This document shows, one piece after another, positions 1-35,869 of a DNA stretch of 35,869 nucleotides (positions within the stretch are counted from its first letter, which is position 1; each line of letters begins with the position of its first letter). The notes below the pieces were generated by a model. The model was not told the origin of the DNA, did not search any database, and worked only from the letters and a program-made list of their open reading frames with translations. The DNA is from Gemmatimonadota bacterium (GTDB lineage: Bacteria > Gemmatimonadota > Gemmatimonadetes > Gemmatimonadales > Gemmatimonadaceae). The stretch lies in assembly GCA_947461225.1 (NCBI GenBank), contig CANHJV010000018.1, forward strand, positions 1 to 35,869, read 5' to 3'. The translations under genes and the position numbers were made by a program.

Positions 1-153
1 ACGGACCTCTTCCTCTTCACGAACTACTCCGGCCTCGATCCGATCGTCAACGGCAACAGCGCCGCGGTCGGTGGCTCGTCGGGTGTCGGTATCGATTACG
101 GCAACTTCCCGATGCCGCGCGGTCTGGCCTTCGGCATCAAGATGGGGTACTAA
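1..153 (+). CDS. SusC/RagA-family TonB-dependent outer-membrane receptor, C-terminal end (partial)
   Basis: Only the last 50 codons are present; the gene starts upstream of the window. The visible end contains a YSGLDP motif, a G-I-D-Y-G-N-F-P motif and PRGLAFGIKMGY at the extreme C-terminus. This is the classic last-strand signature of SusC/RagA receptors, whose final beta-strand ends in an aromatic residue. Such proteins form the TonB-driven outer-membrane channel that works with a SusD lipoprotein lid. The stop codon is only 3 bases before the SusD start, so the two are co-transcribed. The family call is firm because of the motif and the partner gene; the substrate cannot be read from this fragment. 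Confidence 0.85.
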   Translation, partial: TDLFLFTNYSGLDPIVNGNSAAVGGSSGVGIDYGNFPMPRGLAFGIKMGY

Positions 154-156
154 ACC

Positions 157-1728
157 ATGAAATCCTTCCGCAAGATTCTGCTGGTCGGCGCGATGGCGCT
201 CACCTCAGCCAGCTGCAACGAGTTCCTCGACGTCAACAACAACCCCAACGGCCCGCAGACGGTCTCGGCGAACCTGTATCTCGCGCCGATGCTGCACTGG
301 GTGGTCACGTCGCCGCAGTACGACGGGCGGTTCGTCGCACGGTACACGCAGCAGCTCACGCTGCCCGGCACGGCCCTCAGCACCTGGGACCGCATGGGCT
401 ACGACCCGTCCAGCGACAACGGCGCGCAGCAGTGGCGCGACGTGTACTGGTCGCTGGGCCAGAACCTCGTCGACATGACCAACCTGGCCGAAGCCGAGGA
501 GCGCTGGGACCTGCTCGGTGTGGCCAAGCTGCTCAAGGCGTGGGGCTGGCAGGTCACCACCGACCTCCACGGTGAGATCATCGTCAAGGAAGCGATCGAC
601 CAGTCGAAGTTCAGCTTCGGCTACGATTCGCAGGAATACGCGTACCAGGAAATCCTGAAGCTGCTCAACGAAGCGATCACGAACCTGCAGCGCACCGATG
701 GCGCCGTCGACCAGGCCTATCTGGCCCGTACCGACAAGATCTACAACGGCGACCGCACCAAGTGGCTCAAGCTGGCGTATGGCATGAAGGCGCTCTGCCT
801 GAACCATTTCTCCCGCAAGGCGTCGTACAAGCCGGCCGATGTGATCGCCGCCGTCAACCTGTCGTTCACCAGCGGCGCCGACGACGCACTGCTCAAGTAT
901 CCGGGCACCCAGAACGACGACATCAATTTCTGGGGACGGACGCGGGCCAATTTCAACGCGTATCGCCAGACGCAGTTTGTCGTTGGCCTGATGAACGGCA
1001 CGCAGTTCAACGGGGCCGTCGATCCGCGCATGAGCCGGATGCTGTCACCGTCACCCGACGGCCTGTACCGTGGCCTCGACGTGAACGTGGTCGGCTTCGG
1101 GGCGCTCACCGCGGCCCAGCAGCCGAACAACGTGTACGGCTACGCCGGCACCGGCGGGCTCGCGCTCCCCGGCCGCTACATCTTCGATGACAAGGCGAAG
1201 CTGCCCATCATGACGTACTCGCAGCTGCAGTTCATCAAGGCTGAGGCGGCGTACAAGTTGGGCGATATGGCCACGGCATTGGCCGCCTACACGGCCGGCG
1301 TGTCGTCGCACATCGACTTCGTGAACGCCCGCAATCTCGACAACGGACAAGCGCCCACGCAGATCTCGCCGGCCGAGAAGGCGGCGTTTCTGGCAAACAC
1401 GGCCATCATCCCGACCTCGCCGGCTGGGCTCTCCCTCACCCGCATCATGTCGCAGAAGTACCTCGCGCAGTGGGGATGGGGACACAACGAGATCTGGATG
1501 GACATGCGCCGCTACAACTACACGGATATCGATCCGGCCAGCGGCATGCAGGTGTTCCCCGGCTTCACACCGCCGACCAACCTGTATCCCGACAACGGCG
1601 GTAAGATCGCCCACCGCATCCGTCCGCGCTTCAATTCGGAGTACGTGTGGAACCGTCCGGGTCTCGAGGCCATTGGCGGTCTCGCGCTCGACTACCACAC
1701 GAAGCCCCTCTGGATCACTCAACCGTAA
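157..1728 (+). CDS. SusD/RagB-family nutrient-binding outer-membrane lipoprotein
   Basis: A 523-residue protein of normal SusD length. The N-terminus has basic residues, a hydrophobic run and a lipobox ending at Cys20 (LTSASC), so it should be lipidated and anchored in the outer membrane. Directly after the cysteine comes NEFLDVNNNPNGP, the characteristic start of the SusD-like family related to PF12741/PF12771. The C-terminal part carries the usual EIWMDMRRYNY and RIRPRFNSEY stretches. By family knowledge it caps the SusC channel and captures an oligosaccharide, peptide or other nutrient. It lies 3 bases after SusC and 6 bases before the DUF4397 gene, so the three form one operon. No carbohydrate-active enzyme is adjacent, so the ligand remains unassigned. 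Confidence 0.93.
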   Translation: MKSFRKILLVGAMALTSASCNEFLDVNNNPNGPQTVSANLYLAPMLHWVVTSPQYDGRFVARYTQQLTLPGTALSTWDRMGYDPSSDNGAQQWRDVYWSLGQNLVDMTNLAEAEERWDLLGVAKLLKAWGWQVTTDLHGEIIVKEAIDQSKFSFGYDSQEYAYQEILKLLNEAITNLQRTDGAVDQAYLARTDKIYNGDRTKWLKLAYGMKALCLNHFSRKASYKPADVIAAVNLSFTSGADDALLKYPGTQNDDINFWGRTRANFNAYRQTQFVVGLMNGTQFNGAVDPRMSRMLSPSPDGLYRGLDVNVVGFGALTAAQQPNNVYGYAGTGGLALPGRYIFDDKAKLPIMTYSQLQFIKAEAAYKLGDMATALAAYTAGVSSHIDFVNARNLDNGQAPTQISPAEKAAFLANTAIIPTSPAGLSLTRIMSQKYLAQWGWGHNEIWMDMRRYNYTDIDPASGMQVFPGFTPPTNLYPDNGGKIAHRIRPRFNSEYVWNRPGLEAIGGLALDYHTKPLWITQP

Positions 1729-1734
1729 TCAGCG

Positions 1735-2505
1735 ATGAACACATTCAGATCGATCGCGATGCTGCTGTGCGCCGTCGCGCTCACCGCGTGTGAGAAGAAC
1801 GGCGTGCAGGACATCACCGGCTCGCTCCCTGGGTCGCGCATCAAGTTCTTCAACTTCGGCGTCAACGCGCCGGCGGTGAATTTCTACGCCAACGACAGCA
1901 AGATCACGGCGATCACCTCGGCCACCGGCGTGGAAGCGGTGACCGGCGTGTCGTCCGGAGGCGTGGGATCGGGCGGCTTCTACTCGGCGGTCCAGCCTGG
2001 CGCCTACACCTTCGCGGGGAAGATTTCGGCCGACATCGACAAGAACCTCGTGGTCTCGCGCGCCACCGCGACGCTGGCCGACGGCAAAGCGTACTCGTTC
2101 TACATCAGCGGCATCTACGACGCCACGGCCAAGACGGCTGAGGCGTTCGTGATCGAAGACGCGTTCGTCGACACGCTCGACTACACGGTGGCCTACGTGC
2201 GGTTCGTGAACGCGATCTCCAACGCCAGCCCGATGCAGCTGTTCGCGAGGAACACGACCACCGGCGTGGAACTGCCGGTCGGTGGCGCGGTGGCCTACAA
2301 GTCGGGTGGTGCCTTCATCGCGCTGCCGAACGCGGTGTACGACCTCAGCACGCGCTACGTCGGTTCGACGACCAACGTGATCACCCGCACGGCGGTCTCG
2401 TTCTCGGCCGGCAAGGTCTACACGATCGGTGCGCGCGGCGATATCACGGTCGTATCCACCACGTTGGCAACGCGCCCGCAGCTCGACAACACCGCCAACC
2501 GGTAA
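1735..2505 (+). CDS. DUF4397-domain lipoprotein
   Basis: A 256-residue protein with a lipoprotein signal (lipobox LTAC, Cys19), so probably lipidated. After the cysteine come repeated beta-rich stretches typical of DUF4397: RIKFFNFGVNAPAVNFYAND, a Gly/Ser loop, a YTFAGKIS-like strand, and a second unit beginning AYVRFVNAISNASPMQLFA. DUF4397 proteins are secreted, beta-sandwich-like and of unknown function. It starts 6 bases after the SusD stop and is followed by a strong terminator, making it the last gene of the Sus operon. Its position suggests a surface accessory to the SusCD transporter, perhaps in ligand capture, but that is inference. Confidence 0.85.
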   Translation: MNTFRSIAMLLCAVALTACEKNGVQDITGSLPGSRIKFFNFGVNAPAVNFYANDSKITAITSATGVEAVTGVSSGGVGSGGFYSAVQPGAYTFAGKISADIDKNLVVSRATATLADGKAYSFYISGIYDATAKTAEAFVIEDAFVDTLDYTVAYVRFVNAISNASPMQLFARNTTTGVELPVGGAVAYKSGGAFIALPNAVYDLSTRYVGSTTNVITRTAVSFSAGKVYTIGARGDITVVSTTLATRPQLDNTANR

Positions 2506-2535
2506 CGCCGGCGCACGTGTTGCCCCATGCAGGTC

Positions 2536-2567
2536 AAAAGGCCCCCGGTATGCACCGGGGGCCTTTT
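2536..2567. terminator. Bidirectional intrinsic terminator
   Basis: A perfect 14-bp stem (AAAAGGCCCCCGGT pairing with its exact complement) closes a 4-base loop, ATGC. A-rich 5' and T-rich 3' ends make it work on both strands. It sits 30 bases after the DUF4397 stop and about 40 bases beyond the stop of the convergent M20 gene, so it serves both. Confidence 0.93.
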
Positions 2568-2608
2568 GTTGTCCGCACACCGCACCGCGCACCACGCCGC
2601 GCGCGCCA

Positions 2609-3940
2609 TTACGGAATCGGCTTCGGTGCTCCGCCCGAGCGTAGGAAGTCCATCGCCATGTTCGTCATCGCGCGCACACCCACGGCCAACGCGCGGTCGT
2701 CACCCTGAAAGAGCGGCGAGTGATTGCTGGCCACCGTCTTCGGATCGAGATTGGGCGGCGTGACGCTGAGGTTGAAGAAGAAGCCCGGCGCGAGTTCGGA
2801 GAAGCGCGAGAAATCCTCACCGGCCATCGTGACTTCCCCTTCCATGGCACCGGCCGCGCCCGCCACGCGCTTGAGCGTGGGATAGAACTTGGCCACCATC
2901 GCATCGCTGTTCACCGAGCTCGGATAGCCGATATCCACGATCACGTCGGCCGTGGCTCCGTGCGCCTCGGCGATGTTCGTGGCGATGCGCTTCATGCGCT
3001 CGTGAATCGTCTTCCGTGCGTCGGCGTCGAACGCGCGGATCGTGCCGATCATCCACACCGAATCGGGGATGATGTTCTCGCGCAGTCCGCCGTGGATCGC
3101 GCCCACGGTCACCACCGCTGGCGCCTTCGACAGATCGAGCTGACGCGACACAATCGTTTGCAGCGCCGTCACGATCTCGGCGCTCACCACGATCGGATCG
3201 ACCGTATTCGACGGCATCGCGCCGTGCCCCTGCCGTCCGTGCACCACGATGCGCCAGCCGTCGGCGCTGGCCGAGATCGCACCGGCGCGGTAACGCATGG
3301 CGCCGAGCGGTCCGGGACCCACATGCAGACCGAACACGCCATCCACGCCCTTCATCACGCCGGCATCGATCATCGGCTGTGCGCCACCGCGCGGCGGCAC
3401 TTCTTCCGCGGGCTGAAAGAGGAACTTTACCGTCCCCGGGAGCCGATCCTTGAGGCCGGCCAGCACTTCGGCGGTACCCATCAGCATCGCCGTGTGCATG
3501 TCATGACCGCAGGCGTGCATCACGCCCGTTTCCTGACCGTTGTACACCGTGCGCACGGTGGACTTGAACGGCACGTCCACCAGTTCGGTCACCGGCAGCG
3601 CGTCCATGTCGGCACGCAGCGCCACCGTGGGCCCGGGCTTGCCGCCCTTGAGAATCCCCACCACCCCGGGAATGCCACCCACGTTCTCCTGCACCTCCAT
3701 GCCCAGCGACTTCAGATGCGCGGCCACCAGCGCCGCCGTGCGCTTCTCGGCGTAGCCCAACTCGGGATGTTGGTGAATGTCGTGACGCCACGCGGTGACC
3801 TTGTCGGCGATCGCGGCGGTGCGACGATCGATGTCAGCGGCCAGCGCCGGATCGGCGGTGACCTGTTGCGCGCGCAGAGAGGGCGCGACGCTCAGCGATG
3901 CCGAGAGCAGCAGGGCGGCGAACACACGGGGAGAACGCAT
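2609..3940 (-). CDS. Secreted M20-family amidohydrolase (N-acyl-amino-acid / hippurate hydrolase type)
   Basis: A 443-residue zinc-dependent amidohydrolase. The start was set at the ATG encoding MRSPRVFAALLLSASL, which gives a Sec signal peptide ending near LRAQ; the open frame continues upstream but lacks protein-like character. Visible family motifs are HQHPELGYAE near residue 55, the metal-binding MHACGHDMH motif (Cys144, His146), the catalytic pair Glu179-Glu180 in QPAEEVPP, the dimerisation-domain motif GHGAMPSNTVDPI, and MAGEDFS near the C-terminus. This set matches the IAA-amino-acid/hippurate hydrolase branch (M20D), which releases amino acids from N-acyl conjugates. The signal peptide predicts periplasmic action. 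It converges on the Sus operon and shares its terminator. Confidence 0.92.
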   Translation of the reverse strand: MRSPRVFAALLLSASLSVAPSLRAQQVTADPALAADIDRRTAAIADKVTAWRHDIHQHPELGYAEKRTAALVAAHLKSLGMEVQENVGGIPGVVGILKGGKPGPTVALRADMDALPVTELVDVPFKSTVRTVYNGQETGVMHACGHDMHTAMLMGTAEVLAGLKDRLPGTVKFLFQPAEEVPPRGGAQPMIDAGVMKGVDGVFGLHVGPGPLGAMRYRAGAISASADGWRIVVHGRQGHGAMPSNTVDPIVVSAEIVTALQTIVSRQLDLSKAPAVVTVGAIHGGLRENIIPDSVWMIGTIRAFDADARKTIHERMKRIATNIAEAHGATADVIVDIGYPSSVNSDAMVAKFYPTLKRVAGAAGAMEGEVTMAGEDFSRFSELAPGFFFNLSVTPPNLDPKTVASNHSPLFQGDDRALAVGVRAMTNMAMDFLRSGGAPKPIP

Positions 3941-4089
3941 GGCAGGACTCGGGGCAAAAACGCGTGAGGCGTGAAGGGCGAATTGTGAAAAAGATGGGGC
4001 ACGCCTCGCGTTTTCGCTGCCCCCGTTTATCCGGAATGCATGGCCGGCAGGTCGCAGATTCGAGGCAAGACGACGTCTCGACGCCACGC

Positions 4090-4121
4090 CGACACCGGTT
4101 ACATTCGAAATGTCGGTGTCG
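4090..4121. promoter_or_regulatory. Hairpin in the divergent intergenic region
   Basis: Arms CGACACCG (4090-4097) and CGGTGTCG (4114-4121) are perfect complements. An inner ACATT/AATGT pair around a 3-base loop extends the structure, with a small bulge. It lies in the 237-base region between the M20 start and the small membrane protein start, 57 bases before the latter. It could be an operator or leader structure. No gene was seen in this gap. Confidence 0.4.
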
Positions 4122-4177
4122 CGCGACGGTGGTGCGCGCGGGGAGCCGCGACGATCACCGCGCCGGGGGAGGACCGC

Positions 4178-4477
4178 ATGCAACACCCGCCTGAACAGTC
4201 GGTGACATCCGTCCCAGGCCGCCTGTCGCGCGCCGCCGGTTACGCGGCCAGTGCGACCGCGATGCTCCTGCTCGTGGTCGTGGTCGGGACACTCGCCCTC
4301 GGGCCGGTCCACGGCGTGAAGAACGCGGCAGCGTGCGAGCGCGCCTACGCCGAGGCAAAAACCCGCACCGACTCCATCTCGGTGGAACTCCTGTCGTTCC
4401 CGGATCCCGCCGGGCGCCGCGTGACGCGCCGGTGCGGCGAACTGCATCCCGCCAACGTGCAGGCGCCTGGTCACTGA
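4178..4477 (+). CDS. Small single-pass membrane protein, unknown function
   Basis: A 99-residue protein I do not recognise. The ATG was chosen because GGGGGAGG ends 5 bases before it, a strong ribosome-binding site; a longer open frame upstream gives arginine-rich, unprotein-like sequence. A polar N-terminus of about 20 residues is followed by one hydrophobic helix (around residues 23-45, containing ATAMLLLVVVVGTLALG). The remaining soluble tail of about 50 residues has two cysteines (in ACERA and RRCGE) that could form a disulfide. It stands alone between divergent and convergent neighbours. Topology is a prediction and no function is claimed. Confidence 0.6.
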   Translation: MQHPPEQSVTSVPGRLSRAAGYAASATAMLLLVVVVGTLALGPVHGVKNAAACERAYAEAKTRTDSISVELLSFPDPAGRRVTRRCGELHPANVQAPGH

Positions 4478-4515
4478 CGGACCCGGCGCCCGATGCACCG
4501 GCGGACTGGAGTGTC

Positions 4516-5484
4516 CTAACGCGACAGCAAACGCTTCAGCAATTCCGGCATGGCGTGCAGTTGATCGATATGGTCCGGCGCCGTCGTTCCCGCGAATCCC
4601 CGCACGCGGAAGCGCCCCTGCCGGACCTCGCTGAGCTGCTGCATGCCGCGCGGCCCCCATTGCAGCACCGGCGCGCGGCGAAGCCCCAGCGCGCTGATCG
4701 TCCAGTCGGCCGTCTCGGTCGTACTGGCATACGTGCCGGGAAAAATCTCGGAATGTGCGATCAGCATGCGCTTCTCACCGCGCGCCGCCGCGCGCGCAAA
4801 GTTCGTCAGCGACAGGAGATTCATCGTATCGAGCATGCCACCGGCCGCGAGCACCTGCCCCTCCGGCACGTACGACGTGTGCATGCCGTCCAGCAGCAGC
4901 ACCGCATCCACCCGCGCTAGGTGGCGCGGCTCTCGCAGGATCGCCCGCACCGCGCCGTGACCGGCTGAGAAGCCCACCAGCGTCACCCGGCCAATGCGCG
5001 ACGGGCGGCCGGTCATCGCCACGACCTCGCGCCTCACGGTGGCCAGCAGCGTGTCGAAGACGGCCGGATCAGCAAAGCTGCGGTCGTAGATGCCCGATCC
5101 GGCGCCGAGGTTGAGCACCACGGCCACCGTGCGTGAACCGAGCGCCGCGACCGCCTGCTGCGGCAGCCACGACGCACCGTGAAAGTGCATCACCACATCG
5201 AAGGCGTCGCGCGACCGGACGCGATCGGGCACCCATAGCGCGACCGGCTGGTCCGCCGGCCCGGGGAATGCGCGCGCCGTGCCGCCGAGCGCGCGTGGCG
5301 CGAGCCGTTCGTGGGCGCGGGTGGTCTCCAGCATCGGCGAGGGATTCTGCGCCGCCGGCGACGCCGCCGCCGGCGGTGCCACGAGAGGGCCTTGGGCTGG
5401 TAGCGTCGCCCAGGGCCCCGTGAGCGCCACCGCGGTAGCGATACGTGCGACCATGACGCGCGCGACCATCTCGAAGCAAGGCAT
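4516..5484 (-). CDS. Secreted alpha/beta-hydrolase-like protein of unknown substrate
   Basis: A 322-residue protein. The ATG encoding MPCFEMVARV was chosen because GGAG lies 5 bases upstream; another start 10 codons earlier lacks one. The N-terminus is hydrophobic and ends near LPAQ, consistent with export, followed by an Ala/Pro-rich linker to about residue 50. The fold is suggested by HFHG (residues 100-103, oxyanion-hole-like), the nucleophile elbow GFSAGHG with Ser173, a following strand VDAVLLLDGMH that could place the acid, and a late DHIDQLH that could supply the histidine. No specific esterase, lipase or peptidase family was recognised. It may act on a cell-envelope or diet-derived ester. 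The gene is monocistronic and converges on the small membrane protein gene. Confidence 0.7.
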   Translation of the reverse strand: MPCFEMVARVMVARIATAVALTGPWATLPAQGPLVAPPAAASPAAQNPSPMLETTRAHERLAPRALGGTARAFPGPADQPVALWVPDRVRSRDAFDVVMHFHGASWLPQQAVAALGSRTVAVVLNLGAGSGIYDRSFADPAVFDTLLATVRREVVAMTGRPSRIGRVTLVGFSAGHGAVRAILREPRHLARVDAVLLLDGMHTSYVPEGQVLAAGGMLDTMNLLSLTNFARAAARGEKRMLIAHSEIFPGTYASTTETADWTISALGLRRAPVLQWGPRGMQQLSEVRQGRFRVRGFAGTTAPDHIDQLHAMPELLKRLLSR

Positions 5485-5563
5485 GCAGTCTCCGTGGGAG
5501 CGTCGTAGGCGCATCAGTGAACGCGGGCGGCGTGGCGTGCAATCTACCGGTGGGTGGCGCGGT

Positions 5564-5596
5564 GTCAGGCTCCCGTCAGGCTCCCGTCAGGCTTGC
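5564..5596. repeat. Three tandem copies of an 11-bp unit
   Basis: GTCAGGCTCCC occurs twice in a row and is followed by a third copy, GTCAGGCTTGC, differing at one or two positions. It lies in the 217-base gap between the divergent hydrolase and porin-like genes. It may be simple slippage or an iterated binding site. No gene was seen in the gap. Confidence 0.75.
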
Positions 5597-5701
5597 TGAA
5601 AGCACGCGTCGACTCCAACGTTATGCTTGGGCTCCCTTCCCGCCGCCGGCGAGGCCATGCAGCGGTGCTTACCGAGATATCGCAGAGCGCAGGGACGCGC
5701 G

Positions 5702-6859
5702 ATGCACCCGCAACCCCGACTACGCATGTTCAGTTTTCGCCGTGCTGGTATGACCCTTGGCTCGCTCACGGCACTCGCCGTGAGTGCCACCTCGCTGCGA
5801 GCGCAGGAGATCGGCGAGCGTCTCACGTGGCACGCCTCCCTCAATGCCGGCTACGGGCGCTCCTCCGACCTCCCGACGCTCGGTATCCCGACCACGGGCA
5901 CCTCAGACTACCGCCTGTTTACGCTGCAGACACGCGTGAAGCTCTCCGAGAAGGACGAGTTCGTGGCGCAGATCCTGAACCGGAAGTTCGGCGCGAGCCC
6001 GCTCGCCAGCGCCATCGGTGACCTGACCGCGCAGTGGGCCTACTACAACCATCGCTTCGTCATCGGCGATGCCACCGCGAACGTGAAGGCGGGACGCACG
6101 CCGCTCCCGCGTGGCTTACTCAACGAGGTCCGCTATATCGGCGCGGTCCTGCCGTTCTTTCGCCCATCGATGGAGGTCTACAGCGACGCCTTCGACGCGC
6201 TCGATGGGGCGGTCGTCAGTATCCGGAAGCCACTCGGCGATTTCTCACTCGAGGCCCACGGATTCTTTGGTGGCAGCGATTGGCGCTCGGTGGTGACCAC
6301 CAGCACCGGCCAGGATGTGCGCATCCAGCGCATGGAGAATTACTACGGCTCCCAGGTCTACCTTGACGTGCCCTTTGCCAACATCCGGCTGGGCGCCCAT
6401 GCCGCCCGGATGGAAGTGCGAACGCCCACGACCAAGGGCATGATGACGAACACGTTCCTGAGCGCGCAGTCGCAGTTTTCCCGCTTCACGCTGCGCGCCG
6501 AACAATCCAACATCAATGGGTTCGCGCCATCGCGCGACAATCACCACAAGTACGTGCAGGCCGTGGCGCAAGTCACCGACCGCTTGCAGCTGGCGGGAGA
6601 GCACACCATCTCGCGCAGTCGTTTGTTTTTCACGACACCAGGGCTGCGGGCGGTACTTCCCGCCGCGACCAGCACGGGGAGCGCCGCCATCTTCGAAGTG
6701 GCGCCGGGCACGCAGGTCAAGTTCGAGCATCACTGGCGGAGCGGCTACGTGTTCGACAGTAACGTGACGACCGTGCGCTCGCAGATCCCGCCCGTGGTGG
6801 TGCTCGCGCCGCCGCGCAGCACGCGCTATTGGATTGCCAGCATCGCCACCACGTTTTGA
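5702..6859 (+). CDS. Porin-like outer-membrane beta-barrel protein
   Basis: A 385-residue protein. The start was set at the ATG of MHPQPRLRMF, with AGGGA 6 bases upstream; a second ATG 8 codons later is also possible. A signal peptide ends near LRAQ. The rest alternates short aromatic- and Gly-rich amphipathic strands (for example HASLNAGYG, AQWAYYNHRF, RLGAHAARMEV) and ends in a strand terminating in phenylalanine (IASIATTF), the usual BAM signal. There is no TonB box or plug. Repeated transmembrane strands and length fit a porin of 16-18 strands, likely phosphate- or anion-selective given its neighbour, though that is inference. It is followed 11 bases later by the PstS-like gene and then the hybrid kinase, forming a three-gene module. 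Confidence 0.75.
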   Translation: MHPQPRLRMFSFRRAGMTLGSLTALAVSATSLRAQEIGERLTWHASLNAGYGRSSDLPTLGIPTTGTSDYRLFTLQTRVKLSEKDEFVAQILNRKFGASPLASAIGDLTAQWAYYNHRFVIGDATANVKAGRTPLPRGLLNEVRYIGAVLPFFRPSMEVYSDAFDALDGAVVSIRKPLGDFSLEAHGFFGGSDWRSVVTTSTGQDVRIQRMENYYGSQVYLDVPFANIRLGAHAARMEVRTPTTKGMMTNTFLSAQSQFSRFTLRAEQSNINGFAPSRDNHHKYVQAVAQVTDRLQLAGEHTISRSRLFFTTPGLRAVLPAATSTGSAAIFEVAPGTQVKFEHHWRSGYVFDSNVTTVRSQIPPVVVLAPPRSTRYWIASIATTF

Positions 6860-6870
6860 GTACTCACGCC

Positions 6871-7308
6871 ATGACTCGCGCTCTCTCCCGCGTTGTGCTG
6901 TGTGCCGGCCTCGGTGCGGTGCTGTTCGCCCCGCGTGTTTCGGCCGCTCAGGGGTTCAAGGTGGTCGTGAACGCCGATGTCGATCTCGTCGACATTGGCC
7001 AAGCATCGCTGTCCAATCTCTTCTTGAAAAAAGACCGCAAGTTCTCCACGGGCGTTGAAGCGGCGCCGGTGGACTTGTCGTCCGGCGACCCTGCCCGCGG
7101 CGCGTTCTCGAAGGCGGTACACGGCCGTCCCACCACAGCCGTGGTGAAGTACTGGGTGCAGCAGGTGTTCTCGGGGAAAGAAACGCCGCCGGTCAGTAAG
7201 GACACCGACGATGCGGTGGTGGCCTACGTGAAAAGCACCCGCGGTGGCATCGGCTACGTGAGCGAAAGCGCCGCCACCCCCGGCGTGAAAGTGCTCAAAC
7301 TCAAGTAG
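6871..7308 (+). CDS. One-domain PstS-like phosphate-binding periplasmic protein
   Basis: A 145-residue protein with a signal peptide ending near VSAAQ. The mature part resembles one half of a PstS periplasmic binding protein: an early [13 protein letters not shown] strand, [33 protein letters not shown], and [32 protein letters not shown]. These are the usual motifs of short 'phosphate ABC transporter substrate-binding' proteins; a full PstS is about 300 residues and accompanies pstCAB, none of which is present. In other bacteria such short forms are encoded with a porin and a sensor kinase, as here. It probably presents a ligand, perhaps phosphate, to the adjoining kinase rather than to an ABC permease. 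Confidence 0.85.
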
Positions 7309-7349
7309 GTCATGGCAACAGTCCTCGTGAACCAGGTTCGGTCGCGCTG

Positions 7350-10327
<2,978 letters not shown>

Positions 10328-10352
<25 letters not shown>

Positions 10353-12325
10353 GTCGCTCGGAGCCACGGGGTACGCGATCGCACCGCCGCGGCGCCGCCC
10401 CCGTCGGTGCTGCGCTGGAAGCGCGACACGAGGCTATCGAGCGACGCCGCCTGCGCGCGCAGTTCTTCGGCGGCCGCCGCGGATTCCTCGGCTGACGCCG
10501 CGACCTGCTGCGTAATCCCCTCCACATTCTGCACGGCCGACGTGGCGGCGTTGGCAATGTCACGCTGCGTGGCGCTCGATTCGGCCACGGTGGTGAAGGC
10601 CCGACTGATGTCGTCCATGCGCGCATCCAGCGCGCGCAGCGCGGTGACCATGCGCTCCGTGAGTTGCACGCCTTCGTTGGTCTGCGTGGACGCCGATTCG
10701 ATCAGGGTCGTGGATTCACGCGCCGCCGCCGCCGAGCGCAACGCCAAGGCACGGACCTCGTCTGCCACCACGGCAAAACCGCGGCCGGACTCTCCAGCGC
10801 GGGCGGCTTCAACGGCGGCGTTGAGCGCGAGCAGATTCGTCTGAAACGCGATCTCCTCGATGGAATGCACGATCTTCGCGGTGGACGCCCCGCTTTCGGC
10901 GATCCGGCTCATGGCCTGCGCCAGCGCGTTGACCGTCTTCACGCTCTCGCTCGCCGCACTTCGGCTTTGCGCAACCAACACCACCGCATCGGCCGCGGTA
11001 CGCGCGTTCGCCTGGCTCGACGCGTTCACGTCGCGCAGCCGCAGCCCGATGTCTTCGACCGACGTCCCCTGGCGGTTGGCACCATCGGAGAGCACCGTCG
11101 AGGCGGAGGCAATTTCAGCCGATGCGGCCGTAAGTTCGGTGGCCGATGACGCGACCTCACCGAGTGCTTCGTCGAGGTTGGCAATGGCCCGATTGATCGC
11201 CGTCTCGAGATCCCCCAGATCATTGGCGTAGCGCCCCGACATACGCACCGACACGTCGCGCGCAGCCACCGCGGCCAGCACTTCCTCGGCTTCGCGAATC
11301 GGCTCGGCGATCGACTGCACGATCGCACGCACGCCTGTGGCGAGCTCACCGAAGACCCCGGGCAGCTCACGCGCATCACGGCGGACCGTGAGAATGCCGG
11401 AGCGCGCGAGGTCGATGTCCCGGCCGATTTCGAGCGTAGCCTCCTGCAGGCGCCCCGTCGCCGTCTGCAGCGCCTGCAGCGCCAGATTGGTGCTGTCGGC
11501 CATCTCGTTGACGTCACGAATCACGGCACCCACTTCGTCCTGTCGCGCGTACGTGACCACCGTGGCCGGCGTGACGGTCGTCAACACGAGACGCCCGGCG
11601 GCCAAGGCGTCAAGCGCGCCCTGCAACTGTCCGAGACGGGATTTCAGGTCTCCCACCGTCGTGGAGACGAGTGACAACGCACGGGTGACCTGCCCCGCCA
11701 TACGCCGCCCAAGTAGGACCGCGAGCACGAACGCGAGCACACTGATCCCGATCGCCACCTGTGATGCGAGCGTGGCCGTATCCTCGAAGCGGGCAAACTC
11801 CTCCGCGGCCACGCGCTGTTGCAGGTTGACCAGCTCATCCAGCGTTCCCGTGACCGGCTCGATCGCGGGATACAGGGCGTTGATCACGAGGGAGTCGAGG
11901 GTGAGTCGGTTACCCGTGGCGTACGCCTGCCCCAACGCGTCGAGGATCGGCTCCGCACGCGCCATGCGAGCATCGGCGGAGTCGGCGAGCGTCGTTTCGT
12001 CCGGCGTGAGGTACGTGGCGCGATAGGCACGCCACTGGGTGCGGATCGTGTCGCGTGCCGCACGCAGCATCGACGCCGCCTGGTCTCCCGAGAGCACCCC
12101 GTCCCGCCGCTTGTGGACAGCATCCACGACGGCAACGGAATAGGCATCGTTGATCGTCTTGAGCTGGCCCAGCGGTACGACACGATCCTGATAGATCGTG
12201 CGTGTGCGCGCGGTCAACTCGCGCTGGAACCCTGTGAGGGTGAGGGTAACGCCCAGCGAGAGGGCGGCGACAACGAGAAACGCGCCCGAGAGCCGGACGC
12301 CGAGTGAGGCGCGAGACCAACGCAT
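10328..12325 (-). CDS. Methyl-accepting chemotaxis protein
   Basis: A 665-residue inner-membrane chemoreceptor. The ATG of [12 protein letters not shown] was chosen because it puts the first TM helix (about 11-31) at the N-terminus; a frame extending 40 codons upstream looks non-coding. A helical periplasmic domain of about 170 residues (four-helix-bundle type) follows, then a second TM helix near 210-235, a HAMP region, a second HAMP-like segment around 330-400, and the cytoplasmic signalling tip. The tip motif [21 protein letters not shown] is unmistakable and contacts CheA/CheW. A Glu/Ala-rich flank ([13 protein letters not shown]) is a likely methylation region. No che genes are adjacent. 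The C-terminal end overlaps the convergent hybrid kinase gene, which is unusual. Confidence 0.93.
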
Positions 12326-12506
12326 GCGGGGAGGTGCAGAGGTTCTGGCAAGTAGCGGGCCGCTTCGTCGCGATGGAGATCCGCTCACGGACAACGACGA
12401 TTGACAGGCCCTCAAGGTTGCATCACCGCGGCCGCCCCAGCCCACTACATTCCGCGCGCGTTATTGACGCAACAGCCGACGTTGCGCGTCGTGACGCGGG
12501 CCGGCC

Positions 12507-14444
12507 CTACGACTCCCGGACCCCACGCTCTGCGTACCGCTGCGCCACCGCGATCGCCACGTACAGCTGCCGCTCCGCGAAGGGCTTCGGCAGAAAGTGG
12601 AGCACGCGCCGAGACGCCAGCGCCGCCACCACGGGATCGTCGAGGTACCCCGACATGACCACGATCGGTAAGGGGACCTCCCACTCGCGGGCCGCGGCGA
12701 TGACGTCGGCACCGCTTCCGCGTGGCATCCGCAGGTCCGTCACGAGCACGTCGAGCGCGGTCCCCGTCGTCATGGCCTCCCGCAGGTACGTCACCGCGGC
12801 CTCGCCGTTGTCGAGGGCATGCACGGTCGCGCCGGCCGCCGTCAGGAAGCGCGTGAGCAGCGTAGACAGTTGTGGGTCGTCTTCCACCACCAGCACGGCC
12901 AGCCCGGCCAGCCATGCCGAGGTGTCCTCCGGTATCTCGACCACCGGCGCCCGCGCCGCCAGCGGCCGTGCGCGGACGGCGGCGGTCGCAGGCGGCAGGT
13001 GGGGAATGGCAGGCGGTGCGCTGACGACGGTGGCACTGTCGGTGGCAGCGCTTTTGGTCGAGGCAAGCGCCGGCGGCGCGATGCGCGGGAGCTCCAGCGT
13101 GAACGTGGCGCCGCCGCCGAGGGAATCACCCACCTCCAGCGTGCCGCCGTGCTTCCGGGCGATCACGAATGCCGACGCCAATCCCAAGCCGGTGCCGCCG
13201 GTCGTTCCCTTCGTGGTATAGAAGGGTTCGAAGATCTGCTCCCGCAGGTGAACGGGTACCCCCGGCCCCCCATCGACGACGCGGAAAATGACCCGCCCGT
13301 CCACCCCCTGCACGGTCAGGGCGACGGATCCGCCGGGCGGCGTGACATCGCGCGCGTTCAGCGCCAGGTTCATGAGGAGCCGCTCGAGCTGCGCCTTGTC
13401 CGTCATGGCGTACACCGGTGCCGACGGCAACGAGATGCGCAATGTCACCGCCGGGGCCAGCAGCTGTGACATGTCTGGCGCCAACCGGCGCACCAGCACC
13501 ACCACGTCCGTCGCCTCCAGCGGCAATCCGTGCGGCGACGCGAAATCAAGGACTTCCCGCGTAATGGTGGACGCGCGTGTTACGGCGCCCACCAGTTTTC
13601 CCATTTCGGCGTGCTGGGCCGAGCCGGGGACGATCCCCTTGGCAACCAGATCGGCGTAGCCGCGGACCACCGTGAGCTGGTTGTTGAAGTCGTGGGCGAT
13701 GCTCCCCGCCATCCGTCCCATCGCTTCGAGACGCTGGGCACTGGCCAGCTGCGCCGACAGCGCCTCGCGCGCAGTGAGGGACTCCTCGAGCTCCCGGTTC
13801 GCCGTGAGGAGACGCGCGGTCTGGCTCGACAACGAGGCCATGCCTTCCGCCAGCGTATCGCGGTACTCCTTCATGTACACCGCGAAGAACGTGACCGACA
13901 GCAGGACCCCGTTCAGCTGGGACGCCCGGCTCGGACCGACCACCCAGATGGGATCAACGAGCATCCCGTACGCGAAGGCGGCCAGGAAGCCGGCCACCCA
14001 CCACTTGATCATCCGGGGCGACTCCACGAGGAACAGCGCACCGATGACACCCATGCAGAACACGAACGCGCCCGGCGAATTCCGCAAGCCGCTCCACCGT
14101 CCGAACGCCACCAGTACAAGCAGCGTAAAGCCCGCCGAGAGCCGTCCCGACAGCCGCAGGCGCCCCGCACTCGATACGAGCAGGATGACCCCGAGCACCA
14201 GCGACGTGGCAGCAACCCCCACGAACCGCCCGCGTACCGCTTCGCGCGTGAGGTCCTCGGTGACGGCGACCACGATCGTCTGCACCAGAAACGAGAAGGC
14301 CGTGGCGGCCTGCACAGACACGATGGCCCGTTGCGCGCGCCGCTCGAACGGGTCCGCGGGCTTCTGGAGACCGAGGAGCGCCACGATTCGCGCGCCCAAG
14401 GAGGGTGGCCGGTCAATCGGACGCGGATCGATGATGACAGGCAT
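12507..14444 (-). CDS. Six-TM hybrid histidine kinase with C-terminal receiver
   Basis: A 645-residue protein. The start is at the ATG of MPVIIDPRPID; sequence further upstream is antisense to the oxidoreductase gene. After about 45 cytoplasmic residues come six hydrophobic helices (roughly 48-205), then a coiled coil with TANRELEESL, then a HisKA domain with His251 in AHDFNNQ. The HDFNNxL form is typical of kinases in the NtrB/HPK4-like class. The ATPase has LNLALNARD and GTGLGLASA, and is followed by an Ala/Pro-rich linker near 460-515. The receiver domain has VVEDD and phospho-acceptor Asp570 (VLVTDLRMPRGSG), with Lys in FLPKPF. There is no output domain. It is transcribed divergently from the FAD oxidoreductase across 51 bases. 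The ligand sensed by the membrane domain is unknown. Confidence 0.93.
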   Translation of the reverse strand: MPVIIDPRPIDRPPSLGARIVALLGLQKPADPFERRAQRAIVSVQAATAFSFLVQTIVVAVTEDLTREAVRGRFVGVAATSLVLGVILLVSSAGRLRLSGRLSAGFTLLVLVAFGRWSGLRNSPGAFVFCMGVIGALFLVESPRMIKWWVAGFLAAFAYGMLVDPIWVVGPSRASQLNGVLLSVTFFAVYMKEYRDTLAEGMASLSSQTARLLTANRELEESLTAREALSAQLASAQRLEAMGRMAGSIAHDFNNQLTVVRGYADLVAKGIVPGSAQHAEMGKLVGAVTRASTITREVLDFASPHGLPLEATDVVVLVRRLAPDMSQLLAPAVTLRISLPSAPVYAMTDKAQLERLLMNLALNARDVTPPGGSVALTVQGVDGRVIFRVVDGGPGVPVHLREQIFEPFYTTKGTTGGTGLGLASAFVIARKHGGTLEVGDSLGGGATFTLELPRIAPPALASTKSAATDSATVVSAPPAIPHLPPATAAVRARPLAARAPVVEIPEDTSAWLAGLAVLVVEDDPQLSTLLTRFLTAAGATVHALDNGEAAVTYLREAMTTGTALDVLVTDLRMPRGSGADVIAAAREWEVPLPIVVMSGYLDDPVVAALASRRVLHFLPKPFAERQLYVAIAVAQRYAERGVRES

Positions 14445-14495
14445 TTCACAAATCTCGTGGTGGGTAAGCGTGGAGGGAAGCGGTACCCGTCGTGC

Positions 14496-16274
14496 ATGTC
14501 GCCGCTGATGACGAAGAAATGGACGCGCCGTATCGATAGCTTTCAGCGCATGATGCGGGACACCACATCCACCCTCGACGTTGGCCGACGCGATTTTCTC
14601 AAGCGACTGGCCGTGACCGCCCCAATGGCCTGGGCCGCGGCCGGCTGCGTCGCACCACGTCAGGGCGCATCGCCGGTGCACGGCAACGAACGCGTCGCCG
14701 ACGAACGCACCGCCGATCTGGTGATCATCGGCGGTGGTCTCGGCGGATGCGCCGCGGCACTGGCGGCCGCACGGCGCGGCCTCCGCGTGATCATGACCGA
14801 GGAGACCGACTGGATCGGCGGCCAGCTCACGCAGCAAGCGGTGCCGCCCGACGAGAACGCGTGGATCGAAACGATCGGCGGCACGCGCAGCTACCTGGCG
14901 CTACGGACCGCCATGCGCGACTACTATCGCACGCAGACGCCGCTCATCGCGCGCGCCACGTCCAACCCTCGACTCAATCCCGGCAACTGCTGGGTATCGC
15001 GCGTCGGGTGCGAGCCGCGTGTCGCGCTCGCCGTGCTGGAAGGCATGCTCGCGCCGTATGTGGCCACGGGACAATTGCGCATCCTTCACCAGCACACGGC
15101 AGTCGCGGCCGACGTGGATGGGGACCGCGTGCGGGCGGTGCGTGTACGGCGACACGACAGCGGCCGCGACATCGTGCTGCGCGCGCCGTACTTCGCCGAC
15201 GCCACCGAACTGGGCGACCTGCTACCGCTCACGCGGACGGAGTATGTCACGGGCGCGGAATCCATCGCGCAGACCGGTGAACCGCACGCCAAGCCCACAG
15301 CCGAACCGGACAACATACAGGCGTTCACGATGTGTTTCGCCCTCGAGCATCGCGGCGGCGAACACCATGTGATCGATCGGCCGAGTGACTACGCGTACTG
15401 GCGCGATCTGGCGATCCCCGCCGCCGACGGCGTGACGTATCGATTGCTCAGCTTCGACGAACCGGCGAATCAGCGCATTGGCTTCGATCCCGAGCGACGG
15501 ACCGGATACTGGTCGTATCGTCGCGTGATCGACCGCGATCTGTTCGTACCGTCACCAGCCGACGAGGCACGGTACCGACATGACGTGAGCATCGTGAACT
15601 GGGGGCAGAACGACTACTCGTTCGGATCACTGATCGACGTCAGTACCGCCACCGCACAGCAGCACATCGCGCGGGCGAAAGCGCAGAGCTTGTCTCTGCT
15701 CTACTGGCTGCAGACCGAAGCACCGCGCCCTGATGGCGGCGCCGGCTGGCCGGGCCTTCGCCTCCGCCCCGATGTCATGGGCACTGACGACGGCTTCGCG
15801 AAGTATCCGTATATCCGTGAAAGCCGTCGCATCGCCGCCGAGTTCACGGTGCGCGAGCAGCACGTGACGGCCGACGCACGACCCAACGAGACGCACGCGG
15901 CCGACTTCCCCGATAGCGTGGGCATCGGCCACTACAGCATGGACCTGCACCGCACGACCCGTGGTGACTACGGGCGCTACGGCGCCACCCTGCCCTTTCA
16001 GATTCCGTTGGGGGCGCTGTTGCCGCAACGCATGGAGAACCTGCTGCCGGCGTGCAAGAACCTCGGCGTGACGCACCTCACGAACGGTTGCTACCGTCTG
16101 CATCCGATCGAGTGGAACATCGGCGAGAGCGTGGGGAATCTGGTGGCGTTCTGTGTGACGAAGCACTGCTCGCCACGCGCGGTGCGCCAGCAGGCACCGC
16201 TGTTGCAGGACTTCCAGCGTGAGCTGGAACGCGACGGCGTGCCGCTGCACTGGCCACGCGAGCTGCCGAAGTAA
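14496..16274 (+). CDS. Tat-exported FAD-dependent oxidoreductase
   Basis: A 592-residue flavoprotein of the FAD_oxidored family (PF12831 type). The N-terminus has a long leader, the twin-arginine motif GRRDFLK, a hydrophobic run MAWAAAG and a cysteine that could be a Tat lipobox (AAAGC). The Rossmann dinucleotide motif GGGLGGCAAALAAARRG follows, then EETDWIGGQLTQQ, a family signature. Near the C-terminus, TNGCYRLHPIEWNIGES closes the FAD site. The substrate is unknown; relatives are found with polysaccharide or xenobiotic metabolism genes. A weak ribosome-binding site precedes this start, and ATG codons at 14508 and 14550 are alternatives. It is divergent from the six-TM hybrid kinase. Confidence 0.88.
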   Translation: MSPLMTKKWTRRIDSFQRMMRDTTSTLDVGRRDFLKRLAVTAPMAWAAAGCVAPRQGASPVHGNERVADERTADLVIIGGGLGGCAAALAAARRGLRVIMTEETDWIGGQLTQQAVPPDENAWIETIGGTRSYLALRTAMRDYYRTQTPLIARATSNPRLNPGNCWVSRVGCEPRVALAVLEGMLAPYVATGQLRILHQHTAVAADVDGDRVRAVRVRRHDSGRDIVLRAPYFADATELGDLLPLTRTEYVTGAESIAQTGEPHAKPTAEPDNIQAFTMCFALEHRGGEHHVIDRPSDYAYWRDLAIPAADGVTYRLLSFDEPANQRIGFDPERRTGYWSYRRVIDRDLFVPSPADEARYRHDVSIVNWGQNDYSFGSLIDVSTATAQQHIARAKAQSLSLLYWLQTEAPRPDGGAGWPGLRLRPDVMGTDDGFAKYPYIRESRRIAAEFTVREQHVTADARPNETHAADFPDSVGIGHYSMDLHRTTRGDYGRYGATLPFQIPLGALLPQRMENLLPACKNLGVTHLTNGCYRLHPIEWNIGESVGNLVAFCVTKHCSPRAVRQQAPLLQDFQRELERDGVPLHWPRELPK

Positions 16275-16361
16275 CGGCCGCGGTAGCGGTCAAGGTAGCG
16301 GCTCCAGCGCGCGTCGCGGTGTGGGGTTGGACACGGCGAAAAAGACCGCGACCGCTCTCCG

Positions 16362-17273
16362 TTAGACGATCGCGGCCACAGCCTCGATCAGACGTGTCCG
16401 CAACACGTTCGCGGACACACTCAGCTCCCGCTGACGCCGCTGGTATTCGTCGCGCCCGGCTGCGGTTTCTACGCGTACCGGGGCAAATCCGCGCGCCGCG
16501 AGATCGTACGGTCCGGCCTGCATGTCCAGCACGCGCAGCTCCACCGCGAGGGCAAAGCAGTGCCACAGGAGATCGCTACCGATCCATGGCATGGCCGTGT
16601 ACGCCCAGCGGTACAGGTCCATGTTGGCGTGGATGCAGCCCGGCTGCACGGTGTCATCACGGGTGGCCCACGCGAGCGGTACGCGGTTCATCGGCTTAGC
16701 CGCCGGTGCGAAGAACCGGAACGCGTCAAAGTGGCTGCACGCCACCGGACGACTCTCGACAAACGCATCCACCTCCGCCTGCGGTAGCCGGAGCGGCGCG
16801 ATCTCCGCGTGGCGCACGTCGTGGCCACCGTAGACCATGGCCCACTCATGAATGCCGTAGCATCCGAAATTCGCCGGTCGATCCCGGGTGGCGCGCAGCA
16901 CATGCAACACGCGGGAGAGCGTATCACGCTCCGCGGGAGCGAGGGCGCTGGCGTTGCGACGGATGACGCCGTTGGCGGCCTCATACACCGGCGAGGGAAA
17001 TCGCTCGCGGGCCGCCGGGCTGTCTTCGAGCGACTCGTCGGGACTGGGGTGCCAGGCTTCCAGCCTCCCACCGGAGTAGTGGTAGTACTGAAACAGAAAG
17101 TCGTACACCGGATGCACTTCCCCCCGGGAACGCCGCTCACGAAAGGGACGTGTCCACTGCTGCACGCGCTCGAGGTGCGCCACGGCGCGCGCCTGCCACT
17201 CGCCAGCCGTCAACACCGCGGGCAATACCGGCGCCGCAGCCAGCGCGGTGGTGGGCACGTCCGTATCGAGCAT
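16362..17273 (-). CDS. Conserved protein of unclear function (family often labelled '3-methyladenine DNA glycosylase')
   Basis: A 303-residue cytoplasmic protein without signal peptide. The chosen ATG (MLDTDVP) has GGTGG about 10 bases upstream; a GTG 5 codons earlier is also possible. Recognisable family stretches are EWQARAVAHLERVQQWTRP, HPVYDFLFQYYHYSGGRLEAWHP, FGCYGIHEWAMVYG, QPGCIHANMDLYRWAY and AVELRVLDMQAGPYDL. These match a family common in Actinobacteria whose databank label is 3-methyladenine DNA glycosylase. I see no helix-hairpin-helix or other glycosylase motif, so the label looks unproven. Conserved Cys, His and Asp residues suggest an enzyme or metal site. It lies alone between convergent and divergent neighbours, in a region with no other repair gene. 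Confidence 0.75.
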   Translation of the reverse strand: MLDTDVPTTALAAAPVLPAVLTAGEWQARAVAHLERVQQWTRPFRERRSRGEVHPVYDFLFQYYHYSGGRLEAWHPSPDESLEDSPAARERFPSPVYEAANGVIRRNASALAPAERDTLSRVLHVLRATRDRPANFGCYGIHEWAMVYGGHDVRHAEIAPLRLPQAEVDAFVESRPVACSHFDAFRFFAPAAKPMNRVPLAWATRDDTVQPGCIHANMDLYRWAYTAMPWIGSDLLWHCFALAVELRVLDMQAGPYDLAARGFAPVRVETAAGRDEYQRRQRELSVSANVLRTRLIEAVAAIV

Positions 17274-17352
17274 GACGTACGCTACCACCGCGCGCGGCCG
17301 GTGTCATCCGCTCGGCTGCGACGCGCCGCCTTTCCCGCTATCGTTATCCGCT

Positions 17353-18069
17353 ATGAGAATCGCACACGTTCTGTATCTCGCATCGGCGGCGGCCGGCCTG
17401 TTGCTCGCAAGCCCGCTACACGCGCAAGACGCGCGCACCGTCGTCCTCCGGTTCCGGAAGGCTGGCGACACGGTGGCCATTCGTAACGCGCAAATCACCA
17501 TCGATCACACCATCGACGCCGGCGTCACCGATTCCCTCGGCATGGTGCGCATTCCCGACCTCGAGGACGGCGGGCATATCGTCGAGGCGGTGGCGCGCGG
17601 CTACCAGGCGTTCTTCGACAAATTCACGAGTGGCCCGGGCATCGCGATGCCGATCGACCTCGAGATTCTCGCGGTCGTGGCGGCACCGAAGCCCAAGGGC
17701 GAGATGACCACGCTCACCCTCGCGGGCTTCGAGGCGCGTCGCGCCAAGGCGCAGGGCAAGTTCTTCACCCTCGCGCAGCTCAAGGCCGCCGACGGACGTC
17801 CGCTCGCCAATTTGCTCAAGGTGAACGCCGGCGCGCTCATCGGCACGGGGCCGAACGGCGAGTCGTTCCTCGCCGCGCGCGGTAATGCGACCTGCTACGC
17901 GGCGGTGATTCGCGACGGCCTGCGCGTGTATCCCTTCGAGAAGGCCGCGCCGTCAGACCTCGACAAAATCTTCACCGACGATCTCGCCGCCGTGGAGCTG
18001 TACGCCACCACGCCCGCTGAGCTGAAGGACGCGGGCAGCTGCGGTGCGCTGGTGCTCTGGCGCCGGTAG
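17353..18069 (+). CDS. Secreted carboxypeptidase-regulatory-like / TonB-plug-like protein
   Basis: A 238-residue exported protein. The ATG of MRIAHVLYLASA begins a signal peptide ending near LHAQ. Residues about 28-105 look like a regulatory-like beta-sandwich (RNAQITIDHTIDAGVTDSLG, RIPDLEDGGHIVEAVARGY). The C-terminal half resembles a TonB-receptor plug without a barrel: LANLLKVNAGAL, an R-G-N motif, VIRDGLRV, and DDLAAVELYATTPAELKDAG. Cys181 and Cys230 may form a disulfide. Short proteins of this layout are a typical family in Gemmatimonadota, with many copies per genome; their role is unknown. Ligand binding or partnership with a barrel from elsewhere is possible. A strong hairpin follows the stop. 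Confidence 0.75.
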   Translation: MRIAHVLYLASAAAGLLLASPLHAQDARTVVLRFRKAGDTVAIRNAQITIDHTIDAGVTDSLGMVRIPDLEDGGHIVEAVARGYQAFFDKFTSGPGIAMPIDLEILAVVAAPKPKGEMTTLTLAGFEARRAKAQGKFFTLAQLKAADGRPLANLLKVNAGALIGTGPNGESFLAARGNATCYAAVIRDGLRVYPFEKAAPSDLDKIFTDDLAAVELYATTPAELKDAGSCGALVLWRR

Positions 18070-18090
18070 CTCACCCACACCGGACCAAAC

Positions 18091-18126
18091 ACCAAGGGCG
18101 CCCCTCGCGAGAAGGGCGCCCTTGGT
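18091..18126. terminator. Bidirectional terminator hairpin
   Basis: A perfect 13-bp stem (ACCAAGGGCGCCC with its complement) surrounds a 10-base loop that contains the self-complementary CTCGCGAG. It lies between the plug-like gene and the convergent LVIVD gene, 22 and 38 bases from their stops. There is no long T-run, so termination is likely but less certain than at 2536. Confidence 0.8.
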
Positions 18127-18163
18127 CGTTCACGCGATATGAAGCGCGTGCTGCGGGATCGGC

Positions 18164-20002
18164 TTACTTCGACGCCGTCGCGAGACGCCGGATCTCTCCG
18201 ACCATCGTCTTCACCCGCGCGCCATCCTTCGCGCCGGCGACGTCCTTGTCTACCTGCAGCGCGAGCGCGTTGAGCGCCGTGGCGCGTGCCAGGCCGGACT
18301 TCATTTCCGCCGCATCGAGTGCCGCGTAAATCGCCGTCGTGCGATCGGACGCGAGACCGTTGCCACGCACCAGCTGGTCGAGGTACGAGCGCACCACCAC
18401 AAACGCCGCCGGCCACGACATCTTCGGCTGGCTCTGCGGATTGTAGTCCGTGAACGTGACCAGCTTCGCCGCCGCGATTTCATTCGCCGACAGCTGCGCA
18501 CTCGGCGTGAGCTCGAGGATGTCCATACCGCGATCGAGTTCGGACGAGAAGATGAGGCCGTTCCAGTAGTACGCGCCCCACGAGCCGCCAATCGTGTTGC
18601 TGCGCGGACGCGCTCCGGGCGCCGCGGCCGCCGCGGCCGCGGCGGGTACGTCCACCGGCTGCGGCGGATCGATCGAACCGCGATCGAAGTAGCCGATTTC
18701 AAACGCCTTGTCCGGGTCGGTGAAGTCCATGATGTTCACGCCGCCCTGATACCAACCCTGCACATAGAGGTCACGTCCCGGCACGGGAATGATGCCACCG
18801 TTGTGCGACACACAGTTCTCTTCGGCCGTCTGAGACGACGGCAGCTTGAAGTAGGCGCGCTGATTCTGCTTCTTCTTCGCGTCAAGCGAGATGACCGTGT
18901 TACCGCCCAGCTCGATCATGCTGGAGGCCTGACACATCGGGCCGGTGCCGCCGCCCCATTCGTCGGTTTGAATCAGCTTCTTGCCGTCGTTGCTGAACGC
19001 CGCCGTGTGCCGCCCCTGGTAATTATTCGTGTCGGCAAGGGCACTGATGCGGAACGGCTTCTCGGGATTCGAAATGTCCACGAGAATCGAGTGCGTCGAG
19101 CAGGAGGCCGCGAGCAGATTCAAGGCCGGGTACGCCGTCACGTCATGGCAGTTACGCGGTCCCGAGGGCATCGTCGGATCCGCCACCGGGCGGGCGCGAC
19201 CCGCCGCGCGGCGCGCGTCGGTCGGCGCGCAGAAGCGCATGCACTCGCTCGCTCCGTCCAAGCCGGTGAACACGCGCGCGCCGGGAATCACCTTGGCCTG
19301 CTCGGGACGATCGAGCTGCACCTTGATGATGTCGAGCTGGAAGAGCGAGTTCGTGGGATCGGAGGGATCCGTGCCGTTCTTGCACCCGGCTAGCTCGGTC
19401 TCCGGACGCGCCGCCTGCTGTCCCGACACGTACAGGTAAATCGTGCGCGGATCGGTCGGGCTGGGCACGATCGTGTGCGTGTGCGAGCCTTTGCAGGTCT
19501 GCACATTCTTCACGAGCTTGGGCGCCTTCGGATTGGACACGTCGAAGATGCGCACGCCGGCCATGTGATCCTTCGGGTCCTGCACGCCGCCGCTCCCGCA
19601 GTCGTTGCGGTTGCCCGCCCCCTCGGCCGAGATGAACAACAGGTTGCCGTAGATCGACGGGTCACCCTGCGAGGTAATGCACTGCACGACAGCCGTCATC
19701 GTCGGCTTGGCGGGATCCGTGATGTCCCAGATCGAGAAGCCGGCGAAGTTGGCCTGGTAGACGTAGTGGGTGCCGAAGGCGAGGTCGGAGTTGACGAACG
19801 TCAGACCACGCACCGTGTCGAACTGGGCCGGCTTCGGCGTGAACGACAGCAGCTTCATGTTGCTCGCCGCGACGCCCGCGTCCAATCGACCCGGCTTCAG
19901 GTTATTCCGGGGATCGGACTTGCTCGGGTACGTCTGCGCCGACGCAAGCGCCGGAACGACGGCGGTCGCGAACAGCAGGATCAAGCCACGCATGACGCGC
20001 AT
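18164..20002 (-). CDS. Secreted LVIVD-repeat beta-propeller protein
   Basis: A 612-residue protein with a signal peptide ending near ALASAQ. Repeated units of the form I-W-D-I-T-D-P-A-K-P, IFDVSNPKAPKLV, LVDISNPEKPFRIS and MDFTDPDKAFEIGYF are the LVIVD repeats, which fold as propeller blades. Several cysteines (CITSQ, NDCGS, QTCKGS, MRFC, PRNCHD, ASCSTH) suggest disulfides outside the cytoplasm. An Ala run near 450-458 is a linker. The C-terminal 100 residues are helical. The gene follows the DUF305 gene by 63 bases in the same direction and is probably in one operon with it. No enzyme activity can be assigned; family members are thought to be surface or periplasmic binding proteins. Confidence 0.88.
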   Translation of the reverse strand: MRVMRGLILLFATAVVPALASAQTYPSKSDPRNNLKPGRLDAGVAASNMKLLSFTPKPAQFDTVRGLTFVNSDLAFGTHYVYQANFAGFSIWDITDPAKPTMTAVVQCITSQGDPSIYGNLLFISAEGAGNRNDCGSGGVQDPKDHMAGVRIFDVSNPKAPKLVKNVQTCKGSHTHTIVPSPTDPRTIYLYVSGQQAARPETELAGCKNGTDPSDPTNSLFQLDIIKVQLDRPEQAKVIPGARVFTGLDGASECMRFCAPTDARRAAGRARPVADPTMPSGPRNCHDVTAYPALNLLAASCSTHSILVDISNPEKPFRISALADTNNYQGRHTAAFSNDGKKLIQTDEWGGGTGPMCQASSMIELGGNTVISLDAKKKQNQRAYFKLPSSQTAEENCVSHNGGIIPVPGRDLYVQGWYQGGVNIMDFTDPDKAFEIGYFDRGSIDPPQPVDVPAAAAAAAAPGARPRSNTIGGSWGAYYWNGLIFSSELDRGMDILELTPSAQLSANEIAAAKLVTFTDYNPQSQPKMSWPAAFVVVRSYLDQLVRGNGLASDRTTAIYAALDAAEMKSGLARATALNALALQVDKDVAGAKDGARVKTMVGEIRRLATASK

Positions 20003-20065
20003 CAGGACACACTCCAGTGGGTGGGATGGAAAAGACGGAACGCCGGATGGCGCGGACCGTCCGCG

Positions 20066-20680
20066 TTACTTCGGGGGGAGCTTGGCGAGCAGGCCGCGCA
20101 TGATGCCGATCTCAGCGGTCTGCGCACTTACGACATCGTTCGCGAAAGTGTTGGCATCCACTTCCTGACCGGCGCCTTTCACCTTGAAGAGATCGTCGAC
20201 CATCTTGAGGGCACCCTCGTGGTGCTTGATCATGCCGACGAGGAAGAGCCGGTCGAACATCACGCCTTTCGCCTTATCGAGCGCCGCGATTTCCTCGTCG
20301 TTCAGCATGCCATCCATTCGCATGCCATGCCATGAGGCGGTGTCCGGTGCAAACTGGCCATACCGCTCGAGCCAGTGCTGCATGATCTGAATTTCGGGCA
20401 CCTGCGACTGATCGATCTTCCGCGACAGCTTGAGCACCTGCGGATTGGCGCCGTTCTTTTCCGCCAAGCGCGACATCACAATCGCCTGCGCGTGGTGAGC
20501 GATCATCCCCTGCATGAACTCCACGTCTGCCTTGGTGTACAGCGCGCCATTCGGGATGACGATCTCGGGGCCCATGTGGTGCATGCTGTGATCCATACCC
20601 GCCTGAGCGGATGCGGACGCCGAGGCGCCAACCAGCAGGGAAAGGACCGAGAACGCGAGAATCGGACGTCGGGCCATCAT
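20066..20680 (-). CDS. DUF305 secreted metal-binding-type protein
   Basis: A 204-residue exported protein. The ATG of MMARRPILAFSV was chosen: it starts a signal peptide (ending near SASAQ) and has GGAG 10 bases upstream. The mature N-terminus, GMDHSMHHMG, is rich in Met and His. The domain holds two DUF305 helices with the motifs MIAHHAQAIVMS and MIKHHEGALKM, each with an HH pair spaced like a metal site, and IQIMQHWLERY between them. Family members are ferritin-like helical bundles often linked to copper tolerance. It is the first gene of a two-gene unit with the LVIVD protein, which suggests that the two act together outside the cytoplasm. Confidence 0.9.
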   Translation of the reverse strand: MMARRPILAFSVLSLLVGASASASAQAGMDHSMHHMGPEIVIPNGALYTKADVEFMQGMIAHHAQAIVMSRLAEKNGANPQVLKLSRKIDQSQVPEIQIMQHWLERYGQFAPDTASWHGMRMDGMLNDEEIAALDKAKGVMFDRLFLVGMIKHHEGALKMVDDLFKVKGAGQEVDANTFANDVVSAQTAEIGIMRGLLAKLPPK

Positions 20681-20881
20681 GGCGTGTCTGCTCCAGGAGA
20701 GTGCCGGCCCTGTCTGCAGGCCGACGGGCGGGAGAACCGTGTACGGAGAACCAATAGGAGGATACGACCTGCGGCGCCGCCGCACTAGGCATCACGGGCA
20801 CCCGCGCCGAACCAGTCCCCCGCAACCCGCTCCCGCGTCGGCTGGTCACGACCGGGGAACGCGTGGAGGAAGTCAGCCACA

Positions 20882-20912
20882 AGGGCTCGCGGACGATCGT
20901 GCCGCGAGCCCT
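20882..20912 (-). terminator. Terminator hairpin after the LysR-type gene
   Basis: An 11-bp stem (AGGGCTCGCGG and its perfect complement) with a 9-base loop lies 4 bases beyond the LysR stop codon. The lower strand then reads CCCTTGTGG, with only a weak T-run. The rest of the 235-base gap up to the DUF305 start shows no gene. Confidence 0.7.
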
Positions 20913-20915
20913 CGC

Positions 20916-21836
20916 TCAACCGACTGACGACTCACCACCGCCGAGCACTTCCGTGGGCCGCCGGGCAAGCAACGTGCGCAACAGCGGCGGCTGATACTGC
21001 CGCGTTACGCTGATCGCGTGAAACTCCTCGAAGAGATCCGGCACCGCACAGTATTCCTGCAGCACGCCGTCGCGGAGCTCGTCGCGCACCACCACCGCCG
21101 GCACCAGCGCCACGGCCTTGAGTTCGCGGGCCAGCAGGCGCAGCATCGCCATGTCATCCGCCTCGGCGATGATCGTCGGACGCACACCGCGCTCATCGCA
21201 GCGCACGTCGAAGGCCGTGCGAAACTCGTGATCGCGCGACGGCAGCAGCAGCGGCACGTCGGCCAACTCGTCGGGATACCGGAACGGTGCGCGGCGCGGC
21301 GGCCCGATGAGACTCACCTGCTGCCGCGCGATCCGCCGACTCCGCCAGGCATGCTCCGCATCCTCCGGCACGCGCCGATTGGAGAGCACCACGTCGAGCG
21401 TGTGCGCGCGCAACCGCGTCAGCAGCTCCGCCAACGAGCCCGACTGCAGCGAGAGCGACAGCGACGGATCCTGCAGCACGGGAGCGAGAAACGCGCGCTG
21501 GAAGTTGCGCGACAGCGTGGCCACCGAGCCCACCCGCAGCACATGCCGTTCGGCTCGACGCCCGTCGCGCAGCGTCCCCACCAGTTCGTTGCCGGCGGCG
21601 ACGATGGTGTCGGCATAATCCAGCGCAATGCGGCCGGCCTCGGTGAGCTCCAGGGTGCGCCCGCGTCGCTCGAAGAGGGCCTGACCGAGCTGCGCTTCGA
21701 GTTGCCGGATCTGGGTGGACAGGGCCGACTGCGACACGTGCAGGCGCTGCGCCGCCCGCGTGAGGTTACCCTCGCGCGCGACGGCCCAGAAGTAATGCAG
21801 GTGGTGGTAGTTGAGTCGGGCTGGGACGTCGGTCAT
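20916..21836 (-). CDS. LysR-family transcriptional regulator (NhaR-like), likely regulator of dabBA
   Basis: A 306-residue regulator of normal LysR length. The winged helix-turn-helix occupies about residues 7-66 (LNYHHLHYFWAVAREGNLT, then AAQRLHVSQSALSTQIRQLE, then LFERRGRTLELTEAG). The YHHLHYFWAVA start is characteristic of the NhaR-like branch. A periplasmic-binding-like effector domain spans about 95-290 (VLRVGSVATLS, LDVVLSNRRVP). It is transcribed away from dabB across a 93-base region, the classic LysR arrangement in which the regulator controls itself and the divergent operon. LysR genes also accompany dab loci in chemoautotrophs. The effector is unknown; a signal of carbon dioxide or bicarbonate shortage, or pH or sodium given the NhaR resemblance, is plausible. 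Confidence 0.92.
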   Translation of the reverse strand: MTDVPARLNYHHLHYFWAVAREGNLTRAAQRLHVSQSALSTQIRQLEAQLGQALFERRGRTLELTEAGRIALDYADTIVAAGNELVGTLRDGRRAERHVLRVGSVATLSRNFQRAFLAPVLQDPSLSLSLQSGSLAELLTRLRAHTLDVVLSNRRVPEDAEHAWRSRRIARQQVSLIGPPRRAPFRYPDELADVPLLLPSRDHEFRTAFDVRCDERGVRPTIIAEADDMAMLRLLARELKAVALVPAVVVRDELRDGVLQEYCAVPDLFEEFHAISVTRQYQPPLLRTLLARRPTEVLGGGESSVG

Positions 21837-21840
21837 AGTT

Positions 21841-21882
21841 CTGTAAAAGGGAACGATTGGAAGTATAATATGTATTTTACAG
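21841..21882. promoter_or_regulatory. Divergent lysR/dabB promoter and candidate operator
   Basis: Perfect 8-bp inverted-repeat arms CTGTAAAA (21841-21848) and TTTTACAG (21875-21882) flank a 26-base centre. A consensus -10 box, TATAAT (21864-21869), sits between them on the dabB strand, with the left arm at the place of a weak -35. The region is markedly AT-rich compared with its surroundings. This layout suits a LysR-type tetramer controlling both genes. Confidence 0.65.
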
Positions 21883-21929
21883 CACGACTACCATTGGTCA
21901 GCTTCATGGGGTCCTTCATCGGAGACCTC

Positions 21930-23378
21930 ATGCCCACTGCGCTCGGCACCGCCGCGCTGTTCGCCATACCGCCCCTCGCGCTCGCCGCCGCCCCGCGGCT
22001 CGACGCGCTGTCCGGCGTCATGCTCACGCTCGTCACCTTCATCGCGCTGGTGATTCATCGCTACGCGCGTCGGTACCTCGACGGGCAACCGGCGGCGGCA
22101 CACTACCGCCTCTGGTTTACGGCGACCGTCGCGGCGGCGTCGATTCTCGTTACCGCGGGCGACCTGCGAGTGCTCGCGGTGGCCTGGACGCTCTCGAGTC
22201 TCTCGGTGTTCCAGCTGCTCAGCTTCTTCGCCGACCGGCCACAATCCCAGGTGGCGGCGCACAAGAAATTCCTGCTCAGCCGCCTCGCCGACGTGGCCAT
22301 CTACGCCGCCGTGTTTCTCATCGGCCGCGCCTTCGGCACGTACGATATCGCGGGCGTGGGAGCGGCCGCCGCCGCGCTCAACGCGCTCCCCGCCAGCGTG
22401 CATGCCGCGGGCTACCTGATGGTGGCTGGCGTCGCGCTGCGTTCGGCCCAGCTGCCCTTTCACGGCTGGCTCATTCAGGTGATGGAAGCACCGACGCCCG
22501 TGTCGGCGCTGCTGCACGCGGGGGTAGTCAACATCGGTGGCTATGTGCTCATTCGGCTCGCCGCCCTTATGGGACTGCTGCCCGGCGCTATGACGGCACT
22601 GGTGGTGATCGGCGCGACCACCGCGGTGCTCGCCTCGCTCGTGATGACCACGCGCGTGAGTGTGAAAGTCGCCTTGGCCTGGTCGACGGCCGCCCAGATG
22701 GGGTTCATGCTGCTCGAGTGCGGCCTGGGGGCATGGGAGCTTGCCCTGCTGCATCTCGTCGCGCACTCGTGCTACAAGGCCCATGCCTTCCTGAGCTCCG
22801 GCGGCGTGGTGGCCGTGCACGCGCGGCGCCCCCTGGCGGTGCCCGCACCACGTGTGAGTGTGTGGCGGTGGAGCATGGGCGCCCTTGGCGGCGCGGCGAT
22901 CGTGGTGCTGGCCGTACTCATCGCGTGGCCGAACGTCACAGCAGATCCGCGCGCCTGGGCGCCCTTGGGCATTCTCGCGCTGTCGCTGGCGCCGTTCTTC
23001 GTCCGCCTGCCGCTCGCTCGGTCGTGGCGCACGAGCGCCACGCTGCTCGGTGCCGCTGTGGGCGTCACGGCGCTCTATGCGGTGTGGCATGCGGCCTTTA
23101 CCGCGCTGCTCCCCACCCCCGTGGCCTTCGTGCCGGGGATCGCGTCGGTCGCGATCGCGCTCGGCGCCTTCGCGGGCCTCTTCGTCGTGCAGGTGCTCGT
23201 GTCGGTGCGCCCCGCGGGGAACACCGCGCGCACCCTGCAGGCGTGGGCCTTCGCCGGCTTCCATCTCGATGAACTCTTCACGCGTGCCACGTTTCTGGTG
23301 TGGCCGCCGAAACACGTACGGCGAGCCACCATACGCCTGCGCGCCGTCACCACGACCTCGCACGAGAGGACCGTCTGA
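21930..23378 (+). CDS. dabB: DabB: membrane subunit of the DAB inorganic-carbon complex (complex-I-like proton-translocating protein)
   Basis: A 482-residue polytopic membrane protein of the NuoL/MrpA family. The ATG of MPTALGTA has GGAG 5 bases upstream, which favours it over in-frame ATGs at 21870 and 21906. At least 12 hydrophobic helices are visible. The family signature LPFHGWLIQVMEAPTPVSALLHAGVVN lies around residues 175-202, with conserved Glu and Lys residues of the ion path. Instead of Nuo neighbours, the gene is followed by dabA with a one-base stop/start overlap (TGATG), which identifies it as the cation-driven DabB subunit. By family knowledge it uses proton (or sodium) flow to drive one-way CO2 hydration by DabA. 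Confidence 0.93.
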   Translation: MPTALGTAALFAIPPLALAAAPRLDALSGVMLTLVTFIALVIHRYARRYLDGQPAAAHYRLWFTATVAAASILVTAGDLRVLAVAWTLSSLSVFQLLSFFADRPQSQVAAHKKFLLSRLADVAIYAAVFLIGRAFGTYDIAGVGAAAAALNALPASVHAAGYLMVAGVALRSAQLPFHGWLIQVMEAPTPVSALLHAGVVNIGGYVLIRLAALMGLLPGAMTALVVIGATTAVLASLVMTTRVSVKVALAWSTAAQMGFMLLECGLGAWELALLHLVAHSCYKAHAFLSSGGVVAVHARRPLAVPAPRVSVWRWSMGALGGAAIVVLAVLIAWPNVTADPRAWAPLGILALSLAPFFVRLPLARSWRTSATLLGAAVGVTALYAVWHAAFTALLPTPVAFVPGIASVAIALGAFAGLFVVQVLVSVRPAGNTARTLQAWAFAGFHLDELFTRATFLVWPPKHVRRATIRLRAVTTTSHERTV

Positions 23379-25873
23379 TGCCGTCCACGATGCACCGGCA
23401 CACGCCGGGCACCGCCACGCCCGAGACGCTGCACGCCATCGATGTGGCGTGCGCACGCATCGCCCCCGCCTGGCCGCTGGATCGTTTAATCGCCGTGAAT
23501 CCATGGTGGGGGTACGTGGACCATCCCATCGAGCAGGCGGCGGCCGAACTCGCGTCGCTGGGTGGTGGGCGCCTCACGATGCCGCGCGCGTGGTTCCGCG
23601 CGCGACACACAGCCGGCGTCTTGACCGACGCGCATGTGGCACGCGCGCATGCGATGCTCGGCGCCACGATGCCGCTGGCCGACGTGTACGCGGCCCTGCG
23701 TCATGACGACTCGGCGCTGCCGGCGTGTACGCTCATGCCCGATCTGGTGGACAGCACGCGCAATACAGAGCGCGGCACCGCGTGGCGCGATTTCGTCGTG
23801 GAGCACGTCAGCCACACCTGCGGCGCATGGTTCGGCGAGGGGCAAGCGTCGTGGCCCGCCGTGCGCGATGGTGGACTCTATGGCCTCTGGCACGACATGT
23901 CCCGACAGGACGCCGGCGTGCGCTTGCAGATGGGGCATCGCGGTTTTCGCGAGGCCGTAGCCGAGCTGCCGCGCAACCCGCAATTACTCATCGCGCACGC
24001 GGTCCACGAACTGGCCGTGCCGCCGGCGCTGCAACCCACGTATTTCACCGCCTTGCTGCTAACGGTCTCCGGCTGGGCCGCCGCGTGCGCATTTCAACGC
24101 TGGGAGGCGCGTCTTGCCGGCAGCGAGGACGACCAGATCGTGCACCTGCTGGCGGCGCGGCTGTCGTGGGAGTTGGTGCTCTACCGCACGAGCGGCGGTC
24201 CCACGCTCGCGACGCGCTGGTCTGAGGCCCGTGGTTCGTGGACTGGCGTTGCCGACGCACTCCGCCAGGCGCAGGCCGCCGACTGGGTGCTCCAACGCGC
24301 CATAGAGCTGGCATATCAAGAGCCGCTGGTGGCCCAGCTCGCGGGAACGCGCGAACTCGCGACGACCACGCCCTCGGTGCAGGCGGTGTTCTGCATCGAC
24401 GTGCGCTCAGAGGTGATGCGCCGCGCCCTCGAAGCCGCGGTGCCGACCGTGCAGACGCTCGGCTTCGCCGGCTTCTTCGGGATGCCGATTGCCTACGCCG
24501 CCGTCGACGGCGCCATCCGTCCACAATTGCCCGGGTTGCTGTCGCCCGCGTTCGTGGCCACCGATGCCGGTGCCGATGCCGCGGAGATGGTGGACCGACG
24601 CCGTGAGGCGGCCGCGGTCGCGCAAGCGTGGAAGTGGTTTACCGGCACGGCGGCATCGGCGTTTACGGCCGTCGAGGCCACGGGGCTGGGCGCTGCCGTG
24701 TCGCTCCTGCGTCAGACGTTCGCCCCAGCGACGGCGCCGCTGGATCCCCTGCGCGACGAACTGGCGCGGGCCGGCGGGGCGCTCTCGCCGCGTCTCACGA
24801 CAACCGTGACCGGCGGCGATGCACCGGATCTGGCCACCCGCACTCAGCTGGCGGCCAACGCCTTGCGTGGCATGAGCCTCACGAGCGGATTCGCGCGCCT
24901 GGTGGCGCTGGTGGGACACGGCGCCACCACCTGCAATAATCCGCAGGCGGCGGGGCTCGCCTGTGGGGCGTGCGGTGGACAGAGCGGCGAGGTGAACGCG
25001 CGCGTGCTCGCCGCCCTGCTGAATGACGGCGCGGTGCGCGAGGCACTGATCACACACGGCATCACCATCCCGGCCACCACGCACGTCGTGCCCGCCGTGC
25101 ACGACACCGTATCCGATGAGATCACCTGCTTCGACCTCGGCGACGTGCCGGCGTCGCATCGTGACGACCTTCAGGCGTTCCAGCGGGCGATCGTCGACGC
25201 CGGAGCCCGCGCGCGTCGTGAGCGGGCCCCGCGCCTTGGCCTTAATGTCGCCACGCTGACCGACGATCGCCTACTGCAGCTGCTGCGTCGCCGTGCCTCC
25301 GACTGGTCGGAAGTGCGACCCGAGTGGGGACTCGCGCGCAACGCGGCCTTCGTGATCGCCCCCCGTGAGCGTACCCGCGACCTCATGCTCGACGGGCGTT
25401 CGTTCCTGCACGAATACCGGTGGCAACAGGACGCCGGTGGTGCCGTGCTGGAGCTGATCCTCACCGCACCGATGGTCGTCACGAATTGGATCAACCTGCA
25501 ATACCACGCCTCCACCGTCGATCCGCTGCGCTACGGCAGCGGCGACAAGGTGCTGCACAACGTGGCCGGCGGGAACGTGGGCGTGTTCGAAGGGGCCGGT
25601 GGTGATCTTCGCATCGGACTCGCGCTCCAGTCGGTGCACGACGGCGCAGACTGGATGCATGAACCGTTACGCCTGTCCGTCTTCGTGGAGGCACCGGCCG
25701 AGGCGATCGACAGCATCATCGCGAAGCACGCGGTGGTGCGACAGCTGGTCGAACACGGGTGGCTGCACCTGTTTCGCATCGATCCCGCGGAGGGCAACGT
25801 GTACCGGCGCGGCGCGGAAGCGTGGCACGCCACGCGCTCCGATCACGGCGAGGTCTCGGCGCGCCGCGGCTGA
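23378..25873 (+). CDS. dabA: DabA: zinc-dependent, carbonic-anhydrase-like subunit of the DAB inorganic-carbon complex (DUF2309)
   Basis: An 831-residue, largely soluble protein in the family formerly called DUF2309. It starts inside the dabB stop codon, with GAGAGGA 7 bases before the ATG, so the two are translationally coupled. The four zinc-site residues of the characterised Halothiobacillus protein are visible here: Cys339 and Asp341 in FCIDVRSE, His514 in GHGATTCNN and Cys529 in LACGACGG. The 15-residue spacing between His and second Cys is the one I recall for that protein. VNPWWGYVDHPIE near residue 40 is another family signature. By known biology DabA hydrates cytoplasmic CO2 to bicarbonate at the membrane, energised through DabB. 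The 3' end lies 8 bases from the convergent epimerase gene. Confidence 0.95.
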   Translation: MPSTMHRHTPGTATPETLHAIDVACARIAPAWPLDRLIAVNPWWGYVDHPIEQAAAELASLGGGRLTMPRAWFRARHTAGVLTDAHVARAHAMLGATMPLADVYAALRHDDSALPACTLMPDLVDSTRNTERGTAWRDFVVEHVSHTCGAWFGEGQASWPAVRDGGLYGLWHDMSRQDAGVRLQMGHRGFREAVAELPRNPQLLIAHAVHELAVPPALQPTYFTALLLTVSGWAAACAFQRWEARLAGSEDDQIVHLLAARLSWELVLYRTSGGPTLATRWSEARGSWTGVADALRQAQAADWVLQRAIELAYQEPLVAQLAGTRELATTTPSVQAVFCIDVRSEVMRRALEAAVPTVQTLGFAGFFGMPIAYAAVDGAIRPQLPGLLSPAFVATDAGADAAEMVDRRREAAAVAQAWKWFTGTAASAFTAVEATGLGAAVSLLRQTFAPATAPLDPLRDELARAGGALSPRLTTTVTGGDAPDLATRTQLAANALRGMSLTSGFARLVALVGHGATTCNNPQAAGLACGACGGQSGEVNARVLAALLNDGAVREALITHGITIPATTHVVPAVHDTVSDEITCFDLGDVPASHRDDLQAFQRAIVDAGARARRERAPRLGLNVATLTDDRLLQLLRRRASDWSEVRPEWGLARNAAFVIAPRERTRDLMLDGRSFLHEYRWQQDAGGAVLELILTAPMVVTNWINLQYHASTVDPLRYGSGDKVLHNVAGGNVGVFEGAGGDLRIGLALQSVHDGADWMHEPLRLSVFVEAPAEAIDSIIAKHAVVRQLVEHGWLHLFRIDPAEGNVYRRGAEAWHATRSDHGEVSARRG

Positions 25874-25881
25874 GCGGTGCG

Positions 25882-26883
25882 CTACGCGTGGGGGACCACG
25901 ACCTCGAGGCCGCCGCTCGCGATCAGCGCGTCCTCCCACGCGTAATCCCGCGCCACGCGCGGCTGCTGCGCATGCCACGCGTAGCTGTCGCGCATCCCCG
26001 CTTCCAGCGGCGTAAGTGTGAGACCGAGCTGCTCGGTCACCCGCGCCGAGTCGGCCGTAATGGCCGGGATATCCAGATATACACCGAAGTAGTTGGGCGG
26101 CTGCATCACATCGCCGCCCATCTGCTGAATATGCGCGCGCGGCACGTGCACCACGCGGAGTTCGTGTCCCGATGCTCGCGCCAGCAGCCGCACGAACTCG
26201 AGCTGCGAAATCGGCGGCATGTTGCCCAGGTTGTACGCCTGTCCGATCGCCACGTCGTGCGTGGCGGCGAGGATGGCCGCCCGTGCCACGTCGTCCGCCG
26301 ACACCCACTGCATCGTCGCCTGCCCGTCACCGGGAATGATGATCGGCCGACCGTCGCGAAGGCGATCGAAGAAGAAGGCTTCGCGATCGAACGCGTTATG
26401 CGGTCCGTAAATAAACGCCGGACGCAACGTGCTTACTGGCAGCCCTTCGTGCTGACCAAGCGCGAAGAGCGCGCGCTCCGTATTGGCCTTCTGCGCGCCG
26501 TACACCTCCGGATGATCCTCGGCCACCAGCGCAGAATCCTCGGTATACACGCCACCCGTGGGATAAACCGCCACGCTCGACGTGAACACGTAACGCGACA
26601 GGCCCGGCGCGGTCGCGCGCGCCGCCGCCACCACCTGCTCGGGCGTGGTGCCACCCTGCCAGTCGTACACGTTGTCGTACACGACATCGAACCGTTCACC
26701 GGTCAGGGCCCCCTGCACCGCCGCCACATCGTTACGATCGCAGCGAATGGACCGCACGCGATCACCGAAGGGCGTGTCGTGACCGCGGTGCATGAGCGCC
26801 ACCTCGTCGCCACGCGCGAGCAACTGCTCCACCAGCGCGCGCCCGATAAGCTGGGTGCCGCCGATCACGAGTACACGCGCCAT
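25882..26883 (-). CDS. NAD-dependent epimerase/dehydratase family protein (extended SDR)
   Basis: A 333-residue protein. The ATG of MARVLVIGGT was chosen: GGAG lies 6 bases upstream, and the Rossmann glycine motif GGTQLIG must be at the N-terminus. Visible motifs are VIGGTQLIGRALVEQL (6-21), VYDNVYD (68-74), TSSVAVYP (101-108), and the catalytic Tyr128-xxx-Lys132 in VYGAQK. RPAFIYGPHNAF, QWVSADDVARA and NLGNMPPIS follow. This resembles nucleotide-sugar epimerases and chloroplast CSP41-like atypical SDRs; the substrate cannot be told apart by eye. It probably acts in the cytoplasm on a sugar nucleotide. It is transcribed with the phosphodiesterase-type lipoprotein gene, whose stop lies 73 bases upstream. 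Confidence 0.9.
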   Translation of the reverse strand: MARVLVIGGTQLIGRALVEQLLARGDEVALMHRGHDTPFGDRVRSIRCDRNDVAAVQGALTGERFDVVYDNVYDWQGGTTPEQVVAAARATAPGLSRYVFTSSVAVYPTGGVYTEDSALVAEDHPEVYGAQKANTERALFALGQHEGLPVSTLRPAFIYGPHNAFDREAFFFDRLRDGRPIIIPGDGQATMQWVSADDVARAAILAATHDVAIGQAYNLGNMPPISQLEFVRLLARASGHELRVVHVPRAHIQQMGGDVMQPPNYFGVYLDIPAITADSARVTEQLGLTLTPLEAGMRDSYAWHAQQPRVARDYAWEDALIASGGLEVVVPHA

Positions 26884-26956
26884 GGTTTGCTCCGAGGTCT
26901 GCAGGAAAGGCAAGAACGGGGACTGCGAGAGCGCGTAAGCTACGCCACCGGCAGGC

Positions 26957-27943
26957 TCATCGCCCGCGCCGTTGCAGGAACGACGCACCGTCCATCTCTC
27001 GGCTCACGGCCGCCGGCACCGTGATGCGCAGATGCTGCAGGATCGAGGGCGCGATATCCACGATCGCCGACGCACCGCCGGTAAAGCGCGCATCGAGCCG
27101 CGACTGATTGGTCACGATCCAGGTGGTGCGCTCCCGCACGGACTGACCGCCGTGCCCCTTCCCCGTGCGCGCGTCGCGCCCATGATCGGTTGTCACCACG
27201 ATCATCCACTCCTCGCCCAGGGCTTGGCGCTGCTTCACCGCCGCCCAGATGCGCCCCACCCGTGCATCCGCTTGCTGCACCGACGCGCGGAATGCATCGC
27301 TATCACCGTTCGCGTGGGCCACGTCGTCGGTGTGTTCGAGATACACCCACGATAGGTCGGGCCCGTTCGCCGCGATGTACGCCGCGGCCTCGGAGGCCAC
27401 GCGCTCATCGATGGCCTGGATGTATCGCGCCGCTGGATCGTGGGGAAAGGCGATGGTGTCCCGCTCGAACCCGTCGGCGGTATGATCGAGTCGGAAGTCG
27501 CCGGCTCCCGGTCGTCCTTCGCCAATGAGCACCGTGCGGTTGTCCAGCCACGTGGAGAAGAGCGCGGTCTTCCTCGACGCGTCGACCGTCTTCACGATGC
27601 GGAAGATGTTCCAGTAGGCGTAGTTGGGAGACTGGTTGTCGTTGTTCCACACGTTGTGCTTGTTCGCCCACGTGCCCGTGAGGAGGCTCATGTAGCCGGG
27701 CGCCGAGATGGTGGGCGTCTCGGTGCGGCCACCCAGCTCACCACCCACGTGGGCGCGCGCATATCCTCCGGCCTTGGCGATCTCATCGAGCATCGGCGTC
27801 GGCACCTGCTCGATCACGTCGGCGGGAATCCCATCAAGCAGGATGAAGACGGCCTTGCGCGGGGGTTCCGCGGTCGTGCCCACGGGGAGTCGGCAGGCCG
27901 ACAGCAGCGCGAGGCCGAGCAGGACGGGGAGGATGGAGCGCAT
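26957..27943 (-). CDS. Alkaline-phosphatase-superfamily lipoprotein (type I phosphodiesterase/nucleotide pyrophosphatase type)
   Basis: A 328-residue protein. The start at MRSILPVLLG gives a lipoprotein signal with the lipobox LLSAC (Cys17), so the enzyme should be anchored outside the inner membrane. AVFILLDGIPADVIEQ begins the fold and carries the first metal-binding Asp. TPTISAPGYMSLLTGTWANKHNVW matches the nucleophile region; VYLEHTDDVAHANG supplies further metal ligands, and TTDHGRDARTGKGHGG carries the late Asp-His and His ligands. The family hydrolyses phosphodiesters or phosphate esters with two zinc ions. The exact substrate is unknown. The frame is open upstream across the divergent ABC-F gene, but that extension is antisense. 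It is transcribed with the downstream epimerase gene. Confidence 0.88.
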   Translation of the reverse strand: MRSILPVLLGLALLSACRLPVGTTAEPPRKAVFILLDGIPADVIEQVPTPMLDEIAKAGGYARAHVGGELGGRTETPTISAPGYMSLLTGTWANKHNVWNNDNQSPNYAYWNIFRIVKTVDASRKTALFSTWLDNRTVLIGEGRPGAGDFRLDHTADGFERDTIAFPHDPAARYIQAIDERVASEAAAYIAANGPDLSWVYLEHTDDVAHANGDSDAFRASVQQADARVGRIWAAVKQRQALGEEWMIVVTTDHGRDARTGKGHGGQSVRERTTWIVTNQSRLDARFTGGASAIVDIAPSILQHLRITVPAAVSREMDGASFLQRRGR

Positions 27944-27947
27944 CCGG

Positions 27948-27958
27948 TGTAATTTACA
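27948..27958. promoter_or_regulatory. Short palindrome in the 48-base divergent intergenic region
   Basis: TGTAA-T-TTACA is a perfect 5-bp inverted repeat around one base, beginning 4 bases before the lipoprotein start codon on the other strand. It shares TTTACAG with the right arm of the dab operator. This may be chance or a small AT-rich promoter element. Confidence 0.3.
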
Positions 27959-27991
27959 GCGACCTCTTCCACCTGACGCCTTCCTCGCCGC

Positions 27992-29602
27992 GTGACTCTT
28001 CTTTCTTGCTCCAATATCGGTATCTCCTTCGGAGCCACCGAACTGCTCAAAGACATCACCTTCACCGTCGCCGAGGGTGAGCGGTGGGGGATCATCGGCC
28101 GCAATGGCGCCGGCAAGACGTCGATCTTCGGCGTCATCACCGGCGACATCCAGCCCACGGTCGGCGCCGTCGCCCGGAAGCCGGGGCTGCGGCATGCCCT
28201 GCTCGATCAGCACCGGGCCTTTGAGGGTGCCACGACGGTCTGGCAGGCGGGCGCCGCCGCGTGGCGTGAGGTCATCGCCCTCGAGCAGCGCATTGCCGAC
28301 CAGGCGATGGCGCTGGGGGAGATGGGCGACAAGTGCACCGACGAGATGCTTGAGAAATTCGGGCACGATCAGGAGCGCTTCGCCGACCTCGGCGGCTACG
28401 TGTACCACGCCCGCGTGGACGCTGTGCTGCAGGGGCTTGGCTTCGATGCCGAAGAGTCGAAAACGCGGCTGGTTTCCACGCTCTCGGGCGGGGAGCGCGG
28501 ACGTGTGGGGCTGGCGGCGCAGCTCATCGCACCCGCCGACCTGCTCATGCTCGACGAACCCACCAACCACCTCGATCTCGACACCACCACCTGGCTGCAG
28601 GAGTGGCTCAAGGAGTGCGACGAAACCGTCCTCGTGGTGTCGCACGATCGTGCGTTCATGGACGCCGTGTGCACGAACATCCTGCACATCGAGGCGAAAA
28701 CAAGCGAAGCGTACAAGGGCAACTACAGTCAGTTCGTGCCGCAGCGCGCCGAACGACGACTCACGCGCGAGCGTGAGGTGGAGAAGCAGCGCGCGTACGT
28801 GAAGAAGGAAGAGGAGTACATCCGGCGGAACCTGGCCGGCGTCAACTCCTTTCAGGCCAAGGGCAAGCGCAAGCGACTCGAACGCCTGCCCCGCCTCGCG
28901 CCGCCAGTGGGCGATCCGGCCGCCATGTCGCTCGAGTTCAAAGTCGCCGAGCGCGGCGGCGACCAAGTGGTCTCCATCAACGAGCTGCGCGTGGAGGTGC
29001 CGGGGCGCGTGCTCGTGAGCGACTTCACCGCCACGCTGCGGCGCAACGACTTCATCGCGCTGGTGGGCCCCAACGGCGCCGGCAAGTCGACGTTCATCTC
29101 CACGATGCTGGGGGATCTCGCACCCGCCAGCGGCGAGGCGCGCGTGGGTAGTTCGATAACCCCCGCGTGGTTCCGGCAGGACCTGGCCGACCTTCCGCTC
29201 AAGTTGTCGCTGTCGGACGCCATCCAGGCGCAGCGGCCGCTCTGGAGCCGCGGCAACATCCAGAATCATCTCGGTGCCTTCGGCTTCAGCGGCGACGAAG
29301 TATTCCGCGAAATCCGCACCCTCAGCGGTGGCGAGCGGGCCCGCATGGCGCTGGCGCTTATGACGCTCACGGGCGCCAACCTGCTCGTGCTGGACGAACC
29401 CACCAACCACCTTGACGTCGAGAACATCGAGGTGCTCGAAGACGCGCTCGACGAGTTCGAGGGCACCGTGCTGCTGGTGAGCCACGACCGCGCCTTTCTG
29501 CGGCAGGTCGCCACTCGCGTGTGGTGGTTCAATGGCACGCGCCTGATGGACTTCGACGGCCCGTTCGATGACTGGGAGGCCGACCGCGCGCGTCGCGCGT
29601 GA
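27992..29602 (+). CDS. ABC-F family ATPase (ribosome-associated, Uup/YbiT-like)
   Basis: A 536-residue protein with two ABC domains and no membrane segment, the hallmark of ABC-F translation factors. It starts at GTG with no clear ribosome-binding site. The first Walker A is GRNGAGKT (36-43), with LSGGERGRVGLA and LMLDEPTNHLDLD. A charged linker follows (QRAYVKKEEEYIRRN) and contacts the ribosomal P-tRNA region in characterised members. The second domain has GPNGAGKST, LSGGERARMALALM and LVLDEPTNHLDVE. By family knowledge it binds the ribosomal E site and relieves stalling; some members give antibiotic resistance. No antibiotic-related genes are nearby, so a housekeeping role is likelier. Confidence 0.95.
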   Translation: MTLLSCSNIGISFGATELLKDITFTVAEGERWGIIGRNGAGKTSIFGVITGDIQPTVGAVARKPGLRHALLDQHRAFEGATTVWQAGAAAWREVIALEQRIADQAMALGEMGDKCTDEMLEKFGHDQERFADLGGYVYHARVDAVLQGLGFDAEESKTRLVSTLSGGERGRVGLAAQLIAPADLLMLDEPTNHLDLDTTTWLQEWLKECDETVLVVSHDRAFMDAVCTNILHIEAKTSEAYKGNYSQFVPQRAERRLTREREVEKQRAYVKKEEEYIRRNLAGVNSFQAKGKRKRLERLPRLAPPVGDPAAMSLEFKVAERGGDQVVSINELRVEVPGRVLVSDFTATLRRNDFIALVGPNGAGKSTFISTMLGDLAPASGEARVGSSITPAWFRQDLADLPLKLSLSDAIQAQRPLWSRGNIQNHLGAFGFSGDEVFREIRTLSGGERARMALALMTLTGANLLVLDEPTNHLDVENIEVLEDALDEFEGTVLLVSHDRAFLRQVATRVWWFNGTRLMDFDGPFDDWEADRARRA

Positions 29603-29610
29603 TCGGCTCG

Positions 29611-29645
29611 TCCGGGTACGCCCCCGTAACGACGGCGTGCCCGGA
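29611..29645 (+). terminator. Terminator-like hairpin after the ABC-F gene
   Basis: A 12-bp stem, TCCGGGTACGCC with GGCGTGCCCGGA, has one G-T wobble and an 11-base loop. It starts 9 bases after the ABC-F stop. There is no T-run, so the efficiency is uncertain. Confidence 0.5.
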
Positions 29646-29681
29646 CCAGCGCAACAGCATACTCAACGGTAATATTCTCGG

Positions 29682-30284
29682 ATGAGCAAAATTCGAGCGA
29701 TGATGGAAGCGATCGTCGGGCTGGAGTTTGGGCCGGACGTTCTGGCATCAGTGCGTGCGCTGGCCGATGAGCGCCTTGGCAACGCGTCTTCTGACGTGGA
29801 GCGGGTGTCCGTCTTTCTGCACGCCGTTGCCGACGTGCGCGGTGTCGCCCCGTCAACGGTGTTCGCGACGTTTGGCCGGCGGCTCGTCGCGCCGGTGCTC
29901 GTGGCATTTCCGGCGATTGCCAAAGATCAGTCCACCGCGATGTCGGTGATCCTGAGCGTCAGTCGCTTGCTGCCGAAAACACTCAGTGCGCTCATGTCCC
30001 ACGTCGACGAGCCGGTGCTCGACGTGGAATTGCTGGACCTGGAGACGCTGCGCCTTCGATTCGTCGGACCGGCCGAAATGGCCTCGCTGGTGGAAGGGAT
30101 TGGCATCGGGTTGAGCGAGCATTTCGGCGAGCGCGTCACGGTGGTGCATGTGAGTCCGCCCACGGGCGCTCCCGATGTGCGCACGCTGGAGATGCGGATC
30201 AGCACCGAGCGCCGTGCGACGAACGACCGGCGGAAGGAAGGCGGCGACCGTCGAGGCCCGCGCGACGAGTCCGCGACCGGGTAA
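29682..30284 (+). CDS. H-NOX/HNOB-like protein without a recognisable heme ligand
   Basis: A 200-residue protein of the size of an H-NOX (heme nitric oxide/oxygen binding) domain. The layout fits this fold: an N-terminal helical part, a pseudo-heptad FATFGRRLVAPVLVAFPAI where H-NOX proteins have FG-ylv...yp, then a helix, a two-strand segment LDLETLRLRFVGPAEMASLVEG, and GLSEHFGERVTVVHV. In real H-NOX the strand holds a YxSxR motif that binds the heme propionates; here it reads F-V-G-P-A. The aligned proximal-histidine position is not His. The tail (RRATNDRRKEGGDRRG) is very basic. It may be a heme-free signalling relative, but the family call is by pattern only. A TATAT-like box lies just before the start, with no ribosome-binding site. 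Confidence 0.55.
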   Translation: MSKIRAMMEAIVGLEFGPDVLASVRALADERLGNASSDVERVSVFLHAVADVRGVAPSTVFATFGRRLVAPVLVAFPAIAKDQSTAMSVILSVSRLLPKTLSALMSHVDEPVLDVELLDLETLRLRFVGPAEMASLVEGIGIGLSEHFGERVTVVHVSPPTGAPDVRTLEMRISTERRATNDRRKEGGDRRGPRDESATG

Positions 30285-30306
30285 CTGCCGTCGCCGCAGG
30301 AACGCG

Positions 30307-32679
30307 CTACGCGCCCCCCCGCACCCCGGCCCCCGCCCGCGTCTGCCAGCCCGCCAACTGCTTGCCCACCGGCAACTGCCGCACGCGCACACCGGTCGCC
30401 GCGAAGATCGCATTGGCGATGGCCCCGCCCGCCGGCGGCACGCCAGGCTCGCCGATGCCACCGGGCAGTTCTTCGCTCGCCACCAGATGCACGTCGACCA
30501 CCTGCGGCGCCGCCCGCATGCGCGTGACGCCGTAGTCGCGGAAATTCGACTGCACCACCTTGCCGCCAGCAAACGTCACCTCGCTGGTGAGCAGGTTGCT
30601 CATCGCCATGATCACCGCCCCTTCCATCTGCGCCCGCGCGCGATCAGGGTTGGCGATGAATCCCGCGTCCACGGCCACCGTGGTCTTCGGTACCAGCACC
30701 GTGCCATCGGGCTGCACCTCGACTTCCACCACCATCGCCACGTACGACAGGAAGCTCCGATGGATCGCGATGCCGCGCCCCCTGCCACGTGGCAGCTTCG
30801 CGCCGCGCCATCCGCTCCGCGCAACGGCCAACTCCACCACGCGACGGGCGCGGGCGATATCAAGTGGATGATCCGCCCACGTCGCGCCGTAGTTACTGGC
30901 CGGCGCCACCAATCCCGCCATCGACAAATCGACCACGCGATCGGGGCCCAGTAATCCCAGCAGGAAGTCCGCCGGATCTTGCTTCGCCGCATACGCCAAT
31001 TCGTCCACGAACGAACCGATGGCAAAGCCGTGATGAATCGCGTTCACGCTGCGGTACCAGCCGATGCGCGTATGCGCCACGGCAGGACAGATCTCGACGC
31101 GCATGTTCGGAATATCGAACGGGATATCACTCGCGCCGTTCGTGAGTTCATCGGGCTCAGCGCCAGTCACATTCGGCGCGAACGTAGCACCGATGGCCGG
31201 ATACGCCGACCGGTGCAGCCACGCCGTCACCGTGCCGTTCGCATCGAGCCCCGCCTCGAGACGGTGCGCCGCCACCGAATGCAGATATGAATTGCGCAGA
31301 TCATCCTCGCGCGTCCACTGCACACGCACCGGGGCGCCCACTTCGCGCGACAGGAACGCCGCCTCGCACATAAAATCCGGCTTCGATTTGCGACCGAACG
31401 CACCGCCCAGCAACGTCACATGCACCGCCACGTTCGCGGCGTCGATCTTGAGATACTGCGCCACAGCGTTGCGTGCGTCCTGCGGTGATTGCGTGGGCGC
31501 CCACACCTCCACCGTGCCGTTCGCCACATGGGCCAGTGCCACCACCGGCTCCATCTGCGCATGCGCCAGGTGTGGCATGTAGTACTCCGCCGTCACCCGC
31601 GTCGCCGCGCCCGCCATTGCCTTTGGCACATCGCCCACGGCACGCCCCGCCTTGCCCGGCGCCCGCACCGACGACAACAGCGTGGCCTTATAGGCCGTGC
31701 TGTCGTACGTCGCGTTGGGGCCGTTGTCCCACGTGATGCGCAGCGCGTCACGGCCGCGGATCGCCGCCCACGTGTTCTTCGCGATCACGGCCACACCACC
31801 CAATGGGAAGAACGCGCCCGGCAGCGGCGTCTCGGGAATACGCACCACCCGCTCCACGCCCGGCACGTTCAGCGCGAGACGATCGTCGACCGTCAGCACC
31901 GTGCCGCCCCACACCGGCGGCCGGCTGATCACCGCCACCTTCATCCCCGGCAGCGTCATATCCGCGCCGTACACGGCGGTGCCCGTCGTCATCGGCACGA
32001 GATCGACCGACGGCATCCGCTTCCCTTCCCACCGCCGCTCGCTCGGCGCCTTAATCCGCACGCGCTCTTTCGCCGGCATGGGAATCGTGCGGGCCGTACC
32101 CACCAGCGAGGCATAGGACTTGGTGCGGCCGCTCGGTGTGTGTACCACGGCACCGTTGCTCGCGCGTACCTCGCCAACCACAACGCCCCACTCCTTGGCG
32201 GCCGCATCTTCGAGCAGCGCGCGCACCGTGGCGCCCGCTTCGCGATAGGCCGGCAGGAAATCCCGGATGCTGGTGGAGCCGTCGGTGTTCTGGGTGCCGT
32301 ACTTCTTGTCGTCGCCGAGGGCCTGCTCCACGCGGCAGTTAGCCCAGTCGGCTTCCATCTCGTCGGCAATGATCATTGGCATCGTGGTGCGGATACCCTG
32401 CCCCATCTCCGAACGATGACACATGATCGTGATGATGCCGTCGTCGCCGAGGCGCACGTACGCATGCGGCTCCCACGGCTCGGCGTTCGGCGCGAAGGGC
32501 GCATCGGCAGCCTCGAGCCGTCGCACACCAAGGGTGCTGGCGGCCACGAGCAAGCCCCCCAGGCCCAGCAGCTTCATGAACGCACGACGATGCGTGTCGA
32601 GCGCACCAGCGGATGTCGTCGTGACGTCAACCGGTTCGATCGGCGCGGACATCCACGGCAATCGCTGTTGCGCGCTCAT
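30307..32679 (-). CDS. Molybdopterin-binding large subunit of a periplasmic aldehyde/isoquinoline oxidoreductase-type hydroxylase
   Basis: A 790-residue protein of the xanthine-oxidase family, IorB-like. The start ATG overlaps the small-subunit stop by 4 bases (ATGA). A Tat signal is present (Arg31-Arg32 in [13 protein letters not shown]), so the folded enzyme is exported to the periplasm with its cofactor. Molybdopterin-pocket stretches include [30 protein letters not shown] and, near the C-terminus, [19 protein letters not shown] with Glu744 as the likely catalytic base. Members oxidise aldehydes or N-heterocycles. There is no FAD subunit, as in IorAB, so electrons should pass to a cytochrome or quinone. 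No cytochrome gene is adjacent, unlike many related operons. Confidence 0.92.
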
Positions 32680-33143
32680 CGCGTGGCCTCCGCCGCCGCC
32701 TTGATGGCGGCGCGAATGCGGGGGTACGTGCCGCATCGACAAATGTGACCGTTCATGGCCGTATCGATCTCGGCCTCGGTCGGCGTGCTGTTCGTCGCGA
32801 GCAACGTGGCCGCCTGCATGATCTGACCGCTTTGACAGAACCCGCACTGCGGCACGTCGATCTCGCGCCACGCCACCTGCAGCGGATGCGCACCGGCGGG
32901 ATGCAACCCCTCGATGGTGGTCACGCTGGCATCGGCCAACGACTGCATGCGCCGCTGACAGGCGCGCACGGGAGCCCCGTTCACGTGCACCGTACAGGCG
33001 CCGCACTGCGAGATCCCGCAACCGTATCGGGTGCCCGTGAGTGCGAGTTCGTCGCGCAGATACCACAGCAGCGGCATCGTCGGATCGCCGTCGAAGATTC
33101 GACGAACGCCGTTCACGGTGAGAGCGATGGGGGCGGTGCTCAC
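32676..33143 (-). CDS. [2Fe-2S] small subunit of the molybdenum hydroxylase
   Basis: A 155-residue protein with two [2Fe-2S] clusters. The plant-ferredoxin-like cluster uses Cys42, Cys47, Cys50 and Cys62 ([12 protein letters not shown] and AC). The second uses Cys100, Cys103, Cys135 and Cys137 (QCGFCQSG and HICRCGTY). All eight ligands are present, as expected for the IorA/XdhC-type subunit. The start is GTG, with GGAG 5 bases upstream. It has no signal peptide and is probably carried to the periplasm by the Tat-tagged large subunit. The stop overlaps the large-subunit start by 4 bases, which ensures equal synthesis. Confidence 0.94.
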
Positions 33144-33246
33144 GGAGACTCCATGGGAAGTGGTCGGCGACGAACGCCTACGAGTGGATCTTGGTGGCCA
33201 TCGCTGCGAAACGTTAGGGGGCGAAGCGTACGCGACGGTGCGCGCG

Positions 33247-34788
33247 CTACCGACTCCCGCGTCCAACCGACGCCGGCACCGCCCGCACGAGGAAGGCCCG
33301 CTTCGCATAGCTGGCCGGCGACACACGCCGCACCATCGTCTTCACACGCCGTCCCAACACGAGTGTCGTAACCTCTACATCCACCGGCGTCATCGACGTG
33401 AGCCCCACATGCACCGGCATGTCACTTTGTGCGTCGTAGCCCGAGCCGGCATCCACCCATCGCGTGGCCAGCAACCTACGTGTTCCCGCCGCATACACGC
33501 GCACCTCGGCACCGGCCATCGTGGCGCGGCCGTTCGCGTCGACCACGCGTACCTGCAGCGATCGACGCGCCTGCGCCGGCGGCAGCGTGTTTCGCAGGAT
33601 CGGATGCGACGCCTCCGGTCGCGAACCCGCCAGCGCCAGATCGAGCGCCCCGTCGCCGTCCACGTCGGCCCACTGCACACCGTGACTCGCTGTGAGTGCC
33701 AGCACGTTGTCGGGCGTCACGTCAACGAAGGCCGCACCACTCGTGGTCGCGGCACGCACGAACAGATAGTCCCGAAAGCTCTCCGTGGCTGACACCGTGC
33801 CGTTCACGTACAAATCCAGCAGGCCGTCGTGATCGAGGTCGGCGAAGGCACACGTATCGTATCGTCCGTCAATCGCCACGCCCCATGTCGTGCTCACATC
33901 GCGGAACGAGCCGTCGGCCGCCCCGAGAAACAGGCCATTCGGTCCGTAGTTGGCCGAGAAGAGGTCGGCCACGCCATCGTTGTTCACGTCAGCGACGCAC
34001 GGCCGTACGGTGCCCTGCGTGGCCAGCTTCGCCCCACGTCCGCCCCAGGCGAGCCCAAGCGACTCCGCGACATCGGTGAACGTGCCACCGTCGTTGCGGA
34101 AGAACCCGTTGGCATCACCATCCTGATTCGCCACGTACAGATCGAAATCGCCATCCTGCTGGTAGTCGAACCACACGGCGCCCACACTCTTCCGCGCATC
34201 GGCCAGTCCGACACTCGCGGCAACGTCGACGAACGCGCCACCGCCGTTACGGAACAGCATGTTCGCACGATCACGGAACGCTACGAACAGATCGAGATCG
34301 CCGTCGCCATCCACATCGATGAATGCCGGCTGACGGACCGCGCCGGTCTCTACCGTCAGCCCGCTCGCCGCGGTGATGTCGGTGAATCGCGCACCATCAT
34401 TGCGGTATAGGCGAAGGACTGGACCAGCCCCCGGGGTAAATCCCAGCAGCAGATCGGGATCGCCGTCCGCATCGACATCACTCCACGCGGCCGCGCGCGT
34501 GGCGCGCGCATCGGCCACGCCAGCCTCGACCGCGATGTCGCGGAACGAACCGCCCGTGTTCAGGTACAGCCGGTTGGGGGTGCCATTGAAGCCCACGAAC
34601 AGGTCGAGATCGCCATCCTGATCAATGTCGGCGAAAGCATTCGCCAGCGCCCCGCCGGCCGCGAACAACTCCGGTTGTATCGCTTCAAGGCGGGGGCGCG
34701 CCGGTTGCGCCGGCAACAGCGGTGCCATGCCGGCGAGCATCACGAACGCACTGAGGCGCAGCAGGTGGAGCGGCATCGGCCGGCGCAT
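33247..34788 (-). CDS. Secreted FG-GAP/VCBS-repeat protein with C-terminal ASPIC/UnbV domain
   Basis: A 513-residue exported protein; the signal peptide ends near LLPAQ. Seven calcium-binding propeller motifs are visible, such as [78 protein letters not shown] and [13 protein letters not shown], which fits a seven-bladed propeller. The last 100 residues ([21 protein letters not shown], then HVGL) match the ASPIC/UnbV domain. Proteins of this type are secreted or surface-bound; their ligand is not known. The ATG overlaps the NIPSNAP stop by one base (TGATG), so translation is coupled. Confidence 0.9.
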
Positions 34789-35219
34789 CACGGTACCGGC
34801 GAGAACGGTGCGAGCGTCATGAACACGCGCTCGGGCGACTTCTCCAGAATCGTGCCATCCGCTTCACTCGCGTCGCGCACCGCGATCCATGCCGGATCCG
34901 CGCTGAATGCCTTCCAACTGCGAGTGGCGGCCTCTTCACTCTCGTGCGAGAGCAGGTAAATCAGCGTCGTCTTCGCCTTCGCGCTGTCGGTTGGCGTGAA
35001 GTAGAGCTCGTTCCGCATGCCGTGCTTCGCGAAGAGCGCCAGTGTGTGCTCGGCGAAGCGCTTGTGCAGCGCGGGGAGCCGACCGGACACGGTGGTGTAC
35101 GTGCGGAGTTCATACACCCGCGTACTGCGCTGTTGCCCGACGGCCACGCCTGCAGCGAATCCCATTGAACCAACGGCGATCAGCACGACGGCTCCGATCG
35201 CGAGTAGTGTTCGCATCAT
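34788..35219 (-). CDS. NIPSNAP-family protein with N-terminal signal or membrane anchor
   Basis: A 143-residue protein. The ATG of MMRTLLAIGAV was chosen because GGGAG lies about 9 bases upstream. A hydrophobic N-terminal helix (about 5-28) is a signal peptide or anchor. The domain begins with RVYELRTYTTVSGRLPALHKRF, a clear NIPSNAP signature, and ends with ERVFMTLAPFSPVP. NIPSNAP domains are small ferredoxin-like dimers of unknown biochemical function. The gene is the first of a coupled pair with the FG-GAP protein. Sequence upstream to the CBS gene (204 bases) shows no other gene. Confidence 0.88.
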   Translation of the reverse strand: MMRTLLAIGAVVLIAVGSMGFAAGVAVGQQRSTRVYELRTYTTVSGRLPALHKRFAEHTLALFAKHGMRNELYFTPTDSAKAKTTLIYLLSHESEEAATRSWKAFSADPAWIAVRDASEADGTILEKSPERVFMTLAPFSPVP

Positions 35220-35423
35220 CTTGGCAGCGCTCCCTCTCATTGAGCCGCCGTGCGCACCGGAGCGTGGGCGTAACGGCTCAGTCTCCGGCAACAATAGGGC
35301 GATGGCCCCGTAGAGGCCAGAGATGCCGTGTCGGCGACGCCCCTGCGCGCGCAACCTGCTGGCGTACCCACCCGCCAGCGCGTACCCTAGGAGCATCCAG
35401 TCACCCCTCTCCGGTACCATGTC

Positions 35424-35852
35424 ATGAAAACTGTCGGCGAACTTCTCAAGAAGCACGACGGAACGCTCTGGCAGGTGCCACCCGACATCACCGTGTATGC
35501 GGCGGTCGAGCGGCTGGCTCACTATGGAGTGGGCGCGCTGCTCGTCATGGACGGCGACCGACTGGCGGGTGTCTTCTCGGAGCGCGACTACACGCGCAAG
35601 GTCACGCTGCAGGGTCGCAATTCGAAGGAGACGCTGGTGGCCGAAATTATGACGGCCGATGTGTTCACCGTGGGCGCCACGACGCGCACCCGCGACTGCA
35701 TGGCGCTGATGAGCGCCAAGAAGATCCGACACCTCCCCGTCCTCGACGGCGACCGTGTGCTCGGCATGATCTCCATCCGTGACATCATGGACGACATCAT
35801 CGCCGACCATGAGAGCACGATCGCCACGCTCCACAGTTACATCCATTCCTAG
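35424..35852 (+). CDS. Two-CBS-domain protein
   Basis: A 142-residue cytoplasmic protein consisting of a pair of CBS motifs forming a Bateman module. The first spans about residues 10-62 (TVYAAVERLAHYGVGALLVMDGDRLAGVFSERDY) and the second about 72-130 (VFTVGATTRTRDCMALMSAKKIRHLPVLDGDRVLGMISIRDIMD). The IRHLPVLD-xxx-GMISIRD stretch is typical of the adenosyl-ligand binding site. Stand-alone pairs usually sense AMP, ATP or a related nucleotide and regulate another protein; no obvious client is in the window. Its start lies 204 bases after the divergent NIPSNAP gene. Confidence 0.93.
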   Translation: MKTVGELLKKHDGTLWQVPPDITVYAAVERLAHYGVGALLVMDGDRLAGVFSERDYTRKVTLQGRNSKETLVAEIMTADVFTVGATTRTRDCMALMSAKKIRHLPVLDGDRVLGMISIRDIMDDIIADHESTIATLHSYIHS

Positions 35853-35869
35853 TCGCGCGGTGTCCGGCA

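Follow-up and report, generated by a model that had tools for sequence, protein, structure and literature searches.

When do non-autotrophic bacteria run a costly CO2 pump beside an ordinary carbonic anhydrase (CA)? This question is raised by a lysR-dabB-dabA locus in a stretch of Gemmatimonadota DNA of 35,869 nucleotides, the whole of which we call the window. We consider it probable that a dedicated LysR activator switches on a CO2-to-bicarbonate pump, driven by the proton-motive force (PMF), for carboxylations other than that of RuBisCO.

The locus and its gene products

The features of the locus, in order of position, are the following.

20916..21836, minus strand: lysR (for which we use our own name, DabR), 306 aa, divergent from dabB; Pfam HTH_1 and LysR_substrate domains
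21838..21855, plus strand: part 1 of the predicted operator, inverted repeat GTTC-N9-GAACG, putative LysR recognition site
21873..21880, plus strand: part 2 of the predicted operator, TATTTTAC, 17 bp after part 1, putative activation site
21930..23378, plus strand: dabB, NuoL/Mrp-type membrane subunit, 482 aa; PF00361/PF00662; match to 9rd0_B at E 2.6e-74
23378..25873, plus strand: dabA, beta-CA-like catalytic subunit, 831 aa; zinc site C339/H514/C529 and D341-R343 dyad

All three genes are intact according to the ORF calls in the window, and they form a self-contained cassette. The stop codon TGA of dabB (23376-23378) shares one base with the ATG of dabA (23378-23380), and a ribosome-binding site, GGAG, is found at 21921-21924, 5 nt upstream of the dabB ATG at 21930. 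Three other starts of dabB were rejected: 21018, the start of the mechanically longest ORF, which runs antisense through lysR; 21870, which falls within the operator; and 21907, which would leave nearly no leader if the predicted -35 element holds, while 21930 has GGAG.

The Pfam DabA model (PF10070) gives 833 bits for DabA, with a cut-off of 25, and the phmmer match to the solved DabA2 (9rd0_A) has an E value of 2.9e-165. Residues C339, D341, R343, S344, H514 and C529 align with C351, D353, R355, S356, H524 and C539 of DabA2, and they include the Cys/His/Cys zinc ligands (C339, H514 and C529) and the Asp-Arg dyad (D341 and R343). Eleven key DabA positions are invariant in 44/44 aligned rows (47 rows minus L107, L114 and L115, in which DabA is partial). 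The DAB2 complex of Halothiobacillus neapolitanus (PDB 9rd0/9rd8/9rd9), in the available part of its description (PMC13144422), has the same two subunits, zinc site and dyad, and its Ala376, Leu658 and Glu444 have counterparts in the window DabA. A364 and L652, the Ala and Leu that distinguish DabA2 from beta-CAs, are thus kept, as is the finger Glu, E433. The seven proton-path residues of DabB2 are likewise conserved in DabB, and this adjoining PF00361 protein with DAB proton-path residues places the pair among the DABs. In contrast with DAB2, the window DabB has a shorter N-terminus, residue 82 of DabB2 being matched by its residue 18, and lacks one predicted helix, it has Arg for K235 and Thr for I151, and its host is devoid of detected RuBisCO.

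The first-pass annotation had described a complete dabBA pair with four zinc-site residues in DabA (Cys339, Asp341, His514 and Cys529), a ribosome-binding site for dabB, a stop/start overlap and a divergent regulator gene, all of which is borne out by the whole ORFs, the retained catalytic residues and their alignment to DabA2.

A bipartite operator upstream of dabB

The predicted operator, GTTC-N9-GAACG-N17-TATTTTAC, has a rigid spacing and is perfect (0 mismatches) in the window. The predicted -35 element of dabB, TTTACA (21876-21881), overlaps its second part; the -10 match is poor, with three mismatches. LysR-type regulators have a recognition site near -65 and an activation site near -35 of the divergent promoter. 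At the sequence level, the layout of the putative operator relative to the dabB promoter matches this arrangement. The pattern occurs nowhere else in the window at up to three mismatches, and 0/100 dinucleotide shuffles have a match. Among the matches listed for the same genome, there is one further site at up to three mismatches (C72, with three); as it stands alone besides the dab site, a broad regulon in this genome was rejected. Our literature search for a dab control element found no description of the bipartite operator.

At up to 4/17 mismatches, the operator is found at 29/31 loci with an orthologous divergent LysR versus 2/16 loci without one, the 31 loci being those in which the motif was first noticed by eye and thus not independent of this count. 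At up to three mismatches it is found at 24 of the 31. The N17 spacing is rigid across loci, and mononucleotide shuffles reach up to three mismatches in 8/9400 cases and up to four in 53/9400. A -10-like hexamer lies 16-18 bp beyond part 2 at 22/31 loci versus 1042/6200 shuffles, in a scan that took the dabB start by the farthest-ATG rule (for the window, 21907 rather than 21930).

The independent evidence comes from plasmids, seven further loci of the host family and genome scans. From the listed rows of 122 DabA plasmid records, 15 loci of differing genera were chosen before they were scored with a matrix trained on the 31 LysR-linked loci. The operator was top-scoring in 14/15, just upstream of dabB: the top site of the ~8-13 kb locus lies 47-74 bp upstream of dabB in 13/14 annotated loci and between the lysR and dabB ORFs in the unannotated one (L176). 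The sole miss, L169, has an unrelated LysR, at 55 bits versus 224-305 in the other 14. Three of the loci (L163-L165) had met the simple pattern scan first, with a top site of four mismatches each at the expected place.

In the family, orthologues of the window LysR (at least 290 bits) are encoded in 13/179 genomes, and all 13 also carry DabA. The site is present at the rigid spacing, with 0-4 mismatches, in all 12 that are readable (five counted by eye; G050 is left out, having a lysR fragment and dab genes on separate contigs), and 4/12, plus the window itself, overlap with the 31 loci. Across 46 named genomes, 15/16 sites with 0-1 mismatch are at dab, the exception being in G199, and at up to two mismatches the reversed pattern gives 22 hits versus 28 for the true one. 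The chance level is visible in the family, where 140/179 genomes have a match at up to three mismatches, individual sites having been inspected among the listed genomes up to G093 and at dab loci read directly. Many operator sites are imperfect, with three or four mismatches, and because the pattern arises by chance at this level, such weak sites are informative by position only.

The operator can also be found apart from its regulator gene. Two Halieaceae genomes have it at dab genes without an adjoining lysR, with a second copy beside a distant lysR orthologue, and it is retained at dabB on Methylobacterium and Mesorhizobium plasmids although lysR is not adjacent. One DNA switch placed before the pump genes in many distant bacteria suggests a common way to tune carbon supply.

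Identity of the regulator

Both PF00126 and PF03466 are over their cut-offs in the window regulator, which therefore has the HTH_1 and LysR substrate domains. It is not a CbbR by the one CbbR model listed in NCBIfam (NF045990; 56.5 bits versus a cut-off of 450), and its best NCBIfam match is NhaR (NF008284), at 143.5 bits versus 219. This top match would fit a DAB that works as an MpsAB-like Na+/HCO3- symporter or as a pH/sodium device, under a LysR that senses sodium or pH like NhaR, and MpsAB is argued in part of PMC13144422 to use sodium and to rescue an nhaAB-deficient strain. We regard this explanation as unlikely, however. The regulator is below the curated NhaR cut-off and 29% identical to NhaR of Escherichia coli, versus 44-90% between it and dab-adjacent LysRs; the proton-path residues and zinc site match those of DAB2, found sodium-independent in the same account; and the displaced lysR orthologue of the two Halieaceae is near SulP transporter genes in both, with a beta-CA gene also in one. 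We rejected an NhaR identity on the cut-off and the sequence identity: of the earlier label 'LysR/NhaR-type', the first half stands and the second is reduced to a distant likeness at most. NhaR of E. coli is a LysR family member with a similar N-terminus (NYxHLxYFW), and it sits in the LysR tree on a branch of length 8.5, which makes its placement uninformative.

The LysR orthologue is divergent from dabB in 30/46 named DAB loci. LysR and DabA distances co-vary over 30 of the 31 LysR-linked loci, L107 being left out for its partial DabA (Mantel r 0.85; 0/2000 permutations as high). Two Alteromonas loci (L094 and L096) have a 39%-identical LysR (~235 bits) that does not adjoin dabB, is without operator and was not counted as an orthologue. 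We tentatively propose, at somewhat less than even chance, that these regulators are a distinct subfamily and a dedicated inorganic-carbon-limitation switch of mostly non-autotrophs, which together with the operator and dabBA would be a cassette that passes from one phylum to another, in part carried by plasmids; in photoheterotrophs such as this host, the same proposal has light-made PMF power the capture of CO2 for anaplerotic carboxylation in the absence of RuBisCO.

Host metabolism and proposed function

The draft genome (264 contigs, 88.7% complete) contains bchC, bchX, bchY, bchZ, pufL and pufM, and RuBisCO was not detected, so we consider the host a photoheterotroph in place of the 'apparent heterotroph' of the first-pass annotation. 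A Can-like beta-CA is encoded on another contig; a search limited to RuBisCO, alpha-CA and phosphoenolpyruvate carboxylase detected none of them. In the draft genome as a whole, RuBisCO is undetected, as it is near the locus, and a carbonic anhydrase is present.

The pump might stand in for carbonic anhydrase as the sole bicarbonate supplier, as MpsAB does in Staphylococcus aureus. DAB and CA are interchangeable in staphylococci, according to the available part of PMC8567241, and 4/30 LysR-linked named genomes are without a beta-CA match. This is improbable here, slightly more so than a sodium or pH device: S. aureus lacks carbonic anhydrase, whereas the host genome of the window has one, and a beta-CA match is present in 39/46 named genomes, 26/30 LysR-linked ones and 34/35 DabA-carrying genomes of the family, where one MAG, 71% complete, is the exception. 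Judged by these beta-CA matches, DAB was rejected as a substitute for a missing carbonic anhydrase in the family. The beta-CA also counts against the pump that we favour, since a cytoplasmic beta-CA in the same genome would undo bicarbonate accumulation if co-expressed, as stated in part of PMC8552792.

Least likely of all is a DAB that feeds an autotrophic pathway missed in this incomplete, fragmented draft, even though four family genomes (G052, G139, G140 and G150) have RuBisCO matches of at least 397 bits and all carry DabA, since RuBisCO, the fixation marker searched for, has no match in the host genome, matches of at least 400 bits occur in 1/30 LysR-linked versus 7/16 unlinked named genomes, and freshwater phototrophic Gemmatimonadota MAGs are described, in the part of PMC8547001 available, as devoid of carbon-fixation genes.

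We return to the regulated pump, for which we infer activity, direction, LysR binding, activation, autorepression and signal as follows. DabB would be a proton channel and DabA would hold a buried, beta-CA-like zinc site, and the DAB complex of the two would use the PMF, which may come partly from anoxygenic photosynthesis, for one-way hydration of CO2 to cytoplasmic bicarbonate. The product would feed anaplerotic and biosynthetic carboxylases; the supply of bicarbonate, already put forward in the first-pass annotation, appears plausible from the gene content. LysR would bind GTTC-N9-GAACG together with the TATTTTAC box, which lies some three turns of the helix further along and adjoins the dabB -35 element, and once bound would activate dabBA. 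Divergent LysR regulators usually repress their own genes, and this one probably does too. Its signal is most likely low CO2 or bicarbonate, or a metabolite that reports starved carboxylation.

With an operator and a regulator that seems to have a single target, both conserved over the range from Gemmatimonadota to Proteobacteria, the opening question can be tested directly. The regulator can be tested as a CO2 or bicarbonate sensor on a defined candidate operator, the promoter/regulator pair is ready for use in what might become a biosensor of CO2 or bicarbonate, and the photoheterotrophic host suggests that light-driven PMF may be tied to the uptake of CO2 for anaplerosis, which is likewise testable.

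DABs outside autotrophs, earlier regarded as notable for this locus, are already in print: the DAB2 structure paper states in its available part that they occur in heterotrophs (PMC13144422), and MpsAB of S. aureus is a DAB homologue of a non-autotroph, required for growth in air (PMC8567241, seen in part). Na+/HCO3- symport has been proposed for that system, and our search for MpsAB together with LysR found no publication. The 'clade A' nuoL-ybcC operons of the 2017 COGNAT account (PMC5700660) have the same order, with a reversed LysR at the 5' end, a nuoL homologue and ybcC (=dabA); the section on these operons names neither an operator nor a regulon, nor a function in carbon supply. A reversed LysR beside DAB genes and DABs of heterotrophs are thus known, and the additions made here are the two-part operator, the link that ties it to orthology of the LysR, and the loci with a displaced regulator; genes, residues, operator and link are all read at the level of sequence. 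In the same account, clade C (SulP, NuoM) is the one that the long-type DAB locus L063 fits.

The lysR-dabB gap and its predicted operator

The DAB pump encoded here is of an already known kind, and a LysR neighbour was reported in 2017 in the available part of the COGNAT paper (PMC5700660). No description of an operator or of the function of this LysR was found in the literature searched, which covers few subscription papers, and one may exist elsewhere in print. The first-pass annotation had placed lysR, dabB and dabA correctly, all three being intact, and the ribosome-binding site that it reported for dabB is GGAG, 5 bases before the start at 21930.

20066-20785, reverse strand like lysR, gene for a DUF305 protein adjoining lysR (87.9 bits, just below the CopM metallochaperone cut-off of 90)
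20916-21836, reverse strand, lysR
21838-21880, predicted operator, 0 mismatches
21930-23378, forward strand, dabB
23378-25873, forward strand, dabA
30307-33066, large molybdopterin-binding oxidoreductase subunit with MoCoBD domains

A LysR orthologue is divergent from dabB in 30 of 46 named DAB loci. These 30 are assigned to Gemmatimonadota, Pseudomonadota, Acidobacteriota, Actinomycetota and Myxococcota, with a single 'Sericytochromatia' MAG besides; the labels follow the database records, and all non-proteobacterial ones belong to MAGs. From the lysR-dabB gaps we read a predicted operator, GTTC-N9-GAACG, followed after exactly 17 bases by TATTTTAC, and counted mismatches across its 17 fixed bases. 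In the 31 LysR-linked loci, window included, there are 0 mismatches in 10, one in 5, two in 4, three in 5, four in 5 and five in 2. Among the 16 unlinked loci, two of Halieaceae have 1 and 3 mismatches, and the other 14 have at least 5. Mononucleotide-shuffled regions gave at most 3 mismatches in 8 of 9400 cases, at most 4 in 53 and at most 5 in 423.

Within the window the operator is the only match at up to 3 mismatches (dinucleotide shuffles with one, 0/100), and its own genome has one other, with 3. At 0-1 mismatch, 15 of the 16 sites in the 46 genomes are dab sites, with one elsewhere (G199). At up to 2 mismatches the reversed pattern scores 22 hits genome-wide in the same 46 genomes versus 28 for the true one, and at up to 3 a match occurs somewhere in 140 of the 179 family genomes. 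Weak sites lying near neither dab nor lysR should be discounted.

The final TTTAC of the operator occupies the expected position of a -35 box. A TATACT/TATAAT-like hexamer (at most 2 mismatches) lies 16-18 bp further on in 22 of the 31 loci versus 17% of shuffles, the window being among the loci with a poor -10-like hexamer. By analogy with LysR regulators in general, this layout suggests that LysR would activate the dab promoter from -65-like and -35-like sites and repress its own gene.

The predicted operator in the family, on plasmids and at displaced lysR genes

With orthologues defined by at least 290 bits (next match, 157 bits), LysR occurs in 13 of the 179 family genomes, all 13 of which also encode DabA. 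Twelve are readable at dab or lysR (G050, split between contigs, was left out), and all 12 have the operator at the same spacing, some sites having been counted by eye. There are no mismatches in G000 (the window's genome) and G023, one in G044, two in G074, three in G048, G134, G139, G147 and G149, and four in G054, G073 and G075; G000, G023, G074, G075 and G134 overlap with the 31 LysR-linked loci.

As a held-out test, a 50-column matrix built from the 31 loci was scored on plasmid loci outside the training set. For 13 of the 14 annotated loci its best whole-locus site lies 47-74 bp upstream of dabB; for L176, which has no annotation, that site falls between lysR and dabB. The single miss is Ca. 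Thiodictyon, whose LysR scores 55 bits to that of the window; the LysRs of the other 14 plasmid loci score 224-305 bits. The operator still precedes dabB in Methylobacterium, where lysR is on the far side of dabA, and in Mesorhizobium, where a HAD gene separates lysR from dabB. The window-type LysR family is found in 108 plasmid records and DabA in 122, both lists including 58 records of Phaeobacter, 10 of Leisingera and 7 of Pantoea; six Haloarcula records with DabA are absent among the LysR counts listed. On an Azospirillum plasmid (L167:5893-6486), a gene annotated as gamma-carbonic anhydrase adjoins the dab lysR.

Pseudohaliea and another Halieaceae genome have the operator at dab, with no lysR within 4.4 and 3.5 kb upstream. 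In both, a second copy with 2 mismatches adjoins a lysR orthologue at a separate locus (L160:3632-8646; L161:780-6823), together with genes for a Usp protein, a second LysR and a SulP transporter (domains checked) and, at L161, a beta-carbonic anhydrase (beta-CA).

Conservation of DabA and DabB

DabA residues 19-814 match the DabA2 chain of the solved Halothiobacillus neapolitanus complex, and the alignment bears out the zinc-site residues claimed earlier. The zinc ligands, the Asp-Arg dyad, the finger glutamate and the alanine and leucine separating DabA2 from ordinary beta-CAs are all retained. These positions are named in the available part of PMC13144422, and the 11 of them that were checked are invariant in 44/44 DabA rows. 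DabB keeps all seven mapped proton-path positions (S256, H260, K310, S316, H339, H343 and K347) as well as R182/D185, and differs from DabB2 in having Arg for K235 and Thr for I151. In the DAB2 model, as set out in that part of PMC13144422, one-way CO2 hydration requires membrane potential; residue identity suggests that the window's DAB would work likewise. The closest named loci by DabA (69-71% identity) are Gemmatimonas/Gemmatimonadetes MAGs, two of which are also closest by LysR.

The alignment of DabB to DabB2 begins only at DabB2 residue 82. An assembly fault is unlikely, since comparable short N-termini occur in L101, L107, L073 and G044, a one-contig genome of the window's genus. In a simple hydropathy scan, DabB of the window, L101 and L107 lacks one predicted N-terminal helix, and DabB of four loci from Rheinheimera and two from Pusillimonas (L098, L102, L104, L113, L117 and L118) lacks both; the losses in the two groups are perhaps independent.

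Host physiology and distribution of DAB types

The first-pass annotation had described an apparent heterotroph with neither RuBisCO nor carbonic anhydrase genes nearby. The draft genome (3.71 Mb, 264 contigs, 88.7% complete), of which the window is one entire contig (C18), indeed yielded no RuBisCO, alpha-CA or PEP carboxylase. A beta-CA gene does lie on contig C137; its Can-like product carries C-x-D-x-R and H-x2-C, which we take to be beta-CA motifs. Contig C3 carries a photosynthesis gene cluster (L162:2244-11235) with bchC, bchX, bchY, bchZ, pufL and pufM, each above its NCBIfam cut-off. Because no RuBisCO was detected in the draft and bch/puf genes are present, the host would most simply be an anoxygenic photoheterotroph rather than a plain heterotroph, a lifestyle described for freshwater Gemmatimonadota in the available part of PMC8547001. 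Given a cytosolic carbonic anhydrase in the same cell, one would expect the pump to run only when needed, and a conditional regulator is therefore sensible; low inorganic carbon is our best guess for its signal, with about an even chance of being right.

Among the 46 named genomes, RuBisCO matches of at least 400 bits occur in 1 of 30 LysR-linked ones versus 7 of 16 others. In the family, DabA is found in 35 of 179 genomes and beta-CA in 158, including 34 of the 35 with DabA. RuBisCO-family proteins occur in 24; 20 of these genomes have no match beyond the 130-175 bits of RuBisCO-like proteins, and the other 4 have one of 397 bits or more. G052, G139, G140 and G150 combine such a high-scoring match with DabA and are possible autotrophs.

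The family has two DAB architectures, the compact lysR/dabB-dabA and a longer dabA type. The latter, read by eye at L063:3305-10205 in the window's genus, consists of dabA (974 aa) followed by two antiporter-like genes, adjoining a SulP-like transporter. Compared with the operons in the available part of PMC5700660, the compact type fits clade A and the long type clade C. Some compact loci are devoid of a LysR orthologue (e.g. G055, G058, G068 and G088). In G140, G146 and G154, a beta-CA match lies 2-5 kb from the long-type dabA on the same contig.
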